This document shows positions 1-64,000 of a stretch of DNA of 64,000 nucleotides, one piece after another. A program made the translations under genes and the position numbers. The stretch spans positions 124,001 to 188,000 of the forward strand of contig NZ_JACGWS010000010.1 in NCBI RefSeq assembly GCF_014397005.1, read 5' to 3'. The notes under the pieces are model-generated. The model was not told the DNA's origin. It was given only the letters and a program-made list of their open reading frames with translations, and searched no databases. The stretch is from Kordia aestuariivivens. Its GTDB lineage: Bacteria > Bacteroidota > Bacteroidia > Flavobacteriales > Flavobacteriaceae. Each line of letters begins with the position of its first letter. Position 1 is the stretch's first letter.

Positions 1-732
1 GCTCCAATCATTAAATAAAACGACACCAAAAATATAATCTTCTGCTTCTTCAATAGGAATTGGTTCTCCTAAATGATTTGCATCTGTGGTAATAAACGCC
101 ATTTCTAATTCAAAATCGACCCGTTTTGAAGGTCCAAATACTGGATTTTCAGCGCCAGCAGGCAATGTTTGTCCTTGTGGACGGTGAATTGGAATTCCTG
201 ATGGAATGATCGAAGAACTTCTTCCGTGATATCCTACAGGTACATGAAGCCAGTTTGGCATCAATGCGTTTTCTACGCCTCTAAACATCGTACCAACATT
301 GGTTGCATGTTCTATGCTTGAGTAAAAGTCTGTATAATCACCAATCTGAACTGGCAATTGCATTTCTATTTCGTCTAAAGTAAAAATGATCGTTTTTCTA
401 TGTTCAGCCTGATCACGTAAGCTTGCATTATTTTCATCAAAAATATCTCCAATACGGTTACGAACCAATCGCCATGTTTTCTTTCCATCTGAAATGAAAT
501 CATTTAAGCTATCTTGAAGAAAAATATCATCTGTTAAAGGAATTCCATCAAAATAACCTAATTGATGCAATGCGCCTAAATCAATGGCAAAGTCACCAAT
601 TCGTGTTCCAATGGTAATTACATCATCTCTAGTAAGGAAAACACCAAAGGGAATATTTTGTATAGGGAAATCACTATTTGCAGCTACAGTAAGCCACGTT
701 TTTCTGTTGGGATTATTGGTAGTATCTGGCAT
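1..732 (-). CDS. fahA: Fumarylacetoacetase, N-terminal part (cut by window edge)
   Basis: Last step of tyrosine/homogentisate catabolism: hydrolyses fumarylacetoacetate to fumarate and acetoacetate in the cytoplasm. The 244 visible codons start at the ATG at 732 and read MPDTTNNPNRKTWL, then carry the family signature MPNWLHVPVGYHGRS and SIIPSGIPIHRPQGQ, followed by a metal-site segment with FELEMAFITT. The C-terminal part, including the rest of the catalytic domain, lies outside the window. It is divergent from glyA across about 120 bp, so the two promoters must lie in that gap. The family call is secure. Confidence 0.95.
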   Translation of the reverse strand, partial: MPDTTNNPNRKTWLTVAANSDFPIQNIPFGVFLTRDDVITIGTRIGDFAIDLGALHQLGYFDGIPLTDDIFLQDSLNDFISDGKKTWRLVRNRIGDIFDENNASLRDQAEHRKTIIFTLDEIEMQLPVQIGDYTDFYSSIEHATNVGTMFRGVENALMPNWLHVPVGYHGRSSSIIPSGIPIHRPQGQTLPAGAENPVFGPSKRVDFELEMAFITTDANHLGEPIPIEEAEDYIFGVVLFNDWS

Positions 733-820
733 AGTTGTGTTGAATATTTATGATTTAATAAAAAATGTTATTTCTATTCAAATATATGAGTTTTCTATAT
801 GAGTTTTGAAATCTATATCA

Positions 821-828
821 TATTTTTG
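821..828 (+). promoter_or_regulatory. Possible -7 element for glyA
   Basis: TATTTTTG matches the Bacteroidota -7 consensus TAnnTTTG and lies 26 bp before the glyA ATG. No TTG is found at the usual 17-23 bp upstream spacing (the nearest ends 12 bp away), so this is a weak call. Confidence 0.3.
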
Positions 829-854
829 GATATTATTAACATAGACTCAAAATA

Positions 855-2129
855 ATGCAACGCGACGAACAAATTTTTGAATTAATTCAAGCCGAAAAAG
901 AACGACAAAAAGAAGGATTAGAGTTGATTGCTTCTGAGAATTTTACAAGCGAACAAGTTATGGAAGCTGTAGGTTCTGTATTAACCAATAAATATGCTGA
1001 AGGATATCCCGGAAAACGCTATTATGGCGGCTGTGAAGTGGTAGACGAAGTAGAAACTATTGCAATTGATAGAGCAAAAGCTTTGTTTGGTGCAGTATGG
1101 GCTAATGTACAACCCCACAGTGGAAGTCAGGCAAATACCGCTGTTTTTGCAGCATGTTTAAAACCAGGCGATAAAATCTTAGGATTCGATTTGTCACATG
1201 GTGGACATTTAACACACGGATCTCCTGTAAACTTTTCAGGAAAATTATACGATCCTGTTTTTTATGGTGTAGAAGAAGAAACGGGTGTGTTGAATTATGA
1301 TAAAATTCAAGAAATCGCAACCAAAGAACAACCAAAAATGATCATTGCAGGTGCTTCTGCATATTCAAGAGATATCGATTTTGAACGCTTTCGCGAGATT
1401 GCAGATAGTGTAAATGCACTATTATTGGCAGATATTTCACATCCAGCAGGATTGATTGCAAAAGGTGTTTTAAACGATCCAATTCCACATTGTCATATTG
1501 TGACCACAACAACACACAAAACTTTACGTGGACCGCGTGGAGGATTGATTATGATGGGAAAAAACTTTGACAATCCATTTGGATTAAAGTTAAAGAACGG
1601 AAAATTAAAAAAGATGTCTTCATTATTAGACAGCGCCGTTTTTCCAGGAAATCAAGGTGGACCATTAGAACATGTAATTGCCGGAAAAGCAATTGCTTTT
1701 GGTGAAGCGTTGACGGATGAGTTTATGCATTACATCTTACAAGTACAGAAAAACGCCAAAGCAATGGCAGCCGCATTTATGGCAAAAGGATACAATATTA
1801 TTTCTGGAGGAACGGACAATCACATGATGTTGATTGATCTTAGAAATAAAAATATCACTGGAAAAGATGCTGAAAATGCACTTGGAAAAGCGGATATTAC
1901 GGTAAATAAAAACATGGTACCTTTTGACGATAAAAGCCCGTTTGTAACTTCTGGAATTCGTGTTGGAACTGCAGCAGTAACTACAAGAGGTTTACTAGAA
2001 GGCGACATGGAGCTTATCGTAGAATATATTGATGAAGCGTTGATGAATTATGAAAATGATGAAAAATTAGATAACATTGCGTTTAAAGTAAATGTAATGA
2101 TGTCTGATAGACCTTTATTTAAAGTTTAA
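855..2129 (+). CDS. glyA: Serine hydroxymethyltransferase
   Basis: PLP enzyme that interconverts serine and glycine and charges tetrahydrofolate with one-carbon units. 424 residues, the normal bacterial length. The N-terminus has the family segment [19 protein letters not shown] and YPGKRYYGG; the PLP lysine is K222 in [14 protein letters not shown], preceded by the [11 protein letters not shown] segment with the PLP-binding Asp and His. The C-terminal [13 protein letters not shown] is also typical. It stands alone, divergent from fahA, and ends before a bidirectional terminator. No unusual features. Confidence 0.98.
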
Positions 2130-2280
2130 TGTCTAAAAGATAAAAGACCGCTACGCTATTAGATTATAGAATAAAGACTAAATAGTATTTAACTGAAAAG
2201 CAAAGCTTTTAATTTCCTATTTTTATTCTTGACAAAATAATGTGAAAGGTTTTATCGGACACTAAAAAAAGTTTACTACA

Positions 2281-2328
2281 AAAAAACAGCAATCGTATTA
2301 TCTCTAAGATAACGCGATTGCTATTTTT
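2281..2328. terminator. Bidirectional terminator between glyA and the 2367 gene
   Basis: Stem GCAATCG..TTATC / GATAA..CGATTGC (2289-2321) with a five-base loop, an A-run on the left and a T-run on the right. It sits between convergent genes and can serve both strands. Confidence 0.75.
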
Positions 2329-2366
2329 TATTCCGCTTGTTTTCTCTTAACAAGTATATTTAATTC

Positions 2367-2744
2367 TTATCCAAGAATGTGAATTCCTAAGAATCGTAGT
2401 ACAGTCATTATTAGCAATGCAACTCCAACAATTACTTTGAAAGGCATTAATTTTTTAGAAACTTTTACCAACGAATCACCAATAGTTGGAATTTGACTTA
2501 ATACATGCGTTAATAATAATAATCCAGCAGCGATTGCTAATGCATTGTATAATATATGATGAAAGCCTAATAAAAAGTAAATTCCTAATCCTAAGGAAGC
2601 ACCACCGATGGTTGTGGTAAATGGCATTAATTTTTTAGCAATGTTGTTAAAAAAATCACTTTCGCCATCAAGTCGATCTAAAGCTGTGATACCAAGTAAA
2701 ATACCAGCTAGGATATTCGCAATTTTATAAATAAGTACAATCAT
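2367..2744 (-). CDS. Small multi-pass membrane protein with internal duplication
   Basis: 125 residues, almost entirely hydrophobic, with about four membrane segments. Two halves look like copies of one unit: both contain a polar stretch ending in KKLMPF (about residues 37-42 and 97-102) followed by a membrane segment. No family recognised with confidence. It is the sole gene between a bidirectional terminator and the interrupted gene at 2876. Function unknown; a compact inner-membrane protein is all that can be claimed. Confidence 0.75.
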   Translation of the reverse strand: MIVLIYKIANILAGILLGITALDRLDGESDFFNNIAKKLMPFTTTIGGASLGLGIYFLLGFHHILYNALAIAAGLLLLTHVLSQIPTIGDSLVKVSKKLMPFKVIVGVALLIMTVLRFLGIHILG

Positions 2745-2875
2745 ATTCAGTTTTTTTGTGTTAAACTATTCTTTGTTTTATTGTGTACTTACAATATACG
2801 CATAAAAATTGCATGATCAAACAGTGTATTTCTTTTATGATTCTTTTCGGTATACTGTTGTCTTTTATAGACGTT

Positions 2876-3355
2876 TTACCGTTTAATTTTTTTCATGAAT
2901 TCACTCAGTTCTGTTTCTTTCTGAGTTCCAATTAGAAACTTTTTTCCGTTCAGTAATTCAATAGCGAGTCCTTTTGTTCCTTTTGTGTTGTAGACTGTTC
3001 CGTATTTTGTCCAAAGTCGAATTCCCCAACCGCCAACAAAACCATAATCTAATACTTCGGCACTTTTTATAGCTGTCCAATGAATGCGTTTTTTGACAAA
3101 AGGGAAGAAGTGCATTCGGATTTCATAGTTGTCAATTTCAGTTTTCAATCGTATTACGTAAAACATCGCAAGTACTACAAAAATAAGTACTGCAAGAATA
3201 ATCAATCCAACATTAGACATTGGTTTGTCTCCAAATTGTTCGCCAAGAAATAATTGTTTGTAGATTCCGTAAATAGGCAATATTCCAATTCCGATGAGAA
3301 GTACCCAAAGCCACCATTGTGTGAATTATTGTTCTTCTTTGAATTGGATATTCAT
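2876..3355 (-). pseudogene. Membrane-anchored PH-like protein gene with in-frame TAA at codon 10
   Basis: Reading from the ATG at 3355 gives MNIQFKEEQ, then TAA (3328-3326), then continues in the same frame with FTQWWLWVLLIGIGILPIYGIYKQ and 134 more residues. The continuous sense after the stop points to a single substitution of a sense codon. The remainder has two hydrophobic segments followed by a beta-rich domain (about YEIRMHFFPFVKKRIHW to the end) that resembles bacterial PH-like domains of small Flavobacteria proteins. Expression could only restart at a non-ATG codon such as TTG at 3280, which would remove the first membrane segment. A sequencing error is the main alternative. Confidence 0.65.
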
Positions 3356-3533
3356 GAGGTATGTTTTTAGGATCAACTAATTTGTAATAAATAATGGGAG
3401 TTCTGAATACGTTTTTTGAGCTAGAATTACGTCAAATCGAGTGAAATTCTGGAAGAATTTTGTACCGAGATTAAGTGATTCTATTATGTCGAACTCACAT
3501 TAAATAGCTAGTTCTGTTGTTGTGAAACATTTT

Positions 3534-4070
3534 TTATTGCCAAGCAAGTTTTTGCTGATTCAGAATAACTTTAGTCAATTTCAATTTTTTATCGCCATTT
3601 TTTAATTCCACTAAACGATATTCAGATTCAGTATGAAACTTAGATTGAAAAGCACGGCTTCCATCAAAAGTTAATTCGTACAGATCATTTTCTTTGGCTT
3701 TCCATGTCCCTTTTTTAATTGACAGCACTCCATTTCCACAACCATAGGATTTTGTTAAATCTTTAAAAATGATTTCTCCATTTTCTTTAAATTCAAAAGT
3801 ATATTGTACATACTTGTCTTTTGGTTTTTTGAGCTTAAGTGTAAATCCACTTTTTAAATAGGTATAAAAATTATCGACATAATAGTTGCCAACTATTTTA
3901 TTAAGATCGGATTTTTTTGGTGCATCAAAGAGTGAAGTATCAAAATTGAGATTGTCAGATCTCAATTCCGCAATTTTAGTGTAACTAGCGTCAATTTGCT
4001 TTTGTTCTTGGTTACAAGCATAACACAAAACAAAAGTTAAAATCAATACTATTTTAGTATATTTTTTCAT
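3534..4070 (-). CDS. Lipoprotein of unknown function
   Basis: 178 residues with a lipoprotein signal: basic MKKYTK, hydrophobic stretch, lipobox CYAC with the acylated cysteine near residue 19. The mature part is polar with beta-strand-like segments (YVQYTFEFKENGEIIFKDL) and ends in LNQQKLAWQ, which recalls small lipocalin-like extracytoplasmic proteins, but I do not recognise a family. Its start is 2 bp after the stop of the upstream beta-helix lipoprotein (4073-5632), so the two are almost certainly co-transcribed and may act together at the cell envelope. Confidence 0.8.
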   Translation of the reverse strand: MKKYTKIVLILTFVLCYACNQEQKQIDASYTKIAELRSDNLNFDTSLFDAPKKSDLNKIVGNYYVDNFYTYLKSGFTLKLKKPKDKYVQYTFEFKENGEIIFKDLTKSYGCGNGVLSIKKGTWKAKENDLYELTFDGSRAFQSKFHTESEYRLVELKNGDKKLKLTKVILNQQKLAWQ

Positions 4071-4072
4071 GA

Positions 4073-5632
4073 TTAATCATCAAACGTAATATGATTGTAC
4101 GCACCAACATCTGAAGGATTTGTTCGTGGAACACCTAAAATATCTGACTGAATTATGAATGGCATTGCAGGTGTATTTCCAATTCCATTTGCGCCAGAAT
4201 CTGCACCAATTATGAATTCATTTTTCGCTGTGTCTTTAAAGTCAAACACATCTGAATTTAATATTTTTGTTGTTTCATCAAAAATTAAATCGTTCGAGAA
4301 ATTATATAAATCATTATTATTAAATCTATTATTGAAATCATTAAACTTGATCAAGCAGTTTGTAAAGTTGTAATTTAATTCGGCTCCATTATTTTTATCT
4401 AGAAATAATTCAATACCGTTTGTTCCATCAATAATACAGTTTGAAAAATTAGCTTGTACCAAGTCTGCAGTGAAAACTGTTCCATTTCCAATATCTAAAA
4501 AGTTATCCAATAAAACGGTTGGAAATACTCTAAAACTATTCGTCCAATAGTTGGCAAATGTACAATGTCTAAACGTGTATCGTCCGCCTAAGTTAAGATA
4601 TAATGACGCTTGTCCAGCACTTCCAATAACGGTATTGTTGGCTTCTATATGTCCTGTACGCGCTAGTAACCCGACAGATGAACTGTTGTATATTTTTGAA
4701 TTGTTTAGTGTTAAAGTTGGATTTGCGGTGCCATCACTATTTTCTGTTAAGATTCCCACAGAAGCATTTTTAATGGTTGCGTAATTGATGTTGTTATTTG
4801 TACTTCCATCTGTCAACCAAATTGTTCCCCATTGTCCTGGAACATCCGCAAAACCAGGTTCTAAACGATCGCCTTCAAAGATAACTTCACCTTCAAGTAC
4901 TTCCGTTGTACTCAATACGCCATTGACTTGCAATGAACCTAAGTTACCGACAATTAAGCCAGAATCTGCATGAAAATGCACTCTTGCGCCAGCTTCTATA
5001 TTTAAAACTTTATTTTGACCAACAGCTGCGTATCCGTATACAACATACGGTTTTTCGTTTGTCCAATTGAGTTCTGTATCTTCCAAAAAGAAACCTTCTA
5101 CACGTGATTCATTGCCTTCGTCATCTACGCCAAGGAGTAATGTTTCAATAGTACCATCATTAAATTGTTGTGGAAATAAGAAAACGGCATCTTGTACTAA
5201 CGTGACCAATTCTACTTTTTGTTCGTTGCCTCCGGTGTCAAATTCAATTGCGTCTGTATATAAAAATTGATCACCACCTGTAAAATCGTTGATGTCAATC
5301 GTGCTTTCTACAAAAACAAACATACTATCGTTTGCTAATAATTCAATGTCTTGAAATATTTTTCCAGCAATTCCATCTACATTTAAACGATATTTAGAAC
5401 TTTCGCCTTCGCCCAATTGAATCGTAGGAATGCGAATATCGTCATCAGTTCGGTTATACACTTTTAAGTTGTACGTGCTTGAACCAATGTTGGTAAAAAT
5501 AGTATCAAGATATACGGTATCTTTTGAAAATTGGAGTTGTCCGGAGCTAGGAACCGTAACAAAATCTTTACGACATGAACTCCAAAGTATTGCAATTGCA
5601 AAAATTAAAAAAGCATATAAAAATTTCTTCAT
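4073..5632 (-). CDS. Right-handed parallel beta-helix lipoprotein
   Basis: 519 residues. Signal peptide with lipobox LWSSC (Cys near residue 20) predicts lipidation and outer-membrane attachment. The N-terminal third is a beta-sandwich-like region (VYLDTIFTNIGSSTYNLKVYN); the middle carries periodic strands and Asn ladders (NNINYATIKNASVGIL, NPTLTLNNSKIYNSSSVGLL, NTVIGSAGQASLYLN) characteristic of right-handed beta-helix proteins, which often bind or cleave polysaccharide. No catalytic residues can be assigned. The C-terminus GVPRTNPSDVGAYNHITF is a common ending of such Bacteroidota proteins. Encoded just upstream of the small lipoprotein at 3534. Confidence 0.8.
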   Translation of the reverse strand: MKKFLYAFLIFAIAILWSSCRKDFVTVPSSGQLQFSKDTVYLDTIFTNIGSSTYNLKVYNRTDDDIRIPTIQLGEGESSKYRLNVDGIAGKIFQDIELLANDSMFVFVESTIDINDFTGGDQFLYTDAIEFDTGGNEQKVELVTLVQDAVFLFPQQFNDGTIETLLLGVDDEGNESRVEGFFLEDTELNWTNEKPYVVYGYAAVGQNKVLNIEAGARVHFHADSGLIVGNLGSLQVNGVLSTTEVLEGEVIFEGDRLEPGFADVPGQWGTIWLTDGSTNNNINYATIKNASVGILTENSDGTANPTLTLNNSKIYNSSSVGLLARTGHIEANNTVIGSAGQASLYLNLGGRYTFRHCTFANYWTNSFRVFPTVLLDNFLDIGNGTVFTADLVQANFSNCIIDGTNGIELFLDKNNGAELNYNFTNCLIKFNDFNNRFNNNDLYNFSNDLIFDETTKILNSDVFDFKDTAKNEFIIGADSGANGIGNTPAMPFIIQSDILGVPRTNPSDVGAYNHITFDD

Positions 5633-5645
5633 TGTGATAGTTTAA

Positions 5646-6126
5646 ATAGACACATATCGTTTTCAGATACATGTAGGTGTAAAAATATAACTTTTTGAAG
5701 TTCTTATTATTGTTTTAGCGGTTTAATTTTTCATGATTTAGTGACTCAATTCACGATAAAGAACGTACTAAAAGCTAAAAATGCGCACAATTTTTTGAAT
5801 TATCTAAACGTTAATGATAGCTTAATTAACAGTTGTGAATCAATTAAAAGTGCTAATATGCATGTAAGAATAAAATTTTTTTAAAGATTTTTATTTTTCT
5901 TGGGTAACATCCTTGAAGAATTGAAACTTTATAATATATCATGTGCATCATGGTATAAATTTTGATGTAAACACAACAATGAATTATCAAGTCTTAGGTA
6001 CATAATAAAGTGGAATAATGCCATGAAAAACAGCCTAACATTTAAGTAAACCACTGAAGTGATCTTTTGTATATTAAAAGTAAACTTCGCCTAGCAATGG
6101 AAATCATTGCAGGACTTGATTATATT
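5646..6126. other. Long AT-rich intergenic stretch without a supported gene
   Basis: Nearly 500 bp with no ORF that has composition or start context worth calling. It contains a small perfect stem GCAATG-GAAAT-CATTGC at 6094-6110. It presumably holds the promoter of the minus-strand lipoprotein pair ending at 5632. Confidence 0.5.
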
Positions 6127-6156
6127 GAAACTCCTTTTATTCGTAGAAGGAGTTTC
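6127..6156. terminator. Hairpin downstream of the triple-paralogue operon
   Basis: Perfect 10-bp stem GAAACTCCTT / AAGGAGTTTC with a 10-base loop, 8 bp past the last stop of the minus-strand operon. There is no T-run on the minus strand, so it may be a weak terminator or an mRNA 3' end protector. Confidence 0.5.
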
Positions 6157-6163
6157 TTAGTAT

Positions 6164-7033
6164 TTAATTATTCTCAAGGTTCTGTTTCTGGGCTTTTTTA
6201 GCTTTGCGTTTCGCTCTTTCGGCACGCTTTCTTTCGCGCTTTTCTCTCCATTTTTTCTTTTGAAACTCGAAATAATTCTTTGTGCGTTCCTCTTTTTCTT
6301 TGATTTCCTCTTTGGACATTGGTTTTTTGTAATAATCTTCGGAATAACAGCTTACAGCTACACCAACAGCACCGCCAAGTACAATGACCTCACTTAAGCT
6401 TCCATCACTGAGAAGTATGATATTATAAGTATATTTATTAACATGAACTTTAATTTCTTTACTTTCAAAACCTTCATAACTGATAACTAGGATCTGTCCG
6501 AGATTTGCTTTGATACTAAAGTTACCATCAAAATCGGTCGTTTTCCCTATATCTGTGCCTTTTATGACTATCGATGCGCCCTGAAGTGGTAAGCCACTAT
6601 CATCTGTAACGGTTCCATTCACAGTTGAAATTTGATTTACTGTTTTCCCTTGTCTTTGTAATGAACTAATATTTAAAGATGTAAAAGTTGAAGTATTGGT
6701 TTGTTCCGTTTTTGGAATATTTTGATTTCCTTTTTTAACTTCTTGCGAAAATAAAGCCATTGGAAATAGGAGTGAAGCCGCATACGAAAGCCAGTGATTT
6801 CGTTTTTTTCGGTCCACAATTAATTTACGATCCAATTGAGAAGCATGAAATCGTCCGCAAAGATTTGTATTTGCAACCGCATATTTTACAATTTCTTCAT
6901 CGCTTTTGGCTGAAAAATCAATCACTTCTTTTGTGCAAACACCACAGAATTTTCCTTTTTCTGTTGGAGTCATGTTGTTCCAATCTTCATGACACGGTTC
7001 TGGAATGCTTACTTTTATTTCAGGATATTTCAT
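6164..7033 (-). CDS. Cys-rich / TM / carboxypeptidase-D-like regulatory domain protein, copy 3
   Basis: 289 residues. N-terminal module (about 1-70) with conserved cysteines in EPCHEDWNNMTPTEKGKFCG, CGVCTKEVIDF and LCGRFH, reminiscent of a small metal-binding fold. A membrane segment SYAASLLFPMALF follows, then a CarboxypepD-regulatory-like beta domain (VNGTVTDDSGLPLQGASIVI, DFDGNFSIKA, VISYEGFESKEI), then a strongly basic helical tail (REKRERKRAERAKRK). I chose the ATG at 7033 because it gives MKYPEIKVSIPEP, matching the two paralogues; an ATG two codons earlier (7039) is also possible. Last gene of a three-gene tandem array. Function unknown. Confidence 0.8.
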   Translation of the reverse strand: MKYPEIKVSIPEPCHEDWNNMTPTEKGKFCGVCTKEVIDFSAKSDEEIVKYAVANTNLCGRFHASQLDRKLIVDRKKRNHWLSYAASLLFPMALFSQEVKKGNQNIPKTEQTNTSTFTSLNISSLQRQGKTVNQISTVNGTVTDDSGLPLQGASIVIKGTDIGKTTDFDGNFSIKANLGQILVISYEGFESKEIKVHVNKYTYNIILLSDGSLSEVIVLGGAVGVAVSCYSEDYYKKPMSKEEIKEKEERTKNYFEFQKKKWREKRERKRAERAKRKAKKAQKQNLENN

Positions 7034-7042
7034 GCGCATGTT

Positions 7043-7936
7043 TTACTTTTTAGAATCGTCTTTCTTTTCAGCTTTGCGTCTCGCTCTTTCGGCACGTTTT
7101 CTTTCTCGTTTTTCTCTCCACTTTTTCTTTTGAAGTGTAAAATATTTTTTAGTACGCTCATCACGTTCTTTGATTTCTTCTTCGGTCATTGGTTTTGGAT
7201 AAGAAGTTGTATCATACTTACTTACATATCCGTATTCATCTGCTCCTTCAGGTTCCGAAAAACAAACCATTCCAACCATCATTCCTATTGTATCATCATA
7301 CTCAAGCAATGCATTGTATTCACGTCTATTTTCGTTTATTTTGATTTCTTTACTTGCAAACCCAACATAACTAATCACTAAAATGTCTCCTGCTTTTACA
7401 TCGAGTTGGTATTTTCCATCAAAATCAGTTGTTTTTCCTATGCCAGTGCCTTTTATCAATACAGTTGCGCCAGGTAATGGAAGTCCTGCATCGTCTGTCA
7501 CAATTACGGTTACGGTAAATCTTTCATTTTGAAGTGTAGTGTTTGTTGTTCCTTTTCTTTGAAGTGAACTTATATGTAATGATTTAAAGTTTGAAATATC
7601 AATTGTCTCAATTTTGGAAACTTTTCCAGTTTTTTGTGGTTTTTCTTGAGAGAATAAAGCCATCGGTAATAGAAAAGAAGCTGCATACGACAACCAATGA
7701 TTTCTTTTTTTTCGATCAGCAATCAGTTTTCTATCTAATTGAGAAACATGAAAACGTCCGCAAATATTTCTATGATTTGAAAAGTATGTTATAATTTCTT
7801 CATCGCTATCAGCTGCAAAATCAACAACTTCTTTTGTACAAACACCACAAAACTTACCTTTTTCTGTTGGAGTCATGTTGTTCCAATTTTCATGACACGG
7901 TTTTGGGATGCTTACTTTTAGTTCAGGATCTTTCAT
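7043..7936 (-). CDS. Cys-rich / TM / carboxypeptidase-D-like regulatory domain protein, copy 2
   Basis: 297 residues, same architecture as its neighbours: Cys module (KPCHENWNNM, FCGVCTKEVVDF, ICGRFHVSQLDRKL), membrane segment SYAASFLLPMALFSQ, regulatory-like domain (VIVTDDAGLPLPGATVLIKG, DFDGKYQLDV, ISYVGFASKEI) and a basic tail (REKRERKRAERARRKAEKK). It differs from copy 3 mainly in a longer acidic insert before the tail (FSEPEGADEYGYVSKYDTT). Spacing to the genes on both sides is about 10 bp, so it sits in the middle of an operon made by tandem duplication. Confidence 0.85.
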   Translation of the reverse strand: MKDPELKVSIPKPCHENWNNMTPTEKGKFCGVCTKEVVDFAADSDEEIITYFSNHRNICGRFHVSQLDRKLIADRKKRNHWLSYAASFLLPMALFSQEKPQKTGKVSKIETIDISNFKSLHISSLQRKGTTNTTLQNERFTVTVIVTDDAGLPLPGATVLIKGTGIGKTTDFDGKYQLDVKAGDILVISYVGFASKEIKINENRREYNALLEYDDTIGMMVGMVCFSEPEGADEYGYVSKYDTTSYPKPMTEEEIKERDERTKKYFTLQKKKWREKRERKRAERARRKAEKKDDSKK

Positions 7937-7947
7937 AAGAATGGTTT

Positions 7948-8793
7948 TTACTTTTTAGAATTGTCTTTTTTTGCTTTCCTTTCAGCTCTTCTTTTTTCAC
8001 GTTCTGCACGTCTTCTTTCGCGTTTTTCTTTTCTAGCTTTCTTTTTATCTACTTTAACATCATTTGCATTTACTGGAACTGCCAAACCTGCAACACCAGA
8101 TAAGTTTCTATATACACTATATCCAGTTATAGCGACTAATTCTAATGAATCACCAGGTTTTAGTTCAATTTTATAGGGAGTCTCCGTTGTAACTGCTTTT
8201 ATTTCAAAAGTTTCGTAACCTGTATAACTTATCATTAATACATCGTTGCGTTTTACTTTCGTATTGAAGTTTCCATCAAAATCGGAGAATGCTTTTGTTT
8301 CCGTTCCTTTTATTTGAATAGTTGCGCCAGGTAATGGTAATCCAGTATCATCTGTAACGGTTCCAGTTACAACAATAGAATCATTTTGAATCACGGTTGC
8401 AATTTTTCCTCGTTGGTGCAAAGAACCAATATTCAAAGATTTAAAATCTTTATTATCGGTTTGTTCTGTTTTGGGAGTTTTTGAAGCTACTTTTTTTGCT
8501 TCTTGCGAAAATAAAGTCATCGGCAACAATAACGAAGCTGCATACGACAACCAATAATTTCGTTTTTTTCGATCTACAATTAATTTGCGATCCAATTGTG
8601 AAGTATGAAAACGTCCGCAAACATTCATGTTTTTTTGAAAGTGCTTTACAATAGTCTCATCACTCTCAGCTGTGAAATCGATCACTTCTTTCGTGCAAAC
8701 ACCACAAAATTTACCTTTTTCTGTTGTTGTCATTTGGTTCCAATCTTCATGACACGGTTCGGGAATGCTTACTTTTATTTCTTGATATTTCAT
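7948..8793 (-). CDS. Cys-rich / TM / carboxypeptidase-D-like regulatory domain protein, copy 1
   Basis: 281 residues when started at the ATG at 8793 (MKYQEIKVSIPEP), the start that aligns with both paralogues; a longer frame to 8835 would add an implausible leader. It has the Cys module (EPCHEDWNQM, FCGVCTKEVIDF, VCGRFHTSQ), a membrane segment, a regulatory-like domain (VTGTVTDDTGLPLPGATIQ, DFDGNFNTKV, ISYTGYETFEI) and the most basic tail of the three (KKARKEKRERRRAEREKRR). First gene of the operon. The Asp-Phe-Asp-Gly and Pro-Leu-Pro-Gly-Ala motifs are those of the domain that precedes SusC plugs, but no barrel is attached. Confidence 0.85.
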   Translation of the reverse strand: MKYQEIKVSIPEPCHEDWNQMTTTEKGKFCGVCTKEVIDFTAESDETIVKHFQKNMNVCGRFHTSQLDRKLIVDRKKRNYWLSYAASLLLPMTLFSQEAKKVASKTPKTEQTDNKDFKSLNIGSLHQRGKIATVIQNDSIVVTGTVTDDTGLPLPGATIQIKGTETKAFSDFDGNFNTKVKRNDVLMISYTGYETFEIKAVTTETPYKIELKPGDSLELVAITGYSVYRNLSGVAGLAVPVNANDVKVDKKKARKEKRERRRAEREKRRAERKAKKDNSKK

Positions 8794-8895
8794 GGTTTTA
8801 GCTTTAAGTAGTATCAAATAAAAGGCAAAATTCATCTTGAAGAAACTAGCAATGAGTAAACAGGTGTTTTTAATGAGTAAACATACTAAAGCACA

Positions 8896-8933
8896 AAAAA
8901 CTCCTTTACTTCAATACAGAAATAAAGGAGTTT
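8896..8933 (-). terminator. Terminator after the 8954 gene
   Basis: Stem AAACTCCTTTA / TAAAGGAGTTT (8898-8933) followed on the minus strand by a T-run. It separates the small gene at 8954-9235 from the paralogue operon that follows, which therefore needs its own promoter within about 100 bp. Confidence 0.75.
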
Positions 8934-8953
8934 GATAAAATTCACAAATAAGT

Positions 8954-9235
8954 CTAAACGATTTCGCTTACGATAAAGTTAAAGCCACTTGCAACAGGCG
9001 TTTCTGTTCCGCTTACATTTTGAAATACTTGCATGGTAAATCCTCCTGAATACGAATACAACATGTACGTTAATCCAAGTGCTTGTAATGTAGGAGATAC
9101 AACCACAGATGGGTTTGTTACATTATTATTATAAGAAATCGTAAATTTCTTTTGATTGGAATCGTACTGACATGAAAAATTGTTGTTGCTCGTAATTTGA
9201 CCACTCGAAGTGACCGTTCCGCAATAAGTTGACAT
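8954..9235 (-). CDS. Small beta-rich protein of unknown function
   Basis: 93 residues, no signal peptide, no basic or acidic patches; rich in Ser, Thr, Asn and Val with alternating strand-like segments (KFTISYNNNVTNPSVVV, TYMLYSYSGGFTMQVF). Two cysteines (C5, C22). No family recognised. It is a single-gene unit: own terminator at 8896-8933, and upstream it faces the 9467 operon across a 231-bp gap with a palindrome, so the two may share control. Confidence 0.7.
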   Translation of the reverse strand: MSTYCGTVTSSGQITSNNNFSCQYDSNQKKFTISYNNNVTNPSVVVSPTLQALGLTYMLYSYSGGFTMQVFQNVSGTETPVASGFNFIVSEIV

Positions 9236-9289
9236 AATTTTAAGGTTTTAAATGATTAATAATATGTTAGTTTTCATATCAAATATTTC

Positions 9290-9303
9290 ACTTGGTGCCA
9301 AGT
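9290..9303. promoter_or_regulatory. Inverted repeat ACTTGG-TG-CCAAGT
   Basis: A 6-bp inverted repeat with two-base spacer, 55 bp before the start of the minus-strand gene at 9235. Possible operator; no binding protein can be named. Confidence 0.35.
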
Positions 9304-9369
9304 TTATAATTTGATACACTCCAAAATTAGAACCTCTTACATTCATATAAAAGATAGCTTCTACGTGAT

Positions 9370-9387
9370 TTAAAACACGTGTTTTAA
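9370..9387. promoter_or_regulatory. 18-bp perfect palindrome TTAAAACACGTGTTTTAA
   Basis: Fully self-complementary, centred on CACGTG, about 80 bp before the 9467 start and within the divergent gap. It has the symmetry expected of a dimeric regulator's operator. The operon's own NarL-type regulator (11657-12307) is one candidate ligand, by inference only. Confidence 0.5.
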
Positions 9388-9466
9388 GATGCTAAATGCG
9401 TAGAAATACATATATATAACTGTCTTTATTACAGTAATTTAGTATTGAAACAAAAAACAATTAATT

Positions 9467-10222
9467 ATGGCTTTAGAACCAATTGAAAATTTCGACGAAA
9501 TAGAAATAGAAGACGCGTCTGATCAAACTGCAGCTTGGCAAGAAAAAAATAGTTTGAAAGCTTTTATATTCCATCAAAATGATATCGACTGTCTATTGGA
9601 TAATGAAGTAGCAATAGCGGTCAGGTTTTACATGGGAATTAGAACATGTGATAGTGATACGGAAAGAACAACGCTTGTTCCCGATATGATGGTTGTTGGT
9701 GCTGATAGTGACGGAAATGATCTTATTGAAGAAGAAGGCGTTAGCGGCATATATAACTTTGCATTGCCGTGCCCAAGAGCGTGCGATCCAGGAAGTGTTT
9801 TATTTCACAAAGAATATGCAAGCACCATTACTTGTGGAGAAACTGAAAAAACAGTTGTGCATTCTACGGATGATACATGTAACATTCTAGCATATTCCAT
9901 TAGTTTAGATACAGCTTTTGTGCGTACCAAACTTTGGCAAGACCAAAATGCATTACGATCTATTCTTATAGGAAAAGAAGACTTATCGGCAATTTTTAAA
10001 GAATATGATGCAACGCTCATACGAATTTATTTTGCGCTAGGTGAAGATGATTTGCATAGAATCATACTTATAGGTGCTGAAGAAGCAACAAATGATCAAG
10101 GAGAAAAGTATTATGCAGATATTCCTCGTGAATATCTATACACAAATGATTTAGCACCATGCACCACGACACACACAAATACATGTGCCAAGGATAGCCC
10201 TTTATGTCACGGATGTAACTAA
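9467..10222 (+). CDS. Duplicated-domain acidic protein, first gene of sensor operon
   Basis: 251 residues, acidic, no signal peptide or membrane segment. Two homologous halves: about residues 22-85 (AAWQEKNSLKAFIFHQNDID, AVRFYMGI, MMVVGADSDGNDL) and 155-220 (KLWQDQNALRSILIGKEDLS, IRIYFALG, IILIGAEEATNDQGEKYY). Nine or so cysteines cluster between the halves (CPRACD, TCGE, TCN) and at the C-terminus (CTTTHTNTCAKDSPLCHGCN), suggesting metal binding. No family recognised. It is 9 bp before a membrane protein and then a histidine kinase and regulator, so a signalling role is plausible. Confidence 0.75.
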   Translation: MALEPIENFDEIEIEDASDQTAAWQEKNSLKAFIFHQNDIDCLLDNEVAIAVRFYMGIRTCDSDTERTTLVPDMMVVGADSDGNDLIEEEGVSGIYNFALPCPRACDPGSVLFHKEYASTITCGETEKTVVHSTDDTCNILAYSISLDTAFVRTKLWQDQNALRSILIGKEDLSAIFKEYDATLIRIYFALGEDDLHRIILIGAEEATNDQGEKYYADIPREYLYTNDLAPCTTTHTNTCAKDSPLCHGCN

Positions 10223-10231
10223 TTATTTTAT

Positions 10232-10873
10232 ATGGCATCAACCGCAAATATTATTAGTGAAATAGCACAATTTTCCATTGTACTACCCATAACGGCATGT
10301 GTGTTTCGATACAAACGCTTTGATAAATTATTTTGGACATTAGGTATTTTACTTGCCTTTGCAGGAATCATCTCATATAGCGCATATCAATTGTATATAA
10401 AAGGAGAAAATAATATGCATTTGCTGCATGTGTATACGGTTGTTGAATATACGTTGTGGAGCCTATTTTACTATCAATTATTTCAAAAAGTATGGGTAAA
10501 ACGATTGCTTATAAGCTTGAATATACTTTTTATACTATTCTCTATTTATAATGTGCTCAATTGGCAACCTTTAGATACATACAATTCGTATGGGCGATCG
10601 TTGGAAGGCATACTATTACTATGTTTTGCGATTGGTTGGTTTTATAAAGTATTTATCAATAGTGCTATAAAACGTTTAGAAACACATCCGATATTTTGGA
10701 TCAATGCAGGTGTGTTGGTTTATTTTTCGGGTGCTTTTTTATTATTCTCTTCCAAAAATTTTATGCAAAAAATTTCCAGAGAAGAATTTATCGCAATTTG
10801 GACATTACATGGAATCTTCCTAATAATTCATTATCTTTTTATCTCAATAGGTATATGGTTGAAAAAGCGATAG
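10232..10873 (+). CDS. Seven-helix-like integral membrane protein
   Basis: 213 residues with about six or seven hydrophobic helices (IAQFSIVLPITACVF, LFWTLGILLAFAGIISY, LLHVYTVVEYTLWSLFYY, LLISLNILFILFSIY, LEGILLLCFAIGWFY, WINAGVLVYFSGAFLLF, HGIFLIIHYLFISIGIW). Proteins of this kind commonly precede histidine kinases in Bacteroidota and may act as the sensing membrane partner. Its 3' end overlaps the kinase start by 19 bp, indicating translational coupling. Ligand unknown. Confidence 0.8.
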   Translation: MASTANIISEIAQFSIVLPITACVFRYKRFDKLFWTLGILLAFAGIISYSAYQLYIKGENNMHLLHVYTVVEYTLWSLFYYQLFQKVWVKRLLISLNILFILFSIYNVLNWQPLDTYNSYGRSLEGILLLCFAIGWFYKVFINSAIKRLETHPIFWINAGVLVYFSGAFLLFSSKNFMQKISREEFIAIWTLHGIFLIIHYLFISIGIWLKKR

Positions 10874-11652
10874 AAACAACATCCGATAGCGGATTAACAG
10901 TTATTTATACAGGTATGTTAGGAATGTTTTTCCTAGCATTTGCCATTGTTGGTTTTGTCATCATCTACAAAAGAAGATTGCTAAAACAACAAATGAAATT
11001 ACAAGAACAGCAAATTCTACATCAGCAACAATTACTAAACACTTCTGTAGAAATTCAAGATGAAGAACGAAAACGCTTTGCCGCTGACTTACATGATGAA
11101 ATTGGTGGCGGAATCTCTACGATTTTATTGAGCGTTTCAAAACTTAAAAAAGAAGCGCTTAAAGACACGAATACAGTTGCACAATCAGAAAAAATTCATC
11201 ATCAACTCAATGATTTACTAAAAAAAGTTCGTGAAATCTCATACAATATCATGCCGCCAACGTTGGAAGACTTTGGACTGAATGAAACAGTAAGCGATCT
11301 ATGTTTTACCATTTCGGAAACGGATATTATTATGGTTGATTATGAGTGGAATGGCGAAGAAAAACGATTGAATTTTTCGCAAGAATTAATAGTATATCGC
11401 ATTATAAAAGAAATTTTGGTAAATGTTGTGAAACATGCAGAAGCAACGAAAGTTGTGATTACAATTGATAATACTGCGGAATCTTTCAAGCTTTTAATAC
11501 AGGATAACGGCAAAGGATTTGACACTGAAACCACAAAAAAAGGCGCAGGATTGCGAAACATAAAAGATCGGGCATTAATAATTGGTGCCGAATTGATCAT
11601 TTCATCAAAAATAAATTCAGGAACAACCGCACGTTTACATTTAAACAAATAA
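10855..11652 (+). CDS. Membrane histidine kinase, HisKA_3 (NarX/DegS) type
   Basis: 265 residues from the ATG at 10855 (MVEKAIETTSDSG). The open frame extends further upstream inside the preceding gene, but that part is out-of-frame noise. One membrane segment (about 13-38), a Gln-rich coiled linker, the phosphoacceptor H80 in RFAADLHDEIGGGIST, and an HATPase domain with N box (EILVNVVKHAEAT), G1 (QDNGKGFD) and G2 (GAGLRNIKDRA). No periplasmic sensor domain is present, which fits a sensing partner encoded next door. Pairs with the regulator 4 bp downstream. Confidence 0.93.
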   Translation: MVEKAIETTSDSGLTVIYTGMLGMFFLAFAIVGFVIIYKRRLLKQQMKLQEQQILHQQQLLNTSVEIQDEERKRFAADLHDEIGGGISTILLSVSKLKKEALKDTNTVAQSEKIHHQLNDLLKKVREISYNIMPPTLEDFGLNETVSDLCFTISETDIIMVDYEWNGEEKRLNFSQELIVYRIIKEILVNVVKHAEATKVVITIDNTAESFKLLIQDNGKGFDTETTKKGAGLRNIKDRALIIGAELIISSKINSGTTARLHLNK

Positions 11653-11656
11653 AAAC

Positions 11657-12307
11657 ATGATACACATAGCGTTAGTAGACGATCATTTGCTATTCAGAGA
11701 AGGCATCAAAGCGATTTTTCAAGAAGAAAAAAATATGGAAATCAGCTTGGAAGCTTCTGATGGAAACGAATTTCTAAATTCATTACGAAGTGCTGTGGTC
11801 AAGCCAAATGTGGTATTACTAGACATTCGGATGCCAAATTTGGATGGTTACGCTACTGCGGAACTATTACTAACGGAATATCCCGATATGAAAATTATTG
11901 TGCTGACGATGCATGAAGAAGAACGCCATATCATCCGAATGATAGAATTGGGCGTAAATGGTTATCTCATGAAAAATGCAAGCCCTGATGAGGTGCTGGA
12001 AAGTATTGATTGTGTTATGGAACACGATTATTATTTCAACAATAAAATTACCAATATCATGCGTAAAGTGATGATGTACAAAGGAAAACGAACTGCCGAT
12101 AACAGCATGTACGAGCTGACGGAACGCGAAATAGAAGTCTTAGAATTAATCTGTAAAGAATTCACTGCCAAAGAAATAGGAGAGAAGTTGTTCATCAGTT
12201 TTCGTACGGTAGAAGGTCATCGCAAAAAATTGCTTTCCAAACTAAACGTTCGTAACACAGCCGGATTGGTGGTCTTAGCTTTAAAAAATGAAATTGTTCA
12301 GATCTAA
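11657..12307 (+). CDS. NarL/FixJ-family response regulator
   Basis: 216 residues. Receiver domain at 1-120 with acidic pocket D8-D9, phosphoacceptor D56 (VVLLDIRMPN), Thr and Lys switch residues (VLTMHE, YLMKNA). C-terminal LuxR-type helix-turn-helix LTEREIEVLELICKEFTA, RTVEGHRKKLLSKLNV. Directly follows its kinase with a 4-bp gap, so it is the cognate partner. It may bind the palindrome at 9370, by inference. Confidence 0.95.
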   Translation: MIHIALVDDHLLFREGIKAIFQEEKNMEISLEASDGNEFLNSLRSAVVKPNVVLLDIRMPNLDGYATAELLLTEYPDMKIIVLTMHEEERHIIRMIELGVNGYLMKNASPDEVLESIDCVMEHDYYFNNKITNIMRKVMMYKGKRTADNSMYELTEREIEVLELICKEFTAKEIGEKLFISFRTVEGHRKKLLSKLNVRNTAGLVVLALKNEIVQI

Positions 12308-12440
12308 AATTTTAAATGCTGAATGTTAAATTTTGAATTAAAAAGTAATTTCACCTAACACCTAAACAGCAAATTAAAATAAGCAAAATCTTTTCAGTAT
12401 CTTGAGCAACTATTAAAAAGGTATTTTTTAAATTTTTGCT

Positions 12441-15400
12441 ATGAAAAAAATCCAATTCCTATTGCTATTCCTAATAGCAACGGTTGTGTATTCGCAATCA
12501 CCAACGTCAAATAATTCTAGTCAACTCTACAAAGATGCGCCAACGTGGGCAAAACTCATGTATAGCGAAAATCCAAACGTAAATACAATTGATGATTTAT
12601 ACGCTACATATTTTAAAACACATTCGTTTGAAAAATCATATCATACACAATATTACAAAAGATGGCGACGCGCAATCAATCCGTTTCTAAATGGTGAAGG
12701 ATATTACGATCACACAAAAAAATTACAACTCAAAGCTGCAATTTCACGATTGCAAACGGTACAAAATAATCATCAAGAAATGGGGAATTGGTCTCCAATT
12801 GGACCTTTTGAAAGTTACAAAGAAGGCGGAACAGTCTTAAGTGGCGCGCAAACTAATGTATACAGCATCAGTAAATGTTTAGCTGTTCCTGATGTATTGT
12901 ATTGCGGAACCGAATCGGGCGAAGTCTACAAAACCAGTAATGGAGGTGATACTTGGACAAACGCATCTAAAACGTTAGTGACCACATTAGCACCACAAGC
13001 AGTTATAGCAAATGCAGGAATCAGCGCAATTGCTGTACATCCTGTAAATCCAGATATCGTTTACGCAGGTTCAGGAAGTGAAGTATTCAAAACTACCGAT
13101 GGCGGAATTTCTTGGACAACCGTTTTTGACAGTAACATACCACTTTTCGGATACATTGAAAACCCTGCAGAAATCAATATCAATCTAAGCAATCCAGAAA
13201 TTATTTTACTCGCAGGAAAAGCAGGAATGCATAGAACTACAAATGGCGGAACTTCATGGACGCAAGTACTAGCCAACGAATGTTTTGACATCAAAGCACA
13301 ACCTGGAAATCCAAATACATTGTATACGGTAAGACGCAATACGGCAACAAATACGCATCAATTTCTAAAATCTACCAATGCTGGTATCACTTGGATTGTA
13401 CAAACGAACGGTTGGTATACTTCAACAGATGCAAACAGGTCTGTTGTTGGCGCAAGAATCGCGGTAAGTGATGCAAATGCTTCAAAAGTATATGCTTTTC
13501 TAATTGGTGATTCTAAAGCTGGTGACAATGGATTTATTGGCGTGTATAGAAGTGATGATGCGGGAGTTTCATGGACAAATCCTATGGGATATGATGGCGC
13601 GCCATACACTGCTACACATCCAAACTTATTAAATTCAGATACTTCTGTAACTGGGTTCAATCAAGGGTTTTACAACTGTGCCATTATGGGTTCAAATTCT
13701 AGTGCGGATGAAATTTTGGTGGGCGGAATTGGAATGTGGAAATCTACCGACGGCGGACAAACATTTACCTGTATTTACAACTATGGTTGCGGAAGTTACG
13801 AGCCAATGCACGTAGATATGCAAGACTTTAGAGCGTACGGAAACGAATATTGGGCAACAACAGATGGCGGAATCTTTAAATCGAATGATTTATTTGATTC
13901 GCAGCCCGAATTTAAAATGAATGGTGTGCACGGAACCGATTTCTGGGGATTTGGCTCTGGCTGGAATCAAGATTTATTAGTCGGCGGAACTTTTCACAAT
14001 GGCGTTGATGTCTACGCAGAAGGATTTCCTGCTGGGGTTTTCTTAGATTTAGGCGGCGGAGAACCTGCTTCTGGATATGTAAATCCAGGATCATCACGAA
14101 TTTATTCAACAAACATTGGAAGTAAAATAATTCCAAATACACTTAGTGGAGCAGTTTTGAATGCTTCTATGGGATTAGCGCCTACGGAAGAACCTTGGTT
14201 TGCACAATCGTCCGAAATGGAATTTCATCCAAGTTGTTACAATCATGTATACTTAGGGAATTCAAATCAATTATATAAGAGTGTTGATGGCGGCGCAAAT
14301 TATGAAGCTATATATACAGCAGCAGCGAACAGTACTGTTTTAGGTATTGAAATTTCTCGTAGAAATACAAATACGATGTTTATTGTGGTTCGACCAAATT
14401 CGGGAAATGCTTTTCTAGTAAAAACTACGGATAGTTGGGCAACGAATACAACCATCACACTTCCAAATGTAAACACAACACTTGCATTGATAAGTTTGGA
14501 TCCAGAAAATGATCAAACAATATGGTTAGCGTTTCCACGTGGAGACAATGGAAACAAAATATTCAAAAGTATCAATGGTGGTGTTTCTTGGACAAATGAA
14601 ACTTCTAGCGAATTAGACGGACAAAACATTCAGGTAATGACCACTATTGGTGGAACAAATGGTGGTGTGTATCTTGGTACAAGCATGACTGTTTATTATA
14701 AAAATAATACAATGCCAGCGTGGGCGATAGACAATAGCAATTTGCCACTTACGGTTGGCGCTAATGATTTGCGACCATTTTACAGAGATGGAAAAATACG
14801 TTTGGCGAGTTATGGAAAAGGAATCTGGGAAAGTAACTTATATGAAGCACCAACACGTCCTGTAGCTAATATTATGGTTGACAAACTAACGGCTACTTGT
14901 GCAGGTGATATTTTCTTTTTTGATGATTATTCAATGTTAAATCATACCTCCGCAACGTGGGCTTGGACATTTGAAAATGCTAATATCGCGACTTCTTCCA
15001 TGAGAAATCCACAAGTAAGTTTTAATTCAGCAGGAACTCATTTAGTGACTTTAACAGTTACGAATGCAGCAGGAGTTTCTGATAGTGATTCAATTACAAT
15101 AGCTATTGAAACACTCACAAATACTGAGTTGGATGAAGATTTTGAAGTAGCTTTTGTACCCGATGGTTGGTCGCGAGAATCAAGTGGAAATCTTTCTTGG
15201 ACGTATCAAAATACCGTTGGAGGTTTTGGTCTAAGTACCAACTCCATGTTTGTAAACAACTTTACCATTTCGCAAGTTGGAGATTATTGTGACATTATTG
15301 CGCCATTAAACATGACAAACACCAATGCTGGTGATGCTGTATTAACTTTTGATGTAGCGTATGCATTATACTCAGCAGCCTATGCAGATGGATTAGAAGT

Positions 15401-15902
15401 GCAGATTTCTGCTGATTGCGGCGCAACATGGACTTCTGTGTACAATAAAGTGGGAAGTGTGCTAGCAACGGCTCCAAATACGACGGCGCAGTTTGTACCA
15501 ACTGCAGCGCAATGGCGACAAGAAACGGTTGATCTTTCTGCATATATCGGAAATGAAAATGTGCAAGTGAAATTTAGAAACATCAATGCGTACGGACAAG
15601 CATTATATATTGATAATATCAATCTGGGAAGTACACTTAGTATTGAAGAAGTTACGTCTGACGTGCTAACTTTCTATCCAAATCCAGTTGAAAGTAGTGG
15701 AAATGTATTTGTGAGAAGCAGAAACAATACGGATATAAAACTCTCTTTGTACAATCTTCAAGGGAAACACATTGGAACAATTTTTACGCAAACCAACAAA
15801 GCCATTTCAATAAAACAATGGAATTTAAGCACAGGCGCGTATCTATACAATATCAAATCAGATAATAAAATAAAGAAAGGAAAGCTGATTATTTATAAGT
15901 AA
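12441..15902 (+). CDS. Secreted T9SS protein with BNR/sortilin-like repeats and PKD domain
   Basis: 1153 residues. Signal peptide MKKIQFLLLFLIATVVYSQS. Residues about 110-810 carry repeated BNR/Asp-box motifs (TSNGGDTWT, TTDGGISWT, TTNGGTSWT, SDDAGVSWT, SINGGVSWT), forming a beta-propeller of the sortilin/VPS10 kind. A PKD domain follows (about 815-890), then a MAM/jelly-roll-like region with two cysteines, and a type IX C-terminal sorting domain (LTFYPNPVESSGNVFV, SLYNLQGKHI, LSTGAYLYNI, GKLIIYK). It would be secreted through the outer membrane by T9SS and attached to the surface. Substrate unknown; proteolytic or glycan-binding roles are both seen in the family. Confidence 0.9.
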   Translation: MKKIQFLLLFLIATVVYSQSPTSNNSSQLYKDAPTWAKLMYSENPNVNTIDDLYATYFKTHSFEKSYHTQYYKRWRRAINPFLNGEGYYDHTKKLQLKAAISRLQTVQNNHQEMGNWSPIGPFESYKEGGTVLSGAQTNVYSISKCLAVPDVLYCGTESGEVYKTSNGGDTWTNASKTLVTTLAPQAVIANAGISAIAVHPVNPDIVYAGSGSEVFKTTDGGISWTTVFDSNIPLFGYIENPAEININLSNPEIILLAGKAGMHRTTNGGTSWTQVLANECFDIKAQPGNPNTLYTVRRNTATNTHQFLKSTNAGITWIVQTNGWYTSTDANRSVVGARIAVSDANASKVYAFLIGDSKAGDNGFIGVYRSDDAGVSWTNPMGYDGAPYTATHPNLLNSDTSVTGFNQGFYNCAIMGSNSSADEILVGGIGMWKSTDGGQTFTCIYNYGCGSYEPMHVDMQDFRAYGNEYWATTDGGIFKSNDLFDSQPEFKMNGVHGTDFWGFGSGWNQDLLVGGTFHNGVDVYAEGFPAGVFLDLGGGEPASGYVNPGSSRIYSTNIGSKIIPNTLSGAVLNASMGLAPTEEPWFAQSSEMEFHPSCYNHVYLGNSNQLYKSVDGGANYEAIYTAAANSTVLGIEISRRNTNTMFIVVRPNSGNAFLVKTTDSWATNTTITLPNVNTTLALISLDPENDQTIWLAFPRGDNGNKIFKSINGGVSWTNETSSELDGQNIQVMTTIGGTNGGVYLGTSMTVYYKNNTMPAWAIDNSNLPLTVGANDLRPFYRDGKIRLASYGKGIWESNLYEAPTRPVANIMVDKLTATCAGDIFFFDDYSMLNHTSATWAWTFENANIATSSMRNPQVSFNSAGTHLVTLTVTNAAGVSDSDSITIAIETLTNTELDEDFEVAFVPDGWSRESSGNLSWTYQNTVGGFGLSTNSMFVNNFTISQVGDYCDIIAPLNMTNTNAGDAVLTFDVAYALYSAAYADGLEVQISADCGATWTSVYNKVGSVLATAPNTTAQFVPTAAQWRQETVDLSAYIGNENVQVKFRNINAYGQALYIDNINLGSTLSIEEVTSDVLTFYPNPVESSGNVFVRSRNNTDIKLSLYNLQGKHIGTIFTQTNKAISIKQWNLSTGAYLYNIKSDNKIKKGKLIIYK

Positions 15903-15998
15903 GCCTCAGTTTTCAGTTGACAGTTGACAGTTTCGTTTGTTTGTTGAATTTTGTTTAAAGTCAAATAAATAAGATTTATAGTATAAAAAATTAATTTA

Positions 15999-16039
15999 AC
16001 TCAAAACTCAAAACTCAAAACTCAAAACTCAAAACTCAC
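15999..16039. repeat. Tandem 7-mer ACTCAAA, five to six copies
   Basis: Perfect head-to-tail copies of ACTCAAA just after the T9SS gene, followed by degraded copies and a short REP-like remnant (TGAGCAAAGTCGAAGT). It resembles a slippage-generated microsatellite in the 3' flanks of two convergent genes. Confidence 0.85.
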
Positions 16040-16092
16040 AACTTTCACACTGAGCAAAGTCGAAGTGCACAACTCACACACAGAACAAAGTA

Positions 16093-17157
16093 CTATTTCA
16101 CCATAATCTCAACTTCAAAAAGCTTGTCCCAATACTTTCCTGTGACAAAATAGGTGTTGGTTTTTGCATTGTAAGCGATTCCGTTAAAGACATCAATATT
16201 AGGATGATTTGTCACTTTTTCTTTCAAGCCTCTAAAATCAATAATACCTTCTAGCGCGCCATTTATTGGGTTGATAATCATCATGCTTGGTTTTTGGTAA
16301 CTATTGGCAAAAATCTTTCCGTCAATGTATTCCAATTCATTGGCTTTAATATAGGTGCGTTTATTGTCACACACTTGAATTGCGTATTGTTCTTTTAAGG
16401 TTGCTGGATCTAAAATCCAAATTTTCTCAGTTCCGTCACTTTTAAATAACTTTTCGCCGTCAGTACACAATCCCCAACCTTCTTTACTATTTTGATAGGT
16501 AAATGTGTCCAAACGCTCTAAATTATCAGGATTGAAGATAAACCCAGTATTTGATCGCCAAGTAAGCATATATAATTTGTCATTCAACACCGTAATTCCT
16601 TCTCCAAAATATCGGTTATCCAAATCAATTTTTTGATATACTTTTCCAGTCTTATAATCTACTTTACGTAAAGACGATTCGCCACGCTGTCCGGTACTTT
16701 CAAATAAAGTATCTCTATAAAATTCCAAACCTTGTGTATAGGCTTTTACATCATGTGGAAATGTATTTACAATTTTATAGGTATACACTTTAGGAGCTGT
16801 ATTTGATAAAATAGTCAATTGATCACGTACGCTTTTCGTTTTTCCATCATCGTATGAAACGACTGCTTTCAAAAAATGCTTTCCTAAAAGTGTATTTTCA
16901 GGAATTATAGTTTCCAATTCCAACGGATTTGTACTTGTATTTGTCAATTCTTGATCGTTTATAGAATAGGTAATACTCGCGATTGTTAGGTTTTCTTTGT
17001 TGGAAACCTTCGCTTTTAATGCAGTATTTAGTGGGAATTTCCCCGTTTCTCCTTCAATTTTTAAAGAAAAAGGAGGAGGAGTTGGTTTTTTTTCGCCACC
17101 ACAGGCAAAAATAATCAAGCTTAAAAATGTGATTATGAATATATTATATAATTTCAT
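16093..17157 (-). CDS. Glutaminyl-peptide cyclotransferase, lipoprotein
   Basis: Converts N-terminal glutamine of peptides to pyroglutamate, outside the cytoplasm. 354 residues with a lipoprotein signal ending in IIFACGG (Cys near 19). Residues about 25-115 form an Ig-like accessory domain; from about 125 comes the five-bladed beta-propeller of the glutamine cyclotransferase family: FPHDVKAYTQGLEF, ESTGQRGESSLRKVD, YFGEGITVLNDKLYMLTW, WGLCTDGEKLFKSDGTEKI, ANELEYIDGKIFANSY, NGIAYNAKTNTYFVTGKYW. Catalytic Glu and Lys lie in these blades. Many T9SS proteins begin with Gln after signal cleavage, so such enzymes may modify them. Confidence 0.93.
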   Translation of the reverse strand: MKLYNIFIITFLSLIIFACGGEKKPTPPPFSLKIEGETGKFPLNTALKAKVSNKENLTIASITYSINDQELTNTSTNPLELETIIPENTLLGKHFLKAVVSYDDGKTKSVRDQLTILSNTAPKVYTYKIVNTFPHDVKAYTQGLEFYRDTLFESTGQRGESSLRKVDYKTGKVYQKIDLDNRYFGEGITVLNDKLYMLTWRSNTGFIFNPDNLERLDTFTYQNSKEGWGLCTDGEKLFKSDGTEKIWILDPATLKEQYAIQVCDNKRTYIKANELEYIDGKIFANSYQKPSMMIINPINGALEGIIDFRGLKEKVTNHPNIDVFNGIAYNAKTNTYFVTGKYWDKLFEVEIMVK

Positions 17158-17210
17158 TGGAATACTTTATTTCTGGCAAGTTAATTCATTAAAATCAGTT
17201 TAAAAAATCA

Positions 17211-17240
17211 TTGCTAAAATGTAAAAACATATTATCTTTG
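17211..17240 (+). promoter_or_regulatory. Bacteroidota promoter of the SRP RNA
   Basis: TTG at 17211-17213, 19-bp spacer and TATCTTTG at 17233-17240, matching TTG-N19-TAnnTTTG. The predicted start falls at about 17245, the first base of the RNA. Confidence 0.85.
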
Positions 17241-17244
17241 CATC

Positions 17245-17337
17245 GGCAAGTCCTACACAACCAGCTCCTGTTGAATCCTCCAGGGCGGGAACGCAGCAAA
17301 GGTAAATGGTTGAGCGGTGTGATGTAGGTAGCTTGCC
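17245..17337 (+). ncRNA. ffs: Signal recognition particle RNA, small bacterial type
   Basis: About 93 nt, closed by GGCAAG (17245) and CTTGCC (17337). The apical SRP domain is clear: CTCCAGGGCGGGAACGCAGC with GGAA tetraloop and symmetric loop, and AGCAAAGGTA. It binds Ffh to target membrane and secreted proteins. A T-run follows the closing stem and serves as terminator. Confidence 0.96.
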
Positions 17338-17417
17338 ATTTTTTATTCTCCAAAGTCAAGGCTTAATTTCTCCTTTTTTTTAAGCATATTTGTAAAAAAT
17401 AATCAAAACATATCGTA

Positions 17418-18224
17418 ATGTCTAAAGTTGTATTAATTACTGGTGGTTCATCGGGAATTGGAAAATCTATTGGAATTTTGCTAGCTGAAAAAGGCTATAC
17501 TGTTTACGGAACCAGCAGAAACCCTGATAAATTCAAAGATTTTACAGCGTTTAAATTGATTGCATTGGATGTACGGGATACAGAAACGATTCAAAAAGCA
17601 GTAGCTACTATTATAGCAGCAGAAGGACGTTTGGATGTTTTGATTAATAATGCAGGTGTCGGAATCACGGGTCCGATTGAAGAAACTCCTGATGAAGAAA
17701 TCCACAAAGCATTTCAAACCAATTTATACGGTCCAATTTCAGTGATGAAAGCGGTGTTGCCACAAATGCGTGCGCAAAAAAGCGGATTGATTATCAATGT
17801 GACTTCTATTGCAGGTTATATGGGATTGCCGTATCGCGGAATTTACTCCGCAAGTAAAGGCGCGTTGGAATTGGTTACCGAAGCCATGCGCATGGAAACT
17901 AAAATGTTTGGAGTTGAAATTGCAAATGTGGCTCCAGGTGATTTTGCGACCAATATTGCAGCAGGACGTTATCATACGCCTGTTTTTGAAAACTCTCCAT
18001 ACAAAGAAGTCTACGGAAATATGTTGGAAGAAGTAGATGCACATGTGGATAGCGGATCTGATCCGCAACTAATGGCGAATGCGGTGTTGAAAATTATTCA
18101 AACGAAGAAGCCAAAAATTCACTACAAAGTGGGCGCGTTTATGCAGAAATTTTCTATTGTGTTGAAACGCATCCTACCAGATAAAGTATATGAAAAAATG
18201 CTCATGAATCATTATAAGTTGTAA
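17418..18224 (+). CDS. SDR family oxidoreductase
   Basis: Short-chain dehydrogenase/reductase, 268 residues, cytoplasmic, NAD(P)H-dependent. The N-terminus VVLITGGSSGIGKSIG is the TGxxxGIG cofactor loop, followed by DVRD, NNAGVG and the catalytic Ser (VTSIAG), Tyr143 and Lys147 in YSASK. The C-terminal extension (IIQTKKPKIHYKVGAFMQ) fits the classical SDR group that includes retinol/ketoacyl-type enzymes of Bacteroidota. Substrate cannot be read from sequence. Monocistronic or followed 27 bp later by the DinB-like gene. Confidence 0.93.
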   Translation: MSKVVLITGGSSGIGKSIGILLAEKGYTVYGTSRNPDKFKDFTAFKLIALDVRDTETIQKAVATIIAAEGRLDVLINNAGVGITGPIEETPDEEIHKAFQTNLYGPISVMKAVLPQMRAQKSGLIINVTSIAGYMGLPYRGIYSASKGALELVTEAMRMETKMFGVEIANVAPGDFATNIAAGRYHTPVFENSPYKEVYGNMLEEVDAHVDSGSDPQLMANAVLKIIQTKKPKIHYKVGAFMQKFSIVLKRILPDKVYEKMLMNHYKL

Positions 18225-18251
18225 AACATTTAATTTTAAATCATTCAAGAA

Positions 18252-18821
18252 ATGAAAACACATATCATGAAAAAATTCGCCATTACAATCGTATTTTTTA
18301 TGTTTTGTAGTATTTCTGTAAATGCTCAAACCATTGAGCCTGCAAAAGGATATGATACACAAATAGGGAATATAGTGTCTATGTTAAACGATTTAAAACG
18401 TCGCGTGACGAATAGTGTTAGGAACTTAACGAGAGAAGAAACAGATTTTTTACTAGATGAAAACGCTAATAGAATTGGCGCTATGATTTATCATTTGGCT
18501 GCTACAGAAAAGTATTATCAACTCTATACTTTTGAAAATAGAGGTTTTAATAAAGATGAAAGAGAATGGGAAGCAGCATTAAACTTAGGAGAAAACGGTA
18601 GAAAACAATTTCAAAATAAACCCATACAATACTATCTTGATATTTGGAATGATGTTCGTAAAGAAACCTTGCGATTACTCAAAACGAAAACTGACAACTG
18701 GTTTGTGTCAAAAGTACGAAACTCTAATATGAACAATCATTGGGCTTGGTATCACGTGATGGAGCATCAAGCAAATCACATGGGACAAATTCGATTGATT
18801 ATTAAAAGAATAGACAACTAA
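18252..18821 (+). CDS. Exported DinB-like protein
   Basis: 189 residues. Signal peptide (KKFAITIVFFMFCSISVNAQ) then a four-helix DinB/DUF664-type domain with the metal-binding histidine pattern: H in MIYHLAATE and the HxxxH of EHQANHMGQI. Family members are thiol-dependent transferases or hydrolases, mostly cytoplasmic; an exported one is less common. An ATG five codons in (18267) is an alternative start that gives a tidier signal peptide. The stop overlaps that of the convergent gene by a few bases. Confidence 0.85.
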   Translation: MKTHIMKKFAITIVFFMFCSISVNAQTIEPAKGYDTQIGNIVSMLNDLKRRVTNSVRNLTREETDFLLDENANRIGAMIYHLAATEKYYQLYTFENRGFNKDEREWEAALNLGENGRKQFQNKPIQYYLDIWNDVRKETLRLLKTKTDNWFVSKVRNSNMNNHWAWYHVMEHQANHMGQIRLIIKRIDN

Positions 18822-19357
18822 TACATTCCTGATTTTTCTCGTGTCATAAAAAACAATTCTTTTTCAATATCTGCAGCCGTACTTTTTACACTTCTACGCA
18901 TTACGAAATAAGGAATTGCAAACATAAGAATAGCATGTATGACCATAAACAGGAAGAATGGACTTAACAATTCCAAACCATTACTAATAGTAGTAATAAA
19001 AAATATATAGAAAGCAATTGTCAGTACATAAAAAGGTATAATCATTTTGCTAAAACCATTAATAGTGAGATCAACTACTACATGGTCTGCTTGTTGTCTA
19101 AACGTACCTTTTATACGTGCAAATAGCTGATTTCGTTGAAAAAGAACTTTCCGCCTTCTAATTTCAAAATCGTTATTAGAAATGTTTCCTTTAAACCTAT
19201 TTTTGCTAGTCGTAAACGCTTCAAACATTCCTGAAAACATTCCAATTTCTCCTTCGTCAACGTTTTGTCTAAAGGCTTTTATAAATTCTGATTTATCTAC
19301 GGGTAATTTAATTTGTTTGCGTTGAACAAGTTGTATTCTTTCTAAAAAATCTTCCAT
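18818..19357 (-). CDS. Membrane protein of unknown function, two TM segments
   Basis: 179 residues: a basic cytoplasmic N-terminal region of about 95 residues (LPVDKSEFIKAFRQNVDEGE, KGTFRQQADHVVVDLTINGF), then two hydrophobic helices (IIPFYVLTIAFYIFFI, LLSPFFLFMVIHAILMFAI) and a short basic tail. No family recognised. The stop codon overlaps the convergent DinB-like gene's stop. Confidence 0.7.
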   Translation of the reverse strand: MEDFLERIQLVQRKQIKLPVDKSEFIKAFRQNVDEGEIGMFSGMFEAFTTSKNRFKGNISNNDFEIRRRKVLFQRNQLFARIKGTFRQQADHVVVDLTINGFSKMIIPFYVLTIAFYIFFITTISNGLELLSPFFLFMVIHAILMFAIPYFVMRRSVKSTAADIEKELFFMTREKSGMY

Positions 19358-19446
19358 GTTTTGCTATTGTTTACTCGATATACGTGCTTATTTTTTGGAA
19401 TAAGTTACAATCATAGTGAGAAATATTATGTACTGAAACTGTTTTT

Positions 19447-19479
19447 TTGACTATTAATTAAAGATATTCTCTATTTTTG
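19447..19479 (+). promoter_or_regulatory. Promoter of the 19508 operon
   Basis: TTG at 19447-19449, 22-bp spacer, TATTTTTG at 19472-19479; matches the Bacteroidota consensus, with about 29 bp to the start codon. Confidence 0.65.
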
Positions 19480-19507
19480 AACGAAACAAGAAAAAACACA
19501 AACCAAT

Positions 19508-19903
19508 ATGCGAATCGGAATTTTACTTTTTTTAATTATTGGATTGCACACAAGCAATGCGCAAACTGATTTTGAAGAAAAAATCGTTGGTACGTGGAAG
19601 TTTGTTGCTGAAATTAGAAACAATGCAGATGGTGAAGAACAACGAATTCTTGGGAAATCAACTAAAAATGATCCGCTGATTAGCGATAATGTGCAGTTTA
19701 CATTTAAAAGTGATAAAACGATGATTATTACCGTAGAGGAATTTACGTTGGAAGCTATTTATGAAATTAACGATATAGAACTAACCATTGGTGAAAGTCG
19801 TTATTTGCTGTTAGATGTACAAAAAGACAAACTGTTTTTTAAAGATAGAGACACACTATTGAATTCACGATATGAATATAAAAGAATTTTAAAAAATGAG
19901 TAA
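19508..19903 (+). CDS. Small secreted lipocalin-like protein
   Basis: 131 residues. Signal peptide [19 protein letters not shown], then a sequence of alternating strands beginning [14 protein letters not shown] (the GxW of lipocalin-like folds) and [16 protein letters not shown], ending [13 protein letters not shown]. The pattern is that of the lipocalin-like DUF4488/DUF5004-type proteins of Bacteroidota, but I cannot choose between them. First gene of a four-gene operon; overlaps the next gene by 8 bp. Confidence 0.75.
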
Positions 19904-20129
19904 CGAACAACCGAACAATCCGTTACACGGTGTAAAATTGGCTGAAATTTTAGAAAAATTAGTCGAGCATTATGGTTTTGAAGAATTATCAGAACGAATC
20001 AATATCAACTGTTTCAAAAGTAACCCAACCGTAAAATCGAGTTTAAAGTTTCTCAGAAGAATGCCTTGGGCACGTGAAAAAGTTGAAAACTTATATCTTA
20101 AATTGATTCAAAAACAAAAGAAAGCGTAA
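19896..20129 (+). CDS. VF530 family (DUF2132) small DNA-binding-like protein
   Basis: 77 residues. The sequence [40 protein letters not shown] and REKVENLYL is the hallmark of the VF530/DUF2132 family, a small all-helical fold for which DNA binding has been suggested. Starts inside the preceding gene (8-bp overlap) and is 3 bp from the next, so translation is coupled. Confidence 0.9.
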
Positions 20130-20132
20130 GTA

Positions 20133-20840
20133 TTGAAAACACCTATACATAAAATTTTAATCGCAATTAGTTTATTAATTACTGCGACAAGTTGTGACGT
20201 TACATCAGCAGAAGATTATTATGATGACGCTACAGAATTAAGCGCAAATTTCAAATGGGAAGAAGCTATCTTATTATTGGACAAAGCCATTGAAAAAAAA
20301 CCAACATTTAGACTCGCGCTAATTCAAAGAGGTTTTGGCAAAGCTCTTTGGTTGGAAGATTACGAAGGAGGAATTGAAGATTTTAAAAAAGTACTTACTA
20401 TTGATCCCGATAATACGCTAGCACTTTATTACATTGGTCTTACTTACGACGATCAACAACAATATGTAAAAGGAATAGAATACTTGTCAAAAGCGTTGCT
20501 AACTGAAGGTGTACAAAAAACGATTTCCATAGAAGAAAATTTAAAATTAGATGGTGATTATGATAAGGAATCGTTATTTACCGTAGATGTAAGTAATATC
20601 TATTATGAACGCGGTTTGGCGTACGTCCGGACTGAAAAATATGATAAAGCAATTGTAGACTTGCGTAAAGTTGTAACAGCAGGCGCATACCTAAGAGACA
20701 GTTATTTTTTGTTGGGCGAAGCGTATTTAGGTAAAAAAGATACCATTAATGCGTGTCAAAACTTTTCTGAATCTGCAAAACTTGGCGATGAAGAAGCTAG
20801 CAAAATGTTGACAAAATATTGCAATAAAACAAATGAATAA
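20133..20840 (+). CDS. TPR lipoprotein
   Basis: 235 residues starting at a TTG codon; no in-frame ATG allows the lipoprotein signal (KILIAISLLITATSC, Cys near 21) to be kept. The mature part has tetratricopeptide repeats (WEEAILLLDKAIEKKPTFRLA, GGIEDFKKVLTIDPDNTLALY, YVKGIEYLSKALLTE, YDKAIVDLRKVVTAG, YFLLGEAYLGKKDTINACQN). It likely works as a protein-interaction platform at the envelope. Overlaps the Coa1-like gene by 8 bp. Confidence 0.85.
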   Translation: MKTPIHKILIAISLLITATSCDVTSAEDYYDDATELSANFKWEEAILLLDKAIEKKPTFRLALIQRGFGKALWLEDYEGGIEDFKKVLTIDPDNTLALYYIGLTYDDQQQYVKGIEYLSKALLTEGVQKTISIEENLKLDGDYDKESLFTVDVSNIYYERGLAYVRTEKYDKAIVDLRKVVTAGAYLRDSYFLLGEAYLGKKDTINACQNFSESAKLGDEEASKMLTKYCNKTNE

Positions 20841-21291
20841 CAATGTAACCGAGCCAAAAAGTTGGTGGAAACAACACTGGAAATCGTCGCTTGGATTGGC
20901 AATTTTGATGTTAATTCTGTTGTCGTATGTATTCTCGTCGCGTATGGGAGACATTGTTTCCGATTACACCAAAGCGTATGCTGATCCGGCGTTGTATGAA
21001 ATTCCATTACAAAAAGTTCGTGCCAACAAACGTGTGCAAGAAACGCTCGGAACCATTGAACCGATTGATAATATGACCATTCTAAATGGAGAAGTCATTT
21101 ATACGGAAGGTAACAAAGCTGTAAAATCTACTATAAAAATTACAGGCAAACATGGAAAAGCCATGTTAGATATTTCTGCACTATTTGAAAACGAAGCTTG
21201 GACTTACAAAACGATTACAGTCAGAATCAAAAATCCACCAACGAAGAAGGAAACGATTCAAATTCTAGAAACAGCAGTAATTGATGAATAA
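20833..21291 (+). CDS. Coa1-like membrane-anchored protein
   Basis: 152 residues: short cytoplasmic tail, one TM helix (LGLAILMLILLSYVFSS) and an extracytoplasmic domain with PLQKVRANKRVQETLGTIEP and GKAMLDISALFENEAWTYKTITV, as in proteins named after the cytochrome-oxidase assembly factor Coa1. The domain is shared by many bacterial membrane proteins of unknown role, so a link to respiration is not implied. Last gene of the operon. Confidence 0.75.
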   Translation: MNNNVTEPKSWWKQHWKSSLGLAILMLILLSYVFSSRMGDIVSDYTKAYADPALYEIPLQKVRANKRVQETLGTIEPIDNMTILNGEVIYTEGNKAVKSTIKITGKHGKAMLDISALFENEAWTYKTITVRIKNPPTKKETIQILETAVIDE

Positions 21292-21412
21292 AGCACAATC
21301 TAAATGTGTCACATTGAGCTATGTTGAAATGCCTTGCATTGAGCTTGTCGAAATGTTAATAACTCACGAACTATTCTCCAATACGAATTTAAAATCACAT
21401 CTGATAATATTG

Positions 21413-21420
21413 TAATTTTG
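21413..21420 (+). promoter_or_regulatory. -7 element TAATTTTG before the structured RNA
   Basis: TAATTTTG fits TAnnTTTG; the predicted start lies a few bases downstream, at the 5' edge of the folded region. No good TTG is seen at -33. Confidence 0.5.
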
Positions 21421-21423
21421 CAC

Positions 21424-21562
21424 CTAATTGCGTTAAGGATTGATGCGGCATCCTTTTATCGTCAGTTCGAGTGAATTTGTTCATTTAGCGAAGCCAAAAT
21501 GAACAAATTTGTATCGAGAACAAGATAAAAGATACAGCGGAAAGCCTGTTAAAACGCCCAAA
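21424..21562 (+). ncRNA. Candidate structured RNA (long imperfect hairpin; possibly 6S-like)
   Basis: GCGTT (21430) pairs with AACGC (ends 21557); inside, ATCCTTTTATC (21450-21460) pairs with GATAAAAGAT (21524-21533) with one bulged C. Between these stems the two strands carry conserved-looking unpaired segments (GGATTGATGCGGC and ACAGCGGAAAGCC). This kind of long bulged hairpin is what 6S RNA looks like, and I recall similar segments in other Flavobacteria, but I cannot verify the family. Placed just after a -7 element and before fsa; a leader of fsa is the alternative. Confidence 0.45.
21463..21521. repeat. REP-type palindrome inside the apical loop of the structured RNA
   Basis: TTTGTTCATTT / AAATGAACAAA is a perfect 11-bp stem around AGCGAAGCCA, flanked by TTCGAGTG and TATCGAGAAC. 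The flanks match the element at 41127-41169. Confidence 0.75.
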
Positions 21563-21601
21563 AAAGAAAACACAACTTTTACATACTAAAATAGACAACA
21601 A

Positions 21602-22255
21602 ATGAAATTTTTTATTGACACAGCTAACTTAGATCAAATTCGCGAAGCGCAAGCATTAGGAATTTTGGATGGTGTAACGACAAATCCATCGCTAATGGCG
21701 AAAGAAGGAATTACTGGAAAAGAGAATATTATCAATCATTACAAAGCAATTTGCGAGATTGTAGACGGCGATGTTTCTGCTGAGGTAATTGCAACTGACT
21801 TTGACGGAATGGTGAAAGAAGGCGAAGAGTTAGCAGCATTACATTCACAAATTGTTGTGAAGCTTCCAATGATTGCAGATGGCGTAAAAGCATGTAAATA
21901 TTTTTCAGATAAAGGTGTGAAAACAAATGTAACGTTAGTCTTTTCGGCTGGTCAGGCATTATTGGCAGCAAAAGCTGGCGCAACGTATGTATCACCATTT
22001 ATTGGACGTTTGGATGACATTTCTACAGATGGTTTGAACTTAGTTGCGGAAATCAGAATGATTTATGATAACTACGGATACGAAACGCAAATCCTTGCAG
22101 CTTCTGTACGTCACACGATGCACGTGATTGATTGTGCTAAAATTGGTGCAGATGTTATGACAGGTCCATTATCGTCTATTACAGGCTTATTAAAGCATCC
22201 ATTAACGGATATCGGATTGGCTAAGTTTTTAGCAGATTACAAAAAAGGAAACTAA
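21602..22255 (+). CDS. fsa: Fructose-6-phosphate aldolase / transaldolase-like
   Basis: 217 residues, the length of the small MipB/TalC transaldolase subfamily. Begins [13 protein letters not shown] with [13 protein letters not shown]; the Schiff-base lysine is K87 in IVVKLPM, followed by [24 protein letters not shown] and [10 protein letters not shown]. Members are either fructose-6-phosphate aldolases or true transaldolases of the pentose phosphate pathway; sequence alone does not settle it. Ends at a bidirectional terminator. Confidence 0.93.
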
Positions 22256-22275
22256 TTTCTTTTTCCATAACACAT

Positions 22276-22309
22276 AAAAAAGCGTCTTCGAAATTCGGAG
22301 ACGCTTTTT
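22276..22309. terminator. Bidirectional terminator after fsa
   Basis: AAAAAGCGTCT / AGACGCTTTTT stem with an 11-base loop, A-run and T-run on either side, between convergent genes. Confidence 0.9.
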
Positions 22310-22333
22310 GTATATATAATTCTTTTGGTGCTA

Positions 22334-23755
22334 TTACTTTTTCAATTGATCTCTCAAATCCGTATTATAAATACTGGCAAACGCATTCTTAATATGTCCG
22401 TTTTTATCTGTAATAATTAGTTTGTTGATATTAATAAGCGCAAAATCTTTCAATAAGGTTTCTTTATTTCCAACACGATATTGCTTGCTTTCAGGAAAAT
22501 CGAGCTCCTTTACCGCTGTTTTCCAACGTTTATGGTCAGTATCTAAGCTGATTCCAACAATATTCAAATCTGGAAATTCTTCTGATAACACTTTAATTTT
22601 CTCTGTAATCAATCGCTTGTGGCGCAATTGTTTGGAAGTCCAAAAATATAAAATAGTTTTTCTTCGGTTTGAATTGAGTCTGTTTATAGAAAGTCTATTA
22701 TGCGTATCATCATACACATAAATTTGATTCGAAAAGCTATTTCCAGCTTGTAAACTTTTGACACCTATGTGTAAGTTGTATATTTCTTCTTTAGATTCTT
22801 TATCAGTTGTAGTTTTTTCATACAGCTTGAAGAATTCGTTATTATTAACAATATTCGCGGTATTATCACTGTAATAAGAATATGCAGTATACCGAAGCAA
22901 TTCGTTGCGCAAATACGGATAGGTTACCAAACTATCAATCAGCATTAACTTGTTTTTATTATAAGTTAAGGAAGTATTCAGTTCACGATTTCCTTTCCAC
23001 GATTTATTCAAACACTCACTATATGAGGAATTATTGATGAATTGCATAATGTAACGTGTGTACGGAACATAATAACTCATCGTAGAATCGTTTAAATTGA
23101 CATGTTTTTTATATTCATAAAAAGAAGGTTTAATCGTCAACGTAGAATCTTTTCGCTTTCTTTTATTGAACATGTTCTGATAGGTTTCACAATACGTATA
23201 ATTTTTATAGCGTATAACCTTGTCTGTAAAATTTTTAAACGCTTCAGAAACATTAGGATTATTAATCAAAAATTTATCCTGTTTCGTCAACTTTATCTGT
23301 TTTAATGAATCTATTTTTTGTAAAAAAGCATCACTATCCAATCGAGAATATTGGTAAACAGGTCGTTCATGACTTTCGTTCATTAAAAACAATTCAATAT
23401 AAAAGTTGTTTTTTTCAGCACCTTTTCCTGTAAAAAACAAGGATTCATCAAATGCATAGGTATTCAGGCGGAGCAATAAACTATCGCCTTTTTCGATATT
23501 AATATATTGGTGTTCACGGTTGTGGTAGAATTTGTACAATCCGTTTTTGTGGTTCTTTAGCTTTACTAAAAAACGATTGTTTTCATCGAGTTTTAAAGAG
23601 TCTACAAGCGTTCCTTTATGATAAAGTAACACAAACTCGTCTGTTGGGTTTATAATTTCGCCGCCAAAATACGCAATGTCTTTTGCGCTTTTATTAGTGG
23701 AATCATTACAACCAAAACAAATTAATAGAAGTAATAATGGGGTAATATATTTCAT
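22334..23755 (-). CDS. Thioredoxin-fold lipoprotein lacking the CxxC motif
   Basis: 473 residues from the ATG at 23755, which gives a proper lipoprotein signal (MKYITPLLLLLICFGC); the frame runs 11 codons further but without sense. Residues about 25-120 resemble the DUF4369-type N-terminal domain of Bacteroidota TlpA proteins. The C-terminal part from KTILYFWTSKQ has the TlpA/AhpC thioredoxin fold (EFPDLNIVGISLDTDHKRW, LIITDKNGHI), but the usual WCxxC is replaced by WTSKQ, so it cannot be a dithiol oxidoreductase. The middle is unusually rich in Tyr and Asn. Confidence 0.82.
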   Translation of the reverse strand: MKYITPLLLLLICFGCNDSTNKSAKDIAYFGGEIINPTDEFVLLYHKGTLVDSLKLDENNRFLVKLKNHKNGLYKFYHNREHQYINIEKGDSLLLRLNTYAFDESLFFTGKGAEKNNFYIELFLMNESHERPVYQYSRLDSDAFLQKIDSLKQIKLTKQDKFLINNPNVSEAFKNFTDKVIRYKNYTYCETYQNMFNKRKRKDSTLTIKPSFYEYKKHVNLNDSTMSYYVPYTRYIMQFINNSSYSECLNKSWKGNRELNTSLTYNKNKLMLIDSLVTYPYLRNELLRYTAYSYYSDNTANIVNNNEFFKLYEKTTTDKESKEEIYNLHIGVKSLQAGNSFSNQIYVYDDTHNRLSINRLNSNRRKTILYFWTSKQLRHKRLITEKIKVLSEEFPDLNIVGISLDTDHKRWKTAVKELDFPESKQYRVGNKETLLKDFALININKLIITDKNGHIKNAFASIYNTDLRDQLKK

Positions 23756-23925
23756 AGTAATTTGATCAACTCTTTCATGATTTAACAAAACTAACCATCA
23801 CAAATACAATAGGGTGTTAACAGGCTGTTAAAAATCTATGTTAAAACGTTAAGACAAACCAAGGTAATGTTCAATCTAATTGTTACTTTTGCGCAATATA
23901 TAAAAAGTTTAAAAAATAATAAAGA

Positions 23926-25557
23926 ATGTTATCTGTATCTAACTTATCCGTACAATTTGGAAAACGTGTATTATTTGACGAAGTAAATACGTCGTTTAAC
24001 CAAGGAAATTGTTATGGTGTCATCGGAGCTAATGGCGCTGGTAAATCTACATTTCTAAAAATTATATCAGGAAAGATGGACCCAACTTCGGGACATGTAC
24101 ATCTTGAGCCTGGCAAGCGAATGTCTGTATTAGAGCAAGATCACTATGCGTATGACGAATATACAGTGCTTGAAACTGTAATCATGGGAAACAAACCGTT
24201 GTTTACCATCAAAAAGGAAATGGATGATATCTATGCGAAAGAAGACTTTTCAGATAAAGATGGAGAACGCGTAGGAGAATTGCAAATAGAATTTGAAGAA
24301 ATGAACGGTTGGAATGCCGATTCGGATGCAGCAGCATTACTTTCAAACCTTGGAATCACTGAAGCAAATCATTACTCATTAATGGGCGATTTGGATGGAA
24401 AACAAAAAGTACGTGTATTATTAGCACAAGCACTTTTTGGAAATCCTGATGTATTAATCATGGATGAGCCAACAAACGACTTGGATTTTGAAACAATCGC
24501 TTGGCTAGAAAACTTCTTAGCAAACTATGACAACTGCGTAATTGTGGTTTCGCATGATAGACACTTCTTGGATTCGGTTTGCACACACATTTCAGATATT
24601 GATTTCTCTAAAATAAACCACTACAGTGGAAACTACACATTCTGGTATGAAAGTAGTCAACTTGCAGCTAGACAACGTGCACAACAAAATAAAAAATCGG
24701 AAGACAAAGCGAAGGAATTAGAAGAATTCATTCGACGATTTAGCGCCAACGTAGCAAAATCAAAGCAAGCAACGTCTCGTAAAAAAATGTTGGAACGTTT
24801 AAAAATAGAAGACATCAAGCCGTCAAGTCGTCGTTATCCTGCAATTATTTTTGACAGAGAACGCGAAGCTGGAGATCAAATTCTACAAGTAGAAGGATTA
24901 GAAGCAAGGGCTGAAGGCGAAACCTTATTTAAAAATGTAGACATCAACTTAGCGAAAGGCGATAAAGTAGCAATCATTTCAAAAAATTCACGTGCTACGA
25001 CAGCTTTCTATGAAATTATCAATGGAAATGCTGAAGCTAAAGCCGGAACTTATAAATGGGGAGTTACCACTTCACAAGCATACTTACCAGTTGATAACTC
25101 TCAATTCTTTGACAATGACATGTCATTAGTAGATTGGTTACGTCAATGGTCTAAAACAGAAGAAGAACGCGAAGAAGTATTTGTTCGTGGATTCTTAGGG
25201 AAAATGATTTTCAGCGGAGAAGAAGCTTTAAAAACGTGTAGAGTACTTTCTGGAGGAGAAAAAGTACGTTGTATGTTATCGCGTATGATGATGATTAGAG
25301 CAAACGTATTGATGTTAGATGAACCGACGAACCATTTAGACTTGGAAAGTATTACGGCGTTTAACAACTCGTTAAAAAACTTCAAAGGAACGGTATTGTT
25401 CACAACGCATGATCATGAGTTTGCACAAACAGTTGCGAACAGAATCATTGAGTTAACACCAACGGGAGTTATTGATAGATACTCAACGTTTGATGATTAT
25501 ATGAATGATAAAAAAATCAAAGAACAACGTGAAAAAATGTACGGAGTAAGCGTATAA
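23926..25557 (+). CDS. ABC-F family ATPase (YbiT-like)
   Basis: 543 residues with two ABC domains and no membrane segments, so a ribosome-associated translation factor rather than a transporter. Domain 1: Walker A GANGAGKST, signature near DGKQKVRVLLAQ, Walker B VLIMDEPTNDLD. The linker (about 240-310) is Lys/Arg-rich (KAKELEEFIRRFSANVAKSK), as in ABC-F proteins. Domain 2: its Walker A is degenerate (AIISKNSRATTAFY instead of GxxGxGKS), while the signature LSGGEKVR and Walker B VLMLDEPTNHLDL are intact. YbiT-type members are proposed to resolve stalled ribosomes. Confidence 0.93.
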   Translation: MLSVSNLSVQFGKRVLFDEVNTSFNQGNCYGVIGANGAGKSTFLKIISGKMDPTSGHVHLEPGKRMSVLEQDHYAYDEYTVLETVIMGNKPLFTIKKEMDDIYAKEDFSDKDGERVGELQIEFEEMNGWNADSDAAALLSNLGITEANHYSLMGDLDGKQKVRVLLAQALFGNPDVLIMDEPTNDLDFETIAWLENFLANYDNCVIVVSHDRHFLDSVCTHISDIDFSKINHYSGNYTFWYESSQLAARQRAQQNKKSEDKAKELEEFIRRFSANVAKSKQATSRKKMLERLKIEDIKPSSRRYPAIIFDREREAGDQILQVEGLEARAEGETLFKNVDINLAKGDKVAIISKNSRATTAFYEIINGNAEAKAGTYKWGVTTSQAYLPVDNSQFFDNDMSLVDWLRQWSKTEEEREEVFVRGFLGKMIFSGEEALKTCRVLSGGEKVRCMLSRMMMIRANVLMLDEPTNHLDLESITAFNNSLKNFKGTVLFTTHDHEFAQTVANRIIELTPTGVIDRYSTFDDYMNDKKIKEQREKMYGVSV

Positions 25558-25578
25558 TCTCGAAAATAGATAAAACAT

Positions 25579-25614
25579 AAAAGTCTCTTGAATTAATTTT
25601 TAAGGGACTTTTTT
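25579..25614. terminator. Terminator after the ABC-F gene
   Basis: AAAGTCTCTT / AAGGGACTTT stem with one G-T pair and a T-run on the plus strand; it also lies just past the stop of the minus-strand peptide gene at 25618 and may serve both. Confidence 0.8.
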
Positions 25615-25617
25615 CTA

Positions 25618-25770
25618 TTATGGAAGTCTGCAAAAACCATTATAAAACGCATACGGAAGATTGCAAGGTCTGCGATGACTTCGAAATCGTCGTGCGCCAC
25701 CTACAATGGTTTGTTGTTGTTGTTTATTGATCGGAATACACCCTTCTAAATTTGAAATTTTGTGTAACAT
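25618..25770 (-). CDS. Double-glycine leader peptide, candidate bacteriocin/RiPP precursor
   Basis: 50 residues. The leader MLHKISNLEGCIPINKQQQQ is followed by TIVGG, the pattern of Bacteroidota double-glycine leaders (ISxLEG, LxKxxQxxIxGG) cut by C39 peptidase-ABC exporters. The predicted core is 25 residues starting ARRFRSHRRPC and ending NGFCRLP: six arginines, one histidine, no acidic residue, and two cysteines ten residues apart. It could be disulfide-bonded or modified. No processing enzyme or exporter is nearby. It sits between two housekeeping genes, transcribed against the ABC-F gene. Start context is AT-rich without an SD site, as usual here. Confidence 0.65.
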   Translation of the reverse strand: MLHKISNLEGCIPINKQQQQTIVGGARRFRSHRRPCNLPYAFYNGFCRLP

Positions 25771-26040
25771 GATTTTTAAAGTTTTTTGGTTAAACCTAAA
25801 TTTAAAAAATCTAATTATCAGTTAGTTACGGTTTTTCCATATCATTTTTGATTGTTGGACCTACTTGGACAGTTTAGATGATTAGACTTGCTTAGATCGT
25901 TTAGATCGTTGGACTTACTTAGACAATTTAGATTTGTTAGAATAGACTCAACTCAGTCTAAAAATGATAGAAGTATTTTTTTGTCAGTTTGAACGCAGTC
26001 GAAAACAAGAAAAAATGAAAATAAAAAAGTTTCAAAACCA
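25771..26040. other. Intergenic stretch with degenerate TTAGA/TTGGAC repeats
   Basis: From about 25855 to 25950 short units such as GGACAGTTTAGATGATTAGAC and CTTAGATCGTTTAGATCGTTGG recur imperfectly. No gene is supported here. Confidence 0.5.
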
Positions 26041-26074
26041 AAAAAACGCTTTCTACAAGCGTAAAAAGCGTTTT
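26041..26074 (-). terminator. Terminator of pheT
   Basis: Stem AAAACGCTTT / AAAGCGTTTT (26043-26074) with a T-run on the minus strand, about 55 bp after the pheT stop. Confidence 0.8.
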
Positions 26075-26128
26075 CTTATATTTTCAAACTGCTACATTGT
26101 TACATTAAAACATTGCTACATTAAAAAA

Positions 26129-28558
26129 TTATCTCAATTCAGCACCGAGTTGTTTTTCAAAACTCTGCTGTAATTTATTCATAATTTTATCAATCTGTTT
26201 GTCAGTCAAAGTTTTGTGCTCATCTTGAAGTGTAAAACTCACGGCATAACTTTTTTTGCCTTTCGGCAGATTGTCTCCTTGGTACACATCAAACAAGTTC
26301 ACTTCTTTCAACAAACTGCGTTCGCTTTGCTTGGCAATAGTATCAATTTCAGCAAACGTAGTAGCCTCATCAATCAACAATGCAAAATCTCTACGAACTT
26401 TCGGGAATTTTGGAATTTCTTTAAACTTGATTTTTCTGTTTTTAGCAACTTCAATCACGTTATCCCAATTGAAATCGGCATACATTACTTCCTGTTTAAT
26501 ATCGAATGCTTTCAAAACATTTCGTTTCACAATTCCGAACTCTACCAGTTTTGTTTTTCCTAAACTTAATAGCAATCCTTCCGAAAACAAATCATTCTTA
26601 ATCGGCGATACTTTCAATGAATTCAGTCCTAAACGAGCCAAAACAGCCGTTACAATTCCTTTTGCGTAGAAAAAATCGCTAGATCTAGCTTTGCCTTCTC
26701 GCCAAGTTTCAGCAGTCGTATTTCCGGTGATTAACAATGACAAATGTTTATGTTCTTCACGTGTATCATCATAACCGTGATACGTTTTTCCAAATTCAAA
26801 AAACTTTAAATCACTTTGTCTTCTGTTGATATTATATGAAATAGCTTCCAATCCTGAAAATAATAACGATTGACGCATGACAGATAAATCGTTACTCAAC
26901 GGATTCAACATCGTAATATTATGTTCAGCTTTCAATTGCTCAGAAAGTTCTACATAAGTAGCGGTTGTCAATGAATTTGACATGATTTCATAAAAACCTT
27001 GTGAAACCAATTGCGTACCCACAACATCTTGCAATTTATAATCTTCGTAGCGTGATGTATTTGAAATCGACGTATGCCATTTCTCATCAAACTTGATATT
27101 GTTATAACCGTATACACGTAAAATTTCTTCAATAACATCAGCTTCACGTTGTACATCAACTCTGAATGCAGGAATTGTTAATCCTAATCCACCATCAGTA
27201 ACCGAATTAATTTTAATCTCTAAAGAAGATAAAATATTCTTAATGGTTTCTCTTGGCAATTCTTCTCCAATCAGTTTTGTAATGTTTTCGAAAGAAACAC
27301 GTACTTGAAAATCTTCAATTTTTGTTGGATAACTGTCGGTCACATCACTTGTAATTTCTCCACCAGCCAATTCTTGAATCAACAAGGCAGCTCTTTTTAG
27401 TGCATATTCCGTAGTATTTGGATCAATTCCACGCTCAAAACGGAAAGAAGCATCTGTATTCAACGCGTGACGTTTGGCAGTTTTACGTACCGAAACTGGA
27501 TTGAAATAAGCACTTTCTAAGAAAATATTCGTTGTTTGTTCGGTCACGCCAGATTTTAAACCTCCAAAAACACCTGCAATACACAAAGGTTTTTCAGCAT
27601 CGCAAATCATCAAATCATCTTCATGTAATTCGCGTTCGATTTCGTCTAACGTTGTAAACTTTGTACCTGTTTTTAAGGTTTTAACAATGATTTTATTTCC
27701 AGAAATATAATTCGCGTCAAATGCGTGTAACGGTTGTCCTAATTCGTGCAACACATAATTTGTTACATCGACTACATTATTTTTTGGAGTCAAACCAATC
27801 GCTTTCAAACGATGTTGTAGCCATTCAGGTGAAGGTTTTACTTGTATTCCAGAAATGGTAACACCACAATAACGCGGCGCTAAAGTTTTATCTTCAACTT
27901 CTACATCAACTTTTAGCGTACGATTATCGACTCTAAAACTACTTGTAGAAGGTGTAATTAATTCTATTTTAATATCTTGTTGTGACAATCCAGCTTTTAA
28001 ATCTCTGGCAACTCCGTAATGACTCATGGCGTCTGCTCTGTTTGGCGTTAAACCAATTTCGAACACTGCATCATTTTCAATATCAAAAACTTCGCTTGCA
28101 ACTGTTCCAGGAACAAGTGCTTCGTCTAAAACTAGAATTCCGTCATGACTTTCGCCTAAACCAAGTTCATCTTCGGCACAAATCATTCCGAGTGATTCTT
28201 CTCCACGGATTTTCCCTTTCTTGATTTTAAATCCTTTTCCTTCTGCATCGTATAGCGTAGTTCCAACAGTTGCCACAGGCACTTTTTGTCCGGCAGCCAC
28301 ATTTGTTGCACCACATACAATTTGTACAGGTTCACCCGAACCTAAATCTACAGTAGTAACTTTTAAGCGATCTGCATTTGGATGTTGTACACATGTTAAT
28401 ACATGTCCTACAACAATGCCTTCCAAGCCACCTTGAACAGATTCGTATTTTTCTATACCTTCAACCTCTAAACCTAAATCGGTTAGTAGTTCTCCAGTTT
28501 TTTTAGCATCCCAGTCGAGTTGAATAAATTGCTTTACCCAATTATATGATATTTTCAT
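26129..28558 (-). CDS. pheT: Phenylalanine-tRNA ligase beta subunit
   Basis: 809 residues. Charges tRNA-Phe as an alpha2-beta2 enzyme. N-terminal tRNA-binding OB domain (about 40-155, EGIVVGHVLTCVQHPNADRL), B3/B4 editing domain (about 210-390), B5 domain (about 405-480, RVSFENITKLIG), catalytic-like core (VIEEILRVYGYNNI, MLNPLSNDLSVMRQSLL) and ferredoxin-like anticodon-binding domain at the C-terminus (FPKVRRDFALLIDE, KSYAVSFTLQDEHKTLTD). pheS is not in the window, as is common when the subunits are unlinked in Bacteroidota. Confidence 0.97.
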   Translation of the reverse strand: MKISYNWVKQFIQLDWDAKKTGELLTDLGLEVEGIEKYESVQGGLEGIVVGHVLTCVQHPNADRLKVTTVDLGSGEPVQIVCGATNVAAGQKVPVATVGTTLYDAEGKGFKIKKGKIRGEESLGMICAEDELGLGESHDGILVLDEALVPGTVASEVFDIENDAVFEIGLTPNRADAMSHYGVARDLKAGLSQQDIKIELITPSTSSFRVDNRTLKVDVEVEDKTLAPRYCGVTISGIQVKPSPEWLQHRLKAIGLTPKNNVVDVTNYVLHELGQPLHAFDANYISGNKIIVKTLKTGTKFTTLDEIERELHEDDLMICDAEKPLCIAGVFGGLKSGVTEQTTNIFLESAYFNPVSVRKTAKRHALNTDASFRFERGIDPNTTEYALKRAALLIQELAGGEITSDVTDSYPTKIEDFQVRVSFENITKLIGEELPRETIKNILSSLEIKINSVTDGGLGLTIPAFRVDVQREADVIEEILRVYGYNNIKFDEKWHTSISNTSRYEDYKLQDVVGTQLVSQGFYEIMSNSLTTATYVELSEQLKAEHNITMLNPLSNDLSVMRQSLLFSGLEAISYNINRRQSDLKFFEFGKTYHGYDDTREEHKHLSLLITGNTTAETWREGKARSSDFFYAKGIVTAVLARLGLNSLKVSPIKNDLFSEGLLLSLGKTKLVEFGIVKRNVLKAFDIKQEVMYADFNWDNVIEVAKNRKIKFKEIPKFPKVRRDFALLIDEATTFAEIDTIAKQSERSLLKEVNLFDVYQGDNLPKGKKSYAVSFTLQDEHKTLTDKQIDKIMNKLQQSFEKQLGAELR

Positions 28559-28735
28559 TCTTATTAGTATTCAATAATCGACAAAGATAAGATAATGCGG
28601 TAAGTTGACAAACAACAAAGCATCAAAGATGTATTAAATATTCTTGTGTTAAGAATCAAGAATCTAGACCGCTTCGCTGATAGATTTTAGACAAAAACTT
28701 GGTAGAGGAATATTTGAAACGATATTGTGAATAAT

Positions 28736-29107
28736 TTAAGATTTCTCTTTTCTTAAAATTTTCTCCATTTTTCTTCCTCTTGCGAGTTCTTCAATCAATT
28801 TATCCAAATAGCGTGCTTTTCGTGTGAGTTCATTATGAATTTCTTCAATTCTGTAGCCACAAATGACACCTTTGATCAAATGTGCGTTTGGATGTAAAGT
28901 TGCTTCATTAAAAAAGGTTTCAAAAGTAACTTTACGATCGATTAGTTCTTGTATTTTTTCATCGTCAAATCCGGTGAGCCAATTAATTACTTCATGTAAT
29001 TCCGCTATGGTTCTTCCTTTCTTTTCAACTTTGGTTACGTAATGCGGATACACTGAAAAAAACTTCATTTCTGCAACGCGTTTATTATGTGCTTCGGTAA
29101 CTTTCAT
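28736..29107 (-). CDS. DUF2200 family protein, copy 1
   Basis: 123 residues, cytoplasmic, helical. The family signature is present throughout: YPHYVTKVEKKGRT, INWLTGFD, VTFETFFNEA, NAHLIKGVICGYRIEEI and ELARGRKMEKILRKEK. The family's function is not known; it is often found near mobile or cassette DNA. A second copy is at 37753-38130. Single gene with about 175 bp to pheT. Confidence 0.9.
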   Translation of the reverse strand: MKVTEAHNKRVAEMKFFSVYPHYVTKVEKKGRTIAELHEVINWLTGFDDEKIQELIDRKVTFETFFNEATLHPNAHLIKGVICGYRIEEIHNELTRKARYLDKLIEELARGRKMEKILRKEKS

Positions 29108-29233
29108 TTGGAATGATTTGCTTATTAAAACTAACCAAATTCTATCTCAAAACAAAATCATCACACATTTTATTGTAATTTGTGAACGATTGTGCGAACT
29201 AACGTTTAATAAGGACATCACAAAATAAATTAC

Positions 29234-30478
29234 ATGCAAAAAATATATATACTATTCTTGGGAATACTGCTCATTTCCTGCGGAGGGAAAGAAAAAAATA
29301 CTGAATCAAGTTCAACACAAGGAAAAGAAAGTTATAGTTTAAAAGATGGTTCTTGGCGTGTTGCACTAACTCTGCAAGACAACAAAGAATTGCCATTTAT
29401 CTTTTCCACAACGGCGAACGGTATTGAAATTCACAATGCGGAAGAACGTATTTCCGTAGATGATATTACCATTAAAGACGATTCCATCACGATTAAGATG
29501 GACGTGTATGAAGGTGTTTTGAAAGGAAAATTTACAGATGCAACTACATTTTCAGGACAATTCATTAAAGTTTCTTTAGATAGATATGTTCCGTTTACCG
29601 CGACTTTTGGCGAAACAAAACGGTTTTCAAACATAAAAGGCGATGCAAAAGCGACAATTACAGGAAATTGGGAAACTGTCTTTAGTCCAGATGCAGAAGC
29701 TGATCGATACATTGCGAAAGGAATCTTCAAGCAAAACGGAAATACAGTTACAGGAACATTCCGAACAACTACGGGCGATTACCGTTTTTTAGAAGGAACA
29801 TTGAACGGCGATCAATTACAATTATCTGCGTTTGATGGCGCACACGCGTTTCTATTTACGGCAACAGTTACGGATAGTACCATGACAGGAGAATTTCAAT
29901 CGGGAAATCACTGGAAAGAACCATTCACGGCAAAACGTAATGAAACCTTCGAATTGCCAGATGCAAAAAGTTTAACGTATATCAAAGAAGGCTATGATGC
30001 TTTTAATTTTTCCTTTCCAGATGCAAACAATATGATGATTTCGCTTACGGATAAAGAATTAGAAGGAAAAGTACGAATCGTTCAAATTATGGGAACTTGG
30101 TGTCCAAACTGTTTGGACGAATCCAAATACTATTCAAGCTATGCAAAAAGCAATCCGGATGTAAAATTTATTGGCCTTGCATTTGAATACACAAAAACAA
30201 AAGAAAAAGCATTCGCAAACATCGAACGCTTACAAAAACGACTCAATATTCCGTATCCAATCGTATTGGCACAATTTGGAACTTCTGACAAGAAAAAAGC
30301 ACAAGAAAAATTGCCTATGTTGAATCATGTATTATCCTATCCGACGACAATTTTTATAGATAAAAAAGGAAAAGTCCGACGCATTCATACAGGATTTAAT
30401 GGACCTGCAACGGGCGACAAATATATTGCGTTCAAAAAAGATTTTGAAAACTTCGTTTTGGAGCTTCAAAATGAATAA
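29234..30478 (+). CDS. TlpA-like thiol-disulfide lipoprotein
   Basis: 414 residues. Lipoprotein signal with lipobox LLISC (Cys near 16). The first 240 residues are repeated beta-rich segments (GVLKGKFTDATTFSGQFIKV, KGIFKQNGNTVTGTFRTT, TDSTMTGEFQSGNHW) as in DUF4369-like domains. The C-terminal thioredoxin domain carries the redox pair C290-x-x-C293 in GTWCPNC and the cis-Pro region (LSYPTTIFIDKKGKVR). Likely reduces or resolves disulfides at the envelope. Confidence 0.9.
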   Translation: MQKIYILFLGILLISCGGKEKNTESSSTQGKESYSLKDGSWRVALTLQDNKELPFIFSTTANGIEIHNAEERISVDDITIKDDSITIKMDVYEGVLKGKFTDATTFSGQFIKVSLDRYVPFTATFGETKRFSNIKGDAKATITGNWETVFSPDAEADRYIAKGIFKQNGNTVTGTFRTTTGDYRFLEGTLNGDQLQLSAFDGAHAFLFTATVTDSTMTGEFQSGNHWKEPFTAKRNETFELPDAKSLTYIKEGYDAFNFSFPDANNMMISLTDKELEGKVRIVQIMGTWCPNCLDESKYYSSYAKSNPDVKFIGLAFEYTKTKEKAFANIERLQKRLNIPYPIVLAQFGTSDKKKAQEKLPMLNHVLSYPTTIFIDKKGKVRRIHTGFNGPATGDKYIAFKKDFENFVLELQNE

Positions 30479-30676
30479 AAAGTAAGGTTTACATGTTTGA
30501 TTTGTAAGGGATAAACGTATAAATGATTTTAAAATAAAAAACAAACAATTTATTAATATAAAATATGAGTATTCTTTTTTTTCTACCTATTTTTAAGGTG
30601 TAGAAAAATGAAACTATGCAAAGAAATACTTTTAAAGTAGACAATGATATTCAGCGTAAAAGCTGCTAAATAATAT
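30479..30676 (+). other. Intergenic stretch with a possible 17-codon ORF
   Basis: Holds an ATG at 30616 followed by 16 sense codons (MQRNTFKVDNDIQRKSC) and TAA, ending just before a strong hairpin. No promoter is clear. Could be an unannotated small RNA or a remnant. Confidence 0.3.
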
Positions 30677-30715
30677 AAAGCGTCTTGATTCCGAAAGGAA
30701 TGAAGGCGCTTTTTT
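30677..30715 (+). terminator. Strong terminator with GAAA tetraloop
   Basis: 16-position stem AAAGCGTCTTGATTCC / GGAATGAAGGCGCTTT with one mismatch and one G-T pair, GNRA loop and six T. It is about 200 bp after the preceding gene. Confidence 0.85.
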
Positions 30716-30805
30716 AGTACAGCTCTAAAAAGTTGACTTCGTTTTACTGTATAAAGTGCTTTGTGTGTAGTTTTAAACTAATTAACCTTAACCTAAATAA
30801 TTCAC

Positions 30806-33800
30806 ATGAAAAAACTTTTACTCTGGCTATTTTTAGCCGTAAGTATTACTGCGTATGCGCAAATTCCTTCGTATTACAATGATGTAAACTTATCACAATC
30901 GGGAACAGATTTAAAAGATGAATTGGCAACCAAAATCATTTCAACGCACACCACTTTCTTATCATACACACCTGGTGTATGGAATGCTTTAGAACAATCA
31001 GATTTAGATCCTACTGACAACTCAAAAGTATTATTGATTTATGGATCGGATGACACTGATGGTGTTTTTAAAACTGATAGATCACGCGATAAATTCCAAC
31101 ATGGAGGAAGTGTAGGCGACTGGAATAGAGAACACGTATACCCAAAATCATTAGCAAATCCAGATCTTGGAACTTCTGGTCCTGGATCCGATGCACATAG
31201 TTTACGACCATGTGATTCTCAAATGAATTCAAGTCGAAATAATAGAAAATTTGGCGCAGGAAGTGGAAATTCAGTTATAAATCCTCAAGGAGATTTTTAC
31301 CCAGGTGATGAATGGAAAGGAGATGTAGCACGTATGATGATGTATATGTACTTACGTTATGGAAGTCGTTGTTTGCCAAGTAACGTTGGTGTTGGAAATC
31401 CAATGGCTTCAGATGTAAATATGATTGATTTATTTTTGCAATGGAATGTTGAAGATCCTGTGAATGCTTTTGAAGAACAGCGAAATGTTGTATTAGTAGG
31501 AATTCAAGGAAACAGAAATCCATTTGTAGACAATCCAGCATTCGCAACTCAAATTTGGGGCGGGCCACAGGCTGAAGATAAATTTAATTTAGGTAATGAT
31601 ATGGAAGCTCCAACAATTCCACAAAGTCTGGTAGCATCAAACACAACAACTTCTGCCACGACTTTAAATTGGGCAGCTTCTTCAGATAATACTGCTGTAA
31701 CATCTTATGAAGTATTTCAAAATGGCGTATTAATTGGGAACACTCCAAATACAACATACAATGCATCAGGACTTACAGGAAACACAAGTTATACATTTAC
31801 AGTAGCTGCTAAAGATGCAGCAGGAAATACGTCGAGTGCTAGTTTGGGAGTAACCATCACAACAACAATTGGCGGAGCAACAACTGAATTATTCTTCTCT
31901 GAATATGTAGAAGGATCGTCTTATAACAAAGCTTTGGAGGTTGCTAATTTTACAGGAAACTCTATCAGCTTAGCTAATTATACAATTAAAAAGCAAACCA
32001 ATGGAGCCGGAAGTTGGTCTACAGGGTATGCTTTGACTGGAACTTTAGGAAATGGAAGCGTATATGTATTAGCACATAGTTCGGCAGATACAGGAGTTAC
32101 TTCGCAAGCAACGGCGACAACTACAAATTCAGCTATTTCGTTTAATGGAAATGACGCCGTAGGATTATTTAAAAATGATGTATTGGTTGATGTGATTGGA
32201 ACTTTTGGTTCTAGTGCAAATTTTGCCCAAGATGTAACCTTACGTAGAAAAGCGGATATTACCAATCCAAATACAACGTATACAACTTCAGAGTGGGATA
32301 TATATGCAACGAATACATTCTCTGATTTAGGAACTCATACACTAAATGGCGGAACTACACCAGATACGGAAGCATCATCAATTCCAACAAATATTGTAGC
32401 TTCAAATACTACAGAAACTGGAACAACATTAAACTGGAATGCAGCTTCAGACAATATTGGCGTAACTGCTTATGAAGTATATAGAAACGGAACATTACAA
32501 GGAAGTACAGCAAATACAACATACAATGTTACGGGACTTTCAGTAGCTACAACTTATACATTTACAGTAAGAGCAAAAGATGCTGCTGGAAATACATCTG
32601 CTTCAAGTACTGGAACAAATGTAACTACAGTTGATTTAACGGCACCATCAATTCCAGCGAATGTAGTAGCATCAAATGAAACACAAACGACTATTGATTT
32701 AAACTGGACAGCCGCTACAGATAATGTCGCAGTTGCAAGTTATGAAGTATATAATTCAACAACATTGATTACAACAATTGCTTCAACTTCATATCAAGTT
32801 ACAGGACTTTCTCCTGAAACTTTATATACATTTTCAGTGAAAGCTAAAGATGCCGCAGGAAATGTGTCAGCAAATAGTACAGCAGTAAACGCAACTACAT
32901 TGGCGCCTGTTGTTGGAAATCCTGATGTATTATTCTTCTCTGAATACGTTGAAGGAACCTCATTTAATAAATCATTAGAAATAGCAAATACTTCAGGAAA
33001 CACAGTTGATTTAGCTGCATATACAATTAAAAAGCAAACAAATGGAGCAGGAAGTTGGTCTTCAGGATATGCTTTAACAGGAAACTTAACGGATGGAAGT
33101 GTATATGTAATTGGTCATAGTTCTGCCGATAATGGAATTACTTCCAAAGCAGATGTATTAACTACAAATTCAATCATCTCTTTTAACGGAAATGATGCTG
33201 TGGGATTATTTAAAAATGATGTGTTAATTGACATTATAGGTACATTTAATTCTACCACTACTTTTGGAAGTGATGTAACCTTACGTAGAAATGTTACCAA
33301 TCCAAATACTACCTATACAATTACCGAATGGGATACATACGATGTAAACAACTTCTCGGATTTAGGAACATTAAATGGAGCCGTTGTAGCAGGAACTACA
33401 GTTTTACATGAAGGTTTCTTCGAATCTGGCTTAGACGGTTGGGTTGATGGCGGCGGCGATTGCTACCGATATTCAGGAAGCAGATCGTACGAAGGAAATT
33501 ATTCCATGCGTATTCGTGACAACTCTGGAACAGCATCTTCTATGACATTAAATAATGTAGATGTTTCTCCGTATGATACAGTAGAAGTAGAGTTCCATTT
33601 CTATTCATACAGTATGGAAAGCGGAGAAGATTTCTGGTTGCGTTACAATGATGGTTCTGGATGGAATACTGTAAAAGCATATGCGAGAGGTACCGATTTT
33701 GAGAATAATGGTTTCTATACATCTATTGTAACCTTAGACAAAACTTCATATAACTTTGTAAGTGACGCAAGCTTTAGATTCCAAGCAGATGCTTCTGCAA

Positions 33801-34165
33801 ATGGCGATCATATTTACATAGATCAAGTAAGTATCAAAGGAATTACAAGTGGTGGATCAGCTAGACAAGCAATTGTTTCTACGAAAGATACTGCTAAAAC
33901 AGAATTCTTATATGGATTGAATGAAAACGAAATTTTAGCAGAAGACTTTACGATTTACCCAAATCCTGTTAAAAATCAATTAGAAGTGAGAATCTACGCG
34001 GATGTAACTGCTGAATATCAAATTCATTCGTTACTAGGTCAAGTTGTAAAAGTTGGAACCTTAGCAAACAAAACAATTGATGTTGGAAACCTAAAAGCAG
34101 GAATCTACATTTTACAAATCAACGACGGTGATGAAATCTTGACGAAGAAATTCATCAAACAATAA
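30806..34165 (+). CDS. Secreted T9SS endonuclease I with FN3 and lamin-tail repeats
   Basis: 1119 residues. Signal peptide MKKLLLWLFLAVSITAYAQ. Residues about 20-260 are an endonuclease I domain (NucM/EndA type) with catalytic VGDWNREHVYPKSL and GSDAHSLRPCDSQMNSSRN. Then FN3, lamin-tail domain, FN3, FN3, second lamin-tail domain (each LTD begins FFSEYVEGxS), a jelly-roll-like region (WVDGGGDCYRYSGSRSYEGN) and a type IX C-terminal sorting domain (FTIYPNPVKNQLEV, LKAGIYILQI). The two lamin-tail units are near copies and so are the FN3 units, showing internal duplication. It would degrade extracellular DNA at the cell surface. Confidence 0.93.
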   Translation: MKKLLLWLFLAVSITAYAQIPSYYNDVNLSQSGTDLKDELATKIISTHTTFLSYTPGVWNALEQSDLDPTDNSKVLLIYGSDDTDGVFKTDRSRDKFQHGGSVGDWNREHVYPKSLANPDLGTSGPGSDAHSLRPCDSQMNSSRNNRKFGAGSGNSVINPQGDFYPGDEWKGDVARMMMYMYLRYGSRCLPSNVGVGNPMASDVNMIDLFLQWNVEDPVNAFEEQRNVVLVGIQGNRNPFVDNPAFATQIWGGPQAEDKFNLGNDMEAPTIPQSLVASNTTTSATTLNWAASSDNTAVTSYEVFQNGVLIGNTPNTTYNASGLTGNTSYTFTVAAKDAAGNTSSASLGVTITTTIGGATTELFFSEYVEGSSYNKALEVANFTGNSISLANYTIKKQTNGAGSWSTGYALTGTLGNGSVYVLAHSSADTGVTSQATATTTNSAISFNGNDAVGLFKNDVLVDVIGTFGSSANFAQDVTLRRKADITNPNTTYTTSEWDIYATNTFSDLGTHTLNGGTTPDTEASSIPTNIVASNTTETGTTLNWNAASDNIGVTAYEVYRNGTLQGSTANTTYNVTGLSVATTYTFTVRAKDAAGNTSASSTGTNVTTVDLTAPSIPANVVASNETQTTIDLNWTAATDNVAVASYEVYNSTTLITTIASTSYQVTGLSPETLYTFSVKAKDAAGNVSANSTAVNATTLAPVVGNPDVLFFSEYVEGTSFNKSLEIANTSGNTVDLAAYTIKKQTNGAGSWSSGYALTGNLTDGSVYVIGHSSADNGITSKADVLTTNSIISFNGNDAVGLFKNDVLIDIIGTFNSTTTFGSDVTLRRNVTNPNTTYTITEWDTYDVNNFSDLGTLNGAVVAGTTVLHEGFFESGLDGWVDGGGDCYRYSGSRSYEGNYSMRIRDNSGTASSMTLNNVDVSPYDTVEVEFHFYSYSMESGEDFWLRYNDGSGWNTVKAYARGTDFENNGFYTSIVTLDKTSYNFVSDASFRFQADASANGDHIYIDQVSIKGITSGGSARQAIVSTKDTAKTEFLYGLNENEILAEDFTIYPNPVKNQLEVRIYADVTAEYQIHSLLGQVVKVGTLANKTIDVGNLKAGIYILQINDGDEILTKKFIKQ

Positions 34166-34190
34166 TTCATCAACATACATTCACAATACG

Positions 34191-34218
34191 AAAGCCTTGC
34201 AATTTGCAGGGCTTTTTT
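34191..34218 (+). terminator. Terminator of the endonuclease gene
   Basis: AAAGCCTTGC / GCAGGGCTTT with one G-T pair, five-base loop and seven T. Confidence 0.9.
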
Positions 34219-34318
34219 TGTGTTAGAATGATTTCTTAAATTTCAAAAATTGTTTTGTATCTTACAATGAAGTATTACAAATTGATAAAAATAATTACAC
34301 ATTTACTAATAAAATATC

Positions 34319-34593
34319 ATGTTACTTTTTGCTTTCATAATTTTGATAATGGGTATTCTTTCAGGTTATATCAATGAAAAAAATCCAAACAGAACAAAAC
34401 TTACGAATCTGAGTTTCGAGAAAGACTAGCTGAAGAATTGAAAAGGGATAAACCTTTACACGTTGAATATTACAAAGACAAAATTGCAGAATGCAATGAA
34501 AATTACTATAAATATAATGCAAGAGGTGGATTAATACTTTCTATTTCAATAATACTATTTATCATCATTTTAGTTCGAAGTTGTAGCTTTTAA
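34319..34593 (+). pseudogene. Two-TM small protein gene split by a frameshift in an A7 run
   Basis: Frame 1 from the ATG at 34319: MLLFAFIILIMGILSGYINE, then a poorly composed tail to TAG at 34427. From the A-run 34377-34383 the -1 frame continues as KKSKQNKTYESEFRERLAEE and ends in a second membrane helix (LILSISIILFIIILV) with TAA at 34593. One extra A would join them into about 90 residues. It may be a true pseudogene, a sequencing slip, or slippery-site frameshifting. Confidence 0.55.
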
Positions 34594-34642
34594 TTAAAAT
34601 AAAGTTATTCAATTATCAAGATTGTAGATTAAAATAATACAA

Positions 34643-35092
34643 ATGTTTAAAACAATAAAAAATCAATTAATACTGCTATTAATCAGTTGTTTTTCAATCA
34701 TGAACATGAACGCACAAGATTTGAAAAAGCATCAATGGGAAAACAGAATCATTATTATAAAAGCAACTGATATCGCTTCAAAAAAACAGCAACAACAACT
34801 CAAAGAATTCAGAGATGCATCCGAAGAAATGATAGACAGACGATTTGTAGTGTATGTGATCACAAGAGACGATTTTAGGTTGATCAATTATAAAAATTCT
34901 GCACTAAATACTTCTGGAAAAATATCTGAAAAGCTGAAAAATAGTTTAAATCCAAAAGAAGATTTTGAAGTATTTCTAATTGGATTAGATAGCGGCATCA
35001 AACTTCAACAAACAGAAGTGTTGACAAAAATTGATCTTTTCAAAATTGTAGACTCAATGCCAATGCGAAGAAATGAATTGCGAAAGAATTGA
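34643..35092 (+). CDS. DUF4174 domain protein, exported
   Basis: 149 residues with a signal peptide (IKNQLILLLISCFSIMNMNA). Mature part: LKKHQWENRIIIIKATDIAS, QQQQLKEFRDASEEMIDRRFVV, DFEVFLIGLDSGIKLQQ, matching DUF4174, a thioredoxin-like family without redox cysteines. The second half IDLFKIVDSMPMRRNELR is the family's typical ending. Stand-alone gene. Confidence 0.85.
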   Translation: MFKTIKNQLILLLISCFSIMNMNAQDLKKHQWENRIIIIKATDIASKKQQQQLKEFRDASEEMIDRRFVVYVITRDDFRLINYKNSALNTSGKISEKLKNSLNPKEDFEVFLIGLDSGIKLQQTEVLTKIDLFKIVDSMPMRRNELRKN

Positions 35093-35611
35093 GTCAAAAA
35101 CTGAAAAACGTACTAACCTTAGTTCGACGTAACTATTTTACACAACACGTTCTTTTCCGCAGTGTAGCAGGCATTTTTCGTTAAAAATTTTTGAAGCCTT
35201 GGAGAAATCGAAGATTCATGAACTCCTATTTAATAAAATAGAAAAGTGTGAACTAAAATTTAGAAAAATGTATGCGGTTTTAGCTTTTTCAGCTAAAAAC
35301 ACCTCTGGAAAAGTGCACTTTCTTTTGTTGACGCCTGTGCTGAACTTGATTCAGTATTCTTTGTGCAAGCAAAGAAAACGAAAATGAAAAACTGAAAATT
35401 AAATACTTAACTCTATAATTTTCAAGAAGTAATGAAATTTTTATTCTATAGAAATTATATTGAATTCTCGTTAATAATATTCTCCTATTTCATTTCACCT
35501 TACAAATGTTAATTAACATAGTTAACTTCAACATTAACAAAGCTATAACAAGTTCAAGCTCTTTAAAACTTACCTTGTTGGAATAAACCTTACTAACTAA
35601 TACCTAATTTT
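35093..35611. other. Long intergenic stretch with hairpins and no supported gene
   Basis: Contains a perfect TTTTAGCT-TTTTC-AGCTAAAA hairpin (35278-35298) and a CTGAA-CTTGA-TTCAG hairpin near 35340, within a degraded repeat-like block. A 62-codon frame here has no credible composition. Confidence 0.5.
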
Positions 35612-36721
35612 ATGAAATTAAAAATTACACACTTCACTAGCGTGGCTGTTTTAATGTTCTTTTTGATAAGTTCGTCAGCTTTTGCGCAAATCAATACACC
35701 ACGAGGAAGCCAAAAATCGACGGTTTCTCAAACGGTTGGAATCTCAGAAGTTAGCGTTACCTATTCAAGACCAAGTGTTCGCGGACGAGAAATATGGGGA
35801 AAACTTGTTCCTTATGGAATGAACAATCTCGGATTTGGAACGGCTAAAGAATCGCCTTGGCGTGCAGGAGCCGATGAAAATACAATCATTACTTTTTCAG
35901 ATGATGCAACAGTAGAAGGAAAAGCAATCAAAGCTGGAACGTACGGATTGCATGCTGAAGTCAAACAAGACGGAAGCGTAACAATCATACTTTCTAACAA
36001 TAGCACCTCTTGGGGAAGTTATTTTTATGAGCCATCGGAAGACGCATTACGCGTAGACGTAATTTCTAGAGAAATTCCAAATAAAGAATTATTGACCTTC
36101 GATTTTATTGAGGTCAAGCCAAATAGTACAACCTTAGCATTGCAATGGGAAAAGAAAGAAATTCCTATCACCATTGGTTTTGATGTAACGAATATTGTAT
36201 TAACAGACATTCGTAAAAAAATGCAAGACCAACCAGGGTTTAGTCGTCAAACTTGGGAACAAGCCGCAGGGTTTGCACTCAACAATGGTGGCGATTTGGA
36301 AGAAGCTTTAACTTGGATTAATAATGCAATTGCTGGACAATTTTACAGCAAGCAAACTTTTAATAATACACAAATTAAAGCAGCTATTTTGATGAAACAA
36401 GGTAAAAGAAACGCTGCTATTGCTGCAATGGACGAAGTAATGCCAATTGCTACCGTACTTGAAATTCATCAATATGGACGTCAATTAATTGCACAAGGTA
36501 TGACAGACAAAGCAATGGAAATATTCAAATTTAATGCGGATAAACACAAAGGAACTTGGCCAGTGCATTACGGATTAGGAAGAGGATATTCTGCAAAAGG
36601 AGATTTTAAAAATGCAATAAAACACTTAGAAAAAGCGTTAAAAAATGCGCCTAATCCTCAAAGCAAAGCAAATGTGCAAGCAAACTTGGATAAACTAAAA
36701 AAAGGAGAGGATATCAACTAA
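35612..36721 (+). CDS. DUF2911 and TPR domain protein, exported
   Basis: 369 residues. Signal peptide ending SSSAFAQ. Residues about 25-190 are the DUF2911 domain (SEVSVTYSRPSVRGREIWG, PWRAGADENTIITFS, KAGTYGLHAEV, NSTSWGSYFYEPSEDALRV). The C-terminal half is tetratricopeptide-like (ALTWINNAIAGQF, KRNAAIAAMDEVMPIA, GLGRGYSAKGDFKNAIKHLE). Common in Flavobacteria with no assigned function. Followed by a terminator with a GNRA-type loop. Confidence 0.92.
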   Translation: MKLKITHFTSVAVLMFFLISSSAFAQINTPRGSQKSTVSQTVGISEVSVTYSRPSVRGREIWGKLVPYGMNNLGFGTAKESPWRAGADENTIITFSDDATVEGKAIKAGTYGLHAEVKQDGSVTIILSNNSTSWGSYFYEPSEDALRVDVISREIPNKELLTFDFIEVKPNSTTLALQWEKKEIPITIGFDVTNIVLTDIRKKMQDQPGFSRQTWEQAAGFALNNGGDLEEALTWINNAIAGQFYSKQTFNNTQIKAAILMKQGKRNAAIAAMDEVMPIATVLEIHQYGRQLIAQGMTDKAMEIFKFNADKHKGTWPVHYGLGRGYSAKGDFKNAIKHLEKALKNAPNPQSKANVQANLDKLKKGEDIN

Positions 36722-36779
36722 AATATAAAAGAGAAATTGCTGCATGAATGAGAATTTCAACGTCATTCATCATATAAGA

Positions 36780-36811
36780 AAAGTGTCTATTGCGAAATAG
36801 ATGCTTTTTTT
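36780..36811 (+). terminator. Terminator of the DUF2911 gene
   Basis: AAAGTGTCTATT / AATAGATGCTTT with two G-T pairs, GCGA loop and T-run. Confidence 0.85.
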
Positions 36812-37077
36812 ATTTCGTTATAATTTTTGTCATTGTGAAAATTTAGAAGAAATTCGTGACAATCTACTTCTTTAACAAACAAATTACTTCGGCAAAGCAA
36901 AGCAATACTAATATTTCAAGAACGTCAGTTACCATACAGGCATAGAAAATTGTAAAAACCCTTTAGACGATTTTGATTCTTATAACTTTAAAAAATAACT
37001 AATTCTAGAAAATAAAATAGGTTTGGTTGTATTAGAAATAATAAGAATTCCTGTTATACATACGTTAACTACAATTT
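36812..37077. other. Intergenic stretch ending in a cassette-element-like 3' tail
   Basis: No gene. Ends TTATACATACGTTAACTACAA (37057-37074), resembling the 3' end of the folded repeat at 37594-37727 (GAATACGTTGGCACC). Confidence 0.35.
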
Positions 37078-37590
37078 ATGAAGAAACTTTTCGCATCACT
37101 AGCAATTTTTTCGGTTCTAGCCTTTGTTAGTTGCAAAAAGAAGAAAATATTAGAAAAGAGTTTTGATATAGTAAAGACAGATGCTATGTTTGGAGGAATG
37201 ATAATATCTGCAATTCCATTTCAAATAGAAGGAAAAAATGGAAAAAGATATCTTCGTGAAAAAGGTGGTGTCGGTGGAATTAATATATTAAATCCTCAAT
37301 TAGAAAAATTATATAAAGTTGATAATAAAGTAACTGATAGTATAAGTGCCATTCTTATTATTGATTTCCCAATAGAAAAAAGGATTGGCTACGAAATATA
37401 TAATAAAAATGGGTTTACCAAAAGAGACATTGCGCTTGAATTAAGCAAAGCTTATTCTGAAATTTATTCTGAAAAAGAAAAATATGGAATTTGTTGTGAT
37501 GAACTCACTGATTTGGAATTAATAGGTATTGTGAGTTATAAAGTTGGTAAAGAAATTTATTTAGAATCGAATGTAGAATCTAAAAAATAA
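37078..37590 (+). CDS. Lipoprotein of unknown function in a cassette-like setting
   Basis: 170 residues. Lipoprotein signal MKKLFASLAIFSVLAFVSC with the cysteine near 19, followed directly by a Lys run (KKKKILEK). Mature part is mixed (DAMFGGMIISAIPFQIEGKN, IEKRIGYEIYNKNGFTKRDI) with two more cysteines (GICCDE). No family recognised. Its codon use is more AT-rich than the neighbours, and it is followed 3 bp later by a folded repeat. Confidence 0.75.
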   Translation: MKKLFASLAIFSVLAFVSCKKKKILEKSFDIVKTDAMFGGMIISAIPFQIEGKNGKRYLREKGGVGGINILNPQLEKLYKVDNKVTDSISAILIIDFPIEKRIGYEIYNKNGFTKRDIALELSKAYSEIYSEKEKYGICCDELTDLELIGIVSYKVGKEIYLESNVESKK

Positions 37591-37593
37591 CAG

Positions 37594-37727
37594 TGGGCAA
37601 CAACGTTTACAACCAATTGCTAGCTTTGTACTTACTCGGAAAACCTCACGGATTTTCCTCTGGTTTGTTCAATTTTATTAACTTAGTTCTAGCCAACGCA
37701 ACGAAACCATATGCGAATACGTTGGCA
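37594..37727. repeat. Folded intercistronic repeat, attC-like
   Basis: Nested stems: outer CAACGT (37601) / ACGTTG (ends 37724); middle TTGCTAG / CTAGCCAA with a bulged C; inner GGAAAACC / GGATTTTCC with a bulged A. Borders TGGGCAACAACG and ACGTTGGCA. Bulged nested stems directly after a stop codon resemble integron cassette attC sites, though the border sequences match the attC consensus only partly. An apparent 78-codon frame across it is not a gene. Confidence 0.55.
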
Positions 37728-37752
37728 CCAAACAATTCAAAATCAAATGAAA

Positions 37753-38130
37753 ATGAAAGTTACAGCCGAAAAAAACGAAAAGGTTGCCAATATGATATTT
37801 GCATCCATTTATCCACTTTACCTGAATAGATTAGAGAAAAATGGAAGAACAAAAGAAGAACTCAATCAAGTAATTAAATGGTTTACTGGTTTTGATCAAG
37901 ATGCTTTACAAGCACTTATTGATGAAAAAGTAACCTTTGGAACATTTTTTCAAAAAGCAAAAATACATCGCAACGCACACATGATTAAAGGAGTCGTTTG
38001 TGGGTATCGAATTGAAGAAATAGCCGATGAATTTGAATTGTATAAACAATGTAGACGTATGGAAAAGCTGATTGATGAATTGGCAAGAGGTCGTAAAATG
38101 GAGAAAATTTTGCGTGAGGAAAAAAAGTAG
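37753..38130 (+). CDS. DUF2200 family protein, copy 2
   Basis: 125 residues from the ATG that gives MKVTAEKNEKVANM, aligning with copy 1 (MKVTEAHNKRVAEM); an ATG two codons earlier is possible. Signature blocks: YPLYLNRLEKNGRTKEEL, IKWFTGFD, VTFGTFFQKA, NAHMIKGVVCGYRIEEIA, ELARGRKMEKILREEKK. Compared with copy 1 it has two extra residues in the last helix. Sits right after the folded repeat, and a shorter repeat-like stretch (GTGCTAAC...AACGTTAACC) follows its stop, so it too is cassette-like. Confidence 0.9.
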   Translation: MKVTAEKNEKVANMIFASIYPLYLNRLEKNGRTKEELNQVIKWFTGFDQDALQALIDEKVTFGTFFQKAKIHRNAHMIKGVVCGYRIEEIADEFELYKQCRRMEKLIDELARGRKMEKILREEKK

Positions 38131-38138
38131 AAACTAGT

Positions 38139-38213
38139 GCTAACAAAACCTAAATTGTATTCACACTTTGACTCCACTAATTGTAAAGCGCAGTTTAACC
38201 AAAACGTTAACCA
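38139..38213. repeat. Short cassette-like stretch after DUF2200 copy 2
   Basis: Borders GTGCTAAC and AACGTTAACC resemble those of the element at 37594 but the internal folding is weak. Low confidence. Confidence 0.25.
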
Positions 38214-38244
38214 TACTAAAAATAGGTATTAACAAGTCATTTCT

Positions 38245-38352
38245 TATCAAGAACAAAGCGAGTCTAACATACCAAGAGCGTCAGCGATCCAAAAGCAAAG
38301 CGTTTCCAAGAGTGTAAGCGATACCAAAAATCAAGAGCGCAGCGAGTCCAAA
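38245..38352. repeat. Degenerate GCGAGTCCAA/AGCGTCAGCGATCC repeat block
   Basis: Imperfect units AGCGAGTCTAAC, AGCGTCAGCGATCC, AGCGATACC and AGCGCAGCGAGTCC run up to the stop of the VOC gene. Confidence 0.7.
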
Positions 38353-38724
38353 CTAAACATGCTGATCTACCAAAATCACATTTCCATCAGGATCAGTAAT
38401 TACAAAACTTGCAGGACCTTTTGTGGTTTCATCGGCTTCTGTGGAAAATTCAATGTTTTTACTTTTCAGTTCTTTCTGAATATCTCTTACATCAGTAAAC
38501 GACTCTAAATTTTGTGCATCTTGATCCCAACCTGGATTAAACGTTAGCAGATTACCTTCAAACATGCCTTGAAATAATCCAATAATCGTATCACCATTTT
38601 TCATGATTAAAAAATTATGATTAATCTCTCCATGAAAAACTGAAAAACCTAAATTCTCATAAAAAGCTTTTGAAACGTGAATATCTTTTACCGAAAGACT
38701 CACCGAAAATGCACCTAATTTCAT
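38353..38724 (-). CDS. VOC (glyoxalase/bleomycin-resistance) superfamily protein
   Basis: 123 residues, cytoplasmic. Starts LGAFSVSLSVKDIHVSKAFYENLGF, the VOC opening, followed by NHNFLIMKNGDTIIGLFQ and a C-terminal half with PASFVITDPDGNVILVDQH, where the conserved DPDGN and His fall. It may act as a small-molecule lyase, dioxygenase or binding protein; substrate unknown. Single gene flanked by repeats. Confidence 0.9.
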   Translation of the reverse strand: MKLGAFSVSLSVKDIHVSKAFYENLGFSVFHGEINHNFLIMKNGDTIIGLFQGMFEGNLLTFNPGWDQDAQNLESFTDVRDIQKELKSKNIEFSTEADETTKGPASFVITDPDGNVILVDQHV

Positions 38725-38869
38725 AATATATTTTTATAAATAATTTGACTAAAGTTACATAATTTTAGTGAAGTATCTCGACTGCGCTCGATATGACATT
38801 TGGAAACATTTATAATAAGAGCGACATTTCGACTCAGCTCAATGCCCTACAAAATAATTCATAATTGCG

Positions 38870-38941
38870 TCAGCGATCCAAAAGCGAAGCGAGTCTAAGA
38901 GCGAAGCGGTCCAAGAGGGTCCCGCTTACGCGGGAACAAGT
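38870..38941. repeat. Degenerate GCGAAGCGAGTC repeat block after recG
   Basis: Units GCGTCAGCGATCC, AGCGAAGCGAGTC, AGCGAAGCGGTCC, then an inverted CCCGCTTACGCGGG, ending exactly at the recG stop. Confidence 0.7.
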
Positions 38942-41047
38942 CTAACTAATATAATTCCAAATATTCTTATGTTTCACCAATTGCGCAAACGTATACCGAA
39001 CGGCTTTGTGTTCCTCCAATGTTAAACTTGGATCGGATTTTAAAATTTGCATTGCATAATACCGCGCTGTTTTTAGAATATCATTATCCTTTACGATATC
39101 TGCAATTTTAAGGTTCAAAACACCACTTTGTTGCGTTCCCATAATATTTCCAGGTCCGCGAAGTTTTAAATCGACTTCTGCAATTTCAAAACCATCACTC
39201 GTGCGAACCATCGTTTCTAACCGTGTTTTTCCGTCGGCACTTAGTTTGTGACTCGTCATTAAAATACAAAAGCTCTGTTCTGCACCACGACCTACACGAC
39301 CGCGCAATTGATGCAGTTGTGACAAACCAAATCGTTCGGCACTTTCCACAATCATCACGGAAGCATTCGGAACATTCACACCAACTTCAATCACCGTAGT
39401 TGCCACCATAATTTGGGTTTCACCTTTGATAAAACGATTCATTTCAAAATCTTTATCTGCGGGTTTCATCTTTCCATGGACAATCGAAATTTGATATTCT
39501 GGCATTGGAAACTCTCTGGAAATACTTTCGTAACCGTCCATTAAATCCTTGTAATCCAACTGTTCAGATTCTTGAATTAACGGATATACAATATAAATTT
39601 GTCTTCCTTTTTTGATTTCATCTCGAATAAACTTGAACACTTTCAACCGATTGCTATCATAGCGATGCACCGTTTTAATCGTTTTTCTGCCTGGTGGCAA
39701 TTCATCAATCACAGAAACATCCAAATCGCCATACAAACTCATGGCAAGCGTTCTCGGAATCGGCGTGGCGGTCATGACCAAAATATGTGGTGGATATGTG
39801 TTTTTATGCCAAAGTTTTGCACGTTGCGCGACACCAAAACGATGTTGCTCATCTATTATTGCCAATCCGAGATTTTTGAATTTTACTTTATCTTCTAAAA
39901 CAGCGTGCGTTCCAATGAGAATATGCAATGAACCGTCTTCTAACATTTCGTGAATCACGCGGCGATCTTTGGTTTTTACCGAACCTGTTAAGAGTTTTAC
40001 GTTTAATCCTAATGGTTTCACCAATTCCATAATGCCATTGTAATGCTGAATCGCTAAGATTTCCGTTGGCGCCATGATACAAGCTTGAAAATCGTTGTCA
40101 ATGGCGAGTAGCATTGCCATGAGCGCGACAATCGTTTTTCCAGAACCAACATCACCTTGCAACAATCGATTCATTTGTGCATTGCTGCCTAAATCGTTTC
40201 TGATTTCCTTAATCACACGTTTTTGTGCATTTGTTAAGTCGAACGGCAAATGATTCGCATAGAAATCGTTAAATTTTTCGCCAACTTGATCAAACGGAAA
40301 TCCTTTAATTTTACTTTTATGGATGAGGTTTTTGGTGATGAGTTGTATTTGAATGTAAAAAAGTTCTTCAAACTTCAAGCGATATTGCGCTTTTGCCAAT
40401 AATCCTTGACTTTTTGGAAAGTGAATATTGAATAAAGCTTCACTTTTTGAAATTAGTTTGAGTTCTTCCAAGATAGCAGGTGGCAAGGTTTCATAAAATT
40501 GTGTGCGCGATTCTATAAATAATTGCTGCATCAATTTGTTGATGACTCTGTTGGTAATGCCTTTGTTGCTGAGTTTTTCCGTCGATGGATATACAGGTTG
40601 CATGGCAGTTCGCAAGCTTTGCTCGTGTTCTGTAAGCAATTCCATTTCTGGATGTGGTAAGGAAAATGTACCGTTGTACCAATTCGTTTTGCCAAAAATC
40701 ACATACGGCGTATTCAGCTTTAAGCTGTCTTTAATCCATTTGTGACCACGAAACCATATCAATTCCATTTGACCTGTATCGTCTACAAAAGTGGCAACTA
40801 AACGTTTTCCGCGTTGTTGTTGCACCATTTTGATGTGCGTAATTTTCCCTACGACTTGCACTTCAGACGAATTGCGTTGTAACTCCGCAATTTTGTAATA
40901 GCGCGTTTTATCAATATATCGATTCGGGAACAGATTGATGAAATCTTGATAAGTGTGTATTCCAAGCTCTTTACGAAGCAAATCGGCACGGTTTGGACCA
41001 ACGCCTTTCAGGTAATCTATGGGAGTTTGTAATACATTTTGATTCAT
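38942..41047 (-). CDS. recG: ATP-dependent DNA helicase RecG
   Basis: 701 residues from the ATG at 41047. Remodels stalled forks and Holliday junctions. N-terminal wedge/OB domain (YLKGVGPNRADLLRKELGI, QVVGKITHIKMVQQQRGKRL), helicase core with Walker A GDVGSGKT, motif II DEQH in LAIIDEQHRFGVAQR, motif III MTATPIPRTLA, motif VI QLRGRVGRG, and the C-terminal TRG region (LRGPGNIMGTQQSG). Normal length. Single gene with a repeat block at its 3' end. Confidence 0.97.
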   Translation of the reverse strand: MNQNVLQTPIDYLKGVGPNRADLLRKELGIHTYQDFINLFPNRYIDKTRYYKIAELQRNSSEVQVVGKITHIKMVQQQRGKRLVATFVDDTGQMELIWFRGHKWIKDSLKLNTPYVIFGKTNWYNGTFSLPHPEMELLTEHEQSLRTAMQPVYPSTEKLSNKGITNRVINKLMQQLFIESRTQFYETLPPAILEELKLISKSEALFNIHFPKSQGLLAKAQYRLKFEELFYIQIQLITKNLIHKSKIKGFPFDQVGEKFNDFYANHLPFDLTNAQKRVIKEIRNDLGSNAQMNRLLQGDVGSGKTIVALMAMLLAIDNDFQACIMAPTEILAIQHYNGIMELVKPLGLNVKLLTGSVKTKDRRVIHEMLEDGSLHILIGTHAVLEDKVKFKNLGLAIIDEQHRFGVAQRAKLWHKNTYPPHILVMTATPIPRTLAMSLYGDLDVSVIDELPPGRKTIKTVHRYDSNRLKVFKFIRDEIKKGRQIYIVYPLIQESEQLDYKDLMDGYESISREFPMPEYQISIVHGKMKPADKDFEMNRFIKGETQIMVATTVIEVGVNVPNASVMIVESAERFGLSQLHQLRGRVGRGAEQSFCILMTSHKLSADGKTRLETMVRTSDGFEIAEVDLKLRGPGNIMGTQQSGVLNLKIADIVKDNDILKTARYYAMQILKSDPSLTLEEHKAVRYTFAQLVKHKNIWNYIS

Positions 41048-41126
41048 CAATTCAAAAGTAAGTTTTTTTGATTGAAAAATTAAATGATTGAAGAATTGAA
41101 AGATTAAAAAATTAAATAATTCAAAA

Positions 41127-41169
41127 CGTCACTCCGAGTGAATTTGTGAAACAAATTTGTATCGAGAAC
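41127..41169. repeat. REP-type palindrome
   Basis: CCGAGTG-AATTTGT-GAA-ACAAATTTGTATCGAGAAC; same flanks as the element at 21463. Confidence 0.7.
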
Positions 41170-41197
41170 TACTTTGAAACGAATGATTAGTTAATAT

Positions 41198-41239
41198 GTT
41201 CTCGATACTATTTTCTGTCGAAAATAACTCGAGCTGACC
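41198..41239. repeat. REP-type palindrome, inverted orientation
   Basis: GTTCTCGATACTATTTTCTG followed by TCGAAAATAACTCGAGCTG, with ATTTTC / GAAAAT as the loop stem. It faces the preceding element head to head. Confidence 0.7.
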
Positions 41240-41304
41240 TTTGGGCTTTGAATTGAATATTTTTATCATCTAAGCAAGTCCAACGTTTAAATCGTCTATA
41301 TCGA

Positions 41305-41994
41305 TTAGTCTTGACAGAAATACGCTTTTGCATCCTTAACGCTTATGGTTTCCATTTTTGTTAACTCTGCTGTTAGTTTATCTGAATTACATTCAACTTC
41401 TTCATTTTTAGCATTTTTCAGTAATTCAGTCATCGGAAGTTGTCCTTCATAGTAGTGCGCTTTTTTTTCTAAACAACGAATCATTTGACCATTTTTAAAA
41501 TACGTACGGTATTCTTCAATAATATGACTGGTACCAGGCGTGTAATCATTTTTGTGAAAAATAAAAATCAACTGTCCATCCCAATAATAATGATGTTTGG
41601 TAGCACAACCGTGATCTCCACAAACACGGTATTGTAAATAGCTAAGTTCTCCTTTTTCATTGTATTTACGTTCTAATTTTACCGACGATCTTTCGTCACA
41701 TTGTGCTTCAAAAGGAATGGTTTTATAATTGGTAGCGTTTGTAATAATTGCATATTTATCACGTATAAACTGAATGTCTGATTCTATGGAAGTACTTTTA
41801 TTAGCATCTGTGTCTTCTTGAACGGTTTCTTCTGTATCAGTTGTAGCACTTGTTGTGTCTGTGACTTTCTCTTCTAGTATCGTGGTATTTTTAGTCTCAG
41901 GAGTTGTTGTGCTATCGTTTGATTTTGGAGTGCTTTCACAAGCAGTTAATACACCAATTATTGTGATTGTTATTAAAAAAAGAATTCTTTTCAT
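41305..41994 (-). CDS. Lipoprotein of unknown function
   Basis: 229 residues from the ATG at 41994, chosen because it gives a clean lipoprotein signal (KRILFLITITIIGVLTAC). A Thr/Glu/Asp-rich linker follows (about 20-70; TTTPETKNTTILEEKVTDTT), then a globular domain of about 150 residues with four cysteines (CDERSS, CGDHGC, RCLEK) and YLQYRVCGDHGCATKHHYY. The Cys and His cluster could bind metal. No family recognised. Confidence 0.75.
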   Translation of the reverse strand: MKRILFLITITIIGVLTACESTPKSNDSTTTPETKNTTILEEKVTDTTSATTDTEETVQEDTDANKSTSIESDIQFIRDKYAIITNATNYKTIPFEAQCDERSSVKLERKYNEKGELSYLQYRVCGDHGCATKHHYYWDGQLIFIFHKNDYTPGTSHIIEEYRTYFKNGQMIRCLEKKAHYYEGQLPMTELLKNAKNEEVECNSDKLTAELTKMETISVKDAKAYFCQD

Positions 41995-42196
41995 TTGATG
42001 CTGTTTTAGGTTGAAGTCAAATTTCTGCAATAGTTACTGTTTCGCGTTTAGGGATTTTGGTAGGAGAATCTGCGTAAACAAAAACAAAACGATCTTAACA
42101 AGCGCCTAAAATAACAATTATTTCTGTATGGTAATAAGTGCGATTGTTTTTATTGAAAGATTGCTTCGCTATCGCTCGATGACGTATCAAACAATA

Positions 42197-42928
42197 CTAA
42201 TACTCCTTATGGTTCATTGTATTCTCCATAAACCAATTTCCATCTTTCAAACGCCATTGCGTTAAGTAGTTTCCTGAAAATGTACCATTATTATTTCCTT
42301 CCCAAATTCCTTTTTCAATTGCAATGGAATCAGAAATAATAATAAAAGTTGGTTTGTCTACGTTCAAGCGGAATCCACTATTATATACACCGTGATAATA
42401 ATCGACAATTTCGTTTCTGCCGCGTAATTCTCTGTGGTTAGATGGCATAAAACTGGCGTTTTCTAAGAATAAGATTCCGATAGAATCTATTTGTCCAGAA
42501 TTGTAGTATTTGATAAAAAGGCCACTTGCTTCTGATACATCTGATCTTTTTACTTTCGTATCGTCAAAAGTTGTTTTTTGGGTTGCCATGACAACAAACA
42601 TAGCAATGATGGATAAAATTGGAATCAGTAAAATCAATAATTTTTTCATAGGATTTGTTTTAAAATTTAACAGTTCCAAGAAATGATTTTGAGGTTTTTT
42701 TGCGATTGTATCTTCCGAAGAATTTAATGCAACAGCATTTTCAAATTCAATTTCCAATGCTTCAAAAATCAACTTTATAGTAGAAATTCTTGGCGTAACT
42801 TCTCCAGCTTCAATTCGCTGAAGTGTACGCACGTTTATATTGCATTTCTCGACCAATTCTTCTTGTGTGAATCCTTTTGCTCTTCGTTGATCTGCAATTT
42901 TTTTACCTAATGCTGGTTGTTGAATCAT
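42197..42928 (-). CDS. XRE-type HTH / TM / NTF2-like (SnoaL) fusion protein
   Basis: 243 residues from the ATG at 42928 (a TTG seven codons upstream is less likely). Residues about 5-60: lambda-repressor-like HTH (LGKKIADQRRAKGFTQEELV, NVRTLQRIEAGEVTPRIS). Residues about 95-115: one membrane helix (KLLILLIPILSIIAMFVVM). The rest is an NTF2-like/DUF4440 domain (ASGLFIKYYNSGQIDSIGIL, LRGRNEIVDYYHGVYNSGF, WRLKDGNWFMEN). It would place DNA-binding inside and a ligand-binding domain outside, making a one-component membrane regulator plausible. Its own promoter region is upstream. Confidence 0.85.
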   Translation of the reverse strand: MIQQPALGKKIADQRRAKGFTQEELVEKCNINVRTLQRIEAGEVTPRISTIKLIFEALEIEFENAVALNSSEDTIAKKPQNHFLELLNFKTNPMKKLLILLIPILSIIAMFVVMATQKTTFDDTKVKRSDVSEASGLFIKYYNSGQIDSIGILFLENASFMPSNHRELRGRNEIVDYYHGVYNSGFRLNVDKPTFIIISDSIAIEKGIWEGNNNGTFSGNYLTQWRLKDGNWFMENTMNHKEY

Positions 42929-42949
42929 TTCTTTAAAACTTTTGAGCAA

Positions 42950-43388
42950 TATTACTTGCTAACTTTAAAACTGTCCACGAATTTTCATGGGATTTTGCCC
43001 GACATCAACACGACTTTTGCCCGACTTTTTTTTTAATTAATTGATAATAAGTGATTTAATAATATTTCGTTGTTGTTAAAAAACGCTGATTTAATTCGCG
43101 ATTAGCGTATGTATACATAGAATTTTCATTCAGAATTTGTTTTACTTCCTATAAAAGTAACATAAAGATGATAGCTATGCAAAGTGATTTGTGGTACAAT
43201 TCTATTTCCTACGTATTTATAACCTACTCACAGACGTGCAGCTGTATTTCTGACATATTTTAGCACTTGTAGTTGTACAATAAGTTTGGGAAAGGTGCAT
43301 GTTTATCTAAAATATATAACGAACCATAGCGATTTTACTTATATTCATCACAAAATCAACTAATTTAATAAACCCTAAAACAATCTCT
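42950..43388. other. Divergent intergenic region without a gene
   Basis: About 440 bp between the XRE fusion and the phosphatase-like gene, presumably with both promoters. No strong consensus or repeat was found. Confidence 0.5.
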
Positions 43389-44120
43389 ATGAGTAAATCA
43401 GCTATTGTCGTAGTAAGACACGCCTGTGATGGTGGAACTAAGCCATCACCTCAAACTCTTCCTTTTAATGCAAACATTAAGTTTAATAATCAAGGCACTT
43501 ATACTAAAATTAATGCTGATAATAGTATTACGATTCCTATAAATTGGCTTGGCGGACTTGGCTTAAAACAAGCAGCAAATTTAGGAGTAGCACTACCAAA
43601 ATTACTTAAAGACTATTGCCCTGTTAGTAGAATTATTACAGAAGATGTTGGAAATGGGCATGACGGAACATCAAATCCGTTGCATACCATAAGTTTTTAT
43701 GCAAATAATATCAATAAAGATCAAAATATAAGCTTCGATATTTTCAATGGTGGCGCAGTTCCAAGCCCTGAAACGTTTAATGTAGATACGTTATTGAAAG
43801 ATGGAAAAGGTAAATTTTCTACGGTTATTTGTTGGGAAGCTATGGGAATGTGGCGTCAAGGGTCTGGTACTCCTTATTATAAAAAATCAATTTTGGGACT
43901 ACTTGGTCATTGCGGACCGAATGGCGAAAAAGTTAATAATTATAATCAGATAAAAGAGAACTCACCATACAAAGGTCAAATCATTTACATTTTTGAATGT
44001 AATGATGATAGTTCTTTAAATCTAAAAATATATAATCTTGATGGTACTAATTTTACAGATATTACTGGTGCATCGCATTGGCCAGGTAATATGTGTCCAA
44101 AATCAGAACAACACGATTAA
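43389..44120 (+). CDS. Histidine-phosphatase-superfamily-like protein, second catalytic His missing
   Basis: 243 residues, no signal peptide. The N-terminus IVVVRHACDGG is the phosphate-binding RHG-like motif with R10-H11. LGLKQAANLGVALP and RIITEDVG are typical next elements. In related proteins the block ICWEHxH provides the second catalytic His; here it reads VICWEAMGMW, so the His is absent. Likely inactive or re-purposed. The C-terminus has a LGHCGPNGEKV segment and ends QHD. Monocistronic, convergent with the next gene. Confidence 0.65.
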   Translation: MSKSAIVVVRHACDGGTKPSPQTLPFNANIKFNNQGTYTKINADNSITIPINWLGGLGLKQAANLGVALPKLLKDYCPVSRIITEDVGNGHDGTSNPLHTISFYANNINKDQNISFDIFNGGAVPSPETFNVDTLLKDGKGKFSTVICWEAMGMWRQGSGTPYYKKSILGLLGHCGPNGEKVNNYNQIKENSPYKGQIIYIFECNDDSSLNLKIYNLDGTNFTDITGASHWPGNMCPKSEQHD

Positions 44121-44139
44121 TACATAAAATGATATAACT

Positions 44140-44178
44140 AACAGGCTCACTTTTATAATTTTAAATGGTGAGTCTGTT
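44140..44178. terminator. Bidirectional terminator
   Basis: AACAGGCTCAC / GTGAGTCTGTT with one G-T pair, between convergent genes. Confidence 0.8.
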
Positions 44179-44182
44179 TATT

Positions 44183-44818
44183 TTAATTAGATGGTTTCAT
44201 TATAATTTCAGAAAGAATTAGTTTTGCTTTTTTAGCAATTTCTGACGAACTTTCAATAGTATGATCGCCGAGTAAATCTAAAAACTCTTCTGGTATTTCA
44301 TCCTTAGGATACGCCAAACTTCCAAAAATGTTTCGTTCATTAAGATAGCCATCTTTCCAATTAATAGCGCCTGAATAATCCCATTCCAAGCCAAAAAAGG
44401 CAAATGGTTGCTTGTTGTAAAATTCAAGTGCTTTCATTTGTGTGCCAATGGTAATGCCTTCTTTCGTTTTCCAATCAGTGTTTTTACCAGATAATCGTAT
44501 GTATTGAAGTTTGTTGTAGTGCAGCGAGTCATCTTCCCATACAAATTCAACTTGATTTTTTGAATCAGGAAATAACAAAGTGTTTTTATATTCGCCCATT
44601 CCTTCAGGATAATAACCAACGGATCTTTTTACATGTTTGCCATAAACCTTTTTAAGTGCTGCTTCCGAATCAAACGACAATAAACTATCTAGCGGATAAT
44701 CTATTTTTGAAACATCTTTTGTAACAACTTTCGTTTCTTTTGAAGCTTCTTTCTTTGGTTCATTTGAACAGCTATTCAATAGAAATAATATGAGTAAAAT
44801 GTGAATTGTTTTCTTCAT
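44183..44818 (-). CDS. Lipoprotein of unknown function
   Basis: 211 residues from the ATG at 44818, which yields the signal KKTIHILLILFLLNSC; the frame extends 17 codons further without meaning. Mature part begins with a Lys/Glu-rich stretch (SNEPKKEASKETKV), then a globular region (SFDSEAALKKVYGKHVKR, NQVEFVWEDDSLHYNKLQYI, FGLEWDYSGAINWKDG) that is beta-rich. No family recognised. Stands alone. Confidence 0.8.
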   Translation of the reverse strand: MKKTIHILLILFLLNSCSNEPKKEASKETKVVTKDVSKIDYPLDSLLSFDSEAALKKVYGKHVKRSVGYYPEGMGEYKNTLLFPDSKNQVEFVWEDDSLHYNKLQYIRLSGKNTDWKTKEGITIGTQMKALEFYNKQPFAFFGLEWDYSGAINWKDGYLNERNIFGSLAYPKDEIPEEFLDLLGDHTIESSSEIAKKAKLILSEIIMKPSN

Positions 44819-44927
44819 AAGTGTTTGATATACTCGATAAGAATTATTGCAAAGATACCATAAATACATTGTTTCCTATGATGATTCTAATATCTAAATA
44901 TGCCTAACAATCCAAGAAGCCGAAAAC

Positions 44928-45278
44928 TCAATTAAACCAAACGGCATAGCGCTTTCGACGCAATTCTAAGGCTAATATTTTTTCCATCTTCAAAGCTTGT
45001 AATCGCGTAGGGAATGGATCAATATGATTGTACAAACTTGGACGTAAATACAATCCATATTTTTGTACAATGTTAGAAGATAATTTGTGACCTTTCTGGT
45101 TTCGATAGCCCGTTTTGTGTTGCAGAAAACGTTCTTTCGGTGTTTTACTCGTCATGCCAACATACAAACATTCTAGTACGCCATTAAATTGCGGATTCGC
45201 CAAACGAAACTTTGTATTTTCTGTAAACACACGCTTGGAGAGTTCTATGACGTATACGCGGTATTCTGTTCTGGGCAT
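44928..45278 (-). CDS. GIY-YIG-like nuclease domain protein
   Basis: 116 residues, no signal peptide. RVYVIELS near the start and CLYVGMTSKTPKERFLQHKTG correspond to the GIY and YIG strands and the following Arg helix of GIY-YIG endonucleases, with a 30-residue insert between them and a basic C-terminus (RLQALKMEKILALELRRKR). The spacing is larger than in typical UvrC or homing-nuclease domains. Could be a stand-alone nuclease of repair or defence; not determinable. Confidence 0.7.
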   Translation of the reverse strand: MPRTEYRVYVIELSKRVFTENTKFRLANPQFNGVLECLYVGMTSKTPKERFLQHKTGYRNQKGHKLSSNIVQKYGLYLRPSLYNHIDPFPTRLQALKMEKILALELRRKRYAVWFN

Positions 45279-45439
45279 TTTTTTTTAGTATTGAGTATTG
45301 AGATTTTAGTATTGAGGTTTAAATCTAGTTAAAATAAATTGAATCGTCCAGCATCTCGATAGCTATGCTAGGTGTTTTCAATCAAAATGTATTTTAAATT
45401 CAATAATGCTCGATGTGACACAGTCTAATTTATTTATCT

Positions 45440-45539
45440 AGCAATCCAAGAGATTCCCGCCTACGAGGGAACGAGTCCAAGAGCAAAGCGATACCAAAAG
45501 CGAAGTGTGACTAATATTCTAGAGCGAAGCGAGTCCAAC
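45440..45539. repeat. Degenerate GCGAAGCGAGTCC repeat block after the M20 gene
   Basis: Units AGATTCCCGCCTACGAGGGA, AGCAAAGCGATACC, AGCGAAGTGTGAC and AGCGAAGCGAGTCC, ending directly at the M20 stop. Confidence 0.7.
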
Positions 45540-47054
45540 CTACAATTTCATCGACAAAATAGCCAAACACATCTTAATACCTTGCGAAATATTGCCAATA
45601 CGAATATTCTCGTTCGGATTGTGCTGATTATTGTCCATATTCACCATCGGAACAATGATTGCAGGAATGTTCAACACTTGTATGGCTGGCGTAATCGGAA
45701 CGGTTCCGCCCATCGTGCGAATTAAGATGGGTTTCTCATCAAATTCATTTTCTAGCGTTTCTCGCAGCGTAGTTCCAATCAATGAATTAATATCAGTTCT
45801 GAATGCATTAATGCCCGGATTCATCGTCAATTTTGCAATCTTAGGATGTTTCAAGCGTTCTGCGTCAGTCGGATCGCGGTCTAAAACCAAATATCCTTGC
45901 GCTTCAATGTGTTTTTTAATCTTTTCTAATTGTGTTGCACCATCAGTTTCTCTCACCAAACGTACATCGATATAAGCAGTTATAATTTCTGGAATGATGG
46001 TTTTTAAGCCAGGACCTTTCCAAGAAGTTTCAATGTGACGCACATTTAACGAAGGATATTGTAAGGATTCCTGATAGTTCTTTCCAACATTATCTGCTTT
46101 TGCAATTCCCAAACCAGTTCTAATAACTTCATTATCATCGGGCACTTGCGCGAGTAGTTTTTGTGTTTCAGCGTCCAATTCAATTCCATCATAAAAATTG
46201 TCAATAACAACTTTTCCAGTATCATCTTTCATGCTTGCCAACAGATGTGACATGCGAAATACAGGATTTGGCGCATAGTTTCCGTAATGTCCGCTGTGTT
46301 GTGGTAATTTTGCACCATAAATGCTAATATTACACGTAGCAACTCCTCTGCAACCAAACGTCAACGTTGGTTTATTGGTTGGATGTGCCGGACCGTCCAT
46401 AATAATTAGATAATCGGCTGCATAGCGTTTTTTATAGGTTTCTAATGTGCTTAAAAAACCTTCCGATCGGGTTTCTTCTTGTAAATCGAGAATAATTTTA
46501 ATGTTATACGATAGCTTTTGTTGTTGCTTTTGTAACAATTCCAAGGCGGAAAGCATCATGATAATTGGTGCTTTGTCATCTGCGGCAGCGCGACCAAATA
46601 CACGCCAATCTGGATTGATATGCGTTTTGATTCGTGACCAATTGATAATTTGCCAATTGCCTTCTGCATCTTGTTCTTTCAACACTGGACGAAACGGATC
46701 TTTTTGATTCCACTTGGCAGGATTCACGGCTTGACCATCTAAATGCAGGTAAAATAAGATTGTTTTCGCTTTCGGATCAACTTCTTTTTCTGCTAGAAAT
46801 ACAGGCAAGGTTGAAGTTTTAAGAATCGAAACGTTGAAATTGAGTTTTTCAAATTCTGTAGTTACCCAGTCCACATTCTTCATCATGTTTTCTTCGTCCG
46901 AAGCTACATTTGGAATGCTCACCAATTCACGATGTTTTTTGAGAATATCAGGAAGTTTATCTTGAATCTTTGTGTCCCAATTTATTTGTGCATGTGTGGC
47001 AATGCTAAACAAGCAAAGTATGACGGTAATTGTATATAGTTGGATTTTTTTCAT
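45540..47054 (-). CDS. M20 family metallopeptidase, exported
   Basis: 504 residues. Signal peptide MKKIQLYTITVILCLFSIA...THAQ. Metal-ligand motifs of the M20 clan: LHLDGQ (His and Asp pair), RAAADDKAP (bridging Asp), LQEETRSEG (catalytic Glu and metal Glu), IMDGPAHP (Asp), and DNNQHNPNENIRIG (C-terminal His). A dimerisation domain of about 120 residues (HSGHYGNYAPNPVFR) sits between. Likely a dipeptidase or carboxypeptidase for imported or periplasmic peptides. Confidence 0.93.
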   Translation of the reverse strand: MKKIQLYTITVILCLFSIATHAQINWDTKIQDKLPDILKKHRELVSIPNVASDEENMMKNVDWVTTEFEKLNFNVSILKTSTLPVFLAEKEVDPKAKTILFYLHLDGQAVNPAKWNQKDPFRPVLKEQDAEGNWQIINWSRIKTHINPDWRVFGRAAADDKAPIIMMLSALELLQKQQQKLSYNIKIILDLQEETRSEGFLSTLETYKKRYAADYLIIMDGPAHPTNKPTLTFGCRGVATCNISIYGAKLPQHSGHYGNYAPNPVFRMSHLLASMKDDTGKVVIDNFYDGIELDAETQKLLAQVPDDNEVIRTGLGIAKADNVGKNYQESLQYPSLNVRHIETSWKGPGLKTIIPEIITAYIDVRLVRETDGATQLEKIKKHIEAQGYLVLDRDPTDAERLKHPKIAKLTMNPGINAFRTDINSLIGTTLRETLENEFDEKPILIRTMGGTVPITPAIQVLNIPAIIVPMVNMDNNQHNPNENIRIGNISQGIKMCLAILSMKL

Positions 47055-47088
47055 GATTTGACACGCATTTTAATATATTTACACATAA

Positions 47089-47784
47089 CTATAAATTGTA
47101 ATATTTCACAATCTCCCATTCGTACATCGCTTTGAATTCGGAAAGCGGTTTGGCTTTTTTATCAAATTTAATGACCGTTACTTTTTCTTTTTTTAATTCT
47201 TCTTCTTCATTAGAAATATTACCTTCTGTAATCGTAATTTCGTTTTTACTAAAGTCGAACACAGAATTACGAGTATCACCAGAAGCTGCATGAACACTAT
47301 TACTTTCCGCGCTTACGATATTAAATAAATCTTTCTGATATTCAAATATGTAAGCTGTTTGAGAACGCGTATATTCTTGATGAATAGTAAGTTGATTGTT
47401 TTCTATTCTTATATCTGGTTCAATTTGTGATGCCATGCCGCCTTCATCCGATCGTGGAATGAATTCATTGTTTTGAATGTGTACCGTATATACATCGTTT
47501 TTACAAAGTAAGACTAAAATGATTCGCGCTTTACTTAACGATGTTGGACAATCAGCACAACGGATTTCTACAAAATCTTCTTTGGATTCTATCACAATAA
47601 CTACATCATCTATCGTGTCATTAGTTAGATCGCCCGTAGCTTTGGTAAGAAGTTTCCAATTTGGATTGCTTTCAATGGCATCTAATTGTTGTCCCACAAA
47701 ATCAGGATAGGGCGTGGGTTTGTCTTGTGCAAACGAAACAACTGTACTCAATACAAAGATGAATAGGAGAAGGTGTTTTTTCAT
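47089..47784 (-). CDS. Exported FG-GAP-like protein of unknown function
   Basis: 231 residues from the ATG at 47784, which gives a signal peptide ending SFAQ; the longer frame adds 17 meaningless codons. ATGDLTNDTIDDVVIVIES is an FG-GAP/VCBS-like calcium-loop segment. It then has CADCP, LLCKNDVYTVHIQNNEF and a charged C-terminal part (NEEEELKKEKVTVIKFD). Located just upstream of the M20 gene's start (34 bp), possibly in one unit. No named family. Confidence 0.75.
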   Translation of the reverse strand: MKKHLLLFIFVLSTVVSFAQDKPTPYPDFVGQQLDAIESNPNWKLLTKATGDLTNDTIDDVVIVIESKEDFVEIRCADCPTSLSKARIILVLLCKNDVYTVHIQNNEFIPRSDEGGMASQIEPDIRIENNQLTIHQEYTRSQTAYIFEYQKDLFNIVSAESNSVHAASGDTRNSVFDFSKNEITITEGNISNEEEELKKEKVTVIKFDKKAKPLSEFKAMYEWEIVKYYNL

Positions 47785-47853
47785 AATTAATGTATAATGA
47801 GATTTGATTAAAATATTTTTTTTGCCAAAAGCCAAAAGCCAAAAGCCAAAACG

Positions 47854-48237
47854 CTACAACACATACTTCTGAAAAATATCTTCCAGTTCTGTTGTAGGAT
47901 CATGACATAAACCTGAATGTGTTGGCGAACATAAAATCATGGTGCTTTTGGAAGCTGCCAACCATCGGAAACGGTCCGAAACTTCGAGTGCTCCAATTTC
48001 GCCACCATGCGGAGCGCCTTTACAAATAGATTCCCAAGCTTTTAAATATTCTGTTAATTCATCAAGTGTAATTTCACATGAAAATGCAGCTAGTTTTTTT
48101 GGATCAATGTGATATTTTATATCTAAAAATTTTTTACGTTTCGAAAATAGGAGCACACCAATATTGAAGAACTCTTCACGTTCTACCTTGGGCATCAATC
48201 GAATGATGGCGTATTCAAATGTAACTTTATCTTGCAT
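47854..48237 (-). CDS. DUF3037 protein
   Basis: 127 residues, cytoplasmic. Opening FEYAIIRLMPKVEREEFFNI, GVLLFSKRKKFLDIKY and C-terminal PTHSGLCHDPTTELEDIF identify DUF3037. It overlaps the upstream HipA-like gene by 11 bp, an arrangement I recall as recurrent in other bacteria, suggesting a functional pair. Function unknown. Confidence 0.9.
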   Translation of the reverse strand: MQDKVTFEYAIIRLMPKVEREEFFNIGVLLFSKRKKFLDIKYHIDPKKLAAFSCEITLDELTEYLKAWESICKGAPHGGEIGALEVSDRFRWLAASKSTMILCSPTHSGLCHDPTTELEDIFQKYVL

Positions 48238-49006
48238 CTTCCGCTTCTTTTACGAGTGAATCAATCATTGCTAGTTTTGCAAGCAGATATTTAATGTATG
48301 CAGCTCTCATTTCGTCAGGTGTCAACGCATCAGATTCGTGTTGTAACCAATCTTCAGGAATAGTGTTCACAATTTCTTCAATCTTATCTTTTGTGAGTAT
48401 CGATAAAAAATCTTTTGCAACGTCTGCTAATTGTGTAGCTTTCGCTAATAACACATGATTTTTGACGAGAGGAAACGTTTTTGTCAAATGATTCTCCCAC
48501 GTTGTCCAATTGTGATGAAAATAAAAACTTGCGCCGTTATCAATTACCCACAATTCTTTATTCCAGTGGAGTAAATTGGTGTTTTTTACCGTACGATCAA
48601 TGTTGCTGATGATACTATCTAACAACACAACTTTAGAAGCCGTTAGCGCATCTACGGAAGTAACTAATGGATCAAACGTAATGGCACTTGATAAAAAATG
48701 CAATCCCAAATTTAAACCCACACTAAACTTCAATAAATCTTGAATTTCTTCGTCAGGTTCGGTTTTGCTGAATGAATCGTCTAAATTCATAAAGACCAAT
48801 TCCGGAATTTTTAATCCTATAGCGCGTGCTAATTCGCCACCAATCAGTTCGGCAATTAACGCTTTCTTTCCTTGTCCTGCGCCTCTAAATTTTAATACAT
48901 AGAGAAAGTCATCGTCTGCTTTTACAATGGCTGGAAGTGAACCGCCTTCACGCAACGGTTTTATGTATTGAACCACATTTACGGTTCGGATATCAATGGT
49001 TTTCAT
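48227..49006 (-). CDS. HipA-like kinase-fold protein
   Basis: 259 residues, no HTH. The N-lobe has a nucleotide-binding segment (YVLKFRGAGQGKKALIAELI) with Lys in LKF and GGELARAIGLKIPELVFMNL; the catalytic loop is SNIDRTVKNTNLL (Asp and Asn) and the metal-binding segment LWVIDNGASFYF. This is the HipA-family core without the usual HipB-type partner. HipA kinases phosphorylate a tRNA synthetase and cause growth arrest; the substrate here is not known. Its start lies 11 bp into the reading of the DUF3037 partner's region. Confidence 0.85.
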   Translation of the reverse strand: MKTIDIRTVNVVQYIKPLREGGSLPAIVKADDDFLYVLKFRGAGQGKKALIAELIGGELARAIGLKIPELVFMNLDDSFSKTEPDEEIQDLLKFSVGLNLGLHFLSSAITFDPLVTSVDALTASKVVLLDSIISNIDRTVKNTNLLHWNKELWVIDNGASFYFHHNWTTWENHLTKTFPLVKNHVLLAKATQLADVAKDFLSILTKDKIEEIVNTIPEDWLQHESDALTPDEMRAAYIKYLLAKLAMIDSLVKEAEDAR

Positions 49007-49116
49007 TCCTGCTAAGATAGAAAAAGAAACCTATTCGTACTGCTGTGAAATAATATTCGTTTCGCTAAAAATGTATATGTGGTACTTAGTGGATAATTTT
49101 CTATATTTGAAGCCTT

Positions 49117-49377
49117 ATGAAAAAAGTCTTTGGATATATATTTTTAGTGATCGGTATTTTTATAAGCTTAGGATTGTTGAGTAGCTTACCAAAATCACTT
49201 AAAGAAATTTTCGGCAAGTCCCAAACCGGGATAGCTAACGATACTGCCTATATAGCAGGTTTTATATGTGGGATACTTTTCTTGGCTGTAATAGCCTTTC
49301 TTTTAATCAGATTTGGTTTAAAATGGATTTCAAGAAAGCCAGTGATACGCGAAGTAGATGATATTGGACGCAAATAA
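49117..49377 (+). CDS. Small two-TM membrane protein
   Basis: 86 residues: two hydrophobic helices (KVFGYIFLVIGIFISLGLLS, IAGFICGILFLAVIAFLLI) linked by a short loop, and a charged cytoplasmic tail (KWISRKPVIREVDDIGRK). No family recognised. Nearly convergent with the DUF6090 gene, 8 bp apart. Confidence 0.75.
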   Translation: MKKVFGYIFLVIGIFISLGLLSSLPKSLKEIFGKSQTGIANDTAYIAGFICGILFLAVIAFLLIRFGLKWISRKPVIREVDDIGRK

Positions 49378-49384
49378 CGTTTGA

Positions 49385-50101
49385 CTATTCTTTCACCTTC
49401 GAAAGTCGTATAATTTCTTTCATATAGTGTTCAATGCTATTTTCGCCTTTAATGGAGTTCACAATATTTTTATTAAAATGTTGCTTACGAACGAGCATAT
49501 TGATAAAGATAGGATCTTGAATCAATTGTAAATTTTCTTCACTGTTCATTTTTAAAAAATTCCCATGATTGATCACATAGGGTTCTATTGTGTTTGACCA
49601 TAAATTGATGTCAATTTCCACGTATCCAGTATAATTTGTCAATACATCTTTCCACGAAACCAAATGCCTTCGGAGTGAATCATTTCGAATCAAATTAAAA
49701 TCTCCTGAACTAATCAACGATTCCACAACGCCATTGGAAGGATGATACGAATAGCCACCAAACATGCCTTGTACATATTTATAGACAGAATCTCTCGATT
49801 GTGGAATGTGCATTTTCGGAAGATTTCTAAATACAATATTTCCACTATTAAACGTGTTGAATTGGTATTGCTTTACAGGATAAAAATCAGCTAAATTCTT
49901 TGAAAACTCCCTGTGGAGCTCACCTAAAATAGCTTTCTCTTTAATACGATCTTTTCGTCCTTCATTCCATGTATTCACTTGCAAGGCTAACAAAATCCCG
50001 ATCATCACTAAAATAATTTCGCCGAGCGCATACTTTACATACTTTCGGATATTATTCTCCTTCAAACTTTTATCACGTTTCTTTCTAAACAAATTGAGCA
50101 T
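49385..50101 (-). CDS. DUF6090 family protein
   Basis: 238 residues. Basic N-terminus (FRKKRDKSLKEN), then KYALGEIILVMIGILLALQV and NTWNEGRKDRIKE, the conserved opening of DUF6090 with a single TM helix. The remaining extracytoplasmic part is helical (LGELHREFSKNLADF, GVVESLISSGDFNLIRNDSL). Abundant in Flavobacteriaceae, function unknown. Confidence 0.9.
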   Translation of the reverse strand: MLNLFRKKRDKSLKENNIRKYVKYALGEIILVMIGILLALQVNTWNEGRKDRIKEKAILGELHREFSKNLADFYPVKQYQFNTFNSGNIVFRNLPKMHIPQSRDSVYKYVQGMFGGYSYHPSNGVVESLISSGDFNLIRNDSLRRHLVSWKDVLTNYTGYVEIDINLWSNTIEPYVINHGNFLKMNSEENLQLIQDPIFINMLVRKQHFNKNIVNSIKGENSIEHYMKEIIRLSKVKE

Positions 50102-50393
50102 ACACGAGTAGTTTTTACAAGTACTACGAATATATAAAAATTACAGCGGAGTCGGATACTTATAATTTTGTATCCCTAAGTAAGCCCAATACTTCGACTC
50201 CGCTCGCATAAAAAAATCTAATATTCCAAGTATTCCAAGTAAGTCCAACAAGTCTAAGTAAGTCTAAGAAAGTCCAAATAAGTCTAAAAATACAAACAGT
50301 CTAATTAACAATCAACTAAAGAAGTGTTACATTTACACAACGATTTACAAATCAATAAAAATCTACGTAATTTCACAATCTAAAACTTACAGC
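50102..50393. other. Intergenic region with TCCAAGTAAGTC repeats
   Basis: Includes REP-like CTTCGACTCCGCTCGCAT (about 50191) and repeated AGTCTAAGTAAGTC/TCCAAGTAT units (50219-50296). Holds the putative promoter of the TonB receptor; no gene. Confidence 0.6.
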
Positions 50394-52691
50394 TTGCCAA
50401 CACAATTGAAACAAACCATTCTCTTTTTCTTATTATTTTTAGGTGCTTCTACGGCTGTCATGGCACAGTATATTCTTGAAGGAACTGTCATTGATCAATC
50501 CACCAACGTTCCGTTGGAAAATGCAACAATTACAGATTTCGATACCAAAAAGAGCGTGCAATCTGATGCGAAAGGAAAATTTTCAATACCTACCAAAACA
50601 ATTTATGCTCGACTAATCATTTCCCATGAAGGTTATTACACATATACATTACTAAACGCAGCTAAAGAAAACATCATCATTGCTATGTATGCAACTTCAA
50701 ATGCGCTAGACGAAGTTGTCATTAACGGAATCACGATCAATCAAAAACTAAAACAAGCTACGGAAGCTATAAGCATTGTCACACAAAGTGAAATTAATAG
50801 TGAAAACACCGTACAATTAGCACCTATATTAAATAGAGTTCCCGGCGTATACATGCAAAGTGGTACGTTGAGTACAAACCGAATTACCATCAGAGGAATT
50901 GGCGCAAGAAGTCCGTTTAGTACAGCTAACATTCGTGCGTATTATGCAGACATCCCACTAACAGACGGAAATGGCGAATCGGCAATTGAAGATTTAGAAT
51001 TAGCTTCAATTTCACGCATGGAAATTCACAAAGGACCTTCATCGAGCAGTTACGGTGTTGGTTTGGGCGGAACCATTCTTTTATATCCTGAATATGCTTC
51101 TTTTAATGCGTCAAGCGCGAATGTATACAGCACGGTTGGAAGTTTTGGACTCTTCAGAACCGTTGCCAAAGTCTCGCATGGAGGCGAAAATGCAAATGTA
51201 AACGTTATTTACAGCAACACACATTCCGATGGATATCGTGACAATAATTCGCTTGACAAAGCAACAGGAGCCATAACGTCTAATTGGTTTATAAATGATG
51301 CCAATGAACTCACGTTTATCGGAAACTACACAAGTCTCAAAGCATTTATCCCAAGTTCGTTGAATCGTGAAGATTACGAGAATTCACCACGAAATGCAGC
51401 AACCTTCTGGAAGAATGCACGCGGTTTTGAAGATTTCAAAAAAACCTTGTTTGGAATCAATTGGAAACATGATTACAACGAAACCTACACACAAAAAACG
51501 AGCGTATTTACAAGTTTTAATAACAACTACGAACCGCGACCTTTTAATATTCTCGAAGAAAAAGCGACAACGTTTGGTGTACGAACACGTTTATTAGCCA
51601 CAAAATTATATTCAGACAGTTCCCTAAAATGGTCGGTTGGTGGCGAATTGTTCTTTAATAACTACAACGGAAAACAGTTTGACAATCTCTATCAAGATTT
51701 CCCTGATGGAACAGGAAGTGTAGCGGGCGATATCCTATCAAACATCAACGAAAACAGAAACTATTTCAATCTGTTCGCGGAAGCAATTTACACACGAAAA
51801 AAACTATCTATCAGTCTTGGATTGCATTTGAATCAAACAAAATATACGGTTGACGATCAAATCAATACTTCAGAAGGCGAACAAGACTATACGTTTGACG
51901 CGATTATTTCTCCAAAATTAGGTGTCAACTATGAAGTTTCAAGCAATTTCAATCTCTTTGGAAGCATTGCGCATGGTTTTTCAACACCAACTACGGAAGA
52001 GACCTTATTGCCCGATGGCGTTTTCAATCCAGACATCAAAGCAGAACGCGGCTGGAATTTTGAAATCGGTTCCCGATTCAACACGACAAATAGAAAATTA
52101 TCAGGTTCAGTTTCCGTCTACACCATGGCTGTCAGTGATTTATTGGTCAATCGCAGAACTGCAACCGATCAGAATATCACGCTAAACGCAGGAAAGACAA
52201 CGCACAACGGAGTAGAAGCGGCAATTCGGTATGAAGTCTTAAAAAACAAACATTTCGAGCTGAATTCATACATAAATGCAAGCGTAAATGATTTCAAGTT
52301 CAAAGAATTTACGGAAACCAACGCAAACTTTTCTGGTAATGACCTAACTGGAGTTCCAAAATCTGTTGTAAATTTAGGAATTGAAATAACAAACTATAAA
52401 GGTTTCTATGGACGACTCGATTTTCAAGCCGTTGGCAAAATGCCCGCAAATGATGAAAACACCGTATATAGTGATGCTTTTGAATTGTTAAATGGTAAAA
52501 TAGGCTATCAGAATACCATTGGAACAAAATTTAGATATGACCTATCAATAGGCGCAAACAATATATTTGATACCGCATACACATCACAATTACAAGTAAA
52601 TGCATTTGGAAATGATACGTCAGCGCGTTATTTTTATCCAGGACTTCCGTTCAATATGTATGGCGGAATTCAATTAAATTATAGATTTTAA
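50394..52691 (+). CDS. TonB-dependent receptor
   Basis: 765 residues from a TTG start; no ATG in frame gives a signal peptide (QTILFFLLFLGASTAVMAQ). After the signal comes a carboxypeptidase-D-like domain (LEGTVIDQSTNVPLENATIT), the plug (LNRVPGVYMQSGTLSTNRIT, GPSSSSYGVGLGGTILLYPE) and a beta barrel ending in the aromatic NMYGGIQLNYRF. Transports a substrate across the outer membrane using TonB energy; substrate unknown. It lies 18 bp before a periplasmic/lipoprotein sugar dehydrogenase, suggesting a joint role. TonB/ExbBD not in window. Confidence 0.9.
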   Translation: MPTQLKQTILFFLLFLGASTAVMAQYILEGTVIDQSTNVPLENATITDFDTKKSVQSDAKGKFSIPTKTIYARLIISHEGYYTYTLLNAAKENIIIAMYATSNALDEVVINGITINQKLKQATEAISIVTQSEINSENTVQLAPILNRVPGVYMQSGTLSTNRITIRGIGARSPFSTANIRAYYADIPLTDGNGESAIEDLELASISRMEIHKGPSSSSYGVGLGGTILLYPEYASFNASSANVYSTVGSFGLFRTVAKVSHGGENANVNVIYSNTHSDGYRDNNSLDKATGAITSNWFINDANELTFIGNYTSLKAFIPSSLNREDYENSPRNAATFWKNARGFEDFKKTLFGINWKHDYNETYTQKTSVFTSFNNNYEPRPFNILEEKATTFGVRTRLLATKLYSDSSLKWSVGGELFFNNYNGKQFDNLYQDFPDGTGSVAGDILSNINENRNYFNLFAEAIYTRKKLSISLGLHLNQTKYTVDDQINTSEGEQDYTFDAIISPKLGVNYEVSSNFNLFGSIAHGFSTPTTEETLLPDGVFNPDIKAERGWNFEIGSRFNTTNRKLSGSVSVYTMAVSDLLVNRRTATDQNITLNAGKTTHNGVEAAIRYEVLKNKHFELNSYINASVNDFKFKEFTETNANFSGNDLTGVPKSVVNLGIEITNYKGFYGRLDFQAVGKMPANDENTVYSDAFELLNGKIGYQNTIGTKFRYDLSIGANNIFDTAYTSQLQVNAFGNDTSARYFYPGLPFNMYGGIQLNYRF

Positions 52692-52709
52692 AATTTTAAT
52701 ATACACACC

Positions 52710-54356
52710 ATGAAACTATCCGTACGTTTATTAAGCTTAGCAATGCTGTTCTTTATTTCTTGTGGAAAGAAACAAAATGAAGTTGCAAAAGCAGAAATCA
52801 CGCCCAAAACGCCGTTAACTGCCGTAAAGCCAACGGAAGAAATTGTAACAGATCAACAAAATTATGCTTCGGAATTAGTCGTAGATGGAATTGATGTTCC
52901 GTGGGGAATGACATGGCTTCCCGACGGAAGTATGCTGGTTACAGAGCGTTCAGGAATTTTATATCATGTAAAAGATGGTAAAAAAATAGCAATCAAAAAT
53001 GTGCCAGAAGTTTTTGCGAAAAATCAAGGTGGATTGTTAGATGTTATGTTACATCCAAATTATAACGATAATGGTTGGGTGTACATTACTTATTCTATTG
53101 TAGACAAAAAAGAAAAAGGAAGTCATACCGCGTTGATCCGAGCTAAAATCGTTGACAATGCGTTGACATCTATTGAAAAACTATATCAAGGAAGTCCAAA
53201 TGTAAAAACGGCGCATCATTTTGGTTCACGTATTGCATTTGACAAAGAAGGCTATGTGTATTTTACGATTGGCGATAGAGGACGACGTGACGAAAATCCA
53301 CAAGATATCACCAAAGATGGTGGAAAAGTATATCGTTTACACGATGACGGACGCATTCCGGAAGACAATCCGTTTGTGGGACAGAAAGATGCGAAAACAG
53401 CGATTTACTCTTACGGACACAGAAATCCGCAAGGAATGGCTGTCAATCCGCGCACAGGACAAATTTGGGTGCATGAACACGGTCCACGTGGCGGCGATGA
53501 AATCAATCCTGTGACGAAAGCAGTAAACTATGGTTGGCCAGTTATTACGTATGGAATCAATTATAGTGGAACAACTATTACTGACGAAAAAGTTCGTGAA
53601 GGTATGGAACAACCTTTATACTATTGGGTTCCATCGATCGCGCCAAGCGGAATGGCATTTGTGACAAGTGATCGCTATCCAGCATTAAACGGACACTTAT
53701 TGGTTGGTTCATTAAAGTTTCAATACTTAGAATTGTTAATCTTAACAGACGATGAAAAAGTTGCCAATCGCGAAAAATTACTAGACGGAATTGGACGTGT
53801 GCGTTCGGTGCGTCAAGGTCCTGACGGTTTTATTTATGTTGGAATTGATGGAAAAGGAATCTATAAAATGGTTTTGAATTCAAATAAGAAACAAACACCG
53901 AAAGAAACTCCAAAAACTGCTGAAACAACAGAAACCACAGAAACAACAGAATTGACAGAGAAAGTAACAGAAAAAGTTGCCGTTGAAAAGCCAAACGTTT
54001 CTGAAAAATTTGATAAAGAAGTAATGGCAGCAAGTCTGAAACGTGGAAAAGCTGTTTATAATAAAGTATGTGTACAATGTCATCTAGGAAATGGAGAAGG
54101 CGTTGCCAAAACATTTCCTCCATTAGCAAAATCGGATTGGTTAAAAGATAAAGTAACCGAAAGCATCCGATCTATTAAATACGGATTGAGTGGTGAAATC
54201 ATCGTGAATGGTAAAAAATACAACAATGTCATGACACCACTAGGACTCAGCGATCAAGAAATTGCCGACGTGATGAATTATACCTCGAATACGTGGGGAA
54301 ATACCAGCAATCAGTTATTCACAGCGGAACAAATAAGCAAAGTAAAGAAGAAGTAG
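52710..54356 (+). CDS. PQQ-type sugar dehydrogenase fused to cytochrome c
   Basis: 548 residues. Lipoprotein signal ending LFFISC (Cys near 18). Residues about 50-390 are the glucose/sorbosone dehydrogenase propeller (GIDVPWGMTWLPDGSMLVTE, AHHFGSRIAFDKEGYVYFT, YGHRNPQGMAVNPRTGQ, HEHGPRGGDEINPV). A Thr/Glu-rich linker (about 392-425) leads to a cytochrome c domain with heme site C454-VQ-C457-H458 and distal Met in NVMTPLG. It would oxidise an aldose sugar and pass electrons through its own heme. Follows the TonB receptor with an 18-bp gap. Confidence 0.92.
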   Translation: MKLSVRLLSLAMLFFISCGKKQNEVAKAEITPKTPLTAVKPTEEIVTDQQNYASELVVDGIDVPWGMTWLPDGSMLVTERSGILYHVKDGKKIAIKNVPEVFAKNQGGLLDVMLHPNYNDNGWVYITYSIVDKKEKGSHTALIRAKIVDNALTSIEKLYQGSPNVKTAHHFGSRIAFDKEGYVYFTIGDRGRRDENPQDITKDGGKVYRLHDDGRIPEDNPFVGQKDAKTAIYSYGHRNPQGMAVNPRTGQIWVHEHGPRGGDEINPVTKAVNYGWPVITYGINYSGTTITDEKVREGMEQPLYYWVPSIAPSGMAFVTSDRYPALNGHLLVGSLKFQYLELLILTDDEKVANREKLLDGIGRVRSVRQGPDGFIYVGIDGKGIYKMVLNSNKKQTPKETPKTAETTETTETTELTEKVTEKVAVEKPNVSEKFDKEVMAASLKRGKAVYNKVCVQCHLGNGEGVAKTFPPLAKSDWLKDKVTESIRSIKYGLSGEIIVNGKKYNNVMTPLGLSDQEIADVMNYTSNTWGNTSNQLFTAEQISKVKKK

Positions 54357-54403
54357 TTTCGACTCCGATCAACTACCTTTTTTGACTTTGTTCAGTGATA
54401 TAC

Positions 54404-54439
54404 AAAAAAACCTCAAAATCAACATTTTGAGGTTTTTTG
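54404..54439 (+). terminator. Terminator after the dehydrogenase
   Basis: Perfect AAAAAACCTCAAAAT / ATTTTGAGGTTTTTT stem with a four-base loop. Confidence 0.92.
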
Positions 54440-54491
54440 TTGGGATAAAGTTTCATCTTTTTTACTTACATTTATGGCAAAATAAAATTAC

Positions 54492-56207
54492 ATGAAAAGC
54501 AAACCAACCATTAAAAACCTATGCTACACATTTTTGGCGTTTACATTCCTATTCATTGGGTGTAAATCCGACGATGGATCTGGCGTTTCAGCTCCTACAT
54601 TTAGTGCAGCGAGTACGAGTATTACATTTGAATCCATTCAAGCAGGAACAATTTCTTCACCAAAAACAGTCGCTGTGACAGGCGCACGTTTATCGCAATC
54701 TGTAACTATGAATGTTTCTGGTGCTTTTGAGATTTCAAAAGACAATACTAGTTTTAGTTCTAGCGTAAGCTTAACAGCAACACAAGCAAATCAAAGCAAT
54801 ACAATTTATGTGCGTTTTGCGCCATCAATTACGTCTTTAGGAGCATTGACAGGTACATTAACAATTACGTCTGGTGAATTTGATACCATCAACATAGCGC
54901 TTACAGGAACTGCGTTAGAAATAGCAAGAGAAATACAAATTATTGGAACGGTTGCTAACTTAGGCGCTGTCAATGTTGGAACGATGTCTTCTGCGCAAAC
55001 GGTTCAAGTAAAAGGATTGAATTTAGAAAATGATGTTACCGTAACGGTTACGGGTTCTTTTGAAATTTCTACCGATAATATTACATTCGGAACAACAGCA
55101 ACATACAATCATACAGCAATTAATGTAACTGCGGAAGATTTATATGTGCGATTTATTCCTGGGACCACAGATCTTGGCGCGCAAACAGGCGTCATTACAC
55201 TTGCAGCTACGGGCGTAACCAATCAAACAATCGATCTTGCAGGAACTGGAACAGCTGTACGACATAATTATCAAACGTTTGATAACCAGCGAATTGCTTT
55301 TGGTGGCGGATTCAATCAAACAGTAACAAATACCTACGCATTGCACAATACAATGTCCAACATTGAACAAATTATGATGTATGTGAAATTGCGTTGTCCA
55401 GCTGGCGGATGTAATGCTTGGGATGTGTATGCAAACATTAAAGTAAAAGATGCAGCATCAGGAGAATTCTATGAAATTGGCCGTTATATCACACCGTATG
55501 GAGTAGATAATTCGCAACTAGCACGTGGTTTTGAGATTGATGTCACAGATTTTAAATCCTTATTACAAGGAAGTACAGAATTGTACGCACGTATTGAAAC
55601 CTGGGGATCTGACGGTTGGGAATTATCAGTTGAATTTGATTATGTAGAAGGAACACCAGATTATGAATATTATGCAATTGCAGATGTGATTACCTATGAC
55701 GCTTGGTCAACTTCGGGTGTGCCTTATGGAGTAACTATTGATCCAATGACGTGGGATTTAACCAAAACCATTTCAATTCCTGCGAATGCAGAAGCAACAG
55801 AGTTACGTACTATTATTTCAGGTTGGGGACACGCTACGCCTGTAGATAGTGACAACAGACCGTGTGCAGAATGGTGTTTTAGAACCCACAATGTAAAAAT
55901 TAACGGCGCAAATATGTTCCAACACAATATGTCGCCAATAGGTTGTGCTTCTAATCCTGTGCAACCACAATCAGGAAATTGGACGCCAGACAGAGCTGGT
56001 TGGTGCCCAGGAATGGCAGTTCCAGTAAGGACAGATACGTTTAGTACGGCAATGAATGGAAGTACATTTACGTTTGAATATGATTATCAAAATTGGACTT
56101 CTGACGGTGGAACAACTTCTGGGCAAACAGGCGCATATTATGCAACATCAACCTTTGTAGTAGTAAAAAGTACTACGCCAATTGTGAAGCCAACTGTAAC
56201 AGATTAA
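54492..56207 (+). CDS. Peptide-N-glycosidase F-like lipoprotein (PNGase F)
   Basis: 571 residues. Lipoprotein signal ending FLFIGC (Cys near 24). Two repeated Ig-like domains (about 35-140 and 145-255; each ends in IALTGTAL or IDLAGTGTA) precede a PNGase F catalytic region matching the Flavobacterium enzyme: WDVYANIKVKD, YEIGRYITPYG, FEIDVTDFKSLLQGSTEL, RTIISGWGHATP, CAEWCFRTHNV, NWTPDRAGWCPGMAVP. The catalytic triad corresponds to D311, E369 and E460, with D-to-E spacing of 58 as in the known enzyme. It would remove N-glycans from glycoproteins at the cell surface. Confidence 0.95.
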   Translation: MKSKPTIKNLCYTFLAFTFLFIGCKSDDGSGVSAPTFSAASTSITFESIQAGTISSPKTVAVTGARLSQSVTMNVSGAFEISKDNTSFSSSVSLTATQANQSNTIYVRFAPSITSLGALTGTLTITSGEFDTINIALTGTALEIAREIQIIGTVANLGAVNVGTMSSAQTVQVKGLNLENDVTVTVTGSFEISTDNITFGTTATYNHTAINVTAEDLYVRFIPGTTDLGAQTGVITLAATGVTNQTIDLAGTGTAVRHNYQTFDNQRIAFGGGFNQTVTNTYALHNTMSNIEQIMMYVKLRCPAGGCNAWDVYANIKVKDAASGEFYEIGRYITPYGVDNSQLARGFEIDVTDFKSLLQGSTELYARIETWGSDGWELSVEFDYVEGTPDYEYYAIADVITYDAWSTSGVPYGVTIDPMTWDLTKTISIPANAEATELRTIISGWGHATPVDSDNRPCAEWCFRTHNVKINGANMFQHNMSPIGCASNPVQPQSGNWTPDRAGWCPGMAVPVRTDTFSTAMNGSTFTFEYDYQNWTSDGGTTSGQTGAYYATSTFVVVKSTTPIVKPTVTD

Positions 56208-56236
56208 GTAGATAGAAATTATAAATTGAATTAAAT

Positions 56237-56276
56237 AATACATCAAAATATACTATTTTGGTGTATTATTTGTTTT
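56237..56276. terminator. Terminator after the PNGase gene
   Basis: AATACATCAAAAT / ATTTTGGTGTATT with one G-T pair and a five-base loop, followed by ATTTGTTTT. Confidence 0.75.
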
Positions 56277-56286
56277 ATACCACTAC

Positions 56287-58446
56287 ATGAAATATATCTT
56301 CCTTCTTTTTATATACTGTATTTCCTTTACAGGATTCGCGCAACAAACTGCTATTGTTGATTTTAAAACTGCTACTGTTGATATTGTACTTCGACCTACT
56401 TTGAAAGAAGTTGGGATTGATGTTCAGTACACCTTTGAGATTTTAAAAGATACCGATTCTATTTATTTCGATCTGAGATCAGTTGATACGTATAAAATCT
56501 ATCAACAAAGTTTTGAAGGCACAAGTTCGTACGTTGATAAAAAGATTATTCTTAAAAGTAATTTTAAAAAAGGCGAGAAACATACCGTAGGATTGGCAGC
56601 TTTTACGCATCCTGCAAAAGCGATGTATTTTATTGATTGGAATGCAAAAGATGGCAGACAACAAGTGTGGACACAAGGACAAGGAAAATACACAAGCAAT
56701 TGGTTGCCAAGTTTTGATGATGTAAATGAAAAGGTTGAGTTTGACTTTAGCATCACGTTTGATAAGCGTTACGAAGTCATTGCAAATGGAAATTTACTCA
56801 AAAAAGAATCGCCCAATGATTCGTTGACGAAATGGTATTTTGACATGAAGCAACCGATGAGTAGTTATTTGGTGGCTTTCGCGATAGGAAAGTATAAAAA
56901 GAAAGTGGAGATTTCTAAAAGTGGCATTCCGCTAGAAATGTATTATTATCCTGAAGATGAAGCAAAATTTGAACCAACGTATCGTCACACGAAACGAATT
57001 TTTGATTTCCTAGAAGAAGAAATTGGCGTTGCGTATCCATGGCAAAATTACAAACAAGCACCTGTAAAAGATTTTCTCTACGCAGGAATGGAAAATACAA
57101 GTGCTACCTTATTTTCGGACAGTTTTGTGGTTGATAGTATTGGTTTTATAGACAAAAACTACGTAAACGTAAATGCGCACGAACTCGCGCATCAATGGTT
57201 TGGAAATTTAGTCACCGCAAAAAGTGGTGAACATCATTGGTTGCAAGAAGGTTTTGCAACGTATTATGCGCTCTTAGCGGAAAAAGAAATCTTTGGCGAT
57301 GATTATTTCTATTGGAAATTATACCAATCAGCATTACAATTGCAAGCGATGAATGATGGAAAAGGAGAATCGTTGTTAAATCCGAAAGCAAGCAGTTTAA
57401 CGTTTTATCAAAAAGGCGCTTGGGCTTTGCATGTTTTGCGAACAAAAGTAGGAGAGAAGCCTTTTAAAAATGCTGTACAACGATATTTGAACACGTATAA
57501 ATTCAACAGTGTTGAAACGGATGATTTTATCAAAATAGTTGAAGCAGAAAGTGGACAAAATTTAGATACGTTTGTGAAAACCTGGTTGGTAAATGCGCAA
57601 TTGTCTGATGATTTTTATGATTTTGATAAATTGCTTACGCAAGATATAAGAATTAACAAGGAAAGTATGTTTGCATATTTAGGTGAAATGCTTGGTGCAC
57701 CAGCACAAGTAGCTTCTTTTAGAGAAACAAATCATCCAAATATTTGTTTCAGTATAAGTAGTGTTATCAAACTATTTGGTTCAGATAAAAATAAAGGATA
57801 TGTTTCTGAAGAACTAGCTGTAAACTTAGTTAAAAATCTACCCAAAGAAACTTCTGATATTCAAATAAGAGCGTACAAAGAAGCTTTCCAAACCAACAAC
57901 ATCAAAATCCGTCAAGCGATAGCACAAACATTGACAAAAATTCCACTAGAATTAAAAACTGAATACGAAAGCCTCTTGAATGACGATTCTTATGTGACAA
58001 AAGAAGCCGCCTTGTACAATTTATGGGCAAATTTCCCCGCAGATCAAAAGAAGTATTTAGATCAAACCAAAAATATACAAGGATTTAGCGATCAGAGTTT
58101 CCGAATTTTGTGGCTCACGTTGGCAATTGTCACCAAAAGTTATAGTGGAAATAACACGCCATTCTATTATAAAGAACTTTCAGGCTATACAGATCGTAGC
58201 AATCATTTTGAAGTCCGTCAAAATGCTTTTATATACATCAACGAATTGCAAGCGTTCAGCGATAAAAACCTAGCCGATTTGGTCAATGGCGCCTTGCATC
58301 ACAATTGGCGATTTGCTTCGTTTTGCAGAAACCTACTAGACAAATTGATCAAGAATCCTGAATACACGCCAAATTTGAAACGCGTAGAAAAACTACTCAA
58401 CGATAAAGAGAAAGCATATTTAAACAAACGAAAGACTACTAAATGA
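56287..58446 (+). CDS. M1 family aminopeptidase, exported
   Basis: 719 residues. Signal peptide ending FTGFAQ. Contains the GxMEN exopeptidase segment (YAGMENTSATLF) and the zinc site H298-E299-x-x-H302 with E321 (HELAHQWFG, WLQEGFAT). Removes N-terminal residues from peptides, consistent with a role after PNGase. A HEAT/ARM-like helical C-terminal region of about 270 residues follows. Its stop overlaps the patatin start (ATGA), so the two are translationally coupled. Confidence 0.94.
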   Translation: MKYIFLLFIYCISFTGFAQQTAIVDFKTATVDIVLRPTLKEVGIDVQYTFEILKDTDSIYFDLRSVDTYKIYQQSFEGTSSYVDKKIILKSNFKKGEKHTVGLAAFTHPAKAMYFIDWNAKDGRQQVWTQGQGKYTSNWLPSFDDVNEKVEFDFSITFDKRYEVIANGNLLKKESPNDSLTKWYFDMKQPMSSYLVAFAIGKYKKKVEISKSGIPLEMYYYPEDEAKFEPTYRHTKRIFDFLEEEIGVAYPWQNYKQAPVKDFLYAGMENTSATLFSDSFVVDSIGFIDKNYVNVNAHELAHQWFGNLVTAKSGEHHWLQEGFATYYALLAEKEIFGDDYFYWKLYQSALQLQAMNDGKGESLLNPKASSLTFYQKGAWALHVLRTKVGEKPFKNAVQRYLNTYKFNSVETDDFIKIVEAESGQNLDTFVKTWLVNAQLSDDFYDFDKLLTQDIRINKESMFAYLGEMLGAPAQVASFRETNHPNICFSISSVIKLFGSDKNKGYVSEELAVNLVKNLPKETSDIQIRAYKEAFQTNNIKIRQAIAQTLTKIPLELKTEYESLLNDDSYVTKEAALYNLWANFPADQKKYLDQTKNIQGFSDQSFRILWLTLAIVTKSYSGNNTPFYYKELSGYTDRSNHFEVRQNAFIYINELQAFSDKNLADLVNGALHHNWRFASFCRNLLDKLIKNPEYTPNLKRVEKLLNDKEKAYLNKRKTTK

Positions 58447-59336
58447 AAGCAATTGTAATTTCTGGAGGAGGAAGTAAAGGTGCATTTGCTGGTGGCGTTG
58501 CGCAGTATCTTATGGAGGAACAAAATAAGAAATACGATATGTTCTTAGGAACTTCTACAGGAAGTTTAATTGCTCCTTTGTTAGGTTTAGATGATGTGCC
58601 AAAGCTTAAAAATATTTACACATCTGTAAACCAGCGAAGTATTTTTAGCAGAAACCCATTTATCGTTCGAAAGAAAAAAGGAGAAACATTTATCAGTATT
58701 AATTATTTTAATGTTTTTGCACAGCAGGTGAGAGGAAGACGAACTTTTGGAGAAACAAAAAAGCTCCGAAAACTGATCAGGATAAAATTTCCAATAGAAG
58801 AATTTACAAGGTTAAAAGCTTCCGGGAAAGAAGTTGTGGTCACGGTGACTAATCTTACTAAAAATAGCGTTGAGTATAAATCAATTAAGGATTACGAGTA
58901 CGACGATTTTTGTGATTGGATCTGGATTTCCTGTAATTATGTTCCTTTCATGAGTTTGGTTACAAAAAATGGTGATGAATATGCCGATGGAGGTTTTGGA
59001 TGTATTGTTCCAATTCATGAAGCCATTAAAAGAGGCGCAACAGAAATAGATGCCATTATATTAGAAACCGAACATGGTGTAGCCAATAAAAAATTAGGAA
59101 GAAACCCTTTTTCGCTCATGGTAGATTTATTTGGCTTTTTAATCGATCAAGTAGAACGACATGATATAAATATTGGAAAGTTATCTGCTAAATTTAGAGA
59201 TGTAAAACTCAACCTTTATTTTACACCTACAAAGCTCACGGATAATTCATTAGTCTTCAATAAAAAACAAATGTCCGAATGGTGGGAACAAGGCTACGAT
59301 TACGCAAAAATGAAAAATGAAGCCTTAGAAGAATGA
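58443..59336 (+). CDS. Patatin-like phospholipase
   Basis: 297 residues, no signal peptide. SGGGSKGAFAGG oxyanion loop, catalytic S38 in GTSTG, and the Asp of the dyad D182 in YADGGFG. Likely an intracellular acyl hydrolase. Overlaps the M1 gene by 4 bp, though a joint role is unclear. Confidence 0.92.
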   Translation: MKAIVISGGGSKGAFAGGVAQYLMEEQNKKYDMFLGTSTGSLIAPLLGLDDVPKLKNIYTSVNQRSIFSRNPFIVRKKKGETFISINYFNVFAQQVRGRRTFGETKKLRKLIRIKFPIEEFTRLKASGKEVVVTVTNLTKNSVEYKSIKDYEYDDFCDWIWISCNYVPFMSLVTKNGDEYADGGFGCIVPIHEAIKRGATEIDAIILETEHGVANKKLGRNPFSLMVDLFGFLIDQVERHDINIGKLSAKFRDVKLNLYFTPTKLTDNSLVFNKKQMSEWWEQGYDYAKMKNEALEE

Positions 59337-59353
59337 AAATATAAATTGTTATC

Positions 59354-59878
59354 TTAAGGATTCAATAAATCTCCAACTTCTTTTTTAATAAAGGATAACG
59401 CAGCGTCCGTAGGCGACGGTATTTCTAGCATTTCTCTAAGAACGACTTCGCGAAGTTTGTCTGCTGAATCTGTTTTTTCAGATAAATTTGCCTTTTGAAT
59501 CAGTTGGATTACTTTGTTTTTAGAAACAATAATTGCGCTCCAGCACTGATCGCTCATATATATTTGTTGTGCTAAGTTGTGACTGAACTCTTGCTCAATA
59601 CTCATAATCAACAAACGTTCGTAATCTGTTTTGTCAGAAGAATTTGGTCCTACTCTAATTAATAATTTTGAAGGTGTAACGCGTTCTAAAAACAGTGAAA
59701 GTCGCTCATACGCTTGCAAACGGATTGGCAAGGCTTCTTTTTGTGCTTCTTTGTGTAATAAATAACGTCTTCTTTTATCTTCGTTTGCAATGTGATCTCT
59801 AAAGAAAAAATAAGCAATTCCTCCAGTAATAACTGCTGGGACAGCATACATTAACAAGTCAAAAATTCTATCTTCCAT
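59354..59878 (-). CDS. DUF7935-like single-TM protein
   Basis: 174 residues from the ATG at 59878 (MEDRIFDLL); a longer frame to 59935 adds 19 weak residues. One TM helix (LLMYAVPAVITGGIAYFFF) then a helical cytoplasmic part (RLQAYERLSLFLERVTPSKL, EFSHNLAQQIYMSDQCWSAI, SPTDAALSFIKKEVGDLL). Conserved in Flavobacteria, function unknown; family name from memory. Confidence 0.8.
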   Translation of the reverse strand: MEDRIFDLLMYAVPAVITGGIAYFFFRDHIANEDKRRRYLLHKEAQKEALPIRLQAYERLSLFLERVTPSKLLIRVGPNSSDKTDYERLLIMSIEQEFSHNLAQQIYMSDQCWSAIIVSKNKVIQLIQKANLSEKTDSADKLREVVLREMLEIPSPTDAALSFIKKEVGDLLNP

Positions 59879-60039
59879 AAATAATAGCAGTTTTAGCAAA
59901 CATAATACGTTTTTACTAACTGAGCAAATAAACATTTATTGTATGAAAGTACTGTTTACATTCATAAAATAGCTGTTTCTTTCAATGGAAACTATTTTAA
60001 AGTTACCAAAAGCCTTTCTAGTGTTTTTTTAATAAATAT

Positions 60040-60155
60040 GCGAGATGATTTTGATTTCCGTTGAGATTCTTCTAGTTTTAACAACAAACAAATTCACAAG
60101 AGTTCTTGTTAAGTATACCTTGTATATGCGCTGAAAAAATCAACAAACTAAACGA
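60040..60155 (+). other. Upstream region, similar to 60722-60830
   Basis: GATTCTTCTAGTTTTAACAA followed about 45 bp later by TACCTTGTATATGCGCTG. The same two blocks recur, spaced a little wider, upstream of the HEPN-like gene. Possibly a shared promoter or repeat. Confidence 0.45.
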
Positions 60156-60704
60156 ATGAAAGACCAGAAAGTTACCCTAAAATATATTCTAACAGGAATA
60201 CTCGCCGTAGCATTCACTTGGTTTATTCACGAATTTACACATTGGCTTACAAGCGAATTATTAGGATACGAAACCATTATGCGATTAAATGGAACAGCAT
60301 CTGTTAAAGGACAAAACCCTACCGAACTGCATAAAGCTTTGATTTCTATTTCTGGACCAATTATAACGATTATACAAGGACTCATTGTTTTTATATTGCT
60401 AAAATCAAGAGGTTGGAATAAATACCTTTATACACTGTTATTTACAGCATTTTATATGCGACTTTTAGCGGGACTAATGAATTTTATAATGCCGAATGAT
60501 GAAGCGCGCGTTGGTCAATATCTAGGAATCGGAACGTTTACACTATCTATAATTATCAGTGGACTTTTATTTTTTATGATTTATAAAATAGCAAGAAAAT
60601 ACAAACTAAATTGGAAATTTCAACTTTGGACAGTTCTTATTATTTTGTTAGCCAGCTCGATTTTGATACTTTCAGATCAATTTTTTAGAATTAGAATCTT
60701 ATAG
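60156..60704 (+). CDS. Integral membrane protein with HExxH, M50-like
   Basis: 182 residues with five or so TM helices. H25-E26-FT-H29 lies in the first TM helix (TWFIHEFTHWLTSELLG), as in site-2 (M50) intramembrane zinc proteases. A later segment GLMNFIMPNDE may supply the Asp ligand. The protein is short for a full M50 enzyme. Function unknown. Confidence 0.7.
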   Translation: MKDQKVTLKYILTGILAVAFTWFIHEFTHWLTSELLGYETIMRLNGTASVKGQNPTELHKALISISGPIITIIQGLIVFILLKSRGWNKYLYTLLFTAFYMRLLAGLMNFIMPNDEARVGQYLGIGTFTLSIIISGLLFFMIYKIARKYKLNWKFQLWTVLIILLASSILILSDQFFRIRIL

Positions 60705-60721
60705 AAAATTCTTGTTAATAA

Positions 60722-60830
60722 CTTTGATTTTAAGTAGGATTCTTATAGTTTTAGCAATAGACAAATCGATTTAGACTAAATGAGAATTCATATTAGTTCC
60801 TTTTATACATGCGTTGTATATAATTAACCA
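60722..60830 (+). other. Upstream region, similar to 60040-60155
   Basis: GATTCTTATAGTTTTAGCAA, then TTCCTTTTATACATGCGTTG about 60 bp later, before an unrelated gene. See the partner entry. Confidence 0.45.
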
Positions 60831-60844
60831 AAAAATGTTAAAAA

Positions 60845-61489
60845 ATGAAAAGTTGGACTAAAAAAGTATTCTCTAAAAAAGAGAAGAATAACTTAGGGAA
60901 AACTCTTGAAAAAGCTGAATTAATTAGGCTAGATGATATTGATACAACTCGTGAAATATGGAATGTTTTACAAAAGAGTGGAATTAATAATTATGACGAA
61001 TTTTATAATGTTTGTCTATATTCTTCGATTGTGTATAATGATATATCTATTTTATTTGACAATTATCAAACCTCAAATAGTGAAACTCAAGTAAATTTAT
61101 TCGGACGTTTATTATGTATGACAATAATTGAATTTCTTGATGATATTAACCCTCTAATTGGCAATAGTTTGAGAAAAGAACTTGAATCCAATGATATGCC
61201 TGAGTTTATAGATGAATTAAAAGAAATTGGAAGAGAATTTGCATTGTTAAAAAGAGAAAATAATATAGAACTACGTATGATACGAAATAATTCGGCTGCT
61301 CATAAAACAAAAAAAGCAAAAGATTTAATAGATTTCACAAAAGAAACTCCTTTTAAAAATTTAGACGAATTAGCAACTAAAATTAGTGTAACAAATAATA
61401 AATTGACTAATCTAACCACAAAAATAATAGTTAAAATAACAGAAATCATTAGTTTGAAGTTTGAGAATATAAATAATAAAAAGTCGTAA
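60845..61489 (+). CDS. Helical protein with HEPN-like Rx5H motif
   Basis: 214 residues, charged and helical, no membrane segment or signal. Residues 147-153 read RNNSAAH, matching the R-polar-x4-6-H ribonuclease motif of HEPN toxins, in a helix that follows FALLKRENNIELRMI. The rest (TREIWNVLQKSGINNYDEFY) is not recognised. Very AT-rich codon use. If HEPN, it could act in defence or dormancy; no antitoxin partner is evident. Confidence 0.6.
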   Translation: MKSWTKKVFSKKEKNNLGKTLEKAELIRLDDIDTTREIWNVLQKSGINNYDEFYNVCLYSSIVYNDISILFDNYQTSNSETQVNLFGRLLCMTIIEFLDDINPLIGNSLRKELESNDMPEFIDELKEIGREFALLKRENNIELRMIRNNSAAHKTKKAKDLIDFTKETPFKNLDELATKISVTNNKLTNLTTKIIVKITEIISLKFENINNKKS

Positions 61490-61639
61490 AATATGGCTAT
61501 AAAACATAGTAAATAATTGTTAAATTTAAAGGCTTGTGCTTATTTGTAAAAAACATTCTCATCGAGAAGCTCTACAAACTTCATCAATTTAAAATTACCG
61601 TTCTTTACGTTTAAATTATCCCGAAAGCATAACATACAC

Positions 61640-62119
61640 ATGAAGCCAGTAACCGTAACAATATTAAAAAAAGAATTAAAAGAACATACGCATCAAGAAC
61701 TGATTGAGATTTGTTTGAAACTGGCGAAATTTAAGAAAGAAAACAAAGAATTACTGACGTATGCACTTTTTGACTCTCGCGATGAGGATCAATATATTCG
61801 GGAAATTAAAGAGGAAATTGACGTAGAATTTTCAAAGTTAAATCACGACAGTTTATATTATGTCAAAAAAAGCATCCGTAAAATTTTACGCTTGCTCAAA
61901 AAATACATTCGATACTCCAAAAAGAAAGAAACCGAAGCTGATATTTTATTACACTTTTGCGGAAAATTAAAAGAATTAAAGCCCGCACATAAGCGAAGTC
62001 TTCAAATCATAAATATATACGACCGACAATTAGCAATGGCTAAAAAAGCAATCAGTACGCTGCATGAAGACATACAATATGACTTTCACTTGGAGATTGA
62101 AGAATTAGAGGATAACTAA
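61640..62119 (+). CDS. Helical protein of unknown function
   Basis: 159 residues, charged, helical: TILKKELKEHTHQELIEICL, LTYALFDSRDEDQYIREIKE, YVKKSIRKILRLLKKYIRYS, EADILLHFCGKLKELKPAHK. I recall similar hypothetical proteins in Bacteroidota, but no function or family name. Independent of the preceding gene (150 bp). Confidence 0.8.
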   Translation: MKPVTVTILKKELKEHTHQELIEICLKLAKFKKENKELLTYALFDSRDEDQYIREIKEEIDVEFSKLNHDSLYYVKKSIRKILRLLKKYIRYSKKKETEADILLHFCGKLKELKPAHKRSLQIINIYDRQLAMAKKAISTLHEDIQYDFHLEIEELEDN

Positions 62120-62189
62120 TCTATTTGCAACTTCTTATTCTACAACAATTATTAAAAATTAAAAAGTTGTCATAGAAAGTCTTTTTTCT

Positions 62190-62211
62190 TGACTCTAAAA
62201 GCGCAGCGATC
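62190..62211. repeat. Short GACTC..AGCGCAGCGATC repeat at a 3' end
   Basis: GACTCTAAAAGCGCAGCGATC ends at the stop of the FMN-binding protein, as seen after the VOC, recG and M20 genes. Confidence 0.5.
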
Positions 62212-63771
62212 TTATTTCTTCACATTTCCACCCAAATACACACAATCTTTCAAAGCTTGCATGTTTGTAAACGGTACAACCGTTTTTTCATAGTTATACG
62301 TACTGTCCAATTCTTTGGATAAATTATGATCGGCTACATTGACTTCTACATCTTTCATGTTGAATTGACACGGATGTTCATGACCTGCGGCATGTGTAAT
62401 TTCAATAAACTCTTTTCGGAATGTTTTAAAATATTGCGCCAATCGAACTGATTTTAATGTCGGATCAATTCCGGCTTGCAACCATTTACTTTGTGTAGCA
62501 ACTCCTGAAGGGCATTTATTCGTATGACAAACTTTAGCCTGAATACAACCAATACTCATCATAGCTTCACGTGCTACATTAATACAATCAACGCCCATTG
62601 CGAACGCCATTGCAGCTTTTGCAGGAAAACCTAATTTTCCACTTCCAATAAACACAATACGCTCTGTCAATCCTTTTTGCTGAAATAATTTATACAAATC
62701 TGTAAACCCGTATACCCAAGGCAATGATACATGATCGGCAAAACTTGGTGGCGCAGCTCCGGTTCCGCCTTCGCCGCCATCAACCGCAATAAAATCTGGT
62801 CCTTTTCCTGTAGCTTTCATAATATCAGCCAATTCTTCCCATTGTTCTAATTTTCCGATAGCTGCTTTAATTCCAACTGGCAAACCAGTTGCTTCAGCAA
62901 TAGCTTCTACAAAATCGACCAATTCAGGTACATTAGAAAACGCTTTGTGATTTGGAGGTGATAATACATCTTTCCCAATTTCAACACCTCTAATTTTAGC
63001 AATTTCAGAAGTAATTTTTGCACCAGGTAAAACACCACCTTTTCCGGGTTTTGCACCTTGTGATAATTTTACTTCAATGGCTCTAATAAAAGGATTATCT
63101 TCTACCAGTTTGATCATTTTCTCCATAGAAAAACCACCATCTTCCGCACGAACCCCAAAATAACCTGTTCCGAAATGAAACACAACATCGCCACCATTAC
63201 TGTGATACGGAGACAATCCGCCTTCACCAGTATTATGATAGGCATCAGCCATTTTTACACCTTTATTCATGGATTCTACTGCTTTCGCAGACAATGAACC
63301 AAAACTCATTGCTGATATATTAATCACTGAACCTGGACGATACGGACGTTTTCTTTTATTAAATTCACCCATAACTTTGGCACATGGCAAAAATGTTTTA
63401 TCAATTGCATTGGGATGATTTTCAGCTATTTGATATGGCATCATGGCATTATTAATAAACACATGATGATGCGCATAAATATCTCTATCAGTTCCAAAAC
63501 CTTCGTAATTGTTTTCTTTTTTCGCAGAAGCATAAATCCAGCCGCGTTCAATACGGTTAAACGGTAATTCTTCACGGTTATTTGCTACAAAATATTGTCT
63601 TATTTCGGGACCAATACTTTCAAGCATATATCGAAAATGACCAACAATTGGGTAGTTGTGACTTATAGTATGACTCTTTTGTAAAATATCTCTAATGGCA
63701 ACAATAGCAAGCCCAATAAGAATCCACATCCACCATGAAATACTTCCTAAAAAGTGTAAAACTGCATCCAT
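62212..63771 (-). CDS. FMN-binding glutamate synthase family protein, membrane anchored
   Basis: 519 residues. N-terminal TM helix (WWMWILIGLAIVAIRDIL), then the glutamate-synthase FMN domain: GSVINISAMSFGSLSAKAVE, GEGGLSPYHSNGGDVVFHFG, AKPGKGGVLPGAKITSEIA, SPPNHKAFSNVPELVDFVE, AVDGGEGGTGAAPPSFADH and the iron-sulfur cysteines CIQAKVCHTNKCPSGVA. It lacks the amidotransferase and C-terminal GXGXG domains of real GltB, so it is not glutamate synthase; related proteins act in other oxidoreductions. The next gene ends 5 bp before it, so they are likely co-transcribed. Confidence 0.93.
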   Translation of the reverse strand: MDAVLHFLGSISWWMWILIGLAIVAIRDILQKSHTISHNYPIVGHFRYMLESIGPEIRQYFVANNREELPFNRIERGWIYASAKKENNYEGFGTDRDIYAHHHVFINNAMMPYQIAENHPNAIDKTFLPCAKVMGEFNKRKRPYRPGSVINISAMSFGSLSAKAVESMNKGVKMADAYHNTGEGGLSPYHSNGGDVVFHFGTGYFGVRAEDGGFSMEKMIKLVEDNPFIRAIEVKLSQGAKPGKGGVLPGAKITSEIAKIRGVEIGKDVLSPPNHKAFSNVPELVDFVEAIAEATGLPVGIKAAIGKLEQWEELADIMKATGKGPDFIAVDGGEGGTGAAPPSFADHVSLPWVYGFTDLYKLFQQKGLTERIVFIGSGKLGFPAKAAMAFAMGVDCINVAREAMMSIGCIQAKVCHTNKCPSGVATQSKWLQAGIDPTLKSVRLAQYFKTFRKEFIEITHAAGHEHPCQFNMKDVEVNVADHNLSKELDSTYNYEKTVVPFTNMQALKDCVYLGGNVKK

Positions 63772-63776
63772 ATAAT

Positions 63777-64000
63777 TTAGTTATTTAGGTAATCGATACT
63801 TAATTGAATAAACGTTTTTACGCCGAGTTTCATTCCGCTTTCATCAATATAAAAATCAGGTGTATGATGCGAAGTTGCTTCTTTATCAACTGATTTTCCG
63901 CCTAAGAAGAAATACAAACCTGGTACTTCTTTTTGAAAGAACGAAAAGTCTTCTGCGCCTGTAATCGCTCTAATTATATTTACATTGTCTGCACCTGCTG
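63777..64000 (-). CDS. M20 family amidohydrolase, C-terminal part (cut by window edge)
   Basis: Only the last 74 codons are seen: ITGAEDFSFFQKEVPGLYFF, LGGKSVDKEATSHHTPDFYI and LGVKTFIQLSIDYLNN. The AEDFSxFxxxVPGxFxFLG and HHTPxF motifs place it in the M20D amidohydrolase group (N-acyl-amino-acid or hippurate hydrolases). It ends 5 bp before the FMN-binding gene, probably same transcript. Confidence 0.88.
   Translation of the reverse strand, partial: AGADNVNIIRAITGAEDFSFFQKEVPGLYFFLGGKSVDKEATSHHTPDFYIDESGMKLGVKTFIQLSIDYLNN

What the first reader, a model, noticed from the sequence alone, without database searches (positions are those of the whole stretch)
25618..25770. Uncalled 50-residue double-glycine leader peptide with a cationic two-cysteine core
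Seen: a complete small ORF on the minus strand whose N-terminus matches the Bacteroidota leader pattern (ISxLEG...INKQQQQTIVGG), followed by a 25-residue core with six Arg, no Asp/Glu and two Cys spaced by ten residues. Known: such leaders are removed by C39 peptidase/ABC exporters, and the products include bacteriocins and modified peptides. Inference: an orphan antimicrobial or signal precursor, exported by a transporter encoded elsewhere.
Basis: partly seen in the sequence, partly recalled or inferred. Interest (0 to 1): 0.75.

Follow-up and report, generated by a model that had tools for sequence, protein, structure and literature searches.

The report
Conserved Kordia secreted cysteine peptide gene
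A tiny gene in a marine Kordia bacterium encodes what looks like a secreted, cysteine-stabilised mini-peptide, and it is one of dozens of scattered peptide genes that carry the same DNA sign just upstream, so they are probably switched on together.

Summary
The ORF is real and conserved. The 50-residue double-glycine precursor (25618-25770, minus) has orthologues in 10 of 10 other Kordia genomes searched, under purifying selection (pooled pN/pS 0.27). Nor is the gene isolated. A dyad, TAnGGnnnnnCCGTAA, lies 55 nt before its ATG; the genome holds 62 such sites (76 matches, control 5), and 43 of 62 lie 50-60 nt before a GG-leader ORF. The dyad is enriched in 11 of 11 Kordia genomes, though lost before this gene's orthologue in five. 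Two C39-ABC exporters are encoded elsewhere. Best reading: one disulfide-bonded mini-peptide of a dispersed, co-regulated secreted set, processed and exported in trans. Cleavage, export, disulfides and co-regulation are inferred; antimicrobial use is only the likeliest guess. It fails tests for bacteroidetocins and lanthipeptides. The regulon is more interesting than the single peptide.

The parts
25618..25770 (-). 50-aa GG-leader precursor ORF (stop codon 25618-25620)
   Evidence: orthologues in 10 of 10 other Kordia genomes; pooled pN/pS 0.27
25696..25770 (-). leader, residues 1-25, ending in GG; M1, L2, G10, K16, Q19 and GG invariant in 11 aligned Kordia leaders
25621..25695 (-). core, residues 26-50, two Cys; the 12 other precursors at this locus have four Cys, C-x5-C-x5-C-x4-C
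25826..25841 (-). dyad TATGGAAAAACCGTAA, 55 nt before the ATG; member of the TAnGGnnnnnCCGTAA class
25771..25825 (-). presumed core promoter and 5' UTR between dyad and ATG; start site not mapped
   Evidence: inference
25579..25612 (.). terminator-like stem-loop between the convergent peptide and ABC-F genes; the scan scored it on + only, it may serve both
   Evidence: 2 found in 901 bases, shuffles 0.3
26046..26062 (-). terminator-like stem-loop after pheT, so the peptide gene is probably its own transcription unit
23926..25557 (+). ABC-F type ATPase gene, conserved flank (name from the sequence by eye; no family search was run on it)
26129..28558 (-). pheT, phenylalanyl-tRNA synthetase beta, conserved flank (name by eye; no family search was run on it)

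Best explanation
The ORF is a genuine single-gene unit for a small secreted peptide of the genus Kordia. Its 25-residue leader is probably cut after GG by the peptidase domain of a C39-ABC exporter encoded elsewhere, and the 25-residue core then leaves the cell and folds as a disulfide-stabilised mini-peptide. The ancestral core has two disulfides, most likely Cys1-Cys3 and Cys2-Cys4; the window copy lost Cys1 and Cys3 together and would keep only Cys2-Cys4. Transcription is probably controlled, most likely activated, by an unidentified dimeric regulator binding TAnGGnnnnnCCGTAA 50-60 nt before the ATG. 43 GG-leader ORFs scattered through this genome have that arrangement, so the peptide is one item of a co-regulated dispersed set. 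The most likely use is antagonism of other microbes (about 0.45), then signalling or interaction with algae. Shown: ORF, conservation, selection, four-Cys relatives, dyad and its spacing, existence of exporters. Inferred: cleavage, export, disulfides, regulator, activity.
For: Orthologues in 10 of 10 other Kordia genomes. Within the 1.5 kb flanks held, ABC-F in 10 of 11 genomes, pheT in 9 of 11, both in 8 of 11. pN/pS 0.27 pooled over 12 copies. Four Cys at 5-5-4 in 12 of 12 other precursors. Cores of 117 leader ORFs are 13.4% Cys and 99 of 117 hold an even number (random mean 58.5, maximum 78 in 5000 simulations); 35 of 45 after collapsing similar cores. Dyad: 12 of 30 own leader ORFs score >=11 of 14, all at 51-58 nt, shuffles 0.27%; 41 of 87 leader ORFs of six other genomes, 40 of the 41 at 51-62 nt, shuffles 0.41%, reversed motif 0 of 87; 43 of 62 genomic sites 50-60 nt before a GG-leader ORF, 42 by rule and one by eye. 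11 of 11 Kordia have a C39 match in an open frame of 736 or more residues (ABC domains checked only for the two of this genome). A VKOR-C39 protein gene lies about 180 nt behind a dyad-bearing GG-leader gene.
Against: No expression, mass spectrometry or activity data. No exporter, immunity or regulator gene was recognised beside the ORF. The dyad is lost or degraded before the orthologue in 5 of 11 genomes: G001, G002, G003, G005, G010. 14 of 62 sites have no suitable ORF, and 52 of 117 leader ORFs have no dyad of score 9 or more at 48-64 nt. Within the window alone a 3-mismatch scan gives 11 matches against 10 expected; the case rests on genome-wide position. No dyad of score >=11 stands before the two C39-ABC genes. 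The window precursor has three Cys in all and has lost half of the core's conserved Cys. The 1-3/2-4 pairing rests on one event and on non-significant structure matches.
Confidence: 0.72

Rival explanations
1. The window copy is a decaying member: the family is functional in the genus, but this copy is drifting after losing two of four cysteines.
For: Cys1 and Cys3 are lost only here; three Cys in the precursor; pN/pS to the nearest copy (G004a) 0.42 raw against 0.25 pooled among the other 11 copies; the second, ABC-F-proximal copy seen in G004 and G006 is absent here.
Against: ORF, GG, P35, C36, P39, Y40, Y43, G45, C47 and the RLP end are kept, and so are dyad and spacing; the two lost Cys are the ones that would pair with each other. 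Few codons, so the pN/pS difference is weak.
Confidence: 0.17
2. A secreted signal peptide sensed by the producer or its kin, not a weapon.
For: GG-leader peptides exported by C39-ABC proteins include pheromones in Gram-positive bacteria (general knowledge); the core ends are well conserved between species, which is unusual for a fast-evolving weapon.
Against: No sensor gene recognised nearby; dozens of unlike cores share the dyad, which suits an arsenal better than one signal.
Confidence: 0.2
3. The core is enzymatically modified (lanthipeptide or radical-SAM thioether peptide).
For: The genome holds one LanB-type dehydratase and six radical-SAM/SPASM matches; one dyad-bearing paralogue of G004 scores 19.8 bits to TIGR04149, below its cut-off of 25.
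Against: Cores of G004b, G006a and G007 have no Ser or Thr, so lanthionine is impossible there; none of the seven matches lies on the peptide's contig; the window precursor matches neither family.
Confidence: 0.08
4. Chance ORF in the spacer between ABC-F and pheT.
For: Short, in an AT-rich spacer.
Against: Present in 11 of 11 Kordia genomes under purifying selection.
Confidence: 0.01

Closest known systems
Bacteroidetocins (Coyne et al. 2019, PMC6671954; passages seen)
   Same: Bacteroidota GG-leader peptides with cysteines, evidence of disulfides, and a C39-type ABC exporter
   Different: Their leaders are 15-16 aa and mature peptides 42-48 aa, in a cluster with exporter, membrane protein and mostly a thiol oxidoreductase; here leader 25 aa, core 25 aa, no cluster
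Bacteroidota leader families in NCBIfam (TIGR04149; NF038153 class I lanthipeptide; NF047798 bacteriocin-like protein)
   Same: Short precursors with a leader ending in GG; some Kordia paralogues come near these models but below cut-off
   Different: The window precursor and its K. periserrulae orthologue match none of them
Scytovirin repeats (PDB 2jmv) and small cystine-dense peptides, two of them scorpion venom peptides (6av8, 2lds, 2kyj)
   Same: C-x5-C-x5-C-x4/5-C spacing; scytovirin pairs Cys20-Cys32 and Cys26-Cys38, that is 1-3 and 2-4 (PMC3407925, passages); a C-terminal hairpin in the model
   Different: No match is significant (E 3.4; E 2.1-4.5); other hosts and context

Membership tests
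GG-leader (C39-processed) peptides | N-terminal leader ending in GG before a distinct core | tested here: met
   GG invariant in the aligned orthologues
GG-leader (C39-processed) peptides | C39-ABC exporter in the genome | tested here: met
   two in this genome; a long C39 frame in 11 of 11 Kordia
GG-leader (C39-processed) peptides | actual cleavage after GG and export | not testable with these tools
   needs peptidomics
Bacteroidetocins | leader of 15-16 residues | tested here: not met
   25 residues against PMC6671954 (passages)
Bacteroidetocins | exporter and membrane protein genes close by, mostly a thiol oxidoreductase | tested here: not met
   neighbours are ABC-F and pheT
Bacteroidetocins | sequence similarity to bacteroidetocins | not tested
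   no bacteroidetocin sequence was fetched
Class I lanthipeptide (NF038153) | leader model match | tested here: not met
Class I lanthipeptide (NF038153) | Ser or Thr in the core for lanthionine | tested here: not met
   three orthologous cores (G004b, G006a, G007) have none; the window core has one Ser
TIGR04149 radical-SAM targets | model match and adjacent radical-SAM enzyme | tested here: not met
Two-disulfide hairpin or scytovirin-like fold | significant structural or sequence match | tested here: inconclusive
   whole model pLDDT 61.8, core blocks about 80 with a hairpin; no significant match
Kordia dyad regulon (defined here) | TAnGGnnnnnCCGTAA 50-60 nt before the ATG of a GG-leader ORF | tested here: met
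   window copy at 55 nt

The most novel reading that the evidence does not exclude
Kordia carries a dispersed peptide arsenal: dozens of single-gene loci for unlike disulfide mini-peptides, each with its own promoter but all under one dyad-binding regulator, sharing a few trans-acting exporters and a VKOR-C39 disulfide former. This 'one regulator, many orphan peptides' organisation would differ from the usual clustered bacteriocin operon.
Probability: 0.45. Interest if true: 0.75.

Novelty: new variant of a known kind. Interest (0 to 1): 0.5.

Why it matters
Orphan GG-leader peptides are easily passed over because no exporter or modifying enzyme lies nearby. A shared upstream dyad ties 43 of them in one genome into a single testable regulon. 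It offers a way to find such genes by their promoter, and through the unknown regulator a way to switch on the whole set in a genus that includes the algicidal K. algicida.

Tried and rejected
Chance ORF: rejected. Bacteroidetocin and lanthipeptide membership: rejected. Pfam: no match to the window precursor. Rfam on 25400-26300: three matches, all far below their gathering scores, read as chance. Dyad before the C39-ABC genes in L076 and L077: none at score >=11 in a fitting place. Structure: alignment A2 with the K. periserrulae orthologue first, mean pLDDT 61.8, pTM 0.35, leader below 50, core blocks 81 and 79; best PDB matches have E of 2.1 or more, so no evidence. The window copy itself was not modelled.

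Literature: keyword searches listed no paper on this dyad or on Kordia GG-leader peptides. The listings were cut (15 of 825, 15 of 47, 6 of 6, 0, 1 of 1, 8 of 11), and only open-licence papers are held. Passages only were seen of PMC6671954, PMC9034974 (no disulfide pairing found), PMC3407925, PMC7477175 (antiSMASH clusters including lanthipeptide; no 'bacteriocin'), PMC10565126 (no 'bacteriocin', 'lanthipeptide' or 'double-glycine') and PMC10352776.

Corrections on the way: one search translated minus-strand loci on the wrong strand; one search mended this. One search looked only on one side of each site; two searches looked on both.

Rows dropped or not seen: weak matches outside Kordia (16 of 69 genomes at E <= 1) were not aligned. 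Of 37 own leader matches the 30 with loci were used. The list was cut by the tool; I took 87 rows from six of the ten other genomes. G006b is not in the pN/pS set of 12 copies, and one codon of the G004a copy was left out there to keep the frames aligned. The GG-leader rule is my own and looked for an ATG 30-75 nt from the site; L252 was added by eye. The list was cut after part of G004; its counts per genome are complete.

Full report

It is a gene. A six-frame search of 80 genomes found orthologues in 10 of 10 other same-genus genomes (E 8.2e-19 to 1.2e-12); among 69 genomes of other genera 16 had matches at E <= 1, the best 0.0126 with stops inside. Within the 1.5 kb flanks held, the ABC-F gene was seen in 10 of 11 genomes and pheT in 9 of 11, both in 8 of 11. 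Pooled pN/pS over 12 orthologous copies is 0.27 (leader 0.32, core 0.24).

The core looks different once relatives are seen. All 12 other precursors at this locus have four cysteines with spacing 5-5-4; the window copy has Arg and Phe in place of Cys1 and Cys3. Net charge (R+K minus D+E) is +6 here, -1 to +4 elsewhere, and the others have one to five acidic residues. The cationic two-Cys look is therefore private to this copy. In two genomes (G004, G006) two precursors were seen here. The 75 bases upstream of the window copy are 84% identical to G004a and 77% to G006b, the pheT-proximal copies, and at most 68% to the others, so this species seems to have kept the pheT-proximal type; only 60 bases separate its ORF from the ABC-F gene, so no second copy is there.

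Disulfides rather than other chemistry. Cores of 117 leader ORFs (30 own, 87 from six other genomes) are 13.4% cysteine and 99 of 117 have an even number, against a random mean of 58.5 and a maximum of 78 in 5000 simulations; 35 of 45 after collapsing similar cores. Three orthologous cores have no Ser or Thr, which excludes lanthionine there. Losing Cys1 and Cys3 together fits a 1-3/2-4 pairing, though a random pair of losses would fit some pairing always and this one in one of three cases. Scytovirin, the only PDB sequence listed up to E 10 (E 3.4, not significant), has nearly the same spacing and pairs Cys20-Cys32 and Cys26-Cys38, that is 1-3 and 2-4 (PMC3407925, passages). The predicted model of the four-Cys orthologue is poor as a whole (pLDDT 61.8, pTM 0.35) but has a C-terminal hairpin in a core at about 80; its best PDB matches are small cystine-dense peptides with E of 2.1 or more, so the fold is only suggested.

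Export in trans. The genome has two C39-ABC proteins, at C16 and C1, each with an HlyD-like gene beside it (HlyD by eye), and a third C39 match in a 517-residue protein with a VKOR domain. All 11 Kordia genomes have a C39 match in a frame of 736 residues or more, and a frame of 515-542 residues with a weak C39 match (domains were checked only in the window genome). In the window genome the VKOR-C39 gene starts about 180 nt behind a GG-leader gene that has the dyad; a hairpin followed by a T-run lies between them by eye, so they are probably separate units. In G004 and G009 a dyad lies 421 and 709 nt before the start of the corresponding C39 match; the DNA between was not read.

The regulon. 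Comparing upstream regions showed a shared dyad. With the consensus TTACGGTnnnACCGTAA, 12 of 30 own leader ORFs score at least 11 of 14, all at 51-58 nt before the ATG; shuffles reach 11 in 0.27%. Of 87 leader ORFs from six other genomes, of which only the two G004 copies of this gene had helped to shape the consensus, 41 score at least 11 and 40 of these lie at 51-62 nt; shuffles 0.41%, reversed motif 0 of 87. The looser pattern TAnGGnnnnnCCGTAA occurs 76 times in the window genome against 5 for the control, at 62 distinct places. Of these, 42 by rule and one more by eye (43 of 62) lie 50-60 nt before a GG-leader ORF, although an ATG was allowed at 30-75 nt; five more lie 54-60 nt before longer proteins with a signal-peptide-like start, four of them paralogues of about 480 residues; 14 have nothing suitable. 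Both the NLxG...Q..GG leader type and the MKKxxLKSLxLNKKxIS type are included. All 11 Kordia genomes are enriched (27-76 matches against 4-13). A stricter form occurs 17 times here; of 148 genomes of other genera in the family 47 have any match and the most is 7. The fixed spacing suggests an activator site just upstream of the core promoter (inference).

Against this reading: before the orthologue itself the dyad is clear in 6 of 11 genomes and lost or degraded in five (G001, G002, G003, G005, G010), so it is not indispensable for this gene. Within the window alone a scan with up to three mismatches gives 11 matches where 10 are expected. Of 117 leader ORFs 52 have no site of score 9 or more at 48-64 nt. 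No dyad was found before the two C39-ABC genes, and no regulator is known.

Seven loci of the dyad-less group were tested against Rfam; all seven have a DUF805b RNA match before the leader ORF, but only two of the eight matches reach the gathering score.

Assessment. The peptide is a new member of the broad kind 'GG-leader secreted peptide'; the genus-wide dispersed dyad regulon is the surprising part and makes it a new variant. Cleavage, export, disulfides and the regulator are inferred; the activity is unknown, microbial antagonism being the likeliest.

Noticed in passing
window 25826-25841 and 61 further sites in the genome (loci L196-L265): Dyad TAnGGnnnnnCCGTAA at a fixed distance before many GG-leader genes; regulator unknown.
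   Followed up: yes
L202, L203, L205, L228 (C1:199701, C1:201442, C1:203257, C4:169955): Four paralogous secreted-type proteins of about 480 residues (start like MKKVTLIF...FAQ) also have the dyad 56-60 nt before their ATG.
   Followed up: no
L078 9586-11139 (+), L259: 517-residue VKOR-C39 protein gene about 180 nt behind a dyad-bearing GG-leader gene; possible disulfide-forming partner of the peptides.
   Followed up: partly
L140, L157, L161, L171, L173, L174, L181: DUF805b RNA (RF02914) matches of 30.8-37 bits (gathering score 35.6; 2 of 8 reach it) before GG-leader genes that lack the dyad.
   Followed up: partly
L098, L121, L142, L162, L169, L192: GG-leader cores with a CGxGNCCNTAGWC stretch that recalls hevein domains (resemblance recalled; one of them, L098, gave no NCBIfam match).
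   Followed up: no
L076 and L271 (contig C16): LanB-type dehydratase about 10 kb from a C39-ABC exporter with an HlyD-like gene and several GG-leader peptides.
   Followed up: no
window 25865-25965: Degenerate TTAGAT-rich repeats in the spacer between pheT and the peptide gene (by eye).
   Followed up: no
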